Assembly: GCF_022179805.1 (NCBI RefSeq)
Contig: NZ_BPUO01000013.1
Span: 62,001 to 126,000 of the forward strand
Direction of reading: 5' to 3'
Source of the DNA: Cupriavidus pauculus
GTDB lineage: Bacteria > Pseudomonadota > Gammaproteobacteria > Burkholderiales > Burkholderiaceae
DNA length: 64,000 nt
The translations under genes and the position numbers were made by a program. The notes under the pieces were generated by a model. It ran no database searches, was not told the DNA's origin, and saw only the letters and a program-made list of their open reading frames with translations. Positions 1-64,000 of this stretch are shown piece by piece. Position 1 is the stretch's first letter; each line of letters opens with the position of its first letter.

Positions 1-683
1 GCCTGAAACTGGCCCTGAAATACCACGCCAGCTTTCAGCCACTTCCACAGGATTGCTTTGTCCATCGGGACATTGCGCTCCAGCCAGTCGTGGCTGATAT
101 GGTCGAAACACCCTTTGATATCCGCTTCTAGGATCCATTGGGCCGAAGCCTTTCTGGACAAATTGACGAATAGCTGGGACATGGCATCCGCCGTGGATCG
201 ATTGATCCGGAACCCATAGGAGTTTGGATCGCTCGTCCCTTCGGACACTGGTTCCAGCGCCAGCAGATACAACGCCTGCATGACTCTGTCCAACATGGTC
301 GGGATGCCCAGAGGGCGCTCCTTTCCGTTGGCCTTGGGGATGTAGACCCGCCTTAACGGCAGCGGGCGGTACCCCCGGTGCTTCAACCGCCCGATGGCTT
401 CCCATCGGGCTTCGGGCGATTTCCACTTTTCGCGGTCGACTCCTGCCGTCCGCGCACCCTGGTTCATCGCCACTCGCCTTACCGCCGATGCTTTGGCGGA
501 AAACGAGCGGGTCAGGGATCGTTGCAGGGCTTTCACCCGGCGCCAATCTCTGTCCTGTGTTGCCTTCGCAATTCGAATCTGCATTGCTCGAACATTCCGT
601 TCGACGCGGCGCCAATTGATGTCGCCCCATCGTTGCGGGATGCCAGAGGGCGCAGATTCATCCTCTCGGATCAATACTTCCAT
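1..683 (-). CDS. ltrA: Group II intron reverse transcriptase/maturase (N-terminal part, truncated by window edge)
   Basis: An open frame begins with ATG at 683 behind a good AGGAGAG ribosome binding site and stays open to the window edge, giving 227 visible codons. The N-terminus carries the maturase-type stretch with NQGARTAGVD. It is followed by RT block 1-2 (PKANGKERPLGIP, then RVMQALYLLALEP), the block SYGFR, and the first catalytic block ADIKGCFDHI with its aspartate. The YADD box, domain X and any endonuclease domain lie beyond the left edge. The protein reverse-transcribes the intron RNA and helps it splice. No frameshift or stop is visible, so this part looks intact. Confidence 0.93.
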   Translation of the reverse strand, partial: MEVLIREDESAPSGIPQRWGDINWRRVERNVRAMQIRIAKATQDRDWRRVKALQRSLTRSFSAKASAVRRVAMNQGARTAGVDREKWKSPEARWEAIGRLKHRGYRPLPLRRVYIPKANGKERPLGIPTMLDRVMQALYLLALEPVSEGTSDPNSYGFRINRSTADAMSQLFVNLSRKASAQWILEADIKGCFDHISHDWLERNVPMDKAILWKWLKAGVVFQGQFQ

Positions 684-1850
684 GCTGCTCTCCTATCTTG
701 AGGACTTCCCCAAACAGCAGAGACAACATGCCCCTTTGGGGGGGCATGTCACCCCCCAAAGGGAAGAAAATTAAACAAGCGAGTTCAGTCAGCCGTCTTG
801 CGACGAAAGACCAGTTGGAAGTCTGCCCGCTTTCGCGTGAGATGATGTTTCAACCCCTATCCAGACAATTACAGCCTGGCGTTCGCTTTTTCCAACCTCC
901 CATACCCGCACAGCCAACAGCGTCCCTTACGGTTCGCTTGCCTGAGTCAACTACACTCCGGCAGCTATACGGGCTTACCACGTTCCCTGCGCATTACACG
1001 ACTGGGTTAGAGTCTGCCTCTCCGCCGGTGGTCATACTAGCGACGTGTCCCGAGTTTTGAGCGGGGCATCCGACCACGTACCTTTTGGTTAGTGCCTATC
1101 AGCAGCTTTGGCACCGCAATCCTTACGACGTTTATCAGCAGTTCACTTTCGTTACCCATACCAGCCAGCCCGCACCTCGACCCCTTTGCTGCTGGGAGCC
1201 TCTACATCCCCACCTCACGGCGTGGACGCACCCTTACGGGGGGCAGCGTTGTCAGGAGAGCTTCACACCCCACCGTTACCAGTGACGCATGTCTCCTTAG
1301 GCTACTGCTAGTCGCATAGCAGGTTCTCTATCGAGGCACCCTCTCGGGTGTACTCGACCGAACCATAACGCGCAGAGCTATCCGCTCCGGGAACCTCACT
1401 TCATTACTTCAGTGCCTCCATACTGGCAGGCGCTTGACGGCAGACGGACTCCTGCGAGCCCGTGATCTGCGTCCCAAAGAACGTAGCGCCGACCCAATTG
1501 GGTCGGTTCAAATGCTATGTAGCAGTGATGCAGCAAAATTTCGCCGCACACCGACCCGCACCTACCGAAGTAGGGCGCCTACAGAGAATCTGCCCAAAGG
1601 CAAGACTCCCCGCCTCTGGGCAATGGCTGGACATCCATCCAGCAATAGCAAGCTGCAAGTCAGCCGATCCGCTGGCCTTCCCGTAACACGAAGACGCGCT
1701 CCAGCCTGATGGCTGGTGCTTGTCGCAGTAAGAAATGGTCGAGATTAGACGGTTCAGGACGAAGCCTTCCCCTTGTCTCAACAAAGGTCGATGCTCAATT
1801 GAGCCTGCTCGCTCATAGGCGAGCTAACGGACACGAAGTACGTGTCGCAC
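684..1850 (-). ncRNA. Group II intron RNA, domains I to IV (approximate)
   Basis: No frame on either strand looks coding. The minus strand is full of short perfect stems, including GACACG/CGTGTC and GCTCGC/GCGAGC near 1803-1848, a palindrome at 1507-1490 (CGACCCAATTGGGTCG), and a 12-bp perfect stem at 732-743/752-763 just before the maturase start. The last probably belongs to domain IV and may limit access to the maturase ribosome binding site. Domain limits cannot be assigned by eye. The stretch 1450-1850 is structured but less certain to belong to the same intron. Confidence 0.55.
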
Positions 1851-1862
1851 CAAAACCGGTGG

Positions 1863-1868
1863 ATTATA
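1863..1868 (-). promoter_or_regulatory. Minus-strand -10 box immediately upstream of the intron
   Basis: TATAAT reads on the minus strand at 1868 to 1863, only 13 nt before the candidate intron 5' end at 1850. No good -35 hexamer sits 16-18 bp upstream. If it is real, the intron lies in the first few transcribed bases of the leftward gene, which is outside the window. Confidence 0.4.
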
Positions 1869-1985
1869 TGCGATGCGGGTGGGGCCATGGCCCTCGGCCG
1901 GTCGCGGTGGAAGGGATTGTCAGGTCGACGGGTGTCGCGTATCCGCTGCACGGTCGCCGCATGTCCAATTCGGATGGTGCGTACC

Positions 1986-1991
1986 TATAAT
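1986..1991 (+). promoter_or_regulatory. Perfect -10 hexamer TATAAT
   Basis: TATAAT lies 6 bases before the ATG at 1998, so initiation would fall at or next to that ATG. It could give a leaderless message for the small ORF or serve as a distal promoter for rplU-rpmA. The -35 region (TGTCCA at 1962) is a weak match at 18 bp spacing. Confidence 0.45.
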
Positions 1992-1997
1992 GTCGCC

Positions 1998-2096
1998 ATG
2001 GACAAGCCTCATGCATCCCAACGGCGCGTCCGCCGCACCGCCTGGTGGGTGGCCTTTGCTGCCCTGGCCGGGTTCCTGCTGGCCGACCTGACCTGA
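1998..2096 (+). CDS. Possible 32-residue single-span membrane peptide
   Basis: The short frame starts MDKPHASQRRVRR and continues into a hydrophobic stretch (AWWVAFAALAGFLLADL), so it has a basic N-terminus followed by one possible membrane span. There is no Shine-Dalgarno sequence, but a perfect TATAAT lies just upstream and could drive a leaderless mRNA. It is not a recognised family. Codon third positions are GC-rich like the neighbours, but the length is too short for codon use to decide. It may be a chance frame in the rplU upstream region. Confidence 0.3.
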   Translation: MDKPHASQRRVRRTAWWVAFAALAGFLLADLT

Positions 2097-2166
2097 GCCG
2101 TTCGCGCACACCCCAAGTGCGCTGCCCGCCGCGAGACACCGCCGGCAGGCTATCTCTTTGTTTTCT

Positions 2167-2195
2167 TTGCGCTTTTCCGTAAACCGGTTTATACT
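2167..2195 (+). promoter_or_regulatory. Likely sigma70 promoter of rplU-rpmA
   Basis: TTGCGC (2167-2172) and TATACT (2190-2195) are separated by exactly 17 bp. Initiation near 2202 would give a leader of about 110 nt before rplU. Confidence 0.65.
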
Positions 2196-2314
2196 TGCCG
2201 GTTCCTTCGGTCGTGCTTCACGCGCGCACCGTCTGCGGCGCATGAAACGGCGCCGGCTCTGGGTCTCTCAGAGCAGCATTCATCGTTTCAATCAATACAT
2301 CGAGAGGTTCGACA

Positions 2315-2626
2315 ATGTACGCGGTCGTAAAAACCGGCGGCAAGCAATACAAGGTTGCTGCTGGCGAAAAACTTAAAGTAGAACAGATACCGGCTGACAT
2401 TGGCGCAGAAATCACGCTGGACCAGGTGCTCGCAGTGGGCGCCGGCGACCAAATCAAATTTGGTACGCCGCTGGTTAGCGGGGCTTCCGTCAAGGCTACC
2501 GTTATCGCCCAAGGTCGTCACGACAAGGTGAAGATCTTCAAGATGCGCCGTCGCAAGCACTACCAGAAGCGTCAGGGCCATCGTCAGAATTACACCGAAC
2601 TGCGCATCGAAGCCATCGTTGCCTGA
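2315..2626 (+). CDS. rplU: 50S ribosomal protein L21
   Basis: The 103-residue protein starts [14 protein letters not shown] and contains the conserved basic segment [23 protein letters not shown] near the C-terminus, both typical of bacterial L21; the length is also typical. L21 binds 23S rRNA in the large subunit. rpmA follows after 50 nt, the standard rplU-rpmA arrangement, and a promoter lies at 2167-2195. The start is preceded by GAGAGG at a suitable distance. Confidence 0.98.
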
Positions 2627-2676
2627 GCATTGCTCGGACACAGGCTTTCAACGCAATAGGTCAACAGGAGTAAGAC

Positions 2677-2937
2677 ATGGCACAGAAAAAGGGCGGCGGT
2701 TCCACGCGGAACGGCCGTGATTCGGAATCGAAGCGTCTGGGTGTGAAGGTGTACGGTGGTCAGGCCATCAACGCCGGCGGCATCATCGTTCGTCAACGCG
2801 GCACGCGCGTGCACGCTGGCGACAACGTGGGTATCGGCAAGGACCACACGCTGTTCGCACTGGTGGACGGTCACGTGCAGTTCGCCGTCAAGGGCGCTGC
2901 CAAGAAGCAGCAAGTCAGCGTCGTTCCGGCGGCCTGA
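2677..2937 (+). CDS. rpmA: 50S ribosomal protein L27
   Basis: The 86-residue protein starts [20 protein letters not shown], the conserved flexible L27 N-terminus that reaches toward the peptidyl-transferase centre, and continues with [20 protein letters not shown]. It begins directly with MA, with no cleavable extension of the Firmicutes type. An AACAGGAGT ribosome binding site precedes the start. It is co-transcribed with rplU and followed closely by a strong terminator. Confidence 0.98.
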
Positions 2938-2959
2938 TAACAGCCTTTGCAGCATAAAG

Positions 2960-2987
2960 GCCCCGCATACGCATGCGGGGCTTTTTT
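2960..2987 (+). terminator. Rho-independent terminator after rpmA
   Basis: A 9-bp GC-rich stem GCCCCGCAT/ATGCGGGGC with a 4-nt loop is followed by six T residues. It separates rplU-rpmA from obgE. Confidence 0.9.
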
Positions 2988-2992
2988 CATTT

Positions 2993-3107
2993 GAAAACGC
3001 TACCAAAACGATACTGGCATCGTTGTGCGGCCTTGCCGTACCATTCGTATTGTCGCCGGCCCGCATGCCTGTACAGAACTGGCGTGCCTCGTTCTGGTAG
3101 CGTTTTC
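2993..3107 (+). repeat. 13-bp perfect inverted repeat with 89-nt spacer upstream of obgE
   Basis: GAAAACGCTACCA at 2993-3005 pairs perfectly with TGGTAGCGTTTTC at 3095-3107. A smaller hairpin, AACGAT/ATCGTT at 3007-3024, is nested just inside the left arm. The structure fills most of the rpmA-obgE gap and ends 40 nt before the obgE start. Confidence 0.7.
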
Positions 3108-3147
3108 GGTCAGCCCCAGGCTGCCGAAATCACCACGGAAAACCAAC

Positions 3148-4245
3148 ATGAAGTTCATTGACGAAGCCCGTATCGAGGCGATCGCCGGCAACGGTGGCAA
3201 CGGAAGCGCTTCGATGCGGCGCGAGAAATTTGTGCCCTTCGGCGGCCCCGATGGCGGTGACGGCGGACGCGGCGGCAGCGTGTTCGCGCAGGCCGACCGC
3301 AATATCAATACGTTGATCGACTTCCGCTACGCCAAGAAGCACGTGGCGAAGAACGGCGAGAACGGCCGTGGCGCCGACTGCTACGGCGCCGGCGGTGAAG
3401 ACATCACGTTGCGCATGCCGGTGGGCACACTGATTGCCGACATGGATACCGGCGAAATCATCGCCGACCTGACCGAGCACGGCCAGGTCGTATGCCTGGC
3501 TGAAGGCGGCATGGGCGGCTGGGGCAATCTCCATTTCAAGTCCAGTACCAACCGCGCGCCGCGCCAGCAGGTCGACGGCAAGCCGGGCGAGCGCCGCATG
3601 ATCAAGCTCGAACTCAAGGTGCTGGCCGATGTGGGGCTGCTGGGCATGCCCAACGCGGGCAAGTCGACGTTTATCTCCCACGTGTCGAACGCACGCCCCA
3701 AGGTGGCGGACTATCCGTTCACCACGCTGCACCCCAACCTGGGCGTGGTCCGCGTGGACCATGAGCAGTCGTTCGTGGTGGCCGATATCCCGGGCCTGAT
3801 CGAGGGCGCCGCCGAAGGTGCTGGCCTGGGTCACCAGTTCCTGCGCCACCTGCAGCGTACCGGGCTGCTGCTGCATATCGTCGACATCGCACCGTTCGAC
3901 GAGAACGTCGATCCGGTTGCCGAGGCCAAGGCCATCGTCAACGAACTGAAGAAGTACGACGAAACGCTGTACAACAAGCCGCGCTGGCTGGTGCTGAACA
4001 AGCTGGACATGGTGCCGGACGAAGAACGCGCCGCCCGCGTGAAGGACTTCGTCAAGCGCTACAAGTGGAAGGGACCGGTGTTCCATATCTCGGCCCTGTC
4101 TGGCGAGGGTTGCCGCGAACTGATCTACGCGATCAAGGATCACCTGGCTGCGCTCAAGGCCGAAGAGGCCGCCGCGCTGGCCGAGCCCGATATCCGCCTG
4201 GACGACCGCCTCCATAACGTCGACCGCGGTACTTCGGAAGCATAA
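3148..4245 (+). CDS. obgE: Obg-family GTPase ObgE/CgtA
   Basis: Starting at [19 protein letters not shown] the protein is 365 residues, normal for the family. The first ~158 residues form the glycine-rich Obg fold. The G domain shows the P-loop GMPNAGKST, switch region [17 protein letters not shown] and the NKLD specificity motif. Obg proteins bind the 50S subunit and link ribosome assembly to nutrient and stress state. A longer upstream start exists in the same frame but runs through the inverted repeat region and lacks the family N-terminus, so ATG 3148 is chosen. proB follows after 46 nt, probably in the same transcript. Confidence 0.98.
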
Positions 4246-4291
4246 GCAGGGCCCATAGCAATCACCACGGCTCGGAGACAGGGAAATCGTC

Positions 4292-5410
4292 ATGCAATCG
4301 GTCATCGCCCAGGCAAAGCGTATCGTCGTCAAAGTAGGTTCGAGCCTGGTTACCAACGACGGCAAGGGGCTGGATCACGACGCCATCGCGCGCTGGGCGG
4401 CGCAGATCGCCAAGCTGCGTGGCGCTGGCAAGGAAGTGGTGCTGGTCAGCTCCGGCGCCATTGCCGAAGGCATGCAGCGCCTGGGCTGGGCGCGCCGTCC
4501 GAAGGAAATCCACGAATTGCAGGCGGCGGCGGCCGTGGGCCAGATGGGTCTGGCGCAAGTCTACGAAAGCCAGTTTGGCCGCTATGGCATCCGCACCGCG
4601 CAGGTGCTGCTGACCCACGCCGACCTGGCTGACCGCGAGCGCTACCTCAATGCGCGCTCGACCTTGCTGACGCTACTGTCGCTGGGCGTGGTGCCGATCA
4701 TCAATGAGAACGACACGGTGGTCACCGATGAAATCAAGTTCGGTGATAACGATACGCTGGGCGCGCTGGTCACGAACCTGATCGAAGGCGATGCCCTGGT
4801 GATCCTGACCGACCAGCGTGGCCTGTACACGGCAGACCCGCGCAAGGACCCTGCCGCCGAATTCGTGCACGACGCGCTGGCGGGTACGCCGGAGCTGGAA
4901 GCCATGGCGGGTGGCGCGGGCTCGTCGATCGGGCGCGGCGGCATGCTGACGAAGATCCTGGCGGCCAAGCGCGCGGCCAAGTCGGGCGCCCATACGACGA
5001 TCGCGTCGGGCCGCGAGCAGGATGTGCTGGGCCGGCTGGCGGCCGGCGAGGCGATCGGCACGCAGTTGCTGGCGCCCACGGGCCGGCTGACCGCCCGCAA
5101 GCAATGGATGGCCGACCACCTGCAACTGCGCGGCCGCGTGGTGATCGACGCCGGCGCCGTGGAAAAGCTGACGGGGGGCGGCAAGTCGCTGCTGCCGATC
5201 GGCGTGACGGAAGTGCAGGGCGAGTTTGCGCGCGGGGAAGTGATTGCCTGCGTCGACAACGCCGGCCACGAGGTGGCGCGCGGCATCACCAACTATTCCA
5301 GCGCCGAAGCCAGGTTGATCGCGCGCAAGCCGTCATCGGAAATCGAATCGGTGCTGGGCCATCTGAACGAGCCCGAACTGATTCACCGCGACAACCTCGT
5401 ACTGATCTGA
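4292..5410 (+). CDS. proB: Glutamate 5-kinase
   Basis: The 372-residue enzyme phosphorylates glutamate, the first step of proline synthesis. The N-terminal amino-acid kinase domain begins [13 protein letters not shown] and includes [18 protein letters not shown] and the glycine-rich GRGGMLTKI. The C-terminal ~100 residues, after [10 protein letters not shown], form the PUA domain found in long-form ProB. ProB is usually feedback-inhibited by proline. It lies 46 nt behind obgE, an arrangement common in Burkholderiaceae, with GGAGACAGG upstream of the ATG. A terminator follows at 5451. Confidence 0.97.
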
Positions 5411-5450
5411 AGTCGCGTCAGAAACCAGAACGAACAACGAACAATAGAAA

Positions 5451-5483
5451 ACGGCGAGTACCCAATGGGACTCGCCGTTTTTT
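5451..5483. terminator. Terminator between convergent proB and the CNP1-like gene
   Basis: A 9-bp stem ACGGCGAGT/ACTCGCCGT with a 10-nt loop is followed by T6 on the plus strand. On the minus strand the stem is followed by TTTTCTATTG, so it may act in both directions. Confidence 0.8.
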
Positions 5484-5506
5484 CATGCCTGCCCGCGCCG
5501 TGCGAT

Positions 5507-6088
5507 TTAGCGGCTGGGCGAGTAGGCCTTCAGGTCGCGGATGATCTGCTCGGGCTTGCCGGCCACCGTGCGGCCTTCGCAGAAGTAATCGGTCGCCAGC
5601 GTGGCGGCGTACGAATTACGGGCACGGGTTTGCATGCGGATCCACAGGTCGCGCTCCTCGCCCATGTTCGGCACCCATGCCGGGGCGCCCTTGGGCAGCG
5701 TGGCGTAGATGCGGCGCTCGAACGCGTCGCAGCGCATGCCTTCGTAGCTGACGTTGCGGCCGCCGCCCGAACTGGTGATGACGACCGTATAGCGCACCAC
5801 GCGGTCGGTGCCCACCGAGATCGACTTGGGATCGACGGCGAACCGGAAGTCCGTCGACGAATCGTTGACCGAGAACGGGATCAGGTCCGCGTCGTTCGGC
5901 AGTGCCGGCAGTTCGGCCTGGACTTCCTGGAACGGGCGGTCCTCGAACGGGTTGAGGAAGCCGCTGTCGGTTGCCTTCTGTTCTTCCTCGGACATACCCT
6001 TGCCGGTGGTCTTGCAGCCGGCAAGCGCCAGGCAGGCAGCCGCCAGCAACAGGCCGGAGCGAAGGCCCCGGCCGCTGAAACTAGTCAT
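5507..6088 (-). CDS. CNP1-like family lipoprotein
   Basis: The 193-residue protein has a lipoprotein signal (hydrophobic [13 protein letters not shown], lipobox cysteine at residue 25). The mature region resembles the uncharacterised CNP1-like family of betaproteobacteria, with a central [13 protein letters not shown] strand segment, [10 protein letters not shown], and conserved cysteines including YFCEGR. Molecular function is not known; an outer-membrane or periplasmic location is inferred from the signal. The start overlaps the rppH stop by ATGA, implying translational coupling. A longer frame exists upstream but lies inside rppH. Confidence 0.85.
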
Positions 6089-6750
6089 CCATGACTCCGT
6101 TTGTTGGTCACCGGAAGCTCCGGTGAAAGAGAGGGCTCCGGCGCGATGGCTGCCGTATCGACAGAATCTGCCGTGGCCGCCTCCTGGATGGCAGCCGGCT
6201 GCCGTGGCGGCCGCATGCCGTCGCCATGCCGGCCGTGTCCCGCGTGATGGTGCCCATATGGGCTCAACGGCACGCGCGCACGGTTCAGGAACCGCGACAG
6301 CTCGGTGAGCGCAAGCTGGTAGACATCGCGCTTGAATTCGATCACCGCGTCCAGCGGCACCCAGTAGTCGCTCCAGCGCCAGGCGTCGAATTCCGGATGA
6401 TCGCTCGCGCGCAGGTGGATGTCGCAGTCGCGACACACCATGCGCAGCAGGAACCAGATCTGTTTCTGGCCCTTGTAGTGGCCGCGGATCTCGCGGCGAA
6501 TGAACTTGTCCGGCACCTCATAACGCAGCCAGTCGCGCGTGCGACCGACAATCCTGACGTGTTCCGGAAGCAGGCCGACTTCTTCTTGCAGCTCACGGAA
6601 CATGGCCTGTTCGGGCGTTTCGCCGTACTTGATGCCACCTTGCGGAAACTGCCAGGAGTGTTCGCCGATTCGCTTGCCCCAGAAAACCTCGTTACGTGCG
6701 TTGATGAGGATGATGCCGACGTTCGGGCGAAAGCCTTCACGATCGAGCAT
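6085..6750 (-). CDS. rppH: RNA pyrophosphohydrolase
   Basis: The 221-residue Nudix enzyme removes pyrophosphate from the 5' end of mRNA, which triggers decay by RNase E. It starts [15 protein letters not shown], carries [10 protein letters not shown], and has the Nudix box beginning [20 protein letters not shown] (residues ~38-60). The core ends near residue 160. The remaining ~60 residues are a His-, Pro- and Ala-rich tail absent from short homologues. A minus-strand -10 box (TATAAT, 6788 to 6783) lies 33 nt before the start. It is divergent from proS. Confidence 0.95.
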
Positions 6751-6782
6751 GACTGCACCTCGAATCCTTTAGAATTACGTCG

Positions 6783-6788
6783 ATTATA
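6783..6788 (-). promoter_or_regulatory. Likely -10 box of rppH
   Basis: TATAAT on the minus strand, 33 nt before the rppH ATG. The -35 region is poor (CGGGCC at 17 bp). Confidence 0.45.
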
Positions 6789-6946
6789 AGGGATGCGCGC
6801 GTATAGGCCCGACCCCGGGAATGCTGGTTTTCCCGAGCAGATGGGCAGTTTGCGCCGCGTCCCCCACTGAACCGGAAGCCCATGACTGCCGTCCGGCAGC
6901 GCGGCCGGCGCGACCCGCCACGACCAGTCTTACGAGAAACCTACGG

Positions 6947-8668
6947 ATGAAAGCCTCGCAATTCTTCATTTCCACCCTCAAGGAAGCCCCCGCCGACGCG
7001 GAAATCGTGTCGCACAAACTCATGATGCGGGCCGGCATGATCAAGAAGCTGGGCGCCGGCATCTACAGCTACATGCCGGTGGGCCTGCGCGTGATCCGCA
7101 AGGTCGAGAACATCGTTCGCGAGGAAATGAACCGCGCGGGCGCCGTGGAACTGCTGATGCCGGTGGTTCAGCCGGCCGAGCTGTGGCAGGAAACGGGCCG
7201 CTGGGACAAGATGGGCCCCGAACTGCTGCGCCTGAAGGACCGCCACGAGCGCGACTTCGCCATGCAGCCGACGTCCGAAGAGGTGGTGACCGACATCGCC
7301 CGGGGCGAAATCCGCAGCTACAAGCAGCTGCCGGTGAACTTCTACCAGATCCAGACCAAGTTCCGCGACGAGCGCCGCCCCCGCTTCGGCATCATGCGTG
7401 GCCGCGAATTCACGATGAAGGACGCGTATTCGTTCGACCGTGACATGGACGGCCTGCGGGCGTCGTACCAGAGCATGTACGACGCCTATACGCGCATTTT
7501 CCAGCGCTTCGGCCTGGAATTCCGCGCCGTGGCGGCCGACAACGGCGCCATCGGCGGTTCCGGCTCGCACGAATTCCACGTGATCGCCGAAACCGGCGAG
7601 GACGCCATCGTCTACTGCCCCACGTCGGACTACGCCGCCAACATGGAGGCCGCCGAAGCCCTGCCGCTGACCGCGAAGCGCGCCGCCCCGGCCGAGGCCC
7701 TGCAAAAGACCTCGACGCCCGGCAAGGCCAAGTGCGAGCACGTGGCCGAATTGCTGGGCATGCCGCTGGCGCGCACGGTCAAGTCGATCGTGCTGGCCAC
7801 CGACGGCGACGCCGGCACGCAGATCTGGCTGCTGCTGATCCGTGGCGACCACGAACTTAACGAGGTCAAGGCGTCGAAGGTGCCGGGCCTGACCGATTTC
7901 CGCTTTGCCACCGAAACCGAGATCGTCGACACGTTCGGCTGCCCCCCGGGCTACCTGGGCCCGATCGGCACGAAGAAGCCGGTCAAGGTCGTGGCTGACC
8001 GCACCGTCGCCAACATGAGCGATTTCTGCTGCGGCGCCAACGAGCGCGACTTCCACTACACCGGCGTGAACTGGGGCCGCGACCTGCCCGAGCCGGACGT
8101 GGCGGACCTGCGCAACGTGGTGGCTGGCGACGCTTCGCCGGACGGCAAGGGCACGCTGGAACTCTGCCGTGGCATCGAAGTGGGCCACGTGTTCATGCTG
8201 GGCACCCGTTATTCGGAATCGATGAACGCGGTGTTCCTGGACGAAAACGGCAAAAACCAGCCGATGCAGATGGGCTGCTATGGCATTGGCGTCACGCGGA
8301 TCCTGGGCGCGGCCATCGAGCAGAACTACGACGAGCGCGGCATCATCTGGCCGGCGGCGATTGCCCCGTTCGCGGTGGTGGTGTGCCCGGTCGGCTATGA
8401 CCGCAACGAAGCCGTGAAGGCCGAGGCCGACCGCATCCATGCCGAGCTGCTGGCCGCTGGCGTGGACGTGATCCTGGACGACCGGGGCGAGCGTCCGGGC
8501 GTGATGTTTGCCGACTGGGAACTGATCGGCGTGCCGCACCGCGTGGTGGTGGGCGACCGTGGCCTCAAGGAAGGCAAGGTCGAGTACCAGGGCCGCCGCG
8601 ACGCGCAGGCTACGCCGGTTGCCGTGGCCGACGTGGTGGCGCATGTGCGCAGCCAGCTGGCCAGCTAA
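6947..8668 (+). CDS. proS: Prolyl-tRNA synthetase
   Basis: The 573-residue protein starts [19 protein letters not shown], the usual start of the long bacterial ProS. Class II catalytic motifs are visible: motif 2 within [25 protein letters not shown] and motif 3 in [10 protein letters not shown]. Between them (residues ~225-385) sits the YbaK-like editing insertion that clears Ala-tRNA(Pro). The C-terminal anticodon-binding domain begins near [10 protein letters not shown]. The frame extends 42 codons upstream, but only the downstream ATG gives the family N-terminus. The next gene starts 16 nt downstream. Confidence 0.97.
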
Positions 8669-8684
8669 GCCACTGCCGACCGTC

Positions 8685-9455
8685 ATGCGCGCCGCAGGCT
8701 TGCCCACTCCCCGCATTCCCCGCCGCTGGCTTGCCGCCATGGCCAGCGGGCTGCTGTGTGCCTTGCTGGCCACGGCGGCGCATGCCGGCGCGCAGAAGGA
8801 AGAGGCGTTGGCCGATTCCGTGCGCGGCGCGCTGGCCGCGGCGATTGCCGACAACCGGCCGGTTCGCCCCACCTTTGTCTCGGGCGGCGAGAAGCTGGGC
8901 TACCTGAAATGGCTCGGCGAGATGTCGCGCCGGCTCGAAGCGAAGATGCCCGATCCGCAGACGCGCGTCGAGCTGATCGAAACGGTGTACTACGAGGCCA
9001 AGCGCGCCGGGCTGGAGCCGTCGCTGGTGCTGGGTCTGGTGCAGGTGGAAAGCGGCTTCCGCAAATACGCGATCAGTTCGGCCGATGCGCGCGGGCTGAT
9101 GCAGGTGATGCCGTTCTGGGTACGCTCAATTGGCGATGGCGACACGCGCAAGCTGTTCCATCTGCAAAGCAACCTGCGCTACGGCTGCACGATCCTGCGC
9201 CACTATCTCGATCGCGAGAATGGCGACCTGTTCCTGGCGCTGGGCCGCTATAACGGCAGCCGGGGGCGCCCGGAGTATCCGAACGCCGTGCTGGGCGCCT
9301 GGAAGCGCTGGCAGTATTCCGAGGCCACCGTGACCATCGCGGGCGACCCCGATGGCACGGCACCGGCCGCCACGGCGCCGGCACGCCGCACGCTGCCGCC
9401 TGAATCGCCGGCGCGTAACCCGTTTTCGCCCCAGCGACTGGCCAATCCGTCATGA
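8685..9455 (+). CDS. Lytic transglycosylase with SLT domain
   Basis: The 256-residue protein has an N-terminal signal peptide (RRWLAAMASGLLCALLATAAHA, cleavage near residue 30) and a central SLT goose-lysozyme-like domain with the catalytic glutamate in LVQVESGFRKYAIS, then ARGLMQVMPFW and the conserved NL.YG..IL.HYLD pattern. It should cleave peptidoglycan in the periplasm to 1,6-anhydromuropeptides. The C-terminal ~50 residues are Ala/Pro-rich. It follows proS by 16 nt and overlaps the next gene by 4 nt. Confidence 0.9.
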   Translation: MRAAGLPTPRIPRRWLAAMASGLLCALLATAAHAGAQKEEALADSVRGALAAAIADNRPVRPTFVSGGEKLGYLKWLGEMSRRLEAKMPDPQTRVELIETVYYEAKRAGLEPSLVLGLVQVESGFRKYAISSADARGLMQVMPFWVRSIGDGDTRKLFHLQSNLRYGCTILRHYLDRENGDLFLALGRYNGSRGRPEYPNAVLGAWKRWQYSEATVTIAGDPDGTAPAATAPARRTLPPESPARNPFSPQRLANPS

Positions 9456-10363
9456 CACGTGAGACGCGCGCAGGGTATCGCGCTTCCTCGCCCGAGCTCG
9501 AACTATGGCTGGCGCGCCATATCGAGCAGGGTTTCGATGCCGAATCGCTGGTGTTGTCGATGCTGCGGTCGGGCTACGACGCCACGTTCGCGCGCGACAC
9601 CGTCAATGCCGCGCTGGGCCACCGGCCGCCGCCCAGGCAGGCCCCGGCGCCCGCGCCGGCCGTGAAGGCCGCGACGCCGCGCGCGGAAGCCCGGCCAGCC
9701 GAGCCGGCTACGGTGGCCTCCGGCAGCAACGTCTTCCGCCACGAAGGGCGGGAAGTGCCAATCCTGTTCGCCCTGGAGGCACCACGCATCCTGCTGTTGC
9801 AGAACCTGCTCGACGGCACCGAATGCGACGCGCTGATTTCGCTGGCGCGCGACCGCCTGCAGCGCAGCCCGGTCGTGAATCCTGACACCGGTGACGAAAA
9901 CCTGATCGACGCGCGCACCAGCATGGGGGCGATGTTCCAGGTGGGCGAGCACGCGCTGATTCAGCGCATCGAGGCGCGCATCGCCGCCATCTCGGGTTTG
10001 CCGGTCGAGCACGGCGAGGGCCTGCAGATCCTCAACTACAAGCCCGGCGGCGAATACCAGCCGCATTTCGACTTCTTCAACCCGCAGCGCCCCGGCGAAG
10101 CGCGCCAGCTCCGCGTGGGCGGGCAGCGCGTGGCCACGCTGGTGATCTACCTGAACAGCCCGCCGGCTGGCGGCGCCACGGCGTTTCCAAAGCTCGGCCT
10201 GGAAGTGGCCCCGGTCAAGGGCAACGCGGTGTTCTTCGGCTACCAGCAGCCGGACGGCAAGCTCGACGAGCGCACGCTGCACGCCGGCCTGCCGGTGGAG
10301 TCGGGCGAGAAGTGGATCGCCACCAAGTGGCTGCGCGAACACCCGTACCGCAGCAAAGCCTGA
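9452..10363 (+). CDS. 2OG-Fe(II) oxygenase, prolyl 4-hydroxylase-like
   Basis: This 303-residue protein begins with a ~60-residue helical region, then an Ala/Pro linker, then a prolyl-4-hydroxylase-type double-stranded beta-helix. Iron ligands are visible as the H-x-D of YQPHFDFF and the distal His of RTLHAGLPV. The Lys of ESGEKWIATKW is the likely 2-oxoglutarate contact. The substrate is unknown; bacterial relatives hydroxylate proline in selected proteins. ATGA overlap with the transglycosylase gene indicates translational coupling. Confidence 0.88.
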   Translation: MTRETRAGYRASSPELELWLARHIEQGFDAESLVLSMLRSGYDATFARDTVNAALGHRPPPRQAPAPAPAVKAATPRAEARPAEPATVASGSNVFRHEGREVPILFALEAPRILLLQNLLDGTECDALISLARDRLQRSPVVNPDTGDENLIDARTSMGAMFQVGEHALIQRIEARIAAISGLPVEHGEGLQILNYKPGGEYQPHFDFFNPQRPGEARQLRVGGQRVATLVIYLNSPPAGGATAFPKLGLEVAPVKGNAVFFGYQQPDGKLDERTLHAGLPVESGEKWIATKWLREHPYRSKA

Positions 10364-10472
10364 CCGTCTGACAATCCGGTGCCGTACCGGCAGCTTTTGT
10401 GCCGACTGTACCGGTACTGTTCTGGTGAGTGTCCTTAGACTGAGCGCCTGTCCGTATTACTGGAGCGCCGTC

Positions 10473-11111
10473 ATGGCTCTGACCCTTCCTTTCGAACTGG
10501 CCGCCAGCACTGGCGCGCTCCTGGCCTACAGCGCTTTCGTGCTGGTCTCGTCGATCACGCCCGGCCCCAACAACACGATGCTGCTCGCCTCGGGCGTCAA
10601 CTTCGGGCTGCGGCGTACTGTGCCGCATCTGCTCGGCATCTGCATCGGCATGGTGGTCATGATGGTGATCGTGGGGCTGGGCCTGGGATCGGTCTTCACG
10701 GCGCTACCGTGGACGTGGGACGTGCTGCGCGTCTGCGCCACCGTATATCTGGTGTGGCTGGCCTGGAAGCTGGCCACGGCCGGTGGGCTACAAGATCGCG
10801 AGGTCACGCGGCCCATGACGTTCCTGCGGGCGGCGGCGTTCCAGTGGGTCAATCCGAAGGCATGGGTGATGGCCGTGGGCGCTTGCAGCGCCTACGTGCT
10901 GCATCCCAATTTGTGGGCCAATGCCGCACTGATGGCGGTGCTGTGCGGGGTGGTCAATCTGCCGAGCATCACCACGTGGGCGGTGTTCGGGGCGGCGTTG
11001 CGCCGCTGGCTGGCAAATCCGCGCGTGCTGCGCGTATTCAATGTGACGATGGCGCTGCTGCTGCTCGCCTCGTTGTGGCCGATCCTCGGCGCCCACCCGC
11101 ACGGGGCGTAG
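10473..11111 (+). CDS. LysE/RhtB-family amino-acid exporter
   Basis: The 212-residue integral membrane protein starts MALTLPFELAASTGALLAY and shows the family signature SITPGPNNTMLLASGVNFG near the N-terminus, with about six hydrophobic segments. RhtB-type proteins export amino acids; the substrate cannot be assigned here. An upstream GTG in the same frame adds 16 residues without family character, so ATG 10473 is preferred. It converges on hpt with a 22-nt gap. Confidence 0.9.
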   Translation: MALTLPFELAASTGALLAYSAFVLVSSITPGPNNTMLLASGVNFGLRRTVPHLLGICIGMVVMMVIVGLGLGSVFTALPWTWDVLRVCATVYLVWLAWKLATAGGLQDREVTRPMTFLRAAAFQWVNPKAWVMAVGACSAYVLHPNLWANAALMAVLCGVVNLPSITTWAVFGAALRRWLANPRVLRVFNVTMALLLLASLWPILGAHPHGA

Positions 11112-11133
11112 CGCCGGGACGGCAGCGCGCTGG

Positions 11134-11676
11134 TCAGACCAGCGCGCGGATGGTGCCCAGGTTGCGCCAGTAGCCCTTCGCATCCATGCCGCAGCCAAAG
11201 ACGTAGCGATCGGGCACGTTGAAACCGCAGAAGTCCGGGTGCATCGGCTTGATCTTGGTCAGCGTCTTTTCGCACAGCACGGCGGCGTGGAATTCCTTCG
11301 CGCCCATGTCCATGATGCGCTGGCGGATGGCCGCCATGGTCTCGCCTTCATCCAGGATGTCGTCGAGCACCAGCACCACGCGGTCCTTGACCGATTCGCG
11401 CGGCGCCACGCGCCACTGCATCTCGCCGCCAACGGTCTTGTTGTTGTAGCGCGACAGGTGGATGTAGTCGAATTCCAGCGGGAATTGCAGCTTGGGCAGC
11501 AGCATGCCCGTGAACACCACGGCGCCGCCCATCACGGACAGCACCAGCGGAAACGCATCGCCCATCTTGTCGGTAATCTCGCGGGCCATGCGGTCCAGCG
11601 AGTCCTGCACCTCCTCGGCGCTGACGATTTCCTCGGAGCTGGCCCAGAGTTCGCGGGCCTGTTCGGCGGTCATCAT
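11134..11676 (-). CDS. hpt: Hypoxanthine-guanine phosphoribosyltransferase
   Basis: The 180-residue type I phosphoribosyltransferase carries the PRPP-binding loop VVLVLDDILDEGETM and the flexible-loop/base-binding regions of purine salvage enzymes. It converts hypoxanthine or guanine plus PRPP to IMP or GMP in the cytoplasm. Betaproteobacterial annotations often call this hypoxanthine-guanine PRTase, though xanthine use cannot be excluded. It lies 56 nt downstream of ffh on the same strand. A second Met at residue 2 leaves the exact start ambiguous by one codon. Confidence 0.9.
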   Translation of the reverse strand: MMTAEQARELWASSEEIVSAEEVQDSLDRMAREITDKMGDAFPLVLSVMGGAVVFTGMLLPKLQFPLEFDYIHLSRYNNKTVGGEMQWRVAPRESVKDRVVLVLDDILDEGETMAAIRQRIMDMGAKEFHAAVLCEKTLTKIKPMHPDFCGFNVPDRYVFGCGMDAKGYWRNLGTIRALV

Positions 11677-11732
11677 GATCTGTGTCCTGTTACTTGTCTT
11701 TTGCGGGAATCAGTCTGGCGGAGGCCGGCGGG

Positions 11733-13124
11733 TCAGCGGTTGAACAGACCCTTCATGCCGCCCTTCATGCCACCCATCTGGCGCATCATCTTCATCATGC
11801 CGCCGCCCTTGAGCTTCTTCATCATGCCTTGCATCTGGTCGAACTGGTTCAGCAGGCGGTTCACCTCCTGAACCGGCACGCCGGCGCCCGCCGCGATACG
11901 GCGCTTGCGGCTGGCCTTGATCAGCTCCGGCTTGGCGCGCTCGGCGGCCGTCATGCTGTTGATGATGCCTTCCATGCGGCGCACCTGCTTTTCGGCCTGA
12001 TCCATGTTGGCGCCCTGCGCCTGCTGCGCGAACTGCGCCGGCAGCTTGTCCACCAGGCTGCCCAGGCCGCCCATCTTCTTCATCTGGCCGATCTGGGCCT
12101 TGAAGTCTTCCAGGTCGAAGCCGCCGGTCTTCTTGATCTTCTTGGCCAGTTTTTCGGCCGCGTCCATGTCCACGCCGCGCTGGGCTTCCTCCACCAGCGC
12201 GAGGATGTCGCCCATGCCCAGGATCCGCTGGGCCATGCGGTCGGCGTAGAACGGTTCCAGGCCGTCCAGCTTCTCGCCGACACCGACGAACTTGATCGGA
12301 CGGCCCGTGATGTGGCGTACGGACAACGCGGCACCGCCGCGTGCATCACCGTCGAGCTTGGTCAGCACCACGCCGGTCAGCGGCAGGGCGTCGTTGAACG
12401 CCTTGGCGGTGTTCACGGCGTCCTGGCCCAGCATGGCGTCCACCACGAACAGCGTTTCGGCGGGCTTGAGCTCGGTGTGCAGCGTGGCGATTTCCTGCAT
12501 CATCGCCTCGTCGATACCCAGCCGGCCGGCCGTGTCGACGATCAGCACGTCGTGATAGTGCTTGCGCGCCCAGTCCAGCGCCGCGCGGGCGATGTCCACC
12601 GGCTTCTGGTCGGGCTGCGACGGGAAGAAGTCGGCGCCCACCTGTTCGGACACGGTCTTGAGCTGGGCGATAGCGGCGGGACGGTACACGTCGCACGATA
12701 CCGTCAGTACCTTCTTCTTGCGGTTTTCCTTGAGCCACTTGGCCAGCTTGCCCGAGGTGGTGGTCTTGCCTGCACCCTGCAGGCCGGCCATCAGGATCAC
12801 GGCGGGCGGCTGGACGTTCAGGTTCAGTTCGTTGACCTTGGTGTCGGCCAGCGCTTCGTCGCCGCCGATGACGGCGGTCAGTTCGCGCTGCACCACGCCC
12901 ACCAGGGCCTGGCCCGGGGTCAGGCTCGTGACCACGTCCTCGCCAAGCGCCTTTTCCTTGACGCGGGCGATGAAGTCGCGCACGACCGGCAGGGCCACGT
13001 CGGCTTCGAGCATGGCAAGGCGCACTTCGCGCAGCATCTCGGCAGTGTTGGCCTCGGTCAGTCGGGCCTCGCCGCGCATGGTCTTGACGACCCGCGCCAG
13101 GCGTTGTGTGAGGTTATCCAGCAT
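11733..13124 (-). CDS. ffh: Signal recognition particle protein Ffh
   Basis: The 463-residue SRP54 homologue starts MLDNLTQRLARVVKTMRG (N domain). The G domain shows the P-loop GLQGAGKTTTSGKLA, DTAGRLG and TKLDGDARGG. The methionine-rich M domain occupies the C-terminal ~150 residues and ends in a run of KGGGMMKMMRQMGG-type helices that bind signal peptides and 4.5S RNA. It targets nascent inner-membrane proteins to FtsY. It is divergent from the CcsA-type gene, as in many proteobacteria where a ypjD homologue adjoins ffh. Confidence 0.97.
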   Translation of the reverse strand: MLDNLTQRLARVVKTMRGEARLTEANTAEMLREVRLAMLEADVALPVVRDFIARVKEKALGEDVVTSLTPGQALVGVVQRELTAVIGGDEALADTKVNELNLNVQPPAVILMAGLQGAGKTTTSGKLAKWLKENRKKKVLTVSCDVYRPAAIAQLKTVSEQVGADFFPSQPDQKPVDIARAALDWARKHYHDVLIVDTAGRLGIDEAMMQEIATLHTELKPAETLFVVDAMLGQDAVNTAKAFNDALPLTGVVLTKLDGDARGGAALSVRHITGRPIKFVGVGEKLDGLEPFYADRMAQRILGMGDILALVEEAQRGVDMDAAEKLAKKIKKTGGFDLEDFKAQIGQMKKMGGLGSLVDKLPAQFAQQAQGANMDQAEKQVRRMEGIINSMTAAERAKPELIKASRKRRIAAGAGVPVQEVNRLLNQFDQMQGMMKKLKGGGMMKMMRQMGGMKGGMKGLFNR

Positions 13125-13241
13125 GGCAGGAAAGGGGAGGAAGTTCGGCGTGAATGCGGGGCGCAGCCGGCTTTGCAGAAGGGCTGTGGCGGGAATCCAT
13201 CGCCAGCGCCGCCCTTCATGGCACTAAGGTAAACTGCGCAA

Positions 13242-14186
13242 ATGGCCATTGTACTGTATGCCTTGACGGCACTTCTCTATTGCGGCCTGGCCTTTCACGG
13301 CTGGGCGACGCGCAATCCGCAACTGGTTGCGGCCGGCGGGGCCACGGCCGGGCCCCCGGGACGCGCCGGCGGGGCGGCAACGGCCGTACTGATGCCGTCG
13401 CCCACGCCCAACGGCGGGCGTGCGGACGGCCAGCCCGCCTGGTGGCATGCGCTGGTGCTGGCCGCGCTGGTCAGTCACGGCGTGCTGTTGCACGAGACCA
13501 TCTTCCCGGCGGACCACATGATGTTCGGCTTCGCCTTCGCGCTGTCGGCCATGCTCTGGCTGGGCGTGGGCATCTACTGGATCGAAAGCTTCTTCTTCTC
13601 GCTGGCCGGCCTGGGGCTGATCGTGTTTCCGGTGGCGATGCTGGCCAGCCTGATGCCGGTGGCATTTCCGGGGGCGCAGATCCTGGGCTACGCGGCGCGG
13701 CCGCTGTTCAAGCTGCATTTCGTGATCGCCAACGTGGCCTACGGGCTGTTCACGCTGGCGGCGTTCCACGCGTTCCTGATGCTGCTGGCCGAGCGTCGCC
13801 TGCACGGGTTCAACCGCCCGGCAGCCGGCGAGCCGGCGTCGGGGCAATGGCTGGGCCGCTGGCTCGATTTGCTGCCGCCGCTGCTGACGCTGGAAAAGCT
13901 GCTGTTCCGCCTGATCGCGGCGGGCTTCGTGCTGCTGACGCTGACCATCGTGTCCGGCTTCCTGTTCTCGGAGCAACTGTTCGCCCGCGCGTTCCGCGTG
14001 GACCACAAGACAGTGTTCGCGATCATTTCCTGGCTGATGTTCGGCGGCATCCTGATCGGCCGGCATTTCCGGGGCTGGCGCGGGCGCACGGCCTTGCGCT
14101 GGGTCATCGCATCGTTCGGCATCCTGCTGCTGGCCTATGTGGGCAGCCGTTTCGTGATCGAAGTGGTGCTGCACCGGATCACCTGA
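13242..14186 (+). CDS. CcsA/YpjD-family cytochrome c assembly-type membrane protein
   Basis: The 314-residue protein has about eight hydrophobic segments and the CcsA-type core, including LKLHFVIANVAYGLFTLAAFHAF-like helices and FRVDHKTVFAIISWLMF near the C-terminus. CcsA relatives handle haem or its export in cytochrome c maturation. The ffh-adjacent YpjD branch is less well understood, and Mg/Co-transport phenotypes have been reported for some members. Residues ~30-65 hold a Gly/Ala/Pro-rich insertion. The start lies 117 nt from the divergent ffh start. Confidence 0.85.
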   Translation: MAIVLYALTALLYCGLAFHGWATRNPQLVAAGGATAGPPGRAGGAATAVLMPSPTPNGGRADGQPAWWHALVLAALVSHGVLLHETIFPADHMMFGFAFALSAMLWLGVGIYWIESFFFSLAGLGLIVFPVAMLASLMPVAFPGAQILGYAARPLFKLHFVIANVAYGLFTLAAFHAFLMLLAERRLHGFNRPAAGEPASGQWLGRWLDLLPPLLTLEKLLFRLIAAGFVLLTLTIVSGFLFSEQLFARAFRVDHKTVFAIISWLMFGGILIGRHFRGWRGRTALRWVIASFGILLLAYVGSRFVIEVVLHRIT

Positions 14187-14244
14187 CCGGCCATCCATTT
14201 CCCGCCTTCCGAACCAGGCCAACGTACTTCCGCTATCCCGATCC

Positions 14245-14514
14245 ATGGCAAGAATCTTTCTCCTGCTGGCTGTCGTGCTGGGCATCCTCTGGTGGCTGCG
14301 CGCACGCGCCAGCGCCAGCGCGCAGGCCGATCTCGAACGGGCGCGGCGTAGCGCTTCGGCGCGCGCCTCCGAAGCGGCCGGCGCCCCCGAGGCGATGGTG
14401 CAATGCGCCCACTGCGGCGTGCACCTGCCGCGCGGCGACGCCATTGGCTGGCAGGGGCTGCACTACTGCCGGCGCAGCCATCTGCCGGACAGCGCGGGCG
14501 AGGGCGGCGCATGA
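14245..14514 (+). CDS. PP0621-family small membrane-anchored protein
   Basis: The 89-residue protein has one N-terminal membrane span (IFLLLAVVLGILWWLRARA), a charged Ala/Arg linker, then a short metal-binding-like motif, CAHCGVHLPRGDAIGWQGLHYC. The CxxC...C arrangement suggests a small zinc-binding knuckle, but no function is known for this family. It sits immediately before pilS and overlaps it by 4 nt, as commonly seen in betaproteobacteria, so a link to pilus regulation is possible but unproven. Confidence 0.85.
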   Translation: MARIFLLLAVVLGILWWLRARASASAQADLERARRSASARASEAAGAPEAMVQCAHCGVHLPRGDAIGWQGLHYCRRSHLPDSAGEGGA

Positions 14515-16529
14515 CGCGGCGGGCCTCGGTCTGGTCCACCGTGAGCGGCTGGCGCGTGCTGGTCGATCTCTGGCGCCAGCCCGAGCCGCCTGAATTCCAC
14601 TGGCGCCTGCTGCGCTATTTCTGCTGGACGCGTACCGCGGTGGCACTGCTGCTGCTGGGCTACGCGTTGCTGCCGCTGGAGCGCGCCAGCAATGGCACCA
14701 CCGTTGTCACGCTGGCGGCCACCGCGCGCACGGCCGCCGCCATTCCAGCGGTGGTGCCGTACCTGTGCATTGCCCTGGCGACCTTGCTGGGCACGCTGTG
14801 GCGGCGCCATTTCCATCTGCGCGTGCGCGTGCAGGTCGTGGTCGACCTGATCCTGCTGTCAGCCGTCTACCTGGTGCTGGGCCGTGGCGGCAATCACGGC
14901 GACGGGCTGGCGATGATCTTCCTGCTGCCCGCGCTGGAGGCCGGGGCGCTGACCAGCCTGCTGTTCGCGTTGTTCACCGCCGCCGTGTCGGCCATGCTGG
15001 TGATGGCCAATCCGTTCGTCCAGACCCTGCTGGTGCGCCAGGCCGATGCCAACCTGCTGGGCTCCGGCCTGTTCGGGCTGGTGTTCATGATCGCCGCGCT
15101 GGTGATGTACATGCTGGCCAATCGCCAGATCGCGCAGGAGCAACTGGCGCTGGCCCGCGAACAGGAACTGCGCCTGCAGCAGCTGGTGAACCGCCTGATG
15201 GTCAACGACATGCAGGACGGTGTGATGCTGGTGCGCGCCAACGGCGCGGTGGTGGCGGCCAATCCGGCGGCGTCCGTGCTGCTGGGCGTGCAGCCGCACG
15301 AACGCATCAGGCAGGGCCAGGTGCGCGCTGGCGAACGCGACAACGTGCTGTTCGACCTGCGCCGCATTCCGCGCCTGCAGCCGCTGATGGAAATGCTGCG
15401 CGACTGGATCCAGCGCAAGGACGACGTGCCGCGCATCCTGCAACTGCTGCCGCTCCCGTCGCGGCCCTCGGCGGGTCGTGCGCCGGTGTTGCACACGCGC
15501 TTGCGGCTGCGATTCGTGCTGCCCGGGCTGGCCGGCCTGCGCGCCACGCTGAACGGGGTGTCCACGCTGGGCGGCGACACCACGGGGTTGCACGACCTGT
15601 CGCCCGAAGGTGCCGCGCGGCTGCGGCTGGCCATTGCCCAGAACGAGGCCATGGCCTGGAGCCCCGAGGACGAGACGCTGCTGCGCAGCGAGATGCGCGA
15701 CACGGTGCTGGTGCATATCGAAAGCTGGGAGCGCATTGCCGAGCAGGTGCAGCAGGAAAAGCTGGCGGCGATGGGGCGCCTGGTGGCCAGCGTGGCGCAC
15801 CAGATCCGCAATCCGCTGGCGGCCATCAGCCAGGCCAACGAACTGCTTGCCGATTCCGGCGGCGGCGAGGGCACCATCGACGCCCGGCTGCTGCGCATCA
15901 TCAGCGACAACGTGCGACGTCTGGATCAGGTGGTGTCCGATGTGCTGCAGTTGTCGCGCCGTCCCAAGACCGACCTGAGCGCGGTGGACCTGACCCACAC
16001 GCTGCCGGAGATCATCGACCGCTGGCGGCTGGAGATGCGCTCGCGCGGGGGCGGCCGTGCCGACGTCAATGCCAATGCCATCCGCGTGGCGGTGGACCTG
16101 CAGGGCCCGGTGATCTTCGATGCTTCGCAACTGCAGCAGGTGCTGGGCAACCTGCTCGACAACGCCTGGCGCTACTGCAGCCGGCTGCCGGGTTCGATCC
16201 GCATGCTGGCGCATGCGCTGGACCAGCACCATGCCGAGCTGATCGTCTGGAACGACGGGGCCGAGGTCAATCGCGAGCAGCAGCGCGGCCTGTTCGAGCC
16301 GTTCTTCACCAGCAATCCGCAAGGCACCGGGCTGGGCCTGTTCATGGCGCGCGAGCTGTGCGGGGCCAACGATGCCCAGGTGCGTTACGGCGCCATCGTG
16401 CTCGACGCGTTGCTGGAACGCACCGGCATGCTGTCGGGCGGGGCTCGCGATACACTTCCGGCCAAGGCATTCGTGCTGACGATACGCATCCAGGCACCCG
16501 ACATGGTCGATGCGGCCATCGCCGGCTAG
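14511..16529 (+). CDS. pilS: PilS-type sensor histidine kinase
   Basis: The 672-residue membrane kinase has about six N-terminal hydrophobic segments (residues ~40-215), a PAS-like region near residues 240-400, a HisKA domain with the phosphoacceptor His in ASVAHQIRNPLAA, and a HATPase domain with NLLDNAWRY and GTGLGLFMARE. It should phosphorylate PilR to control type IV pilin transcription. It overlaps the upstream small gene by ATGA and pilR follows after 40 nt. Annotation as PilS rather than another NtrB-like kinase rests on the six-span topology and the pilR neighbour. Confidence 0.9.
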   Translation: MTRRASVWSTVSGWRVLVDLWRQPEPPEFHWRLLRYFCWTRTAVALLLLGYALLPLERASNGTTVVTLAATARTAAAIPAVVPYLCIALATLLGTLWRRHFHLRVRVQVVVDLILLSAVYLVLGRGGNHGDGLAMIFLLPALEAGALTSLLFALFTAAVSAMLVMANPFVQTLLVRQADANLLGSGLFGLVFMIAALVMYMLANRQIAQEQLALAREQELRLQQLVNRLMVNDMQDGVMLVRANGAVVAANPAASVLLGVQPHERIRQGQVRAGERDNVLFDLRRIPRLQPLMEMLRDWIQRKDDVPRILQLLPLPSRPSAGRAPVLHTRLRLRFVLPGLAGLRATLNGVSTLGGDTTGLHDLSPEGAARLRLAIAQNEAMAWSPEDETLLRSEMRDTVLVHIESWERIAEQVQQEKLAAMGRLVASVAHQIRNPLAAISQANELLADSGGGEGTIDARLLRIISDNVRRLDQVVSDVLQLSRRPKTDLSAVDLTHTLPEIIDRWRLEMRSRGGGRADVNANAIRVAVDLQGPVIFDASQLQQVLGNLLDNAWRYCSRLPGSIRMLAHALDQHHAELIVWNDGAEVNREQQRGLFEPFFTSNPQGTGLGLFMARELCGANDAQVRYGAIVLDALLERTGMLSGGARDTLPAKAFVLTIRIQAPDMVDAAIAG

Positions 16530-16569
16530 AACGCATCGCATAACAAGAACCAACTCACCGCTCACCCTC

Positions 16570-18249
16570 ATGCCAGCCAGACCTCCCGCCCCCGATCCGA
16601 TTCTCGTCATCGACGACGAGGCTGACCTGCGCGAGCTGCTGGACATCTCCCTGCGCCGCATGGGGCATGACGTGGTGATGGCGGGGTCGCTGGCCGAAGC
16701 GCGGCTGCGTCTGGCCGAGCGCCGCTACAGCCTGGTGCTGACCGACATGCGCCTGGGCGACGGCTTGGGTATCGACATCGTGCGCCAGCTTTCCAGCTCG
16801 CCCGAACGCACCCCGGTGGCCGTGATCACCGCGTATGGCAGTGCCGACAACGCCGTGGACGCGCTCAAGGCGGGTGCCTTCGACTACATCGCCAAGCCGG
16901 TGTCGCTGGAACAGTTGCGCACGCTGATCCTGAACGCACTGGGCCGCCAGCACCGCGCCCCGGCCGATGACGGCAATGGGGGCAATGGCGGAGAGTCGTC
17001 GGAGCTGGCCGACCGCGCGGCGGCACTGCTGCCTGGCGTGTCGGCGGCCGTGGGCGAGGTGCGCCGGTCGCTGTCGCGCCTGGCGCGCAGCATGGCGCCG
17101 GTGGTGATCAGCGGCGAATCGGGCAGTGGCAAGGAGCGCGCCGCGCGTGCGATCCACGCCATCAGTGCCCGCTCGGCGCACCCGTTCGTGGCCGTGAACT
17201 GCGGCGCGATCCCCGAAACGCTGATGGAAGCCGAGTTCTTCGGCCACGTGAAGGGGGCGTTCACGGGCGCCGACGCCGAACGTGGCGGCTTTTTCCAGGC
17301 GGCCCACGGCGGCACGCTGTTGCTGGACGAGGTGGCAGACCTGCCGCTGGCCATGCAGGTCAAGCTGCTGCGCGCGCTGCAGGAACGCCGCGTGCGCAAG
17401 ATCGGCGCCAGCAAGGAAGACAGCGTCGATGTGCGCGTGATGTGCGCCAGCCACAAGGACCTGGCGGCCATGGTGGCGGCCGGGTCGTTCCGGCAGGACT
17501 TGTACTACCGGCTCAACGTGCTGGAGTTGCGCATGCCCACGCTGCGCGAGCGCGTGGAAGACGTGCCCGTGCTGGCGCATGCCATCCTGGAACACCTGGC
17601 CACGCGTTATGGCGATGCCCATCCGAAGCGGCTGTCGCGCGCGGCGCTGGAGCGCCTGACCGCCTACCCGTTCCCGGGCAACGTGCGCGAGCTGGAGAAC
17701 CTGCTCGAACGTGCCTACGCGTTTGCGGAAACCGACGAAATCGCGGTGGCCGATCTCGGGCCGCTCGAAGCCGGCATGGAACGCGCCAGCCTGCTGCAGC
17801 CCGGCATGCCCGCCGTGCCGCCGGGCTACGCGCCGGTGCCGGCACCGGCTGGCTACCACGCGTGGGGCAGCCCGGCGACCTGGCCGGCGATGGGTGGGGC
17901 GGGGGCAAGCATGCCCGACCTGCCGGTTGAACCGGAACCCTCGGAACCCGCAGGCCGGGCCGCCGAGCACGATCCGCTGGGCGCGGCGCTGGCCGGGCTT
18001 GCGTTGCCGATCGACCTGCCGGCCCGGCTCGAAGCCGTGGAGCGGGAACTGATCCTGCGCGCGCTGCGGCAGACCGGCTTCAACCGTACGGCCGCCGCGC
18101 CGCTGCTGGGGCTGAATTTCCGGCAGTTGCGCTACCGTATCCAGCAGCTTGGCATCCGCGACGAGCGCGATGGACGTGACGGGCGGGACAGTGCCGATGG
18201 CAGCGAGGACGGCGAGTCGCTGGCCGAAGGCGAGGGCCGCGATGGCTGA
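16570..18249 (+). CDS. pilR: PilR-type sigma54-dependent response regulator
   Basis: The 559-residue NtrC-family protein has a receiver domain (acidic pocket IDDEAD, phosphoacceptor D59 in [11 protein letters not shown]), a sigma54 AAA+ domain with Walker A GESGSGKE, the GAFTGA loop and Walker [13 protein letters not shown], and a C-terminal Fis-type helix-turn-helix ([20 protein letters not shown]). A ~100-residue Gly/Pro/Ala-rich linker, longer than in typical PilR, separates the AAA+ and Fis regions. It should activate pilA and related genes with RpoN. It ends 8 nt inside ampD. Confidence 0.92.
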
Positions 18250-18850
18250 CCCGGCGGCCGCCCACGACTTCGTGCCCGATGCCGATGGCTGGGTGCCCGC
18301 TGCGCGGCGCGTGCCGTCGCCGAACTTCGACGCGCGGCCGGACGGCGCGCCGCTTGACGTCGTGGTGATCCACAACATCAGCCTGCCGCCGGGCCAGTTC
18401 GGCACCGGCGATATCGAGGCGTTCTTCCAGAACCGGCTCGATGCCTCGCGCCATCCGTTCTTCGAGACCATCCGCGACGTGCGCGTGTCGGCGCACTTCC
18501 TGATTGCCCGCGACGGCGAGCTGGTGCAGTTCGTCGCCTGCACGCAGCGCGCCTGGCATGCCGGGCAGTCCGACTACTGCGGACGCCAGCGCTGCAACGA
18601 TTTCTCCATCGGCATCGAGATCGAAGGCGCCGACGACCAGCCATTCACGCTGGCCCAGTACGACACCGCCGCAGCGCTGGTCACCGCGCTGCGCGCCGCG
18701 TATCCCATCGGCGGCGTCGCTGGACACAGCGACATCGCGCCCGGCCGCAAGACCGATCCGGGTCCGCATTTCGATTGGGACCGCTTCACGGCACTCGCCG
18801 GCCTGCCGGCGTCGCTGCTGCCCTACCGGGGGTCTCCGGACCAGGCGTAG
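18242..18850 (+). CDS. ampD: 1,6-anhydro-N-acetylmuramyl-L-alanine amidase AmpD
   Basis: The 202-residue cytoplasmic zinc amidase shows VVVIHNISLPPG with the first zinc His, the central VSAHFLI and RAWHAGQS segments, NDFSIGIEIEG, and the C-terminal GHSDIAPGRKTDPGPHFDW with the second His and Asp ligands. It cleaves recycled anhydromuropeptides and so sets the level of AmpR inducers that control AmpC-type beta-lactamase. The start overlaps pilR by 8 nt; no other start gives a full domain. Confidence 0.95.
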   Translation: MADPAAAHDFVPDADGWVPAARRVPSPNFDARPDGAPLDVVVIHNISLPPGQFGTGDIEAFFQNRLDASRHPFFETIRDVRVSAHFLIARDGELVQFVACTQRAWHAGQSDYCGRQRCNDFSIGIEIEGADDQPFTLAQYDTAAALVTALRAAYPIGGVAGHSDIAPGRKTDPGPHFDWDRFTALAGLPASLLPYRGSPDQA

Positions 18851-19222
18851 GGATTTTCACGGATGTTGCGCGGACGCCGCACATTGCCCCCGTTCGATTG
18901 AAACGCCCCGAAGTGGCGCCGGCAAAACCTTGCTGCCCCAAGGGTGTCATCGTCCTGAAAAATTGCCGTGCAGTTACGTGTAAGTCGCCTCGTTTCGGCG
19001 CAATGGCGGCTACAATCGCGCCCCCAATGGTTGCAACCACGCCCCATCCTGGGTCACCTATCGATGATCCATTTCCATTAAAAAATTTTCGATTTTTTGT
19101 GCGCCACCGAACGTGACGCCGCCAAGCCTTGAGGCAGCGCGCTTTGCGGGAATGTGGCGCTGCCGCACTGGCGGCCTCAGCCCGGCCAGCGCGCTTGTCA
19201 AGACTGGTCATTGCGGCTCGTT

Positions 19223-19269
19223 TCACTATACTTAGCCCAGTTTTGAAACGGCACCACTAGATATAGTGG
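19223..19269 (+). promoter_or_regulatory. Two NrdR boxes overlapping the nrdA promoter
   Basis: Box 1 is TCACTATACTTAGCCC (19223-19238) and box 2 is CCACTAGATATAGTGG (19254-19269). Both fit the NrdR consensus acaCwAtATaTwGtgt, box 2 with nearly perfect symmetry, and they are exactly 31 bp apart, the phased spacing known for NrdR. Box 1 contains a TATACT -10 hexamer (19227-19232), so NrdR bound with ATP/dATP would block nrdA transcription. Confidence 0.85.
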
Positions 19270-19360
19270 TTTCACCGGGGAGCCGGCCCACAGGTGCAGC
19301 GGGCGTCGTGGCGGTAAGCGGCGCCGGGTGCATATCAGCAGTGGGGCGGAGCAGTACCAA

Positions 19361-19457
19361 AAAGTCCCTAGCAAAAAGTGTCCATACGAGCAGTTGGGTT
19401 CGCATCCGGCCTGGCCGGAATCGAGTGTCTTCTGAGGCGCATTTTGCTAGGGACTTT
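19361..19457 (+). promoter_or_regulatory. Structured nrdA 5' leader with 16-bp stem
   Basis: AAAGTCCCTAGCAAAA (19361-19376) pairs perfectly with TTTTGCTAGGGACTTT (19442-19457), closing a 65-nt loop. Inside the loop is a second hairpin, TCCGGCC/GGCCGGA. The element sits between the NrdR-controlled promoter and the nrdA start, which is 59 nt further on. There is no T-run after the right arm, so it is not a simple terminator. No riboswitch class was recognised. Confidence 0.6.
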
Positions 19458-19516
19458 GTTGTCTTCATAAAACACAGAAGAAGTATTCATCACAGGGTTA
19501 ATACCGGAGTTACCTC

Positions 19517-22459
19517 ATGCAAACGGCCCAAAACGAACAACAAACCACCGGCGTGACTGGCGCAACGGGCATTGCTGGCGCAGCAGCCGGCACGCAGAGC
19601 CCTGCCGCTGCAGGCGTTTCGTATCAGGACTACAAGCTGATCCGTCGCAACGGCTCCGTGGTGGCGTTCGAGCCGAACAAGATTGCCGTGGCCGTGACCA
19701 AGGCCTTCCTGGCCGTCAACGGTGGCCAGGGCGCAGCGTCCGCGCGTGTGCGCGAGCTGGTCGAGCAACTGACCCAACTGGTGGTGCGCGCGCTGGTGCG
19801 CAGCCGCCCGAACGGCGGCACGTTCCATATCGAGGACGTGCAGGATCACGTGGAACTGGCGCTGATGCGCTCGGGCGAACATGAGGTTGCCCGTGCCTAC
19901 GTGCTGTACCGCGAGAAGCGCACGCAGGAGCGCGCCCAGGCAAACGCCCAGGCCGTGGCCCGCGTGCAGCAGTCCGGCGTGTCGGTCAACGTGACCGACA
20001 ACGGCGCCGTGCGCGCGCTGGACCTGGTGGCCCTGCATGCACTGATCGACAACGCCTGCAGCGGTCTGGGCGACGCGGTCAGCGCCGAGCCGATCCTGAA
20101 GGAAACGCTGAAGAACCTGTACGACGGCGTGCCGATGTCGCAGGTCTACGACTCGGCCATCCTGGCCGCGCGTACGCTGATCGAGAAGGACCCGGCCTAC
20201 AGCCAGGTAACCGCTCGTATCCTGCTGCACACGATCCGCAAGGAAATCCTGGGCGCCGAAGTGACCCAGACCGAAATGTCGACGAAGTACGCCGAGTACT
20301 TCCCGAAGTTCATCGCCCGCGGTATCGAAGCCGAACTGCTGGACGAAAAGCTGGCCACGTACGACCTGGCCCGCCTGGGCGCCGCGCTGGACGCATCGCG
20401 CGACTTCCAGTTCAACTACCTGGGCCTGCAGACGCTGTACGACCGCTACTTCCTGCATGTGGACGAAGTGCGCATCGAAATGCCGCAGGCGTTCTTCATG
20501 CGCGTGGCCATGGGCCTGGCGCTGGAAGAAGCTGACCGCGAAGCCCGCGCCATCGAGTTCTACCAGCTGCTGTCGTCGTTCGACTTCATGTCGTCCACGC
20601 CGACGCTGTTCAACTCGGGCACGCGCCGCTCGCAGCTGTCGTCGTGCTACCTGACCACGGTTTCCGATGACCTGGAAGGCATCTACGAAGCCCTGAAGGA
20701 AAACGCGCTGCTGTCGAAGTTTGCCGGCGGCCTGGGCAACGACTGGACCAACGTGCGCGCGCTGGGTTCGCACATCAAGGGCACCAACGGCAAGAGCCAG
20801 GGTGTGGTGCCGTTCCTGAAGGTGGTGAACGACACGGCCGTGGCCGTGAACCAGGGCGGCAAGCGCAAGGGCGCGGTGTGCGCGTACCTGGAGACGTGGC
20901 ACCTGGACATCGAGGAATTCCTGGAGCTGCGCAAGAACACCGGCGACGACCGTCGCCGCACGCACGACATGAACACGGCCAACTGGATTCCGGACCTGTT
21001 CATGAAGCGCGTGATGGAAGCCGGCGAATGGACGCTGTTCTCGCCGGCCACCTGCCCGGACCTGCACGACAAGGTGGGCAAGGCCTTCGAGACCGCCTAC
21101 CTGGGCTACGAAGCCAAGGCCGCCAACGGCGAGCTGAAGCTGTTCAAGAAGGTGCCGGCGCTGCAACTGTGGCGCAAGATGCTGGGCATGCTGTTCGAAA
21201 CCGGCCATCCGTGGATCACGTTCAAGGACCCGTGCAACATCCGCAGCCCGCAGCAGCACGTGGGCGTGGTGCATAGCTCGAACCTGTGCACGGAAATCAC
21301 GCTGAACACGAACGAAAGCGAAATCGCCGTGTGCAACCTGGGTTCGGTGAACCTGGTGGCCCACCTGAAACAGCAGGCCGACGGCACGCACGTGCTGGAC
21401 CACGCCAAGCTGCAGAAGACGATCCGCACCGCGATGCGCATGCTCGACAACGTGATCGACATCAACTACTACGCGGTGGAGAAGGCGCGCAATTCGAACC
21501 TGCGTCACCGTCCGGTGGGCATGGGCATCATGGGCTTCCAGGACTGCCTGCACGTGCTGCGTACCCCGTACGCCAGCGACGCCGCGGTGAAGTTCGCCGA
21601 TACGTCGATGGAAGCGGTGTGCTACTACGCCTACCACGCGTCGACCGAGCTGGCTGAAGAGCGCGGCCGCTACAGCACGTATGAAGGTTCGCTGTGGGAC
21701 CGTGGCATCCTGCCGCAGGACTCGCTGAAGCTGCTCGCCGAAGAGCGCGGTGGCTACCTGGAAGTGGATTCGTCGTCGACGATGGACTGGGATTCGCTGC
21801 GTGGACGTATCAAGCAGCACGGCATGCGCAATTCGAACTGCATCGCGATCGCTCCGACCGCGACCATTTCGAACATCATCGGCGTGTCCGCCTGCATCGA
21901 GCCGACGTTCCAGAACCTGTACGTGAAGTCGAACCTGTCGGGCGAATTCACGGTGGTGAACGACTACCTGGTACGCGACCTGAAGGACCGCGGCCTGTGG
22001 GACGAGGTGATGGTTGCCGACCTGAAGTACTTCGATGGTTCGCTGGCCCGCATCGACCGCATCCCGCACGACCTGCGCGACATCTACGCCACAGCGTTCG
22101 AAGTGGAACCGACGTGGCTGGTGGAAGCCGCCAGCCGCCGCCAGAAGTGGATCGACCAGGCGCAATCGCTGAACATCTACATGGCCGGCGCCTCGGGCAA
22201 GAAGCTGGACGACACGTACAAGCTGGCCTGGCTGCGCGGCCTGAAGACGACGTACTACCTGCGCACGATCGCCGCCACCCACGTGGAGAAGTCCACGGTG
22301 TCGCGCGGTTCGCTGAATGCGGTGTCGTCGGGTGCCGACGGCCAGTCGGGCATCGACGCGGCCGCTGCATCGGCCCCGGCCATGCCGGAAGCCGAAGGCG
22401 CGGTTTGCACGATGCGTCCGGGTGACCCCGGTTTCGACGAGTGCGAAGCCTGCCAGTAA
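19517..22459 (+). CDS. nrdA: Class Ia ribonucleoside-diphosphate reductase, alpha subunit
   Basis: The 980-residue protein reduces ribonucleoside diphosphates to deoxy forms together with NrdB. The N-terminus carries an ATP-cone (YKLIRRNGSVVAFEPNKI, residues ~35-140) for dATP control, followed by a region resembling a second, diverged cone (~160-250). The barrel includes SSCYLTTVSDD, LCTEITLNTN and MRNSNCIAIAPTATIS. The C-terminal tail DECEACQ supplies the redox-active CxxC pair. It is longer than E. coli NrdA (761 aa) and similar to the long pseudomonad/betaproteobacterial form. It is controlled by the NrdR boxes and structured leader upstream; nrdB follows after 130 nt. Confidence 0.96.
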   Translation: MQTAQNEQQTTGVTGATGIAGAAAGTQSPAAAGVSYQDYKLIRRNGSVVAFEPNKIAVAVTKAFLAVNGGQGAASARVRELVEQLTQLVVRALVRSRPNGGTFHIEDVQDHVELALMRSGEHEVARAYVLYREKRTQERAQANAQAVARVQQSGVSVNVTDNGAVRALDLVALHALIDNACSGLGDAVSAEPILKETLKNLYDGVPMSQVYDSAILAARTLIEKDPAYSQVTARILLHTIRKEILGAEVTQTEMSTKYAEYFPKFIARGIEAELLDEKLATYDLARLGAALDASRDFQFNYLGLQTLYDRYFLHVDEVRIEMPQAFFMRVAMGLALEEADREARAIEFYQLLSSFDFMSSTPTLFNSGTRRSQLSSCYLTTVSDDLEGIYEALKENALLSKFAGGLGNDWTNVRALGSHIKGTNGKSQGVVPFLKVVNDTAVAVNQGGKRKGAVCAYLETWHLDIEEFLELRKNTGDDRRRTHDMNTANWIPDLFMKRVMEAGEWTLFSPATCPDLHDKVGKAFETAYLGYEAKAANGELKLFKKVPALQLWRKMLGMLFETGHPWITFKDPCNIRSPQQHVGVVHSSNLCTEITLNTNESEIAVCNLGSVNLVAHLKQQADGTHVLDHAKLQKTIRTAMRMLDNVIDINYYAVEKARNSNLRHRPVGMGIMGFQDCLHVLRTPYASDAAVKFADTSMEAVCYYAYHASTELAEERGRYSTYEGSLWDRGILPQDSLKLLAEERGGYLEVDSSSTMDWDSLRGRIKQHGMRNSNCIAIAPTATISNIIGVSACIEPTFQNLYVKSNLSGEFTVVNDYLVRDLKDRGLWDEVMVADLKYFDGSLARIDRIPHDLRDIYATAFEVEPTWLVEAASRRQKWIDQAQSLNIYMAGASGKKLDDTYKLAWLRGLKTTYYLRTIAATHVEKSTVSRGSLNAVSSGADGQSGIDAAAASAPAMPEAEGAVCTMRPGDPGFDECEACQ

Positions 22460-22484
22460 CTGATTGAATCACCCCTGGTCTGCT

Positions 22485-22512
22485 CCCCTCTCCCGCTCAG
22501 GCGGGAGAGGGG
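22485..22512. repeat. Palindromic repeat, copy 1 (between nrdA and nrdB)
   Basis: A 12-bp perfect stem CCCCTCTCCCGC/GCGGGAGAGGGG with loop TCAG, followed by a purine-rich tract. The same stem sequence occurs at 56403-56429. No T-run follows, so it resembles a dispersed REP-type palindrome more than a terminator. Confidence 0.7.
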
Positions 22513-22589
22513 CCGGGGGAGAGGGCAGGGCGCACGCGCTGAAGTGCAACCGCCGAGCCGCCCCTAAACGAATTTCCGGAGAACACAAC

Positions 22590-23780
22590 ATGCTGAGCTG
22601 GGACGACGACGTTCAAGCCACGCCGCAAGCTGCACCGCAGCCTGCCCTGCAACCCGCCGCGTCGGCCTCCACGGTCGACCAGCAAGGCGTACTGCCGCCG
22701 TCCGCCACGGCACCGTCGGGCATCCTCGGCAACAATCCGAACGCCGCCGCCGCGCAAAGCACCCGCCGCGTGAACGCCGCCGACAAGCGCGTGATCAACG
22801 GCGCCACCGACGTGAACCAGCTGGTGCCGTTCAAGTACAAGTGGGCGTGGGAAAAGTACCTGGCCGGTTGCGCCAACCACTGGATGCCGCAGGAAATCAA
22901 CATGTCGCGTGACATCGCCCTGTGGAAGGACCCGAACGGTCTGACCGAGGACGAGCGCCGCGTCATCAAGCGCAACCTGGGCTTCTTCGTGACGGCCGAC
23001 TCGCTGGCCGCCAACAACATCGTGCTGGGCACCTACCGCCAGATCACGGCGCCGGAATGCCGCCAGTACCTGCTGCGCCAGGCGTTTGAAGAGGCTATTC
23101 ACACGCACGCCTATCAGTACATCGTGGAATCGCTCGGCCTGGATGAAGCCGAGATCTTCAACGCGTACCACGAAGTGCAGTCGATCCGTGACAAGGACGA
23201 GTTCCTGATCCCGTTCATCGACACGCTGACCGATCCGTCGTTCAAGACCGGCACGCCGGAAAACGACCAGAAGCTGCTGAAGAGCCTGATCGTCTTCGCC
23301 TGCATCATGGAAGGCCTGTTCTTCTACGTGGGCTTCACGCAGATCCTGGCGATGGGCCGCCAGAACAAGATGACCGGTGCCGCCGAGCAGTACCAGTACA
23401 TCCTGCGCGACGAATCGCTGCACTGCAATTTCGGCATCGACCTGATCAACCAGATCAAGCTCGAGAATCCGCACCTGTGGACGCCGGAATTCAAGGCCGA
23501 GATCACCGATCTGTTCAAGAAGGCCGTGGACCTGGAATACCGCTACGCCGAAGACACCATGCCGCGCGGCGTGCTGGGTCTGAACGCGCCGATGTTCAAG
23601 GGCTACCTGCGCTACATCTGCAACCGCCGCTGCCAGCAGATCGGCCTGGAGCAGCTGTTCCCGAACGAGGAAAACCCGTTCCCGTGGATGAGCGAGATGA
23701 TCGACCTGAAGAAGGAACGCAACTTCTTCGAAACGCGTGTGATCGAGTACCAGACCGGCGGCGCGCTGTCGTGGGACTGA
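22590..23780 (+). CDS. nrdB: Class Ia ribonucleoside-diphosphate reductase, beta subunit
   Basis: The 396-residue radical-generating subunit starts [13 protein letters not shown] behind a TTTCCGGAGAA ribosome binding site. After an Ala/Pro-rich N-terminal ~60 residues comes the ferritin-like di-iron domain, with ligand helices [36 protein letters not shown] and [11 protein letters not shown]. The C-terminal tail [17 protein letters not shown] is the NrdA-docking peptide. A longer in-frame start would run through the palindromic repeat and is rejected. A strong hairpin follows at 23874. Confidence 0.96.
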
Positions 23781-23873
23781 TCTGACTGACGAGAAACCAG
23801 TCAACTACCGGTTGAAGGGTCGGCTGCAGCATCAATACGAAGCAAACAAGTCCAGCAGCCAGGACGGGTGAGG

Positions 23874-23912
23874 AACGGCCATCGGGTGAGAGCCCGATGG
23901 CCGTTGTTCTTT
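23874..23912 (+). terminator. Rho-independent terminator after nrdB
   Basis: A 13-bp perfect stem AACGGCCATCGGG/CCCGATGGCCGTT with a 6-nt loop, followed by the T-rich tract GTTCTTTT. It lies 94 nt after the nrdB stop. Confidence 0.8.
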
Positions 23913-23962
23913 TGGGGCGGGATATGGTGAATGCGGCCTTTTTTGTCGAGGCCGAGACTATG

Positions 23963-24018
23963 CGATCGCACGGTTTTTGGTCGAAAGCGGCTGATTTTGA
24001 TGCTAAACCGTGCGATCG
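23963..24018. repeat. 14-bp perfect inverted repeat downstream of a Bug gene
   Basis: CGATCGCACGGTTT (23963-23976) pairs with AAACCGTGCGATCG (24005-24018) across a 28-nt spacer. It lies 35 nt after the stop of the leftward Bug gene and could stabilise the 3' end of that transcript. No T-run follows on either strand. Confidence 0.6.
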
Positions 24019-24052
24019 ACGAGTTTCGCCCCAACGCCTCCCAACCCCAACC

Positions 24053-25024
24053 TCAATCCGCCGTCGCCCCCGACCGTTTCACCACGGTCGACCACTTCCT
24101 GATTTCGCTGTCGACGAACTTCGCGGTATCGGCGGGCGACATGGGCATCGGCTCTGATCCCCGGTCGGTGATGAACTTGTTCAGTTCGGGCGATTGCAGG
24201 GCCTTCACCGTTTCCGTGTTGAGTTGGTTGACGATGGCCGCGGGCGTGGCCGCCGGCACCATCATCACGGCCCAGCCGAGCGCTTCGAAGCCAGCCACGC
24301 CTTGCTCTCGGACCGTGGGTACCGAGGGCAGCTGGGGCACGCGCTTGGCCGTGGTCACTGCCAGCGGTATCGCCTTGTTGGTCTGGATCAGCGGCATGGC
24401 GGCGGTCACCGAGTCCACCATCAGCGGAATCTGGTTGCCCAGGAAGTCGGCCTGGGCCGGGCCGCTGCCCTTGTAGGGAATATGGACGATGAAGGTGCCG
24501 GTCTGCGCCTTGAGCATCTCGGCCGACAGGTGCTGGGTGCCGCCGATACCGGCACTGGCGTAGCTGTACTTGCCCGGCGCGGCCTTGGCCTTGGCAATCA
24601 GGTCGCGCAGCGACGTGAAGCCCGACTGCGGCGTGGCCAGGAACACCAGCGGCACCGAAAACACGCCGGACACCGGCGCGAAGTCCTGGCGCGGATCGTA
24701 GTTCAGCTTCTTGTAGAGTGTCTGGTTGATGGCCATCGCGCTGCCGGCCATCACGATCGTGTAGCCGTCGGCCGGGGCCTTGGCGGCCACTTCCATGCCG
24801 ATGTTGCCGCCCGCACCGGCGCGATTCTCCACCACGATCGACTGGCCTAGCTGTTTGCCGAGTTTCTCGGCCAACGCGCGCGCAAAGATGTCGGTGGCCT
24901 GTCCGGGCGGAAACGGCACGATCAGCTTGATGGGGCGTTCGGGCCAGGCGGCTTGGGCGGTGCTGGCGGCGGCCAGCAGCAGGGCGGCCAGCGTCAGGCT
25001 GGCGTGGGGGCGCAACGACTTCAA
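24053..25024 (-). CDS. Bug-family (tripartite tricarboxylate) periplasmic solute-binding protein
   Basis: The 323-residue protein has a Sec signal peptide ending near STAQA-AWP and the Bug signature [23 protein letters not shown], then [16 protein letters not shown] and [12 protein letters not shown]. Bug proteins bind carboxylates or related small ligands in the periplasm. No tctA/tctB membrane genes are nearby, so this is one of the many orphan Bug proteins of Burkholderiales. It is divergent from an MDR dehydrogenase gene, which may be metabolically linked. The ligand cannot be predicted. Confidence 0.92.
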
Positions 25025-25194
25025 GGGAATGTCTCCTCAACTGTGGGTGAAACGGCAGTGACGTCTTTGTCCGTGGCGTCCTTGACCGCTCTTGATGCGA
25101 TTCTACGCGTGCTTCGCTTTCAGAATCGGCTCAAAGACGCTAGGCAATTGGCCGCATACGATCGTTTGCGATCCCAACCAAGGAGAACGTCACG

Positions 25195-26160
25195 ATGCGA
25201 GCCGTTGTATTGCAACACCTGGGCGAAGTCCCGCGTTTCAGCCAATTCCATGACCCCGAGCCGCGCGAAGGGGAGACCCTGGTGCGCGCCAGTGCCGCGC
25301 TGGTGCGAGCCTCCGACGTGGCCATCGCACGCGGGCAGCACCCGCGTATGCCGCTGGAACTGCCCTATATCTGTGGGCGCGACGGGGTGGGCTATCTGGC
25401 TGGTGGCCAGCGCGTGTACTTCCACGCGGGCCGCAGCCCGTTTGGCGCCATGGCCGAGTTCGTGCCGGCAGAGTGGGTGGTGCCGGTGCCGGACGAGGTG
25501 GATTCGGTGGACGCCGCTGCGCTGGTGGGCCCCGCGTTGAAGGTATGGCTGCCGCTGGCCGTGCGCGCGGACTTGGCTCCTGGTGAGACGGTTCTGATCC
25601 TGGGGGCATCCGGCATGCTGGGCCGGCTTGCGATACAGGCTGCGCGCCTGCAGGGTGCCGGGCGGGTGATCGTGGCGGGGCATCGCATCGACCTGCTGAC
25701 GATGCCGGGCGCCGATGCGCAGATCGATCTGGGCCAGGCACCGAGCCTGCTGCAACATGCGTTTGCCACCCATGCCGCCGACGGCATCGACGTGGTGCTG
25801 GACTTTGTCTGGGGCGAGACGCTGGAGCTGCTGCTATCTGCGCTGGTTCAGGCGGGCAGCATGCCGACGCTGCCGGGGCATCACGGCACCCGCGTGGTGT
25901 GCGTGGCCGATCGCCGGACGGGGAGCCTCATGATGGCGCCCACGGCCATGCGCGATTCCAACGCCATGCTGATGGGATGTGGGCCAGCCAGTCATCCTCC
26001 ACCGGAAGACCTGAGGTTCCTGGTGGAGGATGTTCTCGGTTGCATGCGTGCCGACTACCTGTCGGTCGAACCGGCCGAGGCGATGCCGGCCGCCGAGGTG
26101 GCCGACGTATGGCGCCTGGCTGGCGAGTCCGAGCGCCGCGTGGTGCTGACGCTCGACTAA
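25195..26160 (+). CDS. MDR-family zinc-independent alcohol dehydrogenase/quinone oxidoreductase-like
   Basis: The 321-residue protein has the GroES-like N-terminal fold (MRAVVLQHLGEVPRF, ICGRDGVGYL) and a Rossmann domain with the nucleotide motif ILGASGMLGRLAIQAA. The cysteine ligands of the structural zinc lobe are absent, placing it with quinone-oxidoreductase-like members rather than classical zinc ADHs. Substrate is unknown. It is preceded by AAGGAGAACG and is divergent from the Bug gene with a 170-bp gap. Confidence 0.85.
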   Translation: MRAVVLQHLGEVPRFSQFHDPEPREGETLVRASAALVRASDVAIARGQHPRMPLELPYICGRDGVGYLAGGQRVYFHAGRSPFGAMAEFVPAEWVVPVPDEVDSVDAAALVGPALKVWLPLAVRADLAPGETVLILGASGMLGRLAIQAARLQGAGRVIVAGHRIDLLTMPGADAQIDLGQAPSLLQHAFATHAADGIDVVLDFVWGETLELLLSALVQAGSMPTLPGHHGTRVVCVADRRTGSLMMAPTAMRDSNAMLMGCGPASHPPPEDLRFLVEDVLGCMRADYLSVEPAEAMPAAEVADVWRLAGESERRVVLTLD

Positions 26161-26191
26161 CGGCAAAGGCCGCGGGGAGGCGGCTGGTGGA

Positions 26192-27127
26192 TCAGGCGGC
26201 CTTGCGCTGCTCGACCGGTGCGGTGCCTTCGGCCTTGCGTTCGCCGCCAAGCGCGTCGGTCAGGTCCGCCAGCATGCCCGCCAGTTCGCCAGCCATCATC
26301 GCGAAGTCGGCGTCGAAGCGCTCGTTCTCGTCGTGGAGCGTGCCATCGGCCTGTTCCTTGATGACATCGAGCGGGTTCACGCGCTTGACGGCCAGCGCAT
26401 CGGTCAGCACGAACGACACGCGGTCGTTCCAGGTCATGGCCAGCCGCGTGCAGCGCTTGCCGGCCTCGATGTGGCGGCGCAGGTCCTCGGCGTCGAGCGG
26501 ATGGCGCACATAGCGCACGGTGGCCTTGCTCTCGCTGCTGCTCTGGAGTTCGATTTCCTGGTCGACCGTGAAGCCGGCCGGCGCGGTTTCGGTGGCCAGC
26601 CATTCGGTCATGGCGGCTACCGGCGACAGGTTGACCTGCAGGCCCACCACTGGCAGCGGATCGATGGCCTTGAACAGCATGCCGCGCACTTCGTCAGCCT
26701 TGGCGGTGCCGGCGGCATCGATGGCCAGCCAGCCGTTGACCGGGTCGATCCAGACGCGGGTGTCGCGGCGGATGCTGAACGCGCGCGGCAGCAGTTCCTC
26801 GGTCACCTGTTCCTTGAGCTCCTTGAGCTGCTTGCGGCCCGGCTTGAAGCCTTGCTGTTCTTCGATTTCGGCGGCGCGCGCCTTGGTCACCTGGTTGACC
26901 ACGGTGGCGGGCAGCAGTTTCTTTTCGGTGCGCAGCACCAGCAGCATCTGGCGATTGACGCAGTGCACGAGCTGGTCGTTGTCGCGGGGCGATGCCCAGC
27001 CCTGGGTTTGCATTTCAAGGCTGGTGCCCGGGTAGAACGCATGCTTGGCCAGGCAGGCCTCGACATCTTCTGCACTCAGCGTCCACGGGGCGGAGAAACG
27101 GTGAACCTGGAGATTCTTGAACCACAT
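26192..27127 (-). CDS. rdgC: Recombination-associated protein RdgC
   Basis: The 311-residue protein starts [20 protein letters not shown] and continues with [21 protein letters not shown] and LPATVVNQ, the conserved RdgC pattern. RdgC forms a ring-shaped dimer on double-stranded DNA and restrains RecA filament formation. Length matches the ~300-residue norm. It stands alone between a rightward MDR gene, which converges on it, and the SYLF gene upstream. Confidence 0.95.
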
Positions 27128-27202
27128 GAAAATTCGGCCTCGCGTACGGGTTGGAAAATTGGCAAGGGTCGAATTCTAACGGCTCGGCGACGGCACGCGC
27201 CG

Positions 27203-27256
27203 AAGAAAAAAGTAAGCGCCCATGGCGCGGAACGAATGGTTCCACGCCATGGGCGC
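27203..27256 (-). terminator. Terminator of the SYLF gene
   Basis: On the minus strand a 12-bp perfect stem (arms 27245-27256 and 27216-27227, GCGCCCATGGCG) encloses a smaller GGAAC/GTTCC hairpin and is followed by TTACTTTTTTCTT. Confidence 0.8.
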
Positions 27257-27291
27257 CATATGGCAGGGCCGGCAAGCCGCCGGCCCGCGTA

Positions 27292-27891
27292 TCAGATGTC
27301 GAGCTTCGAGATCTTGGTGCCTTCCAGGCTCAGGCCGGCCATGACGCCCGCATTGGTCATGGCAAAGCCAATGATCGGTTGCTGGGCGGTATTGGTGTCG
27401 ATCTGGCCATTCGCGCCGATCGTGGCCAGTGCCACCGTGGCGTCGGCACCGACTTGCCAGCCGCTGCTGCGCACAAACTTGTCGTAGGCATCCTGTGTCA
27501 TGAACATCAGGATGAATGCCTTGGACTGCGCACCGATCTGCCAGCCGATCGAGCCGGAAATGGCGCGGTAGTAGCCGCGATTGGCGCCGCCGGATCGCAA
27601 CACGCCGTCGCCGTACTCGCCCCCGACGATAAAGCCGGCCGAGAGCAGTTTCGGGAAGATCAGGATGCCCTTGGCCTTGGCGCCGAGGTCGCGCGCACCA
27701 TTGGCTGTTGCATACAGCCGGCTCAGGGTATCGGTGGCACCCGTATCGATTTCGCGACGCTTCGAGGCGGCGTCGCCCGAGTCTTTGGGCCCGGTGAAGC
27801 TGCAACCTGTGAGCGACAGCGCGCCAACGGAAAGACCGGTGAGGCCGACAAGCCCAGCGCTGCCGGCGGACAGGAAGGTTCGACGTTTCAT
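27292..27891 (-). CDS. SYLF/Ysc84-domain lipoprotein
   Basis: The 199-residue protein starts MKRRTFLSAGSAGLVG behind a GGAGGAAATA ribosome binding site. The signal resembles a lipoprotein signal with LSLTGC, although KRRTFL is also reminiscent of a twin-arginine start. The mature part is a SYLF (Ysc84) domain with AKAKGILIFPKLLSAGFIVGGEYGDGVL and GSIGWQIGAQSKAFILMFM. SYLF domains bind lipids in eukaryotes; the bacterial role is unclear. It has its own strong terminator. Confidence 0.88.
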   Translation of the reverse strand: MKRRTFLSAGSAGLVGLTGLSVGALSLTGCSFTGPKDSGDAASKRREIDTGATDTLSRLYATANGARDLGAKAKGILIFPKLLSAGFIVGGEYGDGVLRSGGANRGYYRAISGSIGWQIGAQSKAFILMFMTQDAYDKFVRSSGWQVGADATVALATIGANGQIDTNTAQQPIIGFAMTNAGVMAGLSLEGTKISKLDI

Positions 27892-28103
27892 TATTTCCTC
27901 CAGGAGGGGTTCATGTGTTGCAACCGCCTCTACAGCATAGGCGGGCAAGGCACATCCGCAAATGCGATTTTGTCTGACAAGGAGGGGAGGGGACTCTGAC
28001 ATGACATCGACATACTTTCTTGCAAATCGCGGGAACTTCACCCGGAACCCGCGTTTATCCTCTGGGTCTGTCGTGCATGTACAAGTCAACCGCTCCCAAC
28101 TCC

Positions 28104-28586
28104 ATGTCCATCGGTCACACCGCTTCCCACACGTCGAACGAGAATGCTGCGTCGCAGCGTACCCGCCCCTGGATGCGCGCCGGCGCGCTCGCCACGCCGC
28201 TCGCGGCACTGCTGCTCGGTGCCTGCGCATCCCAGCCGTCCACGGAAACTCCGGAAGCCCGCCAGGAAGTGGCGCAGATGAACGCCGGCTGGCAGGCCGA
28301 GCGTGCCAAGTACATGGATTGCGTGCAGGACAAGGCCGGCGATGGCGCCAAGGGCAAGGGCACGTCGAAGGAAGTGGCCTCCGGGGCCATCGACGCATGC
28401 AAAGACCAGTTGAAGGTCATGCACGATGCCTTCCAGTCTTACCTCTCCGCGCAGATGAGCAGCGCGCACGGCCAGACCAGCGCGCGCCAGGCCGCTGACC
28501 GGGTCACGACCGACACGCGCGAGAAGGCGCGCACGTACCTGACGCGCTATGTCGAAGTGGAGCGCTACAAGGCCGGCCAGCGCTGA
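28104..28586 (+). CDS. Hypothetical lipoprotein
   Basis: The protein has a lipoprotein signal (AGALATPLAALLLGAC, lipobox LGAC). The mature region is polar and helical with two cysteines (YMDCVQDKAG, IDACKDQL) that could form a disulphide, and ends KARTYLTRYVEVERYKAGQR. No family was recognised. The start is uncertain: ATG 28104 gives 160 residues with a 23-residue polar extension before the signal, ATG 28173 gives 137 residues with a conventional n-region, and neither has a clear ribosome binding site. It converges on the aldo/keto reductase gene. Confidence 0.75.
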   Translation: MSIGHTASHTSNENAASQRTRPWMRAGALATPLAALLLGACASQPSTETPEARQEVAQMNAGWQAERAKYMDCVQDKAGDGAKGKGTSKEVASGAIDACKDQLKVMHDAFQSYLSAQMSSAHGQTSARQAADRVTTDTREKARTYLTRYVEVERYKAGQR

Positions 28587-28605
28587 GCGCGCTGAACCCT
28601 GAAAT

Positions 28606-29439
28606 CTAGAGCATCGCCAGCGGCTGCGCGTGACGCGGTGGCGGGAACAGCTTGTCCAGTTCGGCGAGCTGTTCCGGCGAGAGCACGATATCCAGCGCGC
28701 CGAAGTTCTCGCGCAATCGGTCGCGGTTGCCGGTCTTCGGAATCGGGATCACATCGTCGGACGCCAGCAGCCAGGCCAGCGCGGCCTGCGCCGGAGTCAT
28801 GCTGTATTGCGCTGCAAAACGCTGCAGTCCGGCATTGCGCAGCAGGCGCGCCTGTTCAATTGGCGAATAGGCCATCACCGGCACGTTGCGTTCGCGCAGC
28901 CAAGGCAGCAGGTCGAACTCGATGCCGCGCCGGCTCAGGTTGTAGAGCAACTGGTTCACCGTTACCGCGTCGCCGCCCGGCGCCTCCCAGAATTCCTCCA
29001 TATCCGCCAGGTCAAGATTGCTGACGCCGAAATGGCGGATCTTGCCGGCTGCCTGCAGCGCCTGGAACGCCTCCAGCGTTTCGTCAAACGGCACATCGCC
29101 GCGCCAATGCAGCAGATACAAGTCCAGCCGGTCGGTGCCCAGCCGGCGCAGACTGCGCTCGCACGCGGCCACCGTGCCCTTGCGGCTGGCATTGTGGGGA
29201 TACACCTTGCTGACCAGGAACGCCTGGTCGCGGCGGCCAGCCAGTGCCTCGCCGATCAGCGATTCAGACAGCCCTTCGCCATACATCTCCGCCGTATCGA
29301 CCAGTCGCAGCCCCAGGTCCAGGCCCATTTGCAGCGTGGCGATTTCCTCCGCGCGGGTTGCGCGGTGATCGCCGACATTCCAGGTGCCCATGCCCAGCGC
29401 GGGAACGCGCTCGCCGCCGGGCAGCGTGACTTGCTTCAT
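28606..29439 (-). CDS. Aldo/keto reductase
   Basis: The 277-residue NAD(P)H-dependent TIM-barrel enzyme starts MKQVTLPGGERVPALGMGTWNVGD. Catalytic residues are visible as DTAEMYGEG (Asp, Tyr), VSKVYPHN (Lys) and YLLHWRG (His), and the cofactor phosphate-binding segment is IPIPKTGNRDRLRENFGA. The physiological carbonyl substrate is unknown. A longer upstream frame lacks family character. The tautomerase gene lies 113 nt upstream on the same strand and may be co-transcribed. Confidence 0.92.
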   Translation of the reverse strand: MKQVTLPGGERVPALGMGTWNVGDHRATRAEEIATLQMGLDLGLRLVDTAEMYGEGLSESLIGEALAGRRDQAFLVSKVYPHNASRKGTVAACERSLRRLGTDRLDLYLLHWRGDVPFDETLEAFQALQAAGKIRHFGVSNLDLADMEEFWEAPGGDAVTVNQLLYNLSRRGIEFDLLPWLRERNVPVMAYSPIEQARLLRNAGLQRFAAQYSMTPAQAALAWLLASDDVIPIPKTGNRDRLRENFGALDIVLSPEQLAELDKLFPPPRHAQPLAML

Positions 29440-29552
29440 TTGCGATGCCTCCGGTATCGGGAAACTTGCCCTCCACACTAGTGAACATCGCGACGCGGCA
29501 CAAGCACGCCGCCCGCACGGCACTTTTAACCCTGGGGCAGGAATCGGGCGCT

Positions 29553-29951
29553 TCAACGGTGCTGGTGCCGGAATTCCTGCGTCTTGCCGCCGTAGCCATA
29601 GGCGGCGGCGCGGGCGTCGATCACGTAGATATAGGACACCGGGTTGACGTCGCCAATCAGCTCGGACAGCGCTTCGAACGACTGGCGCAGGTACTCGGCC
29701 TTCTCCGCCTTGGTGTTGGTCTCGTCGGTCACGCTGATATCGAGCTGGAACGCGTTGCGGCCCTTGTCATATTCGGACAGCGGCTTGCCGCCGATGAACC
29801 ATTGTTCGCGCGGGATGTACGTCACGGTGGTGGCGATCACGGGGGCTTCCTTGCCCAGTACGCGCTGGGTCAGTTCACCCACCACCGCCACGGCGCGGCG
29901 CGTCAGTTCGGTGTCGGGATGACCGGAAATCTGCAGGGATACGTGGGGCAT
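29553..29951 (-). CDS. Tautomerase-superfamily protein
   Basis: The 132-residue protein begins MPHVSLQISG, so after Met removal Pro1 would be the general-base catalytic residue of the tautomerase superfamily. It is about twice the length of a 4-oxalocrotonate tautomerase monomer, as expected for cis-CaaD/MSAD-like or long tautomerases. Substrate unknown. It is divergent from a LysR-type regulator across 141 bp that include a dyad operator, so it is the probable regulatory target. Confidence 0.85.
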   Translation of the reverse strand: MPHVSLQISGHPDTELTRRAVAVVGELTQRVLGKEAPVIATTVTYIPREQWFIGGKPLSEYDKGRNAFQLDISVTDETNTKAEKAEYLRQSFEALSELIGDVNPVSYIYVIDARAAAYGYGGKTQEFRHQHR

Positions 29952-30053
29952 GATTGACTCCTTTGGGTTGGGTTTCTTACTTTGCGGTGCGCTGTAGTGC
30001 GCGCTGCGGTGATGTCATAGTAGGTACGGACTTGATATCGGAAAAGCGGGAAT

Positions 30054-30074
30054 ATACGATGCTATCTATCGTAT
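30054..30074. promoter_or_regulatory. LysR-type operator dyad
   Basis: ATACGAT (30054-30060) and ATCGTAT (30068-30074) form a perfect dyad with a 7-nt centre, containing the T-N11-A pattern of LysR-type regulators. It lies in the divergent tautomerase/LysR promoter region, 18 nt before the LysR start, so it could serve autoregulation. Confidence 0.65.
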
Positions 30075-30092
30075 TGGCCGAAGTGTGAAATC

Positions 30093-30983
30093 ATGCGTGG
30101 ATTCGAAACAGACCAGCTCCGGACCTTTGTGGCCGTGGCCGAAAGCGGCAGCCTGTCGGCGGCGGCGCCACGGCTGTTCCTGTCGCAATCGTCGGTCAGC
30201 GAGCAGTTGAAGAAGCTGGAGGAACGTGCGGGCGTGCCGCTGCTGACGCGCGGCAAGAAGGGCGCAGCGACGACGCCTGCCGGCGCTCGATTGCTCGACT
30301 ATGCGCGGCGCATCCTGCTGCTGAACGAGCAGGCCATGGCGGAATTACGAGGGCAGACGCTCGATGGCGAGTTGCGGCTGGCGGTGACCGACTATTTCAG
30401 GCCGGGAGAGATTGCTGGCATGCTGCGTCGGCTGCGCGACCGTTACCCCTACTTGAAGCTGCACGTCACGGTAATGAAGAGCGCCGCGATCGAGGCCGCG
30501 TCGGATCTGGATGCTTTCGACATCGGCCTGAGCATGCGTCTGGTGGGCGCACGTGGCGCCGAGAAAGCGGTTGCGGCAACGCGCGGTGGCACGGTGCTGC
30601 GGCGCGAGGCGCTGGCCTGGGTGGCGGCACCGGAAATTTTCGAAATGCCGCAGTCGACGTTGCCGCTCGTGCTGCTGCCCGATACCTGTTCGATGCATCA
30701 GTTCGTGGTGCAGCTGCTGATGCGCCGCCGGCGCGAATTCGAGATCGCGCATTCGGCGTCCGGCGTGGCTGGCCTGCATCTGGCGCTGGCGGCGGGGCTC
30801 GGGGTGTCCTGCCTCAATGCGTCGGCTATCGGCCCGGGCGTGGTGCCGCTGGACGCGGCGGGCGTGGCGGGATGGAAGCTGCCCGCGCTGCCTTCGGCGG
30901 AGTTCTATCTATTAGGTGCGCGGCGCGGCGAAAGCGAATTCATCGGCCAGGCCAGGCAGGCGCTGGCGGAGCAGTTTGGCTGA
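30093..30983 (+). CDS. LysR-family transcriptional regulator
   Basis: The 296-residue regulator has the N-terminal winged helix-turn-helix (FETDQLRTFVAVAESGSLSAAAPRLFLSQSSVSEQLKKLEE), a linker helix and a C-terminal effector-binding domain with GLHLALAAGLGVSCLNASAIG. It probably controls the divergent tautomerase gene, and perhaps the aldo/keto reductase, through the dyad at 30054-30074. The effector is unknown. It converges on the piuC stop with a 5-nt gap. Confidence 0.92.
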   Translation: MRGFETDQLRTFVAVAESGSLSAAAPRLFLSQSSVSEQLKKLEERAGVPLLTRGKKGAATTPAGARLLDYARRILLLNEQAMAELRGQTLDGELRLAVTDYFRPGEIAGMLRRLRDRYPYLKLHVTVMKSAAIEAASDLDAFDIGLSMRLVGARGAEKAVAATRGGTVLRREALAWVAAPEIFEMPQSTLPLVLLPDTCSMHQFVVQLLMRRRREFEIAHSASGVAGLHLALAAGLGVSCLNASAIGPGVVPLDAAGVAGWKLPALPSAEFYLLGARRGESEFIGQARQALAEQFG

Positions 30984-30988
30984 GCGGG

Positions 30989-31675
30989 TCAGGTCTCGCT
31001 CCATTGCCGCAGCAGGTTGTGATAGCAGCCCACCAGGCTGCGCCGCGCGCGCTCGTCGGCGTTGGTCTGGTTCAACGTCTGGATGGCGTTGTCCATGTCG
31101 AAGAGCAGGGTGCGCTGGCCGTCGTCGCGAATCAGGCTCTGGATCCAGAAGAAGCTGGCCACCCGGGTGCCGCGCGTGATGGGCGTCACCTGGTGCAGGC
31201 TCGTGGCGGGATAGATCACCATGTCGCCGGCCGCCAGTTTTACAGAATGCACGCCGTAGGTATCTTCCACCTGCAGCTCGCCGCCGTCGTAGCTGGCCGG
31301 ATCGGACAGGAACAGCGTGGCGGAGATGTCGGTGCGCAGCTTGCGCCCATTGTGCGGATGGATGCGCACACCGCCATCGACGTGCGCGCCGAACGTCATG
31401 CCCTCGCTGTAGCGGTTGAACATTGGCGGATAAACGATGTTCGGCAGCGCTGCACTAATAAATAGAGGATGGCGCTCCAGCGCCGCCAGGATCAGGTGCT
31501 GGCATTGCGCCGCCACTTCCGATCTTTCGTCGATCTGCTGGTTGAACTTCACCGGCGCACCCGAGTAGCCGGCCGACACGCGGCCGTCGACCCAGGCGTC
31601 GCCCGCATGTTCGAGCTGGCCCAGCACCATGGCAAGCTGCTCGGCGTTAAGAACTTTCGGAATGCGCACCAGCAT
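30989..31675 (-). CDS. piuC: PKHD-type Fe(II)/2-oxoglutarate hydroxylase (PiuC/YbiX family)
   Basis: The 228-residue protein starts MLVRIPKVLNAEQLAMV. Iron ligands are visible in TFGAHVDGGVRI (H-x-D) and in the distal ATSLHQVTPITRGTRVASFFW (His, with Arg for 2-oxoglutarate). Family members are encoded beside TonB-dependent siderophore receptors and are induced by iron limitation; their substrate is not settled. Here the receptor lies 65 nt upstream on the same strand, supporting an iron-uptake operon. Confidence 0.9.
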   Translation of the reverse strand: MLVRIPKVLNAEQLAMVLGQLEHAGDAWVDGRVSAGYSGAPVKFNQQIDERSEVAAQCQHLILAALERHPLFISAALPNIVYPPMFNRYSEGMTFGAHVDGGVRIHPHNGRKLRTDISATLFLSDPASYDGGELQVEDTYGVHSVKLAAGDMVIYPATSLHQVTPITRGTRVASFFWIQSLIRDDGQRTLLFDMDNAIQTLNQTNADERARRSLVGCYHNLLRQWSET

Positions 31676-31740
31676 GAATGGAGTCCGGTTGGGGCCGGGC
31701 GCCGTCAGGGCAAATGCCCTGCGAGCGGCCCCGGCGGCGC

Positions 31741-34002
31741 TTACATGCGATAGGTGAACGACAGCATGGCGGTGCGGCCCGTACCTGGCACCGACCGGCC
31801 GCCGTCCGACTGGATCAGCGCATCGTAATACTTCTTGTCGAAGATGTTGAACAGATTCAGCCGCACATCGTACTTGGGCTGGTGGTACGCGATCATGCCG
31901 TCCCAGCGCACGAACCCGCCCACCTGGACCGTGTTGGTGTTGTTGGCGTAGCGCTGCGACATATAGAACGCGCCGCCGCCCACTTCCCAGCTCGGCAGGA
32001 TGGAGTAGCTGGTCCAGGCCGTGGCGGTGTGCTTCGGGGTGTTGGTCGGCACCTTGCCCTGGGTGCCGGCGGCGATGCCGTCCTTGATCTCCGCATCGAG
32101 GTAGGTGTACCCCGCGAATACCTGCCACTTCGGCGTGATCCGGCCGGTCACGCCGGCGCGGAAGCCATCCACCTGGATCTTGCCGGTCAGCGCGTACGTG
32201 GTGGCGTCGATCTGGCTGCGCGCGTTGTCCTTGGTGATGCGGAAGATGGCCGACGTCAGCGACAGGTTGCCGCTCATCAGATCCCACTTGCCGCCCGCCT
32301 CGTAGGCCTTGTTCTTCTCGGGGTCCAGCGACTGCTGGCCCACCGTGCCGACAAGCTGCTCCAGCGACGGGTTGAACGACGTGCCGTACGAAACGTAGTA
32401 CGACTGCTGTTCGGTCGGCTGCCAGATGCCACCCAGCCGCACGCTGGTGAAGTGGGTATTCTGGTCGGCGTTGGCCAGTGCCGTATTGCCGGCTGTGTTG
32501 CCTGAATTGATCGAATTGCTGATGCTGGCGATGTACTTGTCGTAGCGCACACCGGCCACGGCTTTCCACTGCTTGGTGAATTCGATCGAGTCGTTGGCGT
32601 ACACCGCCACCGTGTTGGCCGAGCCGCCCTGCAGGTTGCCGGTGCGGGTGGCCACGCTGCCCGGCGAGTCCTGGTACGGCGGGTCGATGACGGGCGTGCA
32701 CGCCACGTAGCCAGAGGTGCCCGTGGCCGGGTTCAGTGCCGTGCTGCCACAGCTGCCGTTGCGGTAGTAGTTCTGGTTGTTGTAGCCGTCGTGGCCAAGC
32801 TCCAGGCCCGTCAGCAGCGTGTGTTTCACCGAGCCGGTATCGAACTTCGCGGTCAGCTCGGTCTGGTTGAAGATCGAGTAGTCGCGAATGCTACGGTCAT
32901 GGCTTTGCTGGCGCACGTAGAGCTGCGACAGCGGCAGGTTGGTGGTGGTCAGTGCGGTAAAGGCGCCCGCCGCATTGATCGATCCCACGGCGTTCGGCGC
33001 CGTCTCTCGCGCATTGGTTTCCACATAGTTGAACGCCGTGTAGTTGCGCAGCCGCAGGTTGGGCGAAAACTTGTGGTCGATGCCGCCGTTGAGCGACATG
33101 ATGTTCTGGCGCGTGTGGTCATTGTTGAAGCCATAGAACGTGTTGCGGTCGACCTTCACCGGATGGCCGTTGATGGCGGGCAGGCCGTAGTCGGGCATGT
33201 CCTCGTTGTGCTGCAGCAACGCCGACAGGGTGATCTCCGTCGAAGTACCGATGCCGAAACGCCACGACGGCGCGATGCCGAAATCCTGCACGGACATCTC
33301 GTCGCGCGTGCTGGGCTTGCCGTCCTGGGCCATGGCCGAGATGCGGAACGCCGAGGTGTCGCCGGTGGGCGTGTTCACATCGGCCGTGGCGCGCACGAGG
33401 CCATTCGTCGTGACCGATCCCGATACTTCCGTGGCGGCCTGCAGCTTGGGCTTCTTGGTCACCTGGTTGATCACGCCGCCCGTGGAGCCGCGTCCGAACA
33501 GCATCGACGATGGCCCCATCAGCACTTCCACCTGGTCCAGCGCGAAGGTGTCGCGGTAGTACTGGCCGCGATCGCGGAAACCGTCCAGGTAGATGTCGGT
33601 GCGCGCGGAGAAGCCGTTCAGGTTGATGTTGTTACCGATCTGGCCGCCTTCGGCGCCGCCGATGGTGATGCCCGGCACGTTGCGCAGCGCATCGGCCAGC
33701 GAGCTTGCGCCTTGCGAATCCATCAATGCCCGGTTCACGATCGTGACCGACTGCGGTACGTCGCGCAGGTCTTCCGGCAGCTTCGACAACTGGCTGCCCG
33801 TGGGATTGAAATCATCGCGGGCGGACGATCCTCGGACGGTCACCTCGCGCAGCGTCTGCGGCACGGATTCGGCGGCATTGGAGGCGGCTGGCGCGGGCGC
33901 GGCCGGCACCGGCTGCGTGGGTTGGACGGCGGACTGCGCGAAGGCGGCAGGCGCGGCAAACAGTGCCACCAGTGCGGTGGCCACGGGGGTGCGGCGGAGC
34001 AT
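31741..34002 (-). CDS. TonB-dependent siderophore receptor (Fiu/PiuA-like)
   Basis: The 753-residue outer-membrane receptor has a signal peptide (VATALVALFAAPAAFAQ), a TonB-box-like LREVTVRGS, a plug domain with DVPQSVTIVNRALMDSQ and LMGPSSMLFGRGSTGGVINQVTKKP, and a C-terminal 22-strand barrel ending LSFTYRM. The last residue is Met rather than the usual Phe. With the adjacent PiuC-type gene it resembles catecholate receptors of the Fiu/PiuA class. A Fur-like site lies 82 nt upstream of the start. The chosen ATG gives the signal peptide directly. Confidence 0.93.
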   Translation of the reverse strand: MLRRTPVATALVALFAAPAAFAQSAVQPTQPVPAAPAPAASNAAESVPQTLREVTVRGSSARDDFNPTGSQLSKLPEDLRDVPQSVTIVNRALMDSQGASSLADALRNVPGITIGGAEGGQIGNNINLNGFSARTDIYLDGFRDRGQYYRDTFALDQVEVLMGPSSMLFGRGSTGGVINQVTKKPKLQAATEVSGSVTTNGLVRATADVNTPTGDTSAFRISAMAQDGKPSTRDEMSVQDFGIAPSWRFGIGTSTEITLSALLQHNEDMPDYGLPAINGHPVKVDRNTFYGFNNDHTRQNIMSLNGGIDHKFSPNLRLRNYTAFNYVETNARETAPNAVGSINAAGAFTALTTTNLPLSQLYVRQQSHDRSIRDYSIFNQTELTAKFDTGSVKHTLLTGLELGHDGYNNQNYYRNGSCGSTALNPATGTSGYVACTPVIDPPYQDSPGSVATRTGNLQGGSANTVAVYANDSIEFTKQWKAVAGVRYDKYIASISNSINSGNTAGNTALANADQNTHFTSVRLGGIWQPTEQQSYYVSYGTSFNPSLEQLVGTVGQQSLDPEKNKAYEAGGKWDLMSGNLSLTSAIFRITKDNARSQIDATTYALTGKIQVDGFRAGVTGRITPKWQVFAGYTYLDAEIKDGIAAGTQGKVPTNTPKHTATAWTSYSILPSWEVGGGAFYMSQRYANNTNTVQVGGFVRWDGMIAYHQPKYDVRLNLFNIFDKKYYDALIQSDGGRSVPGTGRTAMLSFTYRM

Positions 34003-34083
34003 TGTCAGTTCCAGTGCGCCCCGTACTGCCGGGCCCTTTACCGGCGTCACGACCGGGGCTCATGTTCGGGCGAACGGGAATAT

Positions 34084-34103
34084 AAATACGAACCATTCGC
34101 GTT
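34084..34103 (-). promoter_or_regulatory. Possible Fur box upstream of the receptor gene
   Basis: Read on the minus strand, GCGAATGGTTCGTATTT matches the betaproteobacterial form of the Fur site (GCAAATGATTCGCATTT-like) with partial dyad symmetry. The position, about 80 nt before the receptor start, and the gene function support it. Confidence 0.5.
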
Positions 34104-34250
34104 GCAATGCGCGTTGCGCGCCGCTCACAGACAAGATGTAGAGACCGAGCTTGTCTGATCGTCATGACATCCTTGGTGCGGACTGACGATTCGCCGGGCA
34201 GTATCGTGCACTTTGTATGCTGCCCGAGACGCTTTCGATAAAGAGTGGAC

Positions 34251-34281
34251 AACAACAAAACGGCCCGCATGTAGCGGGCCG
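34251..34281 (-). terminator. Terminator of the second Bug gene
   Basis: On the minus strand the 8-bp stem CGGCCCGC/GCGGGCCG (loop TACAT) is followed by TTTTGTTGTT. It lies 62 nt after the Bug stop codon. Confidence 0.75.
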
Positions 34282-34342
34282 CTTGCAGACATATGACCAC
34301 CCGAACGGGTGATCTCATCCAAAATATTTTTCTTCTCCCGCG

Positions 34343-35314
34343 TCAGTCGGCGGTCATGTGGGCATTTTTTGCAATGCGGCCCAGGCGTTCGCGCTCCGAC
34401 TTGATGAACGCCACGAAGCTTTCCACCGAACCGCCGGCGGGTTCGATGCCGTTCTGGATCAGGCGCTCGCGAATCTCCGCGTTCTGCATGCCGGCGGTCA
34501 GTTCGGCGTTCAGCTTCTTGATGATCGCGGGATCGGTGCCCTTGGGCGCGAAGATGCCGGCCCAATGGCCGATGCGCACTTCAGGCAGGCCCTGTTCGGC
34601 GGTGGTGGGGATGTTCGGTGCCGCGGGCATGTGCTTGTCCCACGTCGCGCCCAGTGCCTTGAGCTTGCCTGCCTTGATCTGCGGCAGCACCACGATCGAT
34701 GCCTCGGACGTGGCCGCCACCTGGTTGCCGATCACGGCCGTGATGCTCTCCGATCCGCTCTTGTACGGCACGACGGTCAGCGAGGCACCTTTTTCCTTGA
34801 GCATCTCCTCGACGAAGTGGGGCGTGCTGCCGCTGCCCGCGGTGGCAAACGGCACGCCACCCTGCTTCTTCGAGTACTCGATCAGCTCCTTCACGTTGTT
34901 CACGGGCAGCGACGGCGACGCCACGATGACCGACGGGCTCATCGCGATCAGGCCGACGGGCACGAGGTCGTCGGGCTGGTACGGCATCTTCGTGCGGATC
35001 AGGCTGTTGGTGACGGTACCCACGGCACCCACCAGGAACGTGTAGCCATCGGGCTTGCTCTTGGCCACGTAGTCGGCGCCCACGATGCCACCGGCACCGG
35101 GCCGGTTCTCGATCACCACGGGCTGGCCGATCCGCTTGCTGACGGCGTCGGCACCGGCACGCGCCACCAGGTCATTGGCGCCGCCGGCCGTGAACGGTAC
35201 GACGAACTTGATCACGTGGTTGGGCCATGCGTCGGCGGCGTGCGCCGTGGTGGCGATCAGCGATGTGGCGGCCAGTGCCAGGGCCAGCGTGCGACCACGA
35301 AAGGGGATAGGCAT
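34343..35314 (-). CDS. Bug-family periplasmic solute-binding protein (second copy)
   Basis: The 323-residue protein has a signal peptide (LALALAATSLIATTAHAA) and the Bug motifs WPNHVIKFVVPFTAGGANDLVAR, QPVVIENRPGAGGIVGADYV and DGYTFLVGAVG. It has the same length as the Bug protein at 24053 but diverges clearly in sequence, so it is a paralogue with a different ligand rather than a recent duplicate. No transporter genes adjoin it. It has its own terminator downstream. Confidence 0.92.
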   Translation of the reverse strand: MPIPFRGRTLALALAATSLIATTAHAADAWPNHVIKFVVPFTAGGANDLVARAGADAVSKRIGQPVVIENRPGAGGIVGADYVAKSKPDGYTFLVGAVGTVTNSLIRTKMPYQPDDLVPVGLIAMSPSVIVASPSLPVNNVKELIEYSKKQGGVPFATAGSGSTPHFVEEMLKEKGASLTVVPYKSGSESITAVIGNQVAATSEASIVVLPQIKAGKLKALGATWDKHMPAAPNIPTTAEQGLPEVRIGHWAGIFAPKGTDPAIIKKLNAELTAGMQNAEIRERLIQNGIEPAGGSVESFVAFIKSERERLGRIAKNAHMTAD

Positions 35315-35418
35315 GGTTCGTCTCCGGTAGTTGTTTTGAAGAGGATCGGGAATCCGATCTTACCGAAGGAAGCTGTCAGTTGCCTGTAGGGGGGGCGCGC
35401 CGGCGGCCCCCGACCACG

Positions 35419-35892
35419 TCACTGCTGGCGCACCCAGGTTTGTGTCCGGCCGATCAGGCTGATGCCGATGAAGCCGCGCACATTGAGCTTCTTGCCGTCG
35501 TCGGCCATCGACATCTTGCACTTGTAGAGCTTGCCGGTCTCGGGGTCCAGGATCTCGCCACCGGTCCATTCGTTGTCGGCCGTCTTGCGCAATCCAGTGA
35601 GCAGCGTCATGCCGATGATGGGCTGGTCCTTGCGCGAATCGGTGCACTTGTCACACACCTTGGGCGCGCCTTCGGTGGGCACCAGGCTCTTCACGAGCTT
35701 GCCGCTGTACACACCGTCCTTCTCGGCGATCTCGATCACGCCGCGCGGCTTGCCGGTGGAGTCGTCGATCGTGTGCCAGGTGCCGGCCGGGGTGGACTGC
35801 GCCAGTGCCAGGGTGCTGGCAGCGAAAGTCACGGCGATCACGGCGGCACGGGTGGTGGCGCGAAGCAGGGTGCGAGGGTCGGTCATGCGCAT
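35419..35892 (-). CDS. DUF2147-domain exported protein
   Basis: The 157-residue protein has a signal peptide (AAVIAVTFAASTLALAQ) and a DUF2147 domain: GTWHTIDDSTGKPRGVIEI, then a CDKC pair within PKVCDKCTDSRKDQPIIGM, GGEILDPETGKLYKCKMSM and the closing VRGFIGISLIGRTQTWVR. DUF2147 proteins are small periplasmic beta proteins, sometimes linked to lipid or envelope stress, with no proven activity. A second ATG two codons on is possible. Upstream lies the long gene-free region. Confidence 0.9.
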   Translation of the reverse strand: MRMTDPRTLLRATTRAAVIAVTFAASTLALAQSTPAGTWHTIDDSTGKPRGVIEIAEKDGVYSGKLVKSLVPTEGAPKVCDKCTDSRKDQPIIGMTLLTGLRKTADNEWTGGEILDPETGKLYKCKMSMADDGKKLNVRGFIGISLIGRTQTWVRQQ

Positions 35893-37109
35893 GGAAGTCT
35901 CCAGTTCAGTGTCGCGATGGCGGATTCGCCAGATCGCGGCGCGGGTCTTGCCGGTCGGTACGGCGGCGGCCATCCTGCATGGCTGACACGCAAGTCGTAC
36001 AACGTGTGCAGGATATCCGCGCGCGGTCAGGATGATTGCAAGGGTTCGATCGAATGCTTGCCCATCGGTCGGCATCGGCGCCACGCGACGCCAATCTACT
36101 GGGCGCGCTCGCTCACCGCAATCTCCATCGATCGTTTGCGTACGCACCAGAGCATACCGGCCCGGTGCTTGCAATCGCCCGCCGGGCGGCGCCTGGCCTG
36201 GATTTTGTCCTGCAACAAGTGGCATGCCGCAGCCGCACCCGAGACATTCCTCTAGCCGTTCGACTCGTGGCGCAACCACACCACACCCGACGCGCCAGAT
36301 GCGGGCCGCCGTGCACGGCATCGGTGAGAACCCGGATGCGAGCGCGAAGGTCGCCACACCGTGCTGTCGCGGTGTCGGTGTTTGACGGCGCAGTCGCCGA
36401 TTGCGACAGCGTCGTCGCACATGGCAGCGACGACGAGCGTCGCGCGCTGCCGTGCGTCAGTCGACGAGCCTGGTGCGCGTGCCGTCGTGGCGTCGTCGCG
36501 CAGCGCGTCGTCACTGCGCGCGGAAGAGCGCGCCGTCACGTTATCGAGCGCGCGACTGATGTGAAAACCTGGAAGCGAAAGTGTGTCGGCACGGCAAACC
36601 GTTGCGTAAGCGCATCACTCTTTCGTCGTACTCGCGCAACTGTCTGATCGACGCACGCGACGTCGCGCTGCGCGCAACGCAGGGTTGTCGTCGCAGCGTG
36701 TGGTCGCGGTGCTTGCGCGCGACTCGCAAGCGCATCGAAGCGCGATGGCGCGCGATGCTGACGATCTTCGCACGGTCGTTTCGATGCACGCTCCAGCGTC
36801 AGCGCACGCGCGGCGGAAAGCTAATGTCCATGCGGGTTTCAAGCCGGTCGCCAAGTACGCCGAACGTTGCATCGTGGCATCGCGCGCATCGCTCGAAGAC
36901 GCTGCCGGAGGGTGCGCGCGACAGGTGTGAAAGCAGGTTGCGCAGTGACATCGCAAGCTGTTCATCGACCATCGAAACACACGTGCGATGGAACTTCGTT
37001 TGGTATGCGAGCGTCATGATGAGAGAGCGCTTCGATGATGGCGTCATCGAAGCGCGCGCGTGAATTAGATCGATTCGATCTTGCGCGCAAGTTTTTTTGC
37101 ACTTTTTTC
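35893..37109. other. 1.2-kb gene-free region rich in CpG and short dyads
   Basis: No frame here has a recognisable protein. The longest candidate (36581-37063, plus strand) has a basic, Cys- and Ser-rich composition unlike the neighbours. The stretch 36250-37080 is dense in CGTCG, GCGCGC and ATCGA words. It holds a 12-bp perfect hairpin GCGCTTCGATGA/TCATCGAAGCGC (37027-37055), AGATCGA/TCGATCT (37066-37080), and CTTGCGCGCAAG followed by T7 (37079-37098). The last series looks like the 3' end of a plus-strand transcript. Confidence 0.5.
37079..37098 (+). terminator. Possible terminator upstream of the H1-gene promoter
   Basis: The palindrome CTTGCGCGCAAG is followed directly by seven T residues and, 3 nt later, by another T run. 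The stem is only 4 bp if a CGCG loop is assumed, so it is weak alone, but two further hairpins precede it. It could end an unrecognised upstream transcript. Confidence 0.35.
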
Positions 37110-37138
37110 TTAACATCATCGAACAAACGAATTATGAT
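37110..37138 (+). promoter_or_regulatory. Strong sigma70-type promoter for the histone H1-like gene
   Basis: TTAACA (37110-37115) and TATGAT (37133-37138) are separated by exactly 17 bp in an AT-rich patch. Initiation near 37145 gives a leader of about 590 nt before the H1-like start at 37734, with no other gene recognised in between. Confidence 0.6.
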
Positions 37139-37144
37139 TCGCCT

Positions 37145-37733
37145 TGACAAGAGTCTCACTTCATTGCATCGATGTGTTTGACGAAGCGAGCGTCGCAAGA
37201 AGGCAAGCAAGAAGCAACGATGACGCGACGCTTCGACGCAGTGAATGCGGGTAGCCGAGGAGCATTAGAACTTTGACGCAGACCGGGCCGATCAGGCTTC
37301 TTACAACGCGTGCAGTCTCCTGTAGCCCAGTGACGGGATGGGCGAGCTACCCCCGTAGGATTGCCGTTCGCAGTGCGCGAGGCCAAGCCCGTGCTGCGGA
37401 CCTGCTGACCGATATCTCCTCTTTTGCGGTTGCGCGCCAACACGATGGTGGGCGCGGACCAGTCGAATATTCCAGGGCACGGCATGCCCGGGAAATCCGC
37501 CTGTACGCTGGCTTTGCAGCCCGCGCGCGGATTTTGCGCTGCCGTGAAACCACCGCGCTGCGCGACATGGGTCGCGGCGGAATCCCTGTCACCGAATTCA
37601 TTAGCGTGCGGCCGAAACTGTGTCGTGCGCCGATGAATCGCTCGCTCGGTTGAGGCATGCGCGAATGCGCCTCGGATCGGTCGGGTCGTCCCTTTAGGTC
37701 ATTCGATATTTCACGTTAGTGAAGGAGTTATCC
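37145..37733 (+). other. Long leader of the H1-like gene
   Basis: About 590 nt without a supported gene. A TTG-initiated frame (37273-37653) is open but has no ribosome binding site or recognisable family. Near the end, TTCAC/GTGAA (37710-37723, loop GTTA) forms a hairpin whose right arm overlaps the AAGGAG ribosome binding site at 37722-37727. The leader may control translation or contain a separate small RNA. Confidence 0.4.
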
Positions 37734-38390
37734 ATGGCAACTGCTGCAAAGAAAAAGCCGGCGGCCAAGAAGGCTGCCAAGCCGGCCGCCAAGAAGGCTG
37801 CTGTGAAGAAGGTCGTCGCCAAGAAGGCTGCGCCGGCCGCCAAGAAGGCTGCTGCCAAGAAGGTCGCAACCAAGAAGGTAGCCGCCAAGAAGCCGGCAGC
37901 CGCCAAGAAGGCTGCAGTGAAGAAGGTTGCTGCCAAGAAGGTCGCAACCAAGAAGGTAGCCGCCAAGAAGGCAGCACCGGCCAAGAAGGCTGCAGTGAAG
38001 AAGGTTGCCGCCAAGAAGGTCGCAACCAAGAAGGTAGCCGCCAAGAAGGCAGCACCGGCCAAGAAGGCCGCGGTGAAGAAGGTTGCCGCCAAGAAGGTTG
38101 CAACCAAGAAGGTAGCCGCCAAGAAGGCTGCACCGGCCAAGAAGGCTGCTGCTGCCAAGAAGCCGGCTGCTGCGAAGAAGCCTGCCGCTGCCAAGAAGCC
38201 TGCTGCTGCGAAGAAGCCTGCTGCCGCCAAGAAGCCGGCTGCGAAGAAGGCTGCTGCGAAGAAGCCGGCTGCCAAGAAGGCTGCCAAGCCTGCCGCTGCT
38301 CCTGCCGTTGCACCTGCTGCTGCTGCACCCGCCAAGACCGCGCTGAACCCGGCCGCGGCCTGGCCGTTCCCGACGGGCAACCGTCCGTAA
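37734..38390 (+). CDS. Histone H1-like Lys/Ala-rich DNA-binding protein
   Basis: The 218-residue protein is almost entirely KKAAAKKVAA/KKPAAA repeats and ends in a non-repetitive PAAAWPFPTGNRP tail. This composition matches the bacterial H1-like (AlgP/BpH1-type) proteins, which bind DNA non-specifically and condense the nucleoid. Three 78-bp direct repeats encode 26 residues each (37902-38135), followed by five KKPAA units. AAGGAG lies 6 nt before ATG 37734. Repeat number probably varies between strains. It has a long leader and a hairpin-rich 3' region. Confidence 0.88.
   Translation: MATAAKKKPAAKKAAKPAAKKAAVKKVVAKKAAPAAKKAAAKKVATKKVAAKKPAAAKKAAVKKVAAKKVATKKVAAKKAAPAKKAAVKKVAAKKVATKKVAAKKAAPAKKAAVKKVAAKKVATKKVAAKKAAPAKKAAAAKKPAAAKKPAAAKKPAAAKKPAAAKKPAAKKAAAKKPAAKKAAKPAAAPAVAPAAAAPAKTALNPAAAWPFPTGNRP
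37902..38135 (+). repeat. Three tandem 78-bp repeats within the H1-like gene
   Basis: Units are 37902-37979, 37980-38057 and 38058-38135. Each begins GCCAAGAAGGCTGCAGTG or a close variant and encodes AKKAAVKKVAAKKVATKKVA plus KKAAP. Units differ at only a few third positions; units 1 and 2 are nearly identical. Copy number can change without breaking the frame. Confidence 0.9.
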
Positions 38391-38432
38391 TCGTTTCGCC
38401 TAGTGCGAACGGTCACAACTGGGAATCGCCTG

Positions 38433-38495
38433 GGCACGCATTGCGTGCCGCAATGACCGGATACCGCGTATCCGGTCTGCAAGACAGCAAGTCTT
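38433..38495 (+). other. Cluster of three hairpins in the H1-like gene 3' region
   Basis: GGCACGC-ATT-GCGTGCC (38433-38449), ACCGGATAC-CGC-GTATCCGGT (38456-38476) and AAGAC-AGCAA-GTCTT (38481-38495) follow one another with 4-6 nt gaps, directly before the terminator at 38499. This is more structure than a terminator needs and could be a processed 3'-UTR small RNA or an RNA-stabilising element. Confidence 0.55.
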
Positions 38496-38498
38496 GCC

Positions 38499-38534
38499 AA
38501 CCCGCCGATGGCATCCGTGCCCGGCGGGTTTTTT
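38499..38534 (+). terminator. Terminator of the H1-like gene
   Basis: An 8-bp stem AACCCGCC/GGCGGGTT followed by TTTT, with a 16-nt loop that contains a smaller GGCA/TGCC pairing. Confidence 0.85.
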
Positions 38535-38568
38535 ATTGGCCGCTGCAGACAGCGGGCGCGGGCGGACG

Positions 38569-38603
38569 AAAAAAAACGCCGCGGCCCGGGGGCACGCGGC
38601 GTT
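38569..38603 (-). terminator. Terminator of the SlyB-like gene
   Basis: On the minus strand AACGCCGCG/CGCGGCGTT (arms 38595-38603 and 38575-38583) is followed by a run of eight T residues. It lies 25 nt after the stop codon and converges with the H1-gene terminator. Confidence 0.85.
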
Positions 38604-38628
38604 CCTTTCTGACAGGTGCGTAATGTTC

Positions 38629-39096
38629 TCAGTGCGAGACGCGCGTCACGCCGCCTGACGACAGCAGCCGCACACGATCGCCTGGACGGAATACCTCGTC
38701 GGCTTCCTGCGTGATCGCGCGCATGTCGCCGTCTTCGAGCTGGACGGTGATTTCCAGGCCGCGCCGTTGCGTGATCCGGTTCTCGGCCGCGCTGCCTGCG
38801 ATGCCACCCAGCACGGCGCCCAGCAGGCCCGCCGCCACCGCTCCGCCACCGCCACCGATGGTGCTGCCGGCGGCAACGCCACCGATCGCGCCACCGGCAA
38901 GCGTGCCGGCCCCGGTGGAGCCGCCCTGGATCATGACTTCGCGGACACCCTGCACCACGCCATAGCGCACCGTCTGCTCGCGCTGCGCCTGGCCAGGTGA
39001 GTAGACGCTGCCGGAGTTCGAGTAGTTGGCGCAGCCGCTGACCAGTGCAACAGTGGCCAGCACCGCGACACCGCCAATTCGAATGATCTGATTCAT
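38629..39096 (-). CDS. SlyB/Pcp-like glycine-zipper outer-membrane lipoprotein
   Basis: The 155-residue protein has a lipoprotein signal (GVAVLATVALVSGC), a tyrosine/serine-rich N-terminus, a glycine-zipper 2TM region (GAGTLAGGAIGGVAAGSTIGG onward), and a C-terminal beta segment ITVQLEDGDMRAITQEADEVFRPGDRVRLL. This is the SlyB/Pcp architecture of outer-membrane stress lipoproteins, often part of the PhoPQ regulon in enterics. It is the last gene of a leftward block. Confidence 0.9.
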   Translation of the reverse strand: MNQIIRIGGVAVLATVALVSGCANYSNSGSVYSPGQAQREQTVRYGVVQGVREVMIQGGSTGAGTLAGGAIGGVAAGSTIGGGGGAVAAGLLGAVLGGIAGSAAENRITQRRGLEITVQLEDGDMRAITQEADEVFRPGDRVRLLSSGGVTRVSH

Positions 39097-39161
39097 GGCA
39101 ACTCCCGTCTGAATGCCGCGCCGTTCGTCATCGTCCGGTGCGCGCGGTGCACCGTTTCATC

Positions 39162-40109
39162 TTAGCTGTACTGGTAGCCGAATGCCGTGGCGAACCGGCT
39201 GCCGATCTCTTCACGCGAAATCCAGTGATTTTGCGGACCCTGCTGTGCAATCTTGAGCGCACCCATCAGCGACGCCAGGCGCCCGGTGGTTTCCCAGTCC
39301 ATGCCCTGCTCGATGCCGAACAGCAGGCCGCCACGGAACGCGTCGCCGCAGCCGGTGGGGTCCACCACGCGCTCCGCCTGCACGGCGGGAATCGCGTATT
39401 GCTGGCCGTCCGCGAAGATGCTGGCGCCACGTTCGCCGTGCGTCACGATGAACGCGCGCACCTTGGCAGCCACTTCGGCGCTGGTCCAGGCCGTACGCTG
39501 CAGCATGACCTGTGCTTCATAGTCATTGACCGTCACGTAGCTGGCGAGTTCGATGAACTGGCGCAGGTCTTCGCCGTTGAACAGCGGCATGGCCTGGCCC
39601 AGGTCGAAGATGAACGGGATGCCTGCATCGGCAAACTGCTGCGCGTGGTGCAGCATGCCTTCGCGGCTGTCCGGTGCCACGATGCCCAGCGCCGGACGCT
39701 GGCCCGCGCCAAGAGCGTCCTGCACGCTGTTGACCTTCGACTCGCCCATCGCACCCGGGTGAAAGGCGGTGATCTGGTTGTTGTCCAGGTCGGTCGTGAT
39801 CATCGCTTGTGCCGTGAACATATCGGCCAGCGTGCGGATGTATTCGGTGGAGATGCCCAGCTCGCGCAGATACTGCAGATACGGCGTGGCGTCCTGGCCG
39901 ACGGTGGCCATCACCAGCGGTTCGCCGCCCAGCATCTTCAGCGTATAGGCGATGTTGCCCGCGCAGCCGCCGAATTCACGGCGCATGCCAGGGACCAGGA
40001 ACGAAACGTTCAGCATGTGGATCTGGTCCGGAAGAATGTGTTCACGGAACCGCCCGTCGAACGTCATGATGGTGTCGTAGGCGACGGAACCGCAGATCAG
40101 GCTGGACAT
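39162..40109 (-). CDS. PfkB-family carbohydrate/nucleoside kinase
   Basis: The 315-residue ribokinase-fold enzyme starts MSSLICGSVAYDTIM and has the first PfkB signature in FGGCAGNIAYTLKMLGG and the second, with the catalytic Asp, in RVVDPTGCGDAFRGGLLFG. Betaproteobacterial relatives are often annotated as adenosine kinase; substrate cannot be fixed from sequence. GGAGAAGAG precedes the start. Immediately upstream a GGCCCGC/GCGGGCC hairpin (40123-40138) abuts the ribosome binding site. Confidence 0.88.
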   Translation of the reverse strand: MSSLICGSVAYDTIMTFDGRFREHILPDQIHMLNVSFLVPGMRREFGGCAGNIAYTLKMLGGEPLVMATVGQDATPYLQYLRELGISTEYIRTLADMFTAQAMITTDLDNNQITAFHPGAMGESKVNSVQDALGAGQRPALGIVAPDSREGMLHHAQQFADAGIPFIFDLGQAMPLFNGEDLRQFIELASYVTVNDYEAQVMLQRTAWTSAEVAAKVRAFIVTHGERGASIFADGQQYAIPAVQAERVVDPTGCGDAFRGGLLFGIEQGMDWETTGRLASLMGALKIAQQGPQNHWISREEIGSRFATAFGYQYS

Positions 40110-40161
40110 CTCTTCTCCAAAATGGCCCGCTGGCGGGCCGCAACATATACGTTAAAGAATT

Positions 40162-40182
40162 CCGCCCGTGCATGACGGGCGG
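40162..40182 (-). terminator. Possible weak terminator after tpx
   Basis: CCGCCCGT/ACGGGCGG with a 5-nt loop, followed on the minus strand by AATTCTTTAA rather than a continuous T run. Some read-through into the PfkB gene is likely. Confidence 0.45.
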
Positions 40183-40215
40183 AAGTGCTTGTAAAACTGT
40201 GTCCTACCGAACAGA

Positions 40216-40716
40216 TTATTTCAGTGCCGCCAGAGCCGCGTCGTAGTTCGGCTCCTGTTTGATCTCGGGCACCAGTTCGCTGTACTTTACTGCATCGTTT
40301 TCGTCGACCACCACCACGGCGCGTGCGCACACGCCGGCCAGCGGACCGCTCTTGATATCCACGCCGTACGCGTTCTTGAAATCGGCGCCGCGCATCGTCG
40401 ACAGCGTGACCACATTGGCCAGGCCCTCAGCGGTGCAGAAGCGGCCCATGGCGAACGGCAGGTCGGCCGAGATCGTCAGTACCACGGTGTTGTCGAGGCT
40501 GCTAGCGGCTTCGTTGAACTTGCGTGCCGACGCCTGGCAAACGGGCGTGTCCAGGCTCGGGACGATGTTCAGCACCTTGCGCTTGCCGGCAAAGTCGGCG
40601 AGCTTCACGTCCTTCAGGTCCTTGCCTACCAGCGAGAAGGCCGGTGCCTTGTCGCCAGCCTGGGGAAACTTGCCGCCAACTTCAATGGCGTTGCCGCCGA
40701 GGGTCACATTGCTCAT
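40216..40716 (-). CDS. tpx: Thiol peroxidase
   Basis: The 166-residue atypical 2-Cys peroxiredoxin has [20 protein letters not shown], the peroxidatic Cys in [16 protein letters not shown] and the resolving Cys in [13 protein letters not shown]. It reduces hydroperoxides using thioredoxin, in the cytoplasm or periplasm depending on species; no signal peptide is visible. AGGAGCAACC lies before the ATG. It lies 76 nt after the DUF3426 gene on the same strand. Confidence 0.96.
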
Positions 40717-40792
40717 GGTTGCTCCTGTCAGGAAGATACGAGCCCGCCGGCCCGGTGCATTGCCGGCCGGCGTGGCGGGGGGGCGATGGAAT

Positions 40793-42718
40793 TCAGGGGT
40801 AGAAGATCAGCACGCGGTAGTTGGCTGCCACCTGCTGCGTCCGGAATCGTACCCGAACCGGCAGCTCGCTGCCCGCGCGAAGGCCCGTGGCGGCAAAGCC
40901 GCGCTGGGCCGCGTCCAGGTACTCGGCTGGCTGCAGCACGCGGCGCAGCAGCAACTGGTCCTGCAAATCGGTCATCACCAGTTCGATGGCTGGCAGTGCC
41001 GTGGTGGCGCGGCCCTGGTTGCGTAGCGTGACGGCCAACTGATAGACGTCGTTGGCCTCGTCCTGCTTTTGCAGTTGCGAGGTGTCGATGCGCAGCGCAT
41101 CGAGATCGCGCCACGGCGGCACTTCGCAACCGAACGGCGCGCAGGCCGCTTCAAGTACCGGGCGAAGCACCGGCATGCTGCCGGCGATCTGGCTGCGGGC
41201 CAGGAACACGCCTTGCACCAGCAGACCAACGCCAAGGACGATCGCCGCCGTGCGTACCCACGTACGCTTGCTGCCCGGTACCGACGCGCTGGGACGTGGC
41301 GCGCGCGCCTGTTCGCGCTCGCGCGTATGGCGCAGGAAGTCCGGTGCGAACACGGGACCGGCAGCCGGCGCGGCATTCTGGCCCAGCCAGTGCCGCGTGG
41401 TGGATTCGCGGGCCACGGCGTCGGGCGTGCCATCGCGCGGGGTCACGCCCAGGTCGTGCTCGATGACGTCGCGAGCCTGGGCCGCCCAAGCTTCCGCCTC
41501 GGCGTCCACGGGGTCTTCCGCTCGCAGGAAGCCGCTTGCACTGGGCACCGGATCGGTCTGCGGGAACGGCTCCGGCGTTGGCAATGCTTCCGCCGGAGTC
41601 TCTGGCCATGCAGCCGTCGACGCTTCAGCGGCCGCATCGGCCACATCGGTCGCATGGGGCTTGTCGGTTGTGTCGGCCGTATCGGTCGCGTAAGTCGTGT
41701 TGTCCGTGTCGTCCACGTCCAGCGATGCCGGTGCGCTGACCGCTGCCGCCGGTGGCTCCGGGGCATCGGGCACGGCATTGGCCGCTGTGGGCGTGCTCAC
41801 AGGCGCCATCGGCCTGGTAGGCGGTGCCTCGGTTGGCCGCAGCGGCGGCCAGCTTGCCTTGGCGCTGTACGCGCCATAGGGCGGCATGCCCGACGGGGTG
41901 GGGGGCGCGAACGCGGCGGCCGGGTCGAGCGAGGAATGCGTGGCACCCGCCGGCGGCCGCGCGGGCTCGTCGTCGAATGCCGAATGATTGAGTGTGGGCC
42001 AGGGCAGCGGCGGCTCGGTCAGCGGCGTTTCCACTTCCGGCGCGGCGTGCGCAGCGATGTCCGCCGGTGCGGCTTCCACCTGGGGCTCGACTTCGGATTC
42101 GGGCGCTGCGCTGGCAGCTTGTCCGTCGTCCGCTTCGGGAGTTTCCGTGGCTTCCGTGACTTCCGTGGCAACGGGCTGACCGGCAGTATCGTCCGCTTGC
42201 GCTTCTGCTACCGCTTCAGCTTCAGCTTCTGCCTCTGCCTCTGCCTCTGCCTCGTCCGCCTCTGCTTCGAGGCGATCCTCTGCCGGCATTTCCCGGGCAG
42301 CGGATGTTTCCTTCTGCTCCGGAATCGGCTCCGGTTCCCGCTCCGGTTCCGGTTCCGGTTCCGGTTCCGACATCATGGTCGTCGGCGAATCCAGCGCGGG
42401 GACTTCATAGCCAGGATCGAAACCCGGTTCGAACGGGGCTTCGTTCTCGCGTGCGCGGGCCGATGCCTGCGCCTGTTCGGCGTGCGCAAGCGCAGCGCTC
42501 ATCGTCACCGGCGGCGTGGCCGATGACGGGGCGGGCGCGACAGCCGGGGCAGCGGCGCTGGCCGGTGCAGGCACCTCGATCAGGTGCTCGCGCGCATCAA
42601 AGACGGTGTCGCATTGTCCGCAACGGACCAGACCCTGACGCAGTCGCAGTTGGTCCGCAACAAGCCGGAACGCGGTGCGGCAGGCCGGACAGCGCGTGAC
42701 GAGCTTGGCAGCGGCCAT
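40793..42718 (-). CDS. Zinc-ribbon and DUF3426 membrane protein
   Basis: The 641-residue protein has an N-terminal zinc ribbon ([10 protein letters not shown] and [12 protein letters not shown]0042 type), then ~430 residues of low-complexity acidic Ala/Glu/Pro-rich sequence, one membrane span ([19 protein letters not shown]) and a C-terminal DUF3426 domain with [21 protein letters not shown]. Function is unknown; the layout suggests a cytoplasmic metal-binding head and a periplasmic domain. In-frame hexanucleotide repeats encode (EA)n and (EP)n runs. The start lies 6 nt after prmA, a conserved pairing in betaproteobacteria. Confidence 0.88.
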
Positions 42719-42724
42719 GGGAGA

Positions 42725-43639
42725 TCAGGGTTGGTTGGTGCCGGTAGCCGGGCGCGAGCCGTGCAGGCACACCCAGCCTTCCTCGCTGCGCCAGACCGAC
42801 ATGGCGATCCACGGCGCATAGGCGGCGGCCACTTCGTCGGCCTGCCGCTCCAGCACGCCGGACAGGATCAGCCGGCCGCCAGGACGCACGCGTGCGGTGA
42901 GCATCGCGGCCATCAGCTTGAGCGGATTGGAAAGAATGTTGGCCACGACCAGGTCGTAGCTGGCGTCAGACACCGATTCCGGCAGCGCAAACGTGGCTTC
43001 CACGCGATTGCGTTCGGCGTTGTAGCGCGATGCCTCCACGGCATTCGGATCGATGTCGATACCCACCGTCGGGCCCGCGCCAAGCTTCTTCGCGACGATG
43101 GCGAGGATGCCCGAGCCGCAGCCGTAGTCCAGCACGGTCTCGCCGGGCTGCACGTTCTGCTCCAGCCACTGCATGCACAGGCGCGTGGTCGGATGGCTGC
43201 CGGTGCCAAAGGCCAGACCGGGGTCGAGTTCCAGGATCACTGCGTCGGGGTCCGGGGCATCGTGCCACGACGGCACGACCCAGACTTTTTCGCCCACGCG
43301 GATCGGTTCGAATTGCGACTGGGTCAGACGCACCCAGTCCTGGTCTTCCACGGCGCGCAGCGTGTACGCAGGCACCGGGTCGACATTAAGAGCATTCGCG
43401 GCGGCGGTCACCACCAGCGCGGGGTCGGTCTCTTCGTCGAAGAGCGCCACCACGCGCGACCGGTTCCACGCCAGCCGCGTAGGCTCCAGCCCGGGTTCAC
43501 CAAAGAGCGGTTGCTCGTCAGGCGTATCGGCGTCGGCGTCTTCCACCGATACCGACAGCGCGCCGAGGTCGAACAATGCATCGGACCAGGCTTCAGCCTG
43601 ATCCTGCGCAATTTCGATCACACATTCCTGGAAAGCCAC
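42725..43639 (-). CDS. prmA: Ribosomal protein L11 methyltransferase
   Basis: The 304-residue enzyme trimethylates lysines and the N-terminus of ribosomal protein L11 using SAM. The N-terminal substrate-binding domain starts [35 protein letters not shown]. The SAM-binding domain shows [42 protein letters not shown] and [10 protein letters not shown]. It follows accC by 42 nt and precedes the DUF3426 gene by 6 nt. Confidence 0.97.
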
Positions 43640-43681
43640 GAGGTTCCTTTTCTACTGCGTTGCCGGCCGTCAGGCCACGCG

Positions 43682-45049
43682 TCAGGGCTTTTCGCCCTGG
43701 GCGTTGGCCTTCTGGGCCAGGCGGTGTTCAAGATAGTGGATGCTGGTGCCGCCTTCCACGAAGTTGGCGTCCAGCATCAGCTCGCGGTGCAGCGGCACGT
43801 TGGTCAGGATACCGTCCACCACCATCTCGGACAGCGCGATACGCATGCGGGCGATGGCCTGGTCACGCGTGGCGCCGTACGTGATGATCTTGCCGATCAT
43901 CGAATCGTAGTTGGGCGGTACGAAGTAGCCATCATACGCGTGCGAGTCCACCCGCACACCAGGGCCGCCGGGCATGTGCCAGGCGGTGATGCGGCCCGGC
44001 GACGGCGTGAACTTGAACGGGTCCTCGGCGTTGATACGGCACTCGAGCGCGTGGCCGCGCAGTTCCACGTCCTTCTGGCGGAAGCGCAGCTTCTCGCCGT
44101 AGGCGATGCGGATCTGTTCCTGCACGATGTCGATGCCCGTGATCATCTCGGTGACCGGGTGCTCGACCTGCACGCGCGTGTTCATCTCGATGAAGTAGAA
44201 CTCGTTGTTCTCGTACAGGAATTCGAACGTGCCGGCGCCACGGTAGCCAATCTTCTTGCAGGCGTCGGCGCAACGGTCGCCAATACGCTCGATCAGGCGT
44301 CGCGGAATGTGCGGTGCCGGCGCTTCCTCGATCACCTTCTGGTGGCGGCGCTGCATCGAGCAGTCGCGTTCGCCCAGCCAGATGGCCTGCTTGTGCTGGT
44401 CGGCCAGGATCTGGATTTCCACATGGCGCGGGTTCTCGAGGAACTTCTCCATGTAGACCTCGGGATTGCCGAAGGCACGGCCGGCTTCCTCACGCGTCAT
44501 GTTGACGGCGTTGATCAGCGCGGCCTCGGTGTGCACCACGCGCATGCCGCGGCCACCGCCGCCGCCAGCGGCCTTGATGATCACGGGATAGCCCACGCGG
44601 CGTGCGGTAGCCAGGATTTCCTTGGGATCGTCGGGCAGGGCGCCTTCCGAACCCGGCACGCACGGCACGCCGGACTTGATCATGGCCTGCTTGGCCGACA
44701 CCTTGTCGCCCATCAGGCGGATACTGTCGGACGTCGGGCCGATGAACACGAAGCCCGATTTCTCGACGCGCTCGGCAAAGTCGGCGTTTTCCGACAGGAA
44801 GCCGTAGCCCGGGTGGATCGCCTGGGCGTCGGTCACCTCGGCGGCCGAGATGATGGCCGGCATGTTCAGGTACGACAGCGGCGACGGAGCCGGGCCGATA
44901 CAGACTGCTTCATCGGCCAGCTTGACGTACTTGGCTTCCTTGTCGGCTTCCGAGTACACCACCACGGTCTTGATGCCCAGCTCGCGGCAGGCGCGCTGGA
45001 TGCGAAGGGCGATTTCGCCGCGGTTCGCGATCAGAATTTTTTCAAACAT
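43682..45049 (-). CDS. accC: Acetyl-CoA carboxylase, biotin carboxylase subunit
   Basis: The 455-residue ATP-grasp enzyme carboxylates the biotin on AccB, the first half-reaction of fatty acid synthesis. It starts [20 protein letters not shown]. Visible motifs are [13 protein letters not shown], the ATP glycine loop [61 protein letters not shown] and [14 protein letters not shown]. It is 116 nt downstream of accB, as in most proteobacteria. Confidence 0.98.
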
Positions 45050-45165
45050 GGTCTCTCTCTGCGAGAACAGGGGCGGGCCCGCGCACGCCTGACAGTGGCG
45101 TACCGGACCAACGCATGCGGCAGGGCCTCAGGGGGCGCACCTGCCGCTGACAGCCGGCTGCCGGC

Positions 45166-45633
45166 TTAGCCGATCACGAACAGCGGCTGGCCGTATTCCA
45201 CGGCCTGGCCGTTTTCAACGAGGATTTCCTTGATCACGCCAGCCTTGTCGCACTCGATTTCGTTGAGCAGCTTCATGGCTTCGATGATGCAGACGGTCTG
45301 GCCTTCCTTGACGGTATCGCCCACGTTCACGAACGCGGCGGCACCCGGCGACGGCGCGCGGTAGAACGTGCCGACCATCGGCGACGTCACCACGTGGCCA
45401 GCCGGCAGTTGCGGCGCGGCTTCTGCGGCGGCAGCAACCGGGGCGACGGGGGCGCCAGCCATGGGTGCGGCGGCGGCCGGCAGGGCCTGGTACTGCGGCA
45501 TGGCGACCGGCGCCAGCACTTGCGGAGGTTGCTTGACGATCCGAACCTTGCCGTCGCCTTCGGTCACTTCGAGTTCCGAAATGCCGGATTCGGCCACCAG
45601 GTCGATCAGCGTCTTCAGCTTGCGCAGGTCCAT
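45166..45633 (-). CDS. accB: Acetyl-CoA carboxylase, biotin carboxyl carrier protein
   Basis: The 155-residue carrier starts [26 protein letters not shown]. An Ala/Pro-rich flexible linker spans residues ~40-80. The C-terminal biotinyl domain carries [21 protein letters not shown] and the biotinylation site [10 protein letters not shown] at K121. It shuttles carboxybiotin from AccC to the carboxyltransferase. Regulation of accBC by AccB itself is known in E. coli; whether it holds here is not visible. Confidence 0.98.
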
Positions 45634-45780
45634 CTTCTTATCCTCCAGAATCGGGTTGTCCGGTCACCTTCGTGTCAGCAAAGGCGACGGCGGCGGTCAG
45701 TCATTGATTTGGCCCGTCGCGGGATGCGCGCCAGGCCGGTAATGTCTCGGGCTAAACGGAAACGGCAGGGCGTTGCCGTG

Positions 45781-46260
45781 CTAGCTGTCCTGTTCCTGCG
45801 CCAGCGCGTATTCCAGCGCCAGCAGGTATCCCTGCCAGCCCAGGCCGCAAATCACCCCGATCGCCTGATCGGAGAAATATGAGTGATGGCGGAACGGCTC
45901 GCGGCGATGCACATTGGACAGATGCACTTCGACAAAGGGGATGTCCACGCCGGCCAGCGCGTCGCGCAGCGCCACGCTGGTATGCGTGAATGCCGCGGGA
46001 TTGATGATGACCAGATCCACCCCTTCACCGCGCGCTGCCTGAACGCGATCCACCAGCGCGCCCTCGTGGTTGGACTGGAACGTATCCAGGCCAATGCCCG
46101 CGGACGCCGCGCGTTTTGCCAGCGCTTCGTTGATGTCGGCGAGCGTCGTATGTCCATACGTCTGCGGCTCACGCGTACCGAGCAGGTTCAGGTTCGGACC
46201 ATGCAGAACCAGCACTTTACGGTAGCGGGCAGAGCGGCTTGCAGTTGGGTTGGAAGACAC
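45781..46260 (-). CDS. aroQ: 3-dehydroquinate dehydratase, type II
   Basis: The 159-residue enzyme catalyses the third step of the shikimate pathway. It has [21 protein letters not shown] with the catalytic Arg and Tyr, [32 protein letters not shown], and [30 protein letters not shown]. The first ~12 residues are a polar extension. A promoter lies at 46293-46322. It is the first gene of the leftward aroQ-accB-accC-prmA series, a common arrangement in proteobacteria. Confidence 0.97.
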
Positions 46261-46292
46261 GGCGGCTCGACCAGTTCAACGAAATTGCGCGG

Positions 46293-46322
46293 AGATTACC
46301 GTAGCTTAGAGGGATTTGTCTA
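46293..46322 (-). promoter_or_regulatory. Likely promoter of aroQ-accB-accC
   Basis: On the minus strand TAGACA (46322 to 46317) and TAATCT (46298 to 46293) are separated by 18 bp, placing initiation near 46286, 26 nt before the aroQ ATG. Confidence 0.5.
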
Positions 46323-46500
46323 GCACGGGATACAAGGGTGGATGTCGAGAAAGCGTCATTCCAGGCACTCGAAGTGACGCATTTTCCACAATTTCCGGCG
46401 CTGTGCGGGTTTGTCCGCACGTTGGCGCCAAATTCTCGTGCTTTCGAAGCGAGATCAATGCAAATACCGGATATTTGCGATTTCGCATGTTGCGGGCCGG

Positions 46501-47055
46501 TCAGGCTCCGGGCAATTCCTTGCGCAGTTCGTCAGCGTGTACGCGTCCCATCTTGCGGTACTTCACGTCGCCGTCGGGCGTGATGACCACCGTGTACGGC
46601 AGCCCTCCCTGGGCGTTGCCAAAGCTCTTGGCCAGTTCCGTGCCGGCAAAGCCGGCCACGGCCAGCGGATACTTGACCGGGACTTTCTTGAGGAATTCCT
46701 GGATGTTGTTAGCCGAATCGATGCCGATGCCGATGAATTCGACATTGCGCTGCGCATACTCGCCGTGCAGCGCGGTCAGTTCGGGCATTTCCTCGACGCA
46801 CGGGCCGCACCACGGTGCCCAGAAATTGACCACCAGCGTCTTGCCGCGATACTTCGACAGATCAAGCTCGGTGCCGGACGGATCGGGCATCTTGGCCAGG
46901 AACAGCGATTCCACCGCCTGGTCGGACGCCGGCTTGGGCGCCAGCGCGAAATTCGCCACCAGGGCGCCGGCTGCGGCCGCCACGACGGCCACGACGATCC
47001 AGATGGCAAGGGAAGAGCGGCGGGCCGGCGCGGGGCCGGGAGCAGATGCGGTCAT
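46501..47055 (-). CDS. TlpA-like membrane-anchored thioredoxin
   Basis: The 184-residue protein has one N-terminal membrane span (SLAIWIVVAVVAAAAGALVANFAL) and a periplasmic thioredoxin fold with the redox site NFWAPWCGPCVEEMPEL, then cis-Pro region QGGLPYTVVITPDG. WCGPC and the TlpA/ResA-type layout suggest a periplasmic reductase, for example in cytochrome c maturation. Partner is not evident nearby. A 7-bp dyad GCAAATA/TATTTGC lies just beyond its stop at 46460-46478. Confidence 0.92.
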   Translation of the reverse strand: MTASAPGPAPARRSSLAIWIVVAVVAAAAGALVANFALAPKPASDQAVESLFLAKMPDPSGTELDLSKYRGKTLVVNFWAPWCGPCVEEMPELTALHGEYAQRNVEFIGIGIDSANNIQEFLKKVPVKYPLAVAGFAGTELAKSFGNAQGGLPYTVVITPDGDVKYRKMGRVHADELRKELPGA

Positions 47056-47119
47056 TTTTGGATGGCGTTGAAGACAGTTCTATATAGATAGAGAGAATCG
47101 GCGGTGCAGGCGTAGCCGG

Positions 47120-47803
47120 TCAGGCGCTGTCGCCAGCCTCTGCCACCAGGGTGCGTACCGTATTGGCATCGGCCCGGGCCACACGGCCGCTGGCGTCGGC
47201 CCTGACCGCGCCGCGTTCATCGACGGCATCATACAGCGCGAGGTGAATCCCCACCGGGGCACCCAGCGTGGCCCGGACCTCGCCGGCCAACTGGCGCGCC
47301 TCGCGCAGCGCGGGCCACTGGCCGCGCCACAGGAAGCTCAGGGTTTCCACGTCGCCCCGGCCGGCGAAATGACGGCTTTCGCTGGTATCGAAATCCACGC
47401 CGGCATTGAGCAGGTGCAGGGCCACGTCCTTGGGGCTGTCGCAGAAGCACTGGAGATAGACGTCGGAATGCTCGGTTGCCGTGCCGTTGAGCACGGCACC
47501 CACCAGATACGGGCGAAACGGGGCCAGGTCGTCCATGGCCAGCAACGCCAGTTGGCGCAACAGCGCCAGGATGCGCGGCTGGTGCTCGCCGTGGAAGAGC
47601 GCCTGGTAGGCGCGAACCTCTTCTTCGATCAGTTCGTTGTCGGGCAGCCATTCGCCGGCCACGCGCACGTCGCCAAGCAGCTGGCGGGCAGCCTTGCGCT
47701 TGGCGGTGGCGTAATCGGCGCCATCTTCGGCGATCATGCGCGCCGCGGCCTGGGCGATTTCCTCGCGCAGGCGGGCGGGGTCGGATGGGGTGCGTCGTGA
47801 CAT
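47120..47803 (-). CDS. Hypothetical protein, possibly nucleotidyltransferase-like
   Basis: The 227-residue protein starts MSRRTPSDPARLREEIAQAAARM and is conserved-looking and helical at the N-terminus. The centre (VGAVLNGTATEHSDVYLQCFCDSP) loosely resembles the G-S-...-D-x-D/E core of minimal nucleotidyltransferases, but the second acidic residue is not obvious, so activity is unproven. No family was firmly recognised. A longer upstream frame is rejected because it lacks matching codon use and overlaps the mpl promoter region. It is divergent from mpl. Confidence 0.75.
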   Translation of the reverse strand: MSRRTPSDPARLREEIAQAAARMIAEDGADYATAKRKAARQLLGDVRVAGEWLPDNELIEEEVRAYQALFHGEHQPRILALLRQLALLAMDDLAPFRPYLVGAVLNGTATEHSDVYLQCFCDSPKDVALHLLNAGVDFDTSESRHFAGRGDVETLSFLWRGQWPALREARQLAGEVRATLGAPVGIHLALYDAVDERGAVRADASGRVARADANTVRTLVAEAGDSA

Positions 47804-47954
47804 GGTATCGATGATACCCGCATGGCCGCGCCGAGCATGACAGGCCGGGCGGCGGCGCAGCCGGGGAACCCTGCCGTGCAGGTACAATCAGACCCTTCTT
47901 TCCAGTGCCGCCCGGCGCTTACCGGCGCGGTCCCACGCATTCCCCGAAGCTCCC

Positions 47955-49352
47955 ATGCATATTCACATCCTCGGCATCTGCGGCACATTCATGGGCGGCC
48001 TTGCGGTCCTGGCGCGACAGGCGGGTCACCGCGTGACCGGCTGCGACGCCAATGTCTACCCGCCCATGAGCACCCAGCTCGAAGCCCAGGGCATTGACCT
48101 CATCGAAGGGTTCGACCCGGCGCAGCTGTCGCTGAATCCCGACCTGTACGTGATCGGCAATGTGGTGTCGCGCGGTAATCCGCTGATGGAAGCCATCCTG
48201 GACCGCAACCTGCCGTACACGTCGGGCCCGCAATGGCTGGGCGAGCATGTGCTGAACGGCAAGTGGACGCTGGCCGTGGCCGGCACGCATGGCAAGACCA
48301 CCACCACGTCGATGCTGACGTGGCTGCTCGAGGATGCTGGCTACAACCCCGGCTTCCTGGTCGGCGGGGTGCCGCAGAACTTCGGCATTTCGGCCCGCCT
48401 GACCGAATCCGACTTCTTTGTCATCGAAGCCGACGAGTACGACACGGCCTTCTTCGACAAGCGCAGCAAGTTTGTGCACTACCGCCCCCGCACGGCGATC
48501 CTGAACAACCTTGAATACGATCACGCTGACATCTTCCCGGATCTTGCGGCGATCGAGACTCAATTTCATCATCTGGTGCGCACGGTGCCGGGGCAAGGCC
48601 GTCTGGTCGTGAACGGCAACGAGCCGGCGCTGGCCCGCGTGCTGGAGCGTGGCTGCTGGAGCGAGGTGGAGCAGTTCGGCATGGGCGACTGGCGCGAAGG
48701 CGATGCCCGCGCGGAGGCACCGGCCGGCAAGGACGCCTTCGACGTGTTCTTCCGTGAGGAACTGCAGGGCACGGTGGTGTGGGACCTTCAGGGCACCCAC
48801 AACCGCATGAACGCGATTGCCGCGATTGCCGCCGCGCGCCACGTGGGTGTGCCGCCGGCACAGGCCATCGAGTCGCTGGGGCGCTTTGCCAACGTCAAGC
48901 GCCGCATGGAAGTGCGCGGCGTGGCCAATGGCGTGACCGTCTACGACGATTTCGCGCACCATCCCACCGCCATCCAGACCACGCTCGACGGCCTGCGCCG
49001 CCGCGTGGGCAACGCGCGCATCCTGGCCGTGCTGGAGCCGCGCTCCAATACGATGAAGCTGGGCGTGATGGCGGCACAACTGCCGGCCAGCCTGGAAGCG
49101 GCCGACCTGGTGTTCGGATATGGCGCCCCGTCCGGCAAGGACGCGCTGGGCTGGAACCTGGGCGAAGCGCTGGCGCCGATCGGCGACAAGGCGGCCGCCT
49201 TCCAGGATCTGGGCGAGCTGGTGCAGGCGGTGACCGCTGCCGCGCGGCCCGGCGACCAGGTGCTGGTCATGAGCAACGGCGGCTTCGGCGGCATCCACCA
49301 GAAGCTGCTCGACGCGATTGGCGCCCAAGGTGCCAACGGCGCCAAGTCCTGA
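47955..49352 (+). CDS. mpl: UDP-N-acetylmuramate:L-Ala-gamma-D-Glu-meso-DAP ligase
   Basis: The 465-residue Mur-family ligase attaches recycled murein tripeptide to UDP-MurNAc. It starts [25 protein letters not shown], has the ATP loop [37 protein letters not shown] and the Mpl-type [16 protein letters not shown] and [10 protein letters not shown] segments. With ampD elsewhere in the window it completes two steps of peptidoglycan recycling. A TACAAT -10-like box lies at 47883-47888. The esterase gene follows after 17 nt. Confidence 0.97.
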
Positions 49353-49369
49353 CTTTCGTAGGAAATCCA

Positions 49370-49969
49370 ATGCTGTTGTACCTGCACGGTTTCCGTTCCT
49401 CGCCGCAGTCGATGAAGTCGCGGCTGGTGCAGGAGCGGATGCGCGCCTGGGGCCTGGAGAAGTACTTCGCCTGCCCGGTGCTGAACGTGTCGCCGTCCGA
49501 GGCGATTGCCCAGGCCGAGGCCGCCATTCGTGGCGCGCGGGCTGGCGGCGAGACCGACATCGCCATCATCGGGTCGTCGCTGGGCGGTTTCTACGCCCGC
49601 TGGCTTGCCGAAAAGCACGGCTGCCGCGCGGTGCTGCTCAATCCGGCCATCCACCCGTGGACCGACCTGGAGAAATACCTGGGCGAGCAGCCGCTGTATC
49701 ACGGCGGCGGTTCGGTCGTGGTGAAGCCGGAACACCTGCAGGAATTGCTGGCGCTGCGCGTAGATGCGATCACGCGCCCCGAGCGCTATTACCTGCTGGC
49801 CGCCACCGGCGACGAGGTGCTGGACTATCGCGAGATGGTCGAGGCTTGCCCCGGCGCGAAGATCCGCATCATCGAAGGCAGCGACCACGGCATCAGCGAA
49901 TTCGACGACTACGTCGACGATGTACTGGCCTTCTGCGGCTATGTGCCCGGCGGAAAGCTCCCGGCATGA
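49370..49969 (+). CDS. YqiA-like alpha/beta-hydrolase esterase
   Basis: The 199-residue protein starts [20 protein letters not shown] and carries the nucleophile elbow [15 protein letters not shown] and a C-terminal His in [15 protein letters not shown], giving the Ser-Asp-His triad of UPF0227/YqiA-type esterases. The natural substrate is unknown. It is 17 nt behind mpl and overlaps ubiC by 4 nt, so mpl-esterase-ubiC-SDR form one likely operon. Confidence 0.92.
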
Positions 49970-50637
49970 CCGGGGCAAACAGCCTGGGTGGCCTGAAGGG
50001 CCTGCGAGCGGCCTGGCATGCGCACCTGCCGCATGACGCGGCCATCCCCCTGAACCAGCGGCGCTGGATCGCGGGTGAAGGCTCGCTGACTGCGCGGTTG
50101 ATGTCGGCATCGTCGCGCTTCGGCGTACAGCGACTTGTACAGGCGCCACAACTGCCATTTGCCGACGAATGGCAGGCGCTGGGCCTGATTTGCCCGGTAC
50201 CGGCCATCACGCGGGAGGTACTGCTGATCTGTGACAGCGTGCCGGCGGTGTTTGCGCACACGATCGTCGACCCGTACCGCGCCCGGCGCGACTGGCCGTT
50301 CCTGCGCGGCCTGGGCAACCGGCCGCTGGGCGGCGCGTTGTTCGTCGATCCACGCGTGCGCCGCGAACCGTTCCAGTTCGCGCGGCTTTCCACCAACCAT
50401 CCGCTGCGCCAGGCGCTGCAGCGGGTGTTGCCGGCGTTTGCGTCGGTGCCGATGCTGCCCGCGCGGCGCTCGGTGTTCCGGCGCGGCGGCGGCGCCATGC
50501 TCGTGACGGAGGTCTTTCTGCCAGACCTGCTGGAGCGCGCGGCGCCCGCCAACATTGGCGCGGGCGGCACCAGACTGCCCCGCCGCATTGACATGCACCA
50601 CACACCACCAAGACAGGAAGAGAGACGCGCATCATGA
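49966..50637 (+). CDS. ubiC: Chorismate pyruvate-lyase
   Basis: The 223-residue protein fits UbiC, which makes 4-hydroxybenzoate from chorismate for ubiquinone synthesis. Supporting segments are [36 protein letters not shown], the active-site Arg region and [22 protein letters not shown], with [23 protein letters not shown] near the end. It is somewhat longer than E. coli UbiC (165 aa) because of an N-terminal extension. ATGA overlaps occur at both ends. Confidence 0.9.
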
Positions 50638-51374
50638 AACTGGAAGGACGGGTCGCCATCATCACCGGCGCAGCAGCTGGTATCGGGTTTGCCACGGCGG
50701 AGCGTTTTGCCGCCGAAGGCGCGAAGCTGGTGCTTTGCGATGTGAACGAAGCGCGCGTGCGCGAGGCCGCCGAGCGGCTGGCCGACAAGGGCGTCACCGT
50801 GGATGCCCACAAGGTGGACGTGACCAGCCGCGAGGAAGTGGACGGCGTGGTGGCGGCCACGCTGGCACGCCATGGCCGCATCGACATCCTGGTCAATAAC
50901 GCCGGCATCACCAAGGACGCGCGGCTGGCCAAGATGACCGAAGCCCAGTTCGACGCCGTGATCGACGTCAACCTGAAGGGCGTGTTCCATTGCGCCCAGG
51001 CCGTGGCCGCCGTCATGACGGAGCAGGGCAAGGGCGTGATCCTGAACGCGTCGAGCGTGGTGGGCCTGTATGGCAACTTCGGCCAGACCAACTACGCGGC
51101 CAGCAAGTTCGGCGTGATCGGGTTCACCAAGACCTGGGCGCGCGAACTGGGCCCGAAGGGCGTGCGCGTGAACGCCGTATGCCCGGGCTTTGTGAATACC
51201 GAGATCCTGCAGAGCGTGCCGGAGAAGGTGCTCGACGGCATGAAGGAGCACTGCTGGATGCGCCGGCTGGCCGAACCGGCCGAAATCGCCGCGATCTACG
51301 CGTTCCTGGCCAGCGACGACGCCAGCTATGTGAACGGCACGACCATCGAGGCCAGCGGCGGCATGTCGCTCTGA
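50634..51374 (+). CDS. Short-chain dehydrogenase/reductase (FabG-like)
   Basis: The 246-residue Rossmann enzyme has the cofactor motif [12 protein letters not shown], and the catalytic Ser ([10 protein letters not shown]) and Tyr/Lys (TNYAASKFG). It most resembles 3-oxoacyl-ACP or acetoacetyl-CoA reductases, so a role in fatty-acid or hydroxyalkanoate metabolism is possible, but its position behind ubiC gives no firm clue. The start overlaps the ubiC stop by 4 nt and has AGGAAGAGAG upstream. Confidence 0.9.
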
Positions 51375-51524
51375 CCCGCCTGGACCCGGGAGGCGCCGGC
51401 GCTGCGGAGAAGACGCGGTGCGGTATCATCCCGGGTCGTATACCCGCCCGGACAAGCTTGCGGCCTGCGTGCTGAAAGCGCACGCGACACCGGCCTGTCC
51501 CGGCACTTCTGAAAGTACCGACCC

Positions 51525-53657
51525 ATGCAGTTGCTGTTCGAAGAAGGCGGCGAGATTCGCGCCGGCACCGTACTTGCCCAACAGGGCGAGGCCTACCAGG
51601 TAGAGCTGCCTGCGGGCAAGCGCACCAAGGTCAAGGCCAAGGACGTGCTGCTGCAGTTTGCCCAGCCCTCGGCAATCGAAATGGTGCGGCAAACCGGCGA
51701 CCTGACCGCCGAGATCGACCTCGACTTCCTCTGGGAATGCGCGCCGGCCGAGGAGTTCGGTTTCTCCGAACTGGCCGCCGAATACTATGGCGCCGACGCC
51801 GGCGCCGTGCAGCAGGCCGCGCTGGCCATGGCGCTGCATGGCAATCCCGTCTATTTCCGCCGCAAGGGCCGTGGCCGCTACATGCGCGCCCCGGAAGACC
51901 AGCTCAAGGCGGCGCTGGCCGCCGTGGAACGCAAGAAGCAGCAGCTTCTGGTGCAGGCCGAGTACGAGGAACAGCTCAAGGCGCGCAAGCTGCCCGATGC
52001 GTTCCGCGGCAAGGTGCTGCAACTGCTGTTCAAGCCCGACAAGAACAGCCTCGAATTCAAGGCCATGGACGCCGCGTGCACCGCGCTGGGCATGACGCCG
52101 ATGCGGCTGATGGTAACCGTGGGCGGCGTGGAGAGCCCGCGTGCGCTGCACGAAGCCAAGTTCCTGGCCGACTGCTTCCCCAAGGGCACCGGTTTCCCCG
52201 ACGTCGATGTGCCGTCGCCCCCGAACGATCTGCCCGTGGCCAACGTCCAGGCGTTCTCGATCGACGACGTCACGACGACCGAGATCGACGATGCGCTGTC
52301 CGTGACCCGCGCCGCCGATGGCAAGCTGCGTGTGGGTATCCACATCGCCGCGCCGGGCCTGGGTTTCAAACGCGGCGAGCCGCTCGACGCCATTGGGCGT
52401 AACCGCCTGTCGACGGTGTATTTCCCCGGCGACAAGATCACCATGCTGCCGGACAGCGTGGTGGACCGCTACACACTGCAGGAAGGCCGCACCTGCCCGG
52501 CGCTGTCGCTGTACGTGACGGTCGACATGGACGGCCCTGACGGCGTGGAGATCCTGAGCAGCGAAACGCGTGCCGAACTGGTGCCGATCGCCGCCAACCT
52601 GCGCCACAACCTCCTGGAAGACGTGGTCACGGAAGCCGCGCTGGCAGCCGGCACGGGCGACTACCCGTTCCGCGACGAACTGACCGAACTGTTCCGGCTG
52701 GCCAATCACCTGCACGACGAGCGCCAGAAGGCGCGCATGGCCAGCGGCCTGCGCCCGGAATCGCACAACCGTGCGGATTTCAACTTCTACATCGACCCTC
52801 TGGCGGGCGGCGGAGAGCGTGTGCGTATCGAGCAGCGCCGCCGTGGCTCACCGCTGGACAAGATCGTCGCCGAGCTGATGATCCTGGCCAACAGCACGTG
52901 GGGCAAGCTGCTGGCCGACAACGGCGTGCCGGGCATCTATCGCACGCAGAAGGCCTGGGGCATGCATCGCACGCGCATGCAGACGTATCCGGCGCCGCAC
53001 GAGGGGCTGGGCGTGGCGCAGTACGCGTGGAGCACTTCGCCGCTGCGGCGCTATGTCGACCTGGTCAACCAGTGGCAGATCCTGGCGGTGGCGCAGCATG
53101 GCGTCACGGCCAAGCTGGTGGCGCCGTTCAAGCCCAAGGATGCCGACCTGCTGGCGGCCGTGGCCGATTTCGAAGGCACCTATGCCGCCTATGCCGACCA
53201 CCAGTCGACCATGGAACGCTACTGGTGCCTGCGCTGGCTGGTGCAGGAAGGGCGCGACAAGCTGATGGCCACCGTGCTCAAGGACGGCGCGGTGCGATTT
53301 ACCGAGATTCCGCTGGTGACGCGCGTGCCGGAACTGGCGCAGGCCAACCGTGGTACGCAGGTGCTGCTGGAAATCGGCTCGACCGACGAGATCACGCTGG
53401 AGGTGTCGTGCCGCGTGCTTGAAATCTTCGCCGGCGAGGGCGAGGTGCCGGAAGAAGAGCTGGAGACCGAAACTGACGACGAGATGTCGGAAGTTTCTGC
53501 GGAAGCAGCGGCTGAGTCGGCTGCCGAGGCCGCGGCCGAAGAGGCTGCCGAAGGCGAAGCGGAGGCAGCGGCGGGCGACGCCCCGGCGCCGGCCGATGGC
53601 CCGGACGCGGACGATGCGTCGGCGCCACGCGACACCGGGGCCAACCCCCCCGCCTGA
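51525..53657 (+). CDS. Ribonuclease II-family 3'-5' exoribonuclease
   Basis: The 710-residue protein has an N-terminal region beginning MQLLFEEGGEIRAGTVLAQ, the RNB catalytic domain with FSIDDVTTTEIDDALSVTR (the acidic metal-binding cluster) and VYFPGDKITMLP, and the distal HRTRMQTYPAPHEGLGVAQYAWSTSPLRRYVDLVNQ. It degrades single-stranded RNA to nucleotides. After the core, the last ~70 residues are a highly acidic Glu/Ala-rich tail that RNase II of enterics lacks and that replaces a clear S1 domain. Confidence 0.93.
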   Translation: MQLLFEEGGEIRAGTVLAQQGEAYQVELPAGKRTKVKAKDVLLQFAQPSAIEMVRQTGDLTAEIDLDFLWECAPAEEFGFSELAAEYYGADAGAVQQAALAMALHGNPVYFRRKGRGRYMRAPEDQLKAALAAVERKKQQLLVQAEYEEQLKARKLPDAFRGKVLQLLFKPDKNSLEFKAMDAACTALGMTPMRLMVTVGGVESPRALHEAKFLADCFPKGTGFPDVDVPSPPNDLPVANVQAFSIDDVTTTEIDDALSVTRAADGKLRVGIHIAAPGLGFKRGEPLDAIGRNRLSTVYFPGDKITMLPDSVVDRYTLQEGRTCPALSLYVTVDMDGPDGVEILSSETRAELVPIAANLRHNLLEDVVTEAALAAGTGDYPFRDELTELFRLANHLHDERQKARMASGLRPESHNRADFNFYIDPLAGGGERVRIEQRRRGSPLDKIVAELMILANSTWGKLLADNGVPGIYRTQKAWGMHRTRMQTYPAPHEGLGVAQYAWSTSPLRRYVDLVNQWQILAVAQHGVTAKLVAPFKPKDADLLAAVADFEGTYAAYADHQSTMERYWCLRWLVQEGRDKLMATVLKDGAVRFTEIPLVTRVPELAQANRGTQVLLEIGSTDEITLEVSCRVLEIFAGEGEVPEEELETETDDEMSEVSAEAAAESAAEAAAEEAAEGEAEAAAGDAPAPADGPDADDASAPRDTGANPPA

Positions 53658-53774
53658 GTCCTTCGGTAAACCGGGCGGCTCCCGTACAATCGAAGTCCGT
53701 TCCGGCCCCCCTCCACCGTGGGGTGGCCGGCTTTCGCGCGAGCCCCCATCGACCGCCCACGTTACCGATCCATC

Positions 53775-54710
53775 GTGAACGCCGTTCTTCCCGCTCCCCG
53801 CCACACGCACCCGCGAGACTGGTGGCAATCCAGCAGCACGCTGGTCAAGGCGCTTGCAGTGTCCGTGGTCATTCACGCGGTGCTGCTGATGGTGCGCATT
53901 GCCGCGCCGGAAGTCTTCGAGATCAAGCGTTCCGATCCCCAGCTCGACGTGGTGCTGGTGAATTCGAAGTCGGCCGAAAAGCCGCGCAATCCGACCGTGC
54001 TGGCACAGGCCAACCTGGACGGCGGCGGTGACCACGATGCCCAGCGCGCCACCACGCCGCTGCCGGCACAGACCGAATCCAAGCAAGGCGACCTCGTCAA
54101 GCTGACGCAGCGCCGGATCGAGCAGCTCGAGGAAGAGCAGCGCCGCCTGATGACGCAGTCGCGCGAGGCCGCGCCGTCGGTACGCAGCCAGCCCGTGAAG
54201 CCCGGCGAGCTGCGCACCGATTCCCCGCTGCGCGGTCAGGACGAGCGCACGTCCACCGACGAGATGGCCAAGCTCGAAGCAGAGATCGGCCGCAATCTCG
54301 AACAGTACGCCAAGCGGCCCAAGCGCATGCAGCTGACCGCCACCAGCGCGCAAGGCGTGGACTACGCGCAGTATTACGACCGCCTGCGCCGCCGGATCGA
54401 GGCGCGCGGCACGAGCGATTTTCCGCAGAAGAACGGCAAGCCGATCTATGGCCAGCTGATCCTGGTGATCAATGTGAATCGCCTGGGCAAGCTCGGCTAC
54501 AACCGCGACGGCTACAACATCGAAGCCATCGACGTGGCCAAGAGTTCGGGTGACCCCGCGCTCGACCGCCAGGCGGTGGCCATTGTCCGTGCGGCGGCTC
54601 CTTTCGGCGCGTTCACGCCCGAAATGCAGTCGAAGCAGGACATCCTCGAAGTCATTTCCACTTTCAAGTTCACGCGCAGCGGGCTCGACGTCCGCCTGCA
54701 AGGACGCTGA
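53775..54710 (+). CDS. TonB-family energy-transducing protein
   Basis: Using GTG 53775 the protein is 311 residues: cytoplasmic N-terminus, one membrane anchor (LVKALAVSVVIHAVLLMVRIAA), a polar coiled-coil-prone middle (LTQRRIEQLEEEQRRLMTQ), and a C-terminal TonB domain with YGQLILVINVNRLGKLGYN and STFKFTR. It may energise outer-membrane receptors, but its place between RNase II and aroE, without exbB/exbD, hints at a distinct TonB-like role. An upstream GTG in frame adds 19 residues and is less likely. The stop overlaps the aroE ATG by 1 nt. Confidence 0.85.
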   Translation: MNAVLPAPRHTHPRDWWQSSSTLVKALAVSVVIHAVLLMVRIAAPEVFEIKRSDPQLDVVLVNSKSAEKPRNPTVLAQANLDGGGDHDAQRATTPLPAQTESKQGDLVKLTQRRIEQLEEEQRRLMTQSREAAPSVRSQPVKPGELRTDSPLRGQDERTSTDEMAKLEAEIGRNLEQYAKRPKRMQLTATSAQGVDYAQYYDRLRRRIEARGTSDFPQKNGKPIYGQLILVINVNRLGKLGYNRDGYNIEAIDVAKSSGDPALDRQAVAIVRAAAPFGAFTPEMQSKQDILEVISTFKFTRSGLDVRLQGR

Positions 54711-55588
54711 TGACCGCAGAACAGCAATCGGTCGACCGCTACGTCGTGGTCGGCAACCCCGTTTCCCACAGCCGCTCGCCGGCCATCCACGCCGCGTTCT
54801 CGCGGCAGACCGGCGAAGCCGTGCACTACGACCGCCTGGAGGCACCGCTCGACGGGTTTGCCGACGCCGTGCGGAAGTTCCTGGCCGATGGCGGCCATGG
54901 CTTCAACGTGACCACGCCGTTCAAGCTCGAAGCGTATGACCTGGCCGACCGCCTGACGCCGCGTGCCGAAGCCGCTGGCGCGGTCAACACGATGTGGATC
55001 GAGGACGGGCTGATCCACGGCGACAACACCGATGGCATTGGCCTGGTGCGCGATATCCAGGACAACCTGGACGTGCTGCTGGAAGACAAGCGCATCCTGC
55101 TGCTGGGTGCCGGTGGCGCGGCGATGGGCGCGATGCTGCCGCTGATCGAATGCCGGCCGGCCCGGATCGTGGTGGCCAACCGCACCGCGCAGAAGGCCAG
55201 CGACATGGTGGAAGAGTTCGTGGAAGCCGCCGACCAGTACGGCGTGGAGCTGTGGGCCGGTGGTCTGGACTCGCTGAGCGCGCTGTCCGACGAAGAGGGC
55301 TGCGACGTGGTCATCAACGCATCGGCCAGCAGCCTGCAGGGCGAACTGCCGCCGGTGCCCGACTATCTGCTGGGCGAAGGCGTGCTGGCCTACGACATGA
55401 TGTACGGCGCCAAGCCGACCGTGTTCCTGGCCTATGCGGCAAAGTGCGGCGCGCGGACGTCGGACGGCCTGGGCATGCTGGTGGAGCAGGCGGCCGAAGC
55501 GTTCTACAACTGGCGCGGCGTGCGTCCGAGCACGGCCCCGGTGCTGGCCGAGCTGCGCACCGCGCTGCAGGGCGAAGCCGCCCGCTGA
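54710..55588 (+). CDS. aroE: Shikimate dehydrogenase
   Basis: The 292-residue NADPH-dependent enzyme reduces 3-dehydroshikimate to shikimate. It has [21 protein letters not shown], the catalytic Lys in [28 protein letters not shown], the cofactor loop [18 protein letters not shown] and [10 protein letters not shown]. It overlaps the TonB-family gene by one base (TGATG) and mtgA follows after 17 nt, indicating tight coupling of the three genes. Confidence 0.97.
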
Positions 55589-55605
55589 CCCGGGACAAGC
55601 CGGCC

Positions 55606-56370
55606 TTGGCTCGCCAGCGAACCACCGCCGCGCGCACGCCGGCCAAAGCATCTGGCGCGGCCAACCCGCTGCGCTGGGTTGGCTACCTGGGCGAATGCGT
55701 GATCGTCGGCGTGCTGGCGCTGCAGGTCTATTTCTTCCTGCAGATCGCCGCCTGGCAATACCTGAATCCGTCGTCCACGTCGTTCATGCGCGCCGAACGC
55801 TGGCGGCTGTGCGGCTTCAATGTCTGGAGCTGCCAGGTCGACCGGAAATGGATTAACTACGACGAGATGTCGCGCAACATCAAGCGCGCGGTGATCGCCA
55901 GCGAGGATGCCGACTTCGTCAACCATCCTGGCTACGAACTCGACGCCATGCTCGACGCATGGGAGCGCAACAAGAAGCGCGGCCACATCGTGCGTGGCGG
56001 TTCCACGATCACGCAGCAGCTGGCCAAGAACCTGTTCCTGTCTTCGGAGCAATACTACGTGCGCAAGGGCCAGGAGCTGGCCATCACGTGGATGCTCGAA
56101 TTCTGGCTCGACAAGCAGCGCATCTTCGAGATCTACCTGAATTCAGTGGAGTGGGGCGAGGGTGTGTTCGGCATCGAGGCTGCCGCGCAGCACTACTTCC
56201 ACACATCGGCATCGAAACTCACGGTGGGTCAGGCCGCACGGCTGGCGGCCGCGCTGCCGGCACCGAAATGCTTCGACAAGAAGGAATACTGCGCCAACGT
56301 GCGCGTGAACTTCCGGGTCAAGGCGTCGATCATTGCGAGACGCATGGGCGCGGCGACGTTGCCGGATTGA
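55606..56370 (+). CDS. mtgA: Monofunctional biosynthetic peptidoglycan transglycosylase
   Basis: With a TTG start at 55606 the protein is 254 residues. It has one membrane span ([20 protein letters not shown]) followed by a family 51 glycosyltransferase domain with [17 protein letters not shown] (catalytic Glu), [16 protein letters not shown] and [19 protein letters not shown]. It polymerises lipid II into glycan strands. No ATG or GTG lies in frame before the membrane span, so the rare TTG start is inferred. It is followed by a 19-bp palindrome. Confidence 0.92.
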
Positions 56371-56395
56371 TCTTCAGAGTCTCTGGGTTTTCTGG

Positions 56396-56436
56396 ATTTT
56401 CTCCCCTCTCCCGCAAGGCGGGAGAGGGGAGAAAAT
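56396..56436. repeat. Palindromic repeat, copy 2 (between mtgA and corA)
   Basis: A 19-bp perfect stem with a 3-nt loop (AAG): arms 56396-56414 (ATTTTCTCCCCTCTCCCGC) and 56418-56436. Its inner 12 bp are identical to the stem at 22485-22512. It separates convergent genes and may act as a bidirectional terminator, but the T/A order is opposite to an intrinsic terminator. Confidence 0.8.
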
Positions 56437-56465
56437 CAAAGGCAAACCAAGGGGACTTCAACCCC

Positions 56466-57428
56466 CTAGCTCAACCACCCCTTCCTGCGGAAGTACACCA
56501 GCGGAATCGCCGCCGATACCGCCATCAGCGCGATGGCCCACGGGTAGCCGACGGCCCAGTCCAGTTCGGGCATCAGCTTGAAGTTCATGCCGTAGATGCT
56601 GGCGATCAGCGTAGGCGGCATCAGCGCCACCGACACCACCGAGAACAGTTTGATGATCTTGTTCTGGTTGATGTTGATGAAACCGACCGTGGCATCCATC
56701 AGGAAGTTGATCTTGTCGAACAGGAACGCGGTGTGGTTCTCGATCGAGTCGATGTCGCGCAGGATCTGGCGGGCCTCGTCCTGCTGCTCGGCTGACAGCA
56801 ACTGGCTGCGCATCAGGAATGACACGGCCCGGCGCGTATCCATGACGTTGCGGCGGATGCGGCCGTTCAAGTCTTCCTCGCGGGCGATGGTTTCCAGCAC
56901 GTCGGCCGCGGCGGCATCGGTCACGTTCTCGGCCAGCACGCGGCGGCTGGCTTCTTCCAGGCGTTCATAGATCTCTTCGATCGAATCGGCCGAATACTCG
57001 GCGTCGGTCGCGTAGAGATCCATCAGCACGTCCTTGGCGTTGCGGACCGACCCCGGACGCATCCGCGCGCGCAGCCGCACCAGGCGGAACACGGGCAGGT
57101 CTTCGTCGTGGATCGAGAACAGGACGTCGCGGGTCAGTACGAATGCCACGCGCACGTTGCGCGACGCTTCGTCCTCGGCCAGCAGGAAGTCGGTGCGGAT
57201 GTGGATATTCTCGTCTTCGCCTTCGAAATACCGCGCCGACGCCTCCAGGTCACCCAGGTCTTCCAGTTCCGGCAGGACCACGCCGTAGGCTTCCTTGATC
57301 CACGCGAGTTCCTCGTCGTCGGGGCTGACCACGTCGATCCAGATAGGCTTGTGCTGCAGCAGCTCATTGCGCTCGTCGACCTGCTCCTGGGCGAGCCGGC
57401 CTTTCTGCAGGACGAACAGATTGATCAT
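56466..57428 (-). CDS. corA: CorA-family magnesium/cobalt transporter
   Basis: The 320-residue protein has a long acidic cytoplasmic N-terminal domain and two C-terminal membrane helices. The pore signature YGMNFKLMPEL lies between them. It ends in the basic FRRKGWLS tail. CorA pentamers import Mg2+ (also Co2+, Ni2+). It is preceded by an unusually long leader of about 470 bp that separates it from the EamA gene on the same strand. Confidence 0.96.
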   Translation of the reverse strand: MINLFVLQKGRLAQEQVDERNELLQHKPIWIDVVSPDDEELAWIKEAYGVVLPELEDLGDLEASARYFEGEDENIHIRTDFLLAEDEASRNVRVAFVLTRDVLFSIHDEDLPVFRLVRLRARMRPGSVRNAKDVLMDLYATDAEYSADSIEEIYERLEEASRRVLAENVTDAAAADVLETIAREEDLNGRIRRNVMDTRRAVSFLMRSQLLSAEQQDEARQILRDIDSIENHTAFLFDKINFLMDATVGFININQNKIIKLFSVVSVALMPPTLIASIYGMNFKLMPELDWAVGYPWAIALMAVSAAIPLVYFRRKGWLS

Positions 57429-57897
57429 CCCTAGGATTCCTTGTTACTGATTGCGCGTTGTCGGAGACAGGCGCAGGCAAGGCATCGCCAGCAAGCGACC
57501 ATGAGGCGGCCGGCAAGCGTGATCGCGCTGCATGCGGACGGTGCGAGACGGTCCGTGGCAAGGCGATGGCGTTTGCCTGTTGCCTGTATCTGGCTGGCAA
57601 GCCGGGGGAGGGAAGATCCGAAGCGCGACGCGGCGGTCGGACGACGGCCACGGGGGGAAACGGAAAGACACACTCACCCGCAGGTGTCTGCGGGCAAGTA
57701 CGGCGACGTGCAGGGCAATGGCCCCACGCGGATCGGCGTTACGCAGCCCGCAGTGACATGGCATCCGGCGATGAGGCAGCGTGGCTGCAACAACCCGAAC
57801 ACCCGATGCTACTGCCCACGTAGTTTCTCCGGGATTCTGATGGCCGCGAGTGTAATCCAACGGGAGGGGGCTTGTTAAGTGAAATCTCAGGTGTTGC
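57429..57897. other. 469-bp region upstream of corA
   Basis: No supported gene. On the minus strand it would form the corA leader or promoter region. It contains CCCGCAG-GTGT-CTGCGGG (57679-57696), a perfect 7-bp hairpin, and purine-rich tracts near 57600 and 57650. Frames on both strands are open but have no ribosome binding site or family. No known Mg2+ riboswitch class was recognised. Confidence 0.5.
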
Positions 57898-58782
57898 TCA
57901 CAGGCGCCGCCGCAGCAACGGCGCCAGCATGACCGACGACAATGCCGCGAACATCAGCACGATGGCGGCGTAGTCCTGCCAGTGCGGCGTCTCGCCCAGC
58001 AGCCACATGCCCGAGAAAACGCCCACCACGGGAATGAACATGATCGACAGGCTCGACACCACGGGCGGCAGGCTGCGCGCCAGCGCAAACCAGACCAGAT
58101 GGCAGTACGCAAAGACCACCACGGCGTTGTACGCGATGGCGGCCCACTCGATGCCGGTGGGCATGCGCCAGCCGGACTCGAAGACCAGCGAACCGATGCC
58201 CAGGAACGGCAGCGTGATGGCCAGCATCCAGAACGTGAGCGTGCCAACGGGGATGTCGATCTGCGTGCGTTTCATCAACTGGGTGCCGAAGCCCCAGCCC
58301 GCGGCGGCCACCAGCATCAGCAGCGTGCCGGCCGGGCTGCCGGTCAGCGCGGCGATCTCGCCGGACAGCAGCAGCACGGTGCCGGTCAGCGCGCAGGCGA
58401 TACCGATCCACGCCGACAGCGCGATCCGTTCCCTGAAAATGATCAGGCCCCAGACCACGGCCCAGATCGGCATGGTGTAGCCCAGGATGGCCGCGCGGCC
58501 CGACGACAGCAGCTTGACCGCGCAGATCGCGAACAGATGCCAGATCACCATGTTGGGAATGGCCAGCTTGACCACGGTGGCCCAGGTCTGGCGTGGCACG
58601 TGCAGGGATTCACCACGCAGCTTCAGCGCCAGGCCCAGTGCCACCAGCCCGCCGGCCATGCACAGCAGCCGGAATCCCATGGCCGGAAAATGCGCGACGC
58701 CGATCTTCATGACGGGCCAGTTCAGGCCCCAGGCGATGGTCAGGATGACAAGCAGGATGAGACCGCGGCGGTCGAGTTGCAT
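57898..58782 (-). CDS. EamA/DMT-superfamily transporter
   Basis: The 294-residue protein has ten predicted membrane helices in two EamA repeats, the first starting LDRRGLILLVILTIAWGLNWPVMKIG and the second around LMLVAAAGWGFGTQLMKRT. DMT exporters of this type move amino acids or other metabolites; substrate unknown. It is divergent from pyrF across 220 bp. Confidence 0.92.
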   Translation of the reverse strand: MQLDRRGLILLVILTIAWGLNWPVMKIGVAHFPAMGFRLLCMAGGLVALGLALKLRGESLHVPRQTWATVVKLAIPNMVIWHLFAICAVKLLSSGRAAILGYTMPIWAVVWGLIIFRERIALSAWIGIACALTGTVLLLSGEIAALTGSPAGTLLMLVAAAGWGFGTQLMKRTQIDIPVGTLTFWMLAITLPFLGIGSLVFESGWRMPTGIEWAAIAYNAVVVFAYCHLVWFALARSLPPVVSSLSIMFIPVVGVFSGMWLLGETPHWQDYAAIVLMFAALSSVMLAPLLRRRL

Positions 58783-59002
58783 TGGATCGTATGGCTGGCG
58801 ACCTCGTGCCGGGTCGCTCTTTTAAGCGGAAGCTCCAGACAATATCACGCCAGCAGGTAGAATGCCGCCCACGCCATATGTTGCGTCGCGGAATGCCTCG
58901 TCAGCCCCGCCACGCCAACCGGCCGGTGCCTACCCGCGTTATGCTGTGAAGACTGTCGAACACAGCCGGGGCCGCCGGCTTCATCCGAATACCGAGCATC
59001 CC

Positions 59003-59821
59003 ATGACCTTTACCGAGCTGCTGTCCAATGCCTGGCAGCGAAACGATTCCCTGCTGTGCGTCGGGCTCGATCCGGACCCGGCCAAGCTGCCGCTGTCGAT
59101 GACCAGCACGGGCGGCGCGATTTTCTCGTTCTGCCGCGAAATCGTCGACGCCACCGCCGACCTGGTCTGCGCCTTCAAGCCGCAGATCGCCTATTTCCAT
59201 TCCCAGCGCGCCGAAGACCAGCTCGAGCAGCTGATCGAATACATCCACGATGCGCACCCCGGGATTCCGGTGATCCTGGACGCCAAGCGTGGCGATATCG
59301 GGTCGACGGCCGAGCATTACGCCGTCGAGGCGTTCGACCGCTACAAGGCCGATGCCGTGACCGTCAGCCCGTACATGGGGTTCGATTCGATGTCGCCGTA
59401 CCTGGCGCATCCGGGCCGCGGCGTGATCGTGCTGTGCCGTACGTCGAACCCGGGCGGGTCGGACGTGCAATTCCTGCAGGTCGACGGCAAGCCGTTGTAC
59501 CAGGTGGTGGCCGAGGCAGCGCGCGAGCGCTGGAACACCAATGGCCAGATGGGCCTGGTGGTGGGGGCGACGTTCCCGAACGAGATTGCCAAGGTGCGCC
59601 AGATCGTGGGCGACATGCCGCTGCTGATTCCGGGCATCGGCGCCCAGGGCGGCGATATCGAGGCCACGGTCAAGGCTGGCCGCACGGCGGATGGCACCGG
59701 CATGATGATCAATTCGTCGCGGGCCATTCTGTACGCCAGCCGCGAAAAGGACTTTGCGTCGGCGGCCCGCAACGTGGCCCTGCAGACGCGCGAAACGATC
59801 AACCGTTACCGCCACGGCTGA
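59003..59821 (+). CDS. pyrF: Orotidine 5'-phosphate decarboxylase (type 2)
   Basis: The 272-residue enzyme makes UMP from OMP. It starts [30 protein letters not shown] and has FKPQIAYF, the catalytic [31 protein letters not shown] and [13 protein letters not shown]. The length and sequence mark the longer type 2 family. A TAGAAT -10-like box lies at 58858-58863, about 140 nt upstream. The long in-frame extension before ATG 59003 lacks family sequence. Confidence 0.96.
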
Positions 59822-59855
59822 CCGGCTGCCCGGCCAGTCCGATCCACCAGGTCCG

Positions 59856-60353
59856 CTACTCCTCGTTGCGGATCAGTTCGATCAGTCCGCGCATCGCATG
59901 CTCCGCCGCCTGGCGGCGGATCTGCGCGCGGTCGCCCTTGAAACGCTGCGTCTCCGTGAGGGTGGTGATTCGGTTGCTCCAGCCGAAGCACACCATGCCC
60001 ACCGGCTTCTCGGGCGAACCGCCATTCGGGCCGGCAATGCCCGTGACCGACAGCGACACCTGCGCGCGGCTGTTCAGCAGCGCGCCTTCGGCCATGGCAT
60101 GGGCCACTTCCTCGCTGACCGCACCGTGGTCACGAATCAGCTTGGCCGGCACGCCGATCATGGTGGTCTTGGCCTCGTTCGAATAGGTCACGAAACCACG
60201 CTCGAACCAGCCCGACGAACCCGACACATCGGTGATGGCGGCCGCCACGAGCCCGCCCGTGCACGACTCGGCGGTGGCAAGCATGAGCGATCGTTCCGCT
60301 AGGGCGACTCCGGCCTGGATGGCGAGCTGGTCAAGCAGGCGGCTGACAGACAT
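59856..60353 (-). CDS. pncC: CinA-family nicotinamide-nucleotide amidase
   Basis: The 165-residue protein is a stand-alone CinA C-terminal domain: LMLATAESCTGGLVAAAITDVSGSSGWFERGFVTYSNEAK, then VSLSVTGIAGPNGGSPEKPVGMV. Such proteins deamidate nicotinamide mononucleotide in pyridine nucleotide recycling. It is the last gene of the leftward thiL-pgpA-pncC run and converges on pyrF. Confidence 0.93.
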   Translation of the reverse strand: MSVSRLLDQLAIQAGVALAERSLMLATAESCTGGLVAAAITDVSGSSGWFERGFVTYSNEAKTTMIGVPAKLIRDHGAVSEEVAHAMAEGALLNSRAQVSLSVTGIAGPNGGSPEKPVGMVCFGWSNRITTLTETQRFKGDRAQIRRQAAEHAMRGLIELIRNEE

Positions 60354-60396
60354 GGCGACGGTTCCCGAGATCCTGGTACAGAAGTGGTGGTAGCGC

Positions 60397-60981
60397 TCAG
60401 AACGAGCGCCACAGGGCGAAGACGAGCAGCGTGTAGAACGCCGCGAAGATATCGTCGAACATCACGCCGAATGCGCCGGTGAAACCGGGGCCCTTGAGCG
60501 TGCGGTCGTAGTAGCGGATCGGCGCCGGCTTGACGATGTCGAAGAAGCGGAACCACAGGAAGGCCGCGAACTGGCCCCAGAAGCCCGTGGGCGTGACAAA
60601 GACCAGCACCAGCCAGAACGCGATGATCTCGTCCCAGACCATGCTCCCGTGATCGTCCACGCCCATGTCGCGCGCGGTGCGCAGGCAGGCCCAGATACCC
60701 ACCAGGAAACCGCCGGCGATGATCCACAGCCACGTGGTGGGCTCGATCCACATCGAGATCACCACGAACGACAACCAGCCGTACAGCGTGCCGACCGTGC
60801 CCGGGCTCACCGGTGACAGGCCGGAGCCGAAACCCAGTGCGATCAGCCGGGCAGGATGGCCCAGCATGAAGCGGGCGGTCGGGCGCACAACACGGGCGGT
60901 CTGGCCGGCTTCCAGCGTGATGGGCTCGGCAGGGTGGGCGGAATCGCGCGGCGCGGCTCCGGGGGGATAGGCGGACATCAA
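60397..60981 (-). CDS. pgpA: Phosphatidylglycerophosphatase A
   Basis: The 194-residue membrane enzyme dephosphorylates phosphatidylglycerol phosphate. Conserved parts are the PgpA GSGLSPVSPGTVGTLYGW segment, WDEIIAFWLVLVF and the acidic FGVMFDDIFAAFYTLL near the C-terminus, with four hydrophobic segments. The N-terminal ~30 residues form a polar extension. It sits between thiL and pncC on one strand, a pairing with thiL that is common in proteobacteria. Confidence 0.94.
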   Translation of the reverse strand: MMSAYPPGAAPRDSAHPAEPITLEAGQTARVVRPTARFMLGHPARLIALGFGSGLSPVSPGTVGTLYGWLSFVVISMWIEPTTWLWIIAGGFLVGIWACLRTARDMGVDDHGSMVWDEIIAFWLVLVFVTPTGFWGQFAAFLWFRFFDIVKPAPIRYYDRTLKGPGFTGAFGVMFDDIFAAFYTLLVFALWRSF

Positions 60982-61081
60982 GAACCTGGCTCGAATTTTC
61001 TAGTGATATGTGGCGCGCAAGATCGCAGCACTCCCTGCTGCGCGCATGGTCGGCATCATGACACGGCTTACGCGTGGTGTG

Positions 61082-62077
61082 TCAGGGGGCGGCGAAATGA
61101 TCGAACGAGGTGCCCTGGAACGCAAACGGGCTGCCGTCGCGGTCAACAATGCGCAGGCCGGCTTCCGATGTGATCGAACCGACACGGGTGAGCGGCAGGC
61201 TCAGTTGCCGGCTGATGGCGGCGATGGCCTCGCGGTTGCCCGCGGGCGCCGTGAAGCAGAGTTCGTAGTCGTCGCCGCCGGCCAGCACGCATTCGCGCTG
61301 GAGATCCAGCGGCTGCGCGCCAAGGATTTCGGAACGCGGCAGGGCGTCGACGTCGAGAATCGCCCCGGCCGACGAACTGGCCAGGATATGGCCCAGGTCG
61401 CCGATCAGCCCATCGGAGATGTCCAGCGCCGCGTGGGCAACGCCGCGCAGCGCCATGCCCAGCGCCACGCGAGGCGTGGGAGTGTCCATGCGTGCGCGGA
61501 TGACCGTGAAATCGGGTTCGGGCAGCAGCCATTCGCCCCGGCAGTCGCCCAGCGCCAGCCGTGCATCGCCCAGCGTGCCGGAAATCCAGATGTCGTCACC
61601 GGGACGCGCGGCATCGCGGCGCAGCGCCTGGCGCGGCGGTACGTCGCCAAACACGGTGATGGACAGCGTCAGCGGCCCCTTGGTGGTGTCGCCGCCAATC
61701 AGTTCGCAACCGTGGTCGTCGGCCAGCGCCAGCATGCCGCTTGCAAAGGCTTCGAGCCAGGCCGGATCGGCCTCGGGCAGGGCCAGCGCCAGCGTGAAGG
61801 CGCGCGGCTCGGCGCCCATCGCGGCAAGATCCGACAGATTGACGGCCAGTGCCTTGTGCCCCAGCGAACGCGGCGGCACGTCCGGGAAAAAGTGACGCCC
61901 ACTTACCAACATGTCCGTGCTGATGGCCAACTGGTGACCCGGCCGCGCCTCGATCAGCGCGCAGTCATCGCCAATGCCCAACGCTGCCTTGTGCACCGGG
62001 CGCGTGAAGAAGCGGCGAATCAGATCGAATTCGGAAAGCGATGCGGGGGTGGGATCGGACATGAGGTGCGGGGACAT
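61082..62077 (-). CDS. thiL: Thiamine-monophosphate kinase
   Basis: The 331-residue ATP-dependent kinase makes thiamine pyrophosphate. It has LSEFDLIRRFFTRPVHKAALGIGDDCALIE, ISTDMLVSGRHFFPDVPPRSLGHKALAVNLSDLAAMGAEPRAF, LIGGDTTKGPLTLSITVFG and ALDISDGLIGDLGHIL. A second ATG five codons downstream is an equally good start. No TPP riboswitch is visible upstream. It heads the leftward thiL-pgpA-pncC run. Confidence 0.96.
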   Translation of the reverse strand: MSPHLMSDPTPASLSEFDLIRRFFTRPVHKAALGIGDDCALIEARPGHQLAISTDMLVSGRHFFPDVPPRSLGHKALAVNLSDLAAMGAEPRAFTLALALPEADPAWLEAFASGMLALADDHGCELIGGDTTKGPLTLSITVFGDVPPRQALRRDAARPGDDIWISGTLGDARLALGDCRGEWLLPEPDFTVIRARMDTPTPRVALGMALRGVAHAALDISDGLIGDLGHILASSSAGAILDVDALPRSEILGAQPLDLQRECVLAGGDDYELCFTAPAGNREAIAAISRQLSLPLTRVGSITSEAGLRIVDRDGSPFAFQGTSFDHFAAP

Positions 62078-62149
62078 ACCGGCTGGTCAAGCCCAGCGGC
62101 ATGCGGCATATTGTACCGAAACGCAAAGCTGCCTCGCGCAAAACGCCCA

Positions 62150-62178
62150 TTGTGAAATAGTTTTTCACAATATAAAAT
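62150..62178 (+). promoter_or_regulatory. maeB promoter with operator dyad
   Basis: TTGTGA (62150-62155) and TAAAAT (62173-62178) are 17 bp apart. A perfect dyad TTGTGAAA-N5-TTTCACAA (62150-62170) covers the -35 element and most of the spacer, the position expected for a repressor site. Initiation near 62185 leaves a leader of about 110 nt. Confidence 0.7.
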
Positions 62179-62295
62179 GCGCAGTCTTGCGTCTAAAACT
62201 TTCAAAGTCAGCAAGCGGAGACAGCGGGTTCGTGGAGCCGGCCCGTGCTCATCCATAGTGTTTTCATGCGGCTCCACCGATCGGAAGATGCGCAG

Positions 62296-64000
62296 ATGAC
62301 AAGCCCTCAGCAGTCCCCGTCCCAAGACGATCTGAAACAGCAGCAGCGTGAGGCGCTGCGCAAGGCCGCACTCGAATACCACGAGTTTCCGACCCCCGGA
62401 AAGATCTCCGTTACCCCGACCAAGCCGCTGTCGAACCAGCGTGACCTGGCCCTGGCGTATTCGCCGGGCGTGGCCGCCGCGTGCGAGGAAATCGTCGCCG
62501 ACCAGGCCAATTCGTTCCGCTACACCGCGCGTGGCAACCTGGTGGCCGTGATCACCAACGGTACCGCCGTGCTGGGCCTGGGCGACATTGGTGCCGCGGC
62601 ATCGAAGCCGGTGATGGAAGGCAAGGCTGGCCTGTTCAAGAAGTTTGCCGGCATCGACGTCTTCGACATCGAAGTCGACGAGAAAGACCCCGAAAAGCTG
62701 GTGGACATCATCGCGTCGCTGGAGCCGACGTTCGGTGGTATCAACCTTGAAGACATCAAGGCGCCGGAATGCTTCTACGTGGAGCGCAAGCTGCGCGAAC
62801 GGATGAAGATTCCCGTCTTCCACGACGACCAGCACGGTACCGCCATCGTGGTGGGCGCCGCTGTGATCAACGGTCTGAAGGTGGTGGGCAAGGACATCGC
62901 CAAGGTCAAGCTGGTAGCCTCGGGCGCCGGCGCGGCCGCGCTGGCCTGCCTGGACCTGCTGGTCGACATGGGCCTGCCCATCGAGAACATCTGGGTAACG
63001 GACCTGGCCGGCGTGGTGTATGAAGGCCGTACCGAACTGATGGACCCGGAAAAGGCGCGCTTCTCGCAGAAGACCGACAAGCGCAAGCTGGCCGAAGTCA
63101 TCGACGGCGCCGACATCTTCCTGGGCCTGTCCGCCGCCGGCGTGCTGAAGCCCGAGATGGTGGCCAAGATGGCCGAGAAGCCGCTGGTGCTGGCGCTGGC
63201 CAACCCGAATCCGGAAATCATGCCGGAACTGGCCAAGGAAGTGCGTCCGGACGCCGTGATCGCCACGGGCCGTACCGACTACCCGAACCAGGTCAACAAC
63301 GTTCTCTGCTTCCCGTTCATCTTCCGTGGCGCGCTCGATTGCGGCGCCACCACGATCACGCGTGAAATGGAAATTGCCGCGGCCAACGCCGTGGCGGAGC
63401 TGGCGCGCCAGGAACAGAGCGATATCGTGGCCTCGGCCTACGGCATCCAGGACCTGTCGTTCGGCCCCGAATACCTGATTCCGAAGCCGTTCGACCCGCG
63501 CCTGATCGTCAAGATCGCGCCGGCCGTGGCCGAAGCCGCCGCCAAGGCCGGCGTGGCCCGTCGTCCGATCGAGGACATGGACGCGTACCGCCTGCAACTG
63601 CAGCAGTTCGTCTACCACTCGGGCACGCTGATGAAGCCGATCTATGCGGCCGCGCGCAAGGTGGAGATGGAAAAGAAGCGCATCGTCTTTGCCGAGGGCG
63701 AAGAAGAGCGGGTGCTGCGCGCCGTGCAGGTGATCGTCGACGAGAAGCTGGCCAACCCGATCCTGATCGGCCGCCCGGCAGTGCTGGCGCACCGCATCGA
63801 ACGCTTCGGCCTGCGCCTGCGCATGGGCGTGGATTTCACGGTGGTGAATCCCGAGCACGACGATCGTTTCCGCGACTACTCCGACGCGTACTACCGCATG
63901 ATGGCCCGTGAAGGCATCACGCAGCAGTATGCCAAGCTGGAAATGCGCCGCCGCACCACGCTGATCGGCGCCATGCTGGTCAAGAAGGGCGAAGCCGACG
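62296..64000 (+). CDS. maeB: NADP-dependent malic enzyme, MaeB type (truncated by window edge)
   Basis: The frame opens at ATG 62296 and remains open to the edge, giving 568 visible codons of an expected ~760. The N-terminal malic domain has [56 protein letters not shown] and [15 protein letters not shown]. The NAD(P)-binding domain has [17 protein letters not shown]. After about residue 430 the phosphotransacetylase-like C-terminal domain begins ([19 protein letters not shown]). It decarboxylates malate to pyruvate, generating NADPH, and members with this tail are usually inhibited by acetyl-CoA. Confidence 0.96.

Follow-up and report, generated by a model that had tools for sequence, protein, structure and literature searches.

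A conserved long-range stem in the nrdA leader of Cupriavidus, a probable cis-acting RNA

Main

The nrdA leader of Cupriavidus contains a long-range stem, P1, that is very probably a functional cis-acting RNA: both arms were recognized in 57 of 59 leaders of the genus, and the element shows the two marks of a cis-acting structured RNA, covariation and a fixed genetic context. Because of its position, its tail and what some related genera carry at the same place, we tentatively read P1 as an attenuator-type hairpin, a partial intrinsic terminator or pause at which some transcripts may end before nrdA. A conserved RNA between the promoter and nrdA would add a control step within one round of transcription, and P1 gives directly testable constructs for tractable hosts in the laboratory.

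In the accessible portions of two papers, control of ribonucleotide reductase (RNR) genes in these bacteria is attributed to the repressor NrdR (PMC2864759, PMC5343134). We found no nrdA leader RNA of Burkholderiaceae in the titles and abstract openings of the open-licence literature; the accessible portions of PMC2864571, PMC2864759, PMC5688073, PMC7563307, PMC9045368, PMC3766115 and PMC5343134 mention none, and the search terms for such an RNA are absent from PMC8632094. P1 is an undescribed structured leader of a biosynthetic gene, of a kind that is not itself categorically new.

Layout and fold of the leader

The window, the whole 64-kb stretch of DNA analysed, carries an nrdA–nrdB operon on its + strand (Table 1), in which the second reading frame is one that we take to be nrdB from operon order and sequence. 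Upstream of nrdA lies a sigma-70-like promoter, from which we infer a transcript start at about 19238–19240 and a leader of about 277 nt; CTATACTT recurs in 59/59 Cupriavidus nrdA upstream regions. P1 lies between this promoter and the nrdA ATG and so should be transcribed. Two palindromes resemble the NrdR-box motif and are taken as putative NrdR boxes.

Table 1 Features of the nrdA–nrdB region, in window coordinates
Feature	Position	Strand	Basis or detail
Sigma-70-type promoter TGGTCA-16-TATACT	19205–19232	+	9/12 matches; 0.2 sites expected in shuffles
NrdR-box-like site 1	19221–19237	+	Sequence; mean column identity 0.97 (57 leaders)
NrdR-box-like site 2, around CACTAGATATAGTG	19254–19270	+	Sequence; mean column identity 0.93 (57 leaders)
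Upstream helix P0, CCGGCCCAC (19283–19291) with GTGGGGCGG (19341–19349)	19283–19349	+	Leader fold; 8/9 paired, interior variable
P1 stem, 5′ arm	19361–19376	+	Repeat search, fold and alignment; extends outward to 19356
P1 interior (65 nt), internal loop and apical hairpin 19405–19410/19414–19419	19377–19441	+	Fold
GCAGU, 5′ side of internal loop	19390–19394	+	Identity 0.96 (57 leaders)
P1 stem, 3′ arm	19442–19457	+	Repeat search, fold and alignment; extends outward to 19462
U-rich tail TTTGTTGTCTTC, directly after GGGAC	19455–19466	+	Tail score; column identity of 19458–19466, 0.71
Shine-Dalgarno GGAG of nrdA	19506–19509	+	Sequence
nrdA, class Ia ribonucleotide reductase large subunit, 980 aa	19517–22459	+	ATG at 19517; name from the sequence-only reading
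Open reading frame taken to be nrdB	22464–23780	+	Reading-frame list
Hairpin after the putative nrdB, tail TTGTTCTTTTGG; yardstick	23876–23903	+	Tail score

An earlier sequence-only reading had placed a perfect 16-bp stem with a 65-nt loop here, and the two P1 arms indeed form a perfect 16-bp inverted repeat, which reaches 21 nt at 90% complementarity when extended outward with mismatches. The inner hairpin of that reading is present too, but not with its seven base pairs: TCCGGCC.GGCCGGA would leave a 1-nt loop, and the fold gives 6 bp and a 3-nt loop at the apex. The fold of 19350–19470 reached −48.2 kcal/mol (z −4.73; as good in 0/200 shuffles), and over the 57 elements of the genus, window included, the median fold z was −5.8, with every element below −2. 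Perfect inverted 16-bp matches no more than 160 nt apart numbered 6 in the window, whereas none of 5 dinucleotide-shuffled versions contained any; one of the six presumably comes from P1 and five from a 20-bp repeat at 56395–56437.

A second, GC-rich helix, P0, just 5′ of P1, seems on a rough test to be part of the same leader. An automatic, noisy search returned a P0-type helix in 42/59 relatives (hand count), chose another helix in 16/59, the window among them, and found none in 1/59. Its arms differ in a paired manner among relatives (GCCGGCC/GGCCGGC, GCCGACCT/GGGTCGGC, GCTGGCC/GGCTGGC), and its interior has a low column identity (0.58, 57 leaders).

Conservation and covariation

Among 60 sampled Cupriavidus genomes, nrdA was found in 59 (G011 gave no nrdA match), and the upstream DNA was taken for all of these (loci L038–L096). 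Two loci with missing arms, L068 and L093, were excluded before the counts over 57 leaders: L093 (G001) has no recognizable P1 arms, and in L068 (from G047, whose assembly shows 6% contamination) nrdA is present but the 3′ arm is missing. Relative to close relatives, a deletion of about 29 nt takes out the 3′ arm alone in L068; an assembly fault is also possible.

For a covariance model, R1, we used 20 of the 28 dereplicated elements, and a search with it recovered all eight that had been omitted (L053, L054, L056, L075, L081, L082, L089 and L094). R1 matched 57/59 Cupriavidus nrdA leaders in the sense direction, window included (E 3.6e-30 to 0.064); antisense matches were shadows of the palindrome. 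Against 398 genomes of the family it matched 54, comprising 52 Cupriavidus and two weak matches in genus g20, both away from nrdA, with 7 further Cupriavidus genomes unmatched in this search, whose stricter filters drop weak matches. No match was obtained at 14 loci of other genera. At the sequence level, the P1 leader is confined to Cupriavidus, where the element occupies one place per genome, at nrdA. A dispersed repeat was rejected, as the element has a single place in its own genome and the remaining matches were short and chance-level.

The outer eight P1 pairs were intact in 455/456 cells (57 sequences). Mapped onto a FastTree phylogeny of nrdA coding DNA with 44 tips carrying the element, they showed four double and five single pairing-keeping changes against one break, one of the double changes being reconstruction-dependent. 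The tree evidence is limited to these eight pairs; bulges put pairs 6–15 out of register in several clades. The alignment of 20 sequences has 97.4% of its cells paired, compared with a shuffle mean of 93.7 (0/500 as high) and 34–55% for slid structures, and 26 of its cells are changed on both sides, where shuffles average 8.4 (0/500 as high). Two further counts from this alignment were not outstanding: pairs with both sides changed (4 versus 2.2, reached in 37/500 shuffles) and further pair types (7 versus 9.5, reached in 500/500); 13/19 pairs are invariant. At two inner pairs the two largest clades differ as A-U versus G-C, and in the basilensis-like and gilardii-like clades the inner stem has been rebuilt with bulges.

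Column identities over the 57 leaders were 0.87 and 0.90 for the P1 arms, 0.96 for GCGC immediately 5′ of the 3′ arm and low, 0.58, for the apical columns. Inside the stem, strong sequence conservation is limited to GCAGU and to the bases that adjoin the 3′ arm. By its own terms the sequence-only reading would have been refuted by a stem that relatives do not conserve; such a loss was sought and did not appear.

An Rfam scan of the window leader returned no match at the gathering score and a single chance-level match on the opposite strand (E 2.9); scans of 18 related loci likewise gave no match within their nrdA leaders. A known RNA family or riboswitch was rejected on the lack of an Rfam covariance-model match in the window leader, which agrees with the initial description of an unclassified leader without a recognizable riboswitch core. 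Near the nrd operon at L135, far from the nrdA leader, positions 5236–5336 match the Rfam Burkholderia sRNA candidate Bp1_684.

The U-rich tail and the attenuator reading

Intrinsic-terminator attenuators control biosynthetic operons such as pyrBI. Like them, P1 is a U-tailed hairpin between a promoter and a first gene; unlike them, it has a much longer stem, a 65-nt loop and an interrupted U tract, and neither a conserved leader peptide nor an antiterminator was found. In the proposed mechanism, P1 would close over the U-rich tract as soon as RNA polymerase has transcribed the 3′ arm, and a fraction of transcripts would stop about 50–60 nt short of the nrdA start, which would reduce nrdAB output at a step after NrdR repression. 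Because of its large interior P1 would close slowly, so that termination would be incomplete. We propose no antiterminator because none was found: pairing of the 5′ arm with the upstream or downstream leader, and of the 3′ arm with the upstream leader, was no better than in shuffles (mean z 0.24, −0.22 and 0.33, respectively). Loss of the 3′ arm with retention of nrdA in G047 is as expected of a dispensable brake.

The sequence-only reading had denied P1 a terminator T-run. The tract does contain G and C among its U's, and its conservation is only moderate (0.71), but the tail TTTGTTGTCTTC is U-rich, with a score of 3.6 where the yardstick hairpin beyond nrdB has 3.27, in a single comparison. 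Few positions of a leader score as high as its tail (median 1.9%, maximum 5.2%; 57 leaders), and T occurs at least five times in the first eight tail positions in 51/57 (hand count), with variants such as TTTGTCG, TCTTTTGTCTC and TCTTTGTC after the GC-rich stem. The U's also have pairing partners in the A-rich 5′ flank, and this could by itself account for their retention.

At its base the window stem, GUCCC/GGGAC, is GC-rich directly before the tail, as in a terminator, whereas its 65-nt, partly structured loop is far beyond the 3–8 nt of the standard form. Because 65 nt separate the arms, we do not class P1 with the standard terminators. A standard terminator scan of the window leader did not call P1 and called only a small in-loop hairpin at 19425–19440 with tail ATTTTGCTAG (1 found versus 0.3 expected). 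In named Cupriavidus leaders, short-loop terminator hairpins were at chance level (1/14 versus 0.9 expected) because the hairpin of this genus is not of the short-loop kind.

Alternative explanations

Translational control, which the sequence-only reading had also raised, is a possible but less than likely account of P1. In this model the 3′ arm would be an anti-Shine-Dalgarno sequence sequestered while P1 is folded; occupation of the 5′ arm by a factor or ribosome would free it to pair with the Shine-Dalgarno (SD) sequence, and nrdA translation would fall. When the 5′ arm was blocked in silico, SD openness decreased by a mean of 0.24, compared with 0.01 for random blocks; the drop exceeded random blocks in 26/29 leaders run (of 57), with the SD then mostly paired with the 3′ arm, and of 55 leaders, 28 lost more than 0.2 in openness and none gained that much. 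The 3′ arm is also the best anti-SD 12-mer of the leader in 24/57 and within the top 5% in 29/57. However, an SD pairs with any pyrimidine-rich stretch, blocking the 3′ arm instead barely shifted SD openness (−0.04), and P1, which no factor is known to open, is at a mean arm–arm energy of −27 kcal/mol far more stable than the alternative pairing (about −9 in the best clades). In the window itself the anti-SD is weak (rank 0.265, −6.3 kcal/mol; 0.137–0.327 among the clade relatives listed). The near-perfect long duplex (16–21 bp), kept by pairing around a variable apex and with no competing structure found upstream, would also suit a hairpin that sets mRNA half-life without switching, either by giving RNase III a double-stranded cleavage site or by shielding the message from RNase E; we consider this unlikely, as stability alone does not explain why the outer arms and GCAGU are conserved in sequence, or why the tail is U-rich.

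The function of the gene makes a nucleotide ligand attractive, and GCAGU is a short conserved motif within an internal loop that could bind a nucleotide or deoxynucleotide while P1 acts as the switching helix. Structured RNR leaders of this type exist, in the 2′-deoxyguanosine riboswitches near Mesoplasma RNR genes and the cobalamin riboswitches of RNR operons, but P1 differs from them in having no Rfam match apart from the chance-level one on the opposite strand. The nucleotide sensing suggested by the sequence-only reading is improbable: a basal stem of 16–20 bp looks too stable for ordinary ligand switching, the apex is variable, the pairing search returned no partner for the 5′ arm and none upstream for the 3′ arm, and the conserved core is tiny, with the model finding none at nrdA outside one genus. 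Control of the hairpin by a ribosome translating a leader peptide, as in pyrBI or trp, is very improbable. An ATG or GTG frame of at least 8 codons crosses the U tract in 25/57 leaders, but start, frame and peptide vary even among close relatives, few starts have an SD, and at least 13 leaders have an ATG in the 5′ arm followed by TAA after three codons (hand reading); with no conserved short frame through the hairpin in 57 leaders, a leader peptide in Cupriavidus is largely refuted. Just as improbable is an inverted repeat acting as DNA, either a protein operator or a mobile-element relic with no role in RNA. Proteins can bind inverted repeats, but here the half-sites change jointly and keep their complementarity across 65 nt, and the element has one place per genome and a fixed position in the leader.

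nrdA leaders of other genera

The Ralstonia (g24) nrdA leader is strongly conserved (16/16 alike) and, at the same gene and place as in Cupriavidus, has a long-range stem, GCGCCACGCGGGG/CTCCGCGTAGCGC, around two hairpins. The segments GGCAG..TCTTTTCC..CATTTC look similar in the two genera, whereas the Ralstonia stem, unlike P1, is followed by no U tract, which counts against the attenuator reading. R1 gave no match at 10 Ralstonia loci. A Ralstonia model, R2, matched 16 of 299 genomes, all Ralstonia and no Cupriavidus at E 0.01; against 24 Cupriavidus loci it matched one element only (E about 1), worse than three matches elsewhere. A family-wide homologue was not found, R1 at nrdA being confined to Cupriavidus (398 genomes) and R2 to Ralstonia (299). 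In Ralstonia (L158–L173), a 5′ hairpin, AATCCCGG/CCGGGATT, encloses NrdR-like box 2.

In the related genus g4, represented by one genome (L129), the part of the leader that holds P1 in Cupriavidus carries a hairpin, GCCGCCC/GGGCGGC-TTTT, that differs from P1 in being compact (9 bp, 4-nt loop); its presence there favours the attenuator reading. Its flank before the SD, AACACTGGTCA, is as in Cupriavidus L089.

Genus g10, called Pandoraea because the leader of Pandoraea iniqua has the same hairpin, was represented by 20 loci; L196–L198 have another leader, L199 escaped the search pattern, and the remaining loci reduced to 14 distinct sequences (alignment A4: L200–L207 and L209–L214, for example L204:2550–2697). 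This leader spans 148 nt at a mean column identity of 95%, ends in a terminator-like hairpin, GCGCCC/GGGCGC-ATTTTT, and had no Rfam match at the two loci scanned. One 148-mer was present as a single copy in 3/7 genomes and absent from 4/7. The Pandoraea leader is possibly a stronger RNA candidate than Cupriavidus P1.

Terminator-like hairpins were found in 21/28 Paraburkholderia nrdA leaders: 12 had a CCGGCTCAGCCGG-CCTTTTT-like hairpin with a U run, placed at about −112, and the other 9 had only a weaker one at about −75 (hand count). Tail scores in Paraburkholderia (1.4) and Pandoraea (2.2) were poorer than that of the window (3.6), which speaks against the attenuator reading. Such hairpins occurred in 28/80 named nrdA upstream regions (4.3 expected) and in 13/30 others, 29 of the family and one of another (1.6 expected; the start codon of L153 was misassigned), an excess that speaks for the attenuator reading; related species are counted many times in these figures, and species within a genus are not independent. 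Ralstonia (2/6, 0.9 expected) and Polynucleobacter (0/8) were at chance level in the scan of named leaders. At L142, L145 and L149 (Paraburkholderia and allies), SD-preceded frames starting ATGATCGCG or GTGATCGCG cross the terminator-like hairpin and are possible candidate leader peptides; some putative frames in Paraburkholderia-type leaders have similar ends.

That Cupriavidus, Ralstonia and Pandoraea each carry a different conserved leader at nrdA suggests that control of dNTP supply through RNA may be common in the family. A broader proposal, which we regard as doubtful, is that class Ia RNR of Burkholderiaceae has a second, RNA-level control layer below NrdR, rebuilt by several genera with their own structured leaders (Cupriavidus P1, the Ralstonia junction, the near-invariant Pandoraea leader and the Paraburkholderia hairpins), the Cupriavidus version being a factor-free kinetic attenuator. 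Speculatively, the slow-closing, long-loop stem would win only when RNA polymerase is slowed, and nucleotide supply would thereby set the amount of nrdAB.

Other features of the window

A repeat search with a seed of 13 returned four inverted repeats of at least 15 nt within 150 nt in the window. Repeats elsewhere in the window include a perfect 20-bp inverted repeat with a 3-nt loop at 56395–56437 (GATTTTCTCCCCTCTCCCGC), a 19-nt inverted repeat at 2993–3107 (95% complementary, 77 nt apart) and, downstream of nrdB at 23950–24031, a 27-nt inverted repeat (81% complementary, 28 nt apart). On the − strand, positions 1173–1323 match the Group II intron RNA domain RF02012 at 115 bits.
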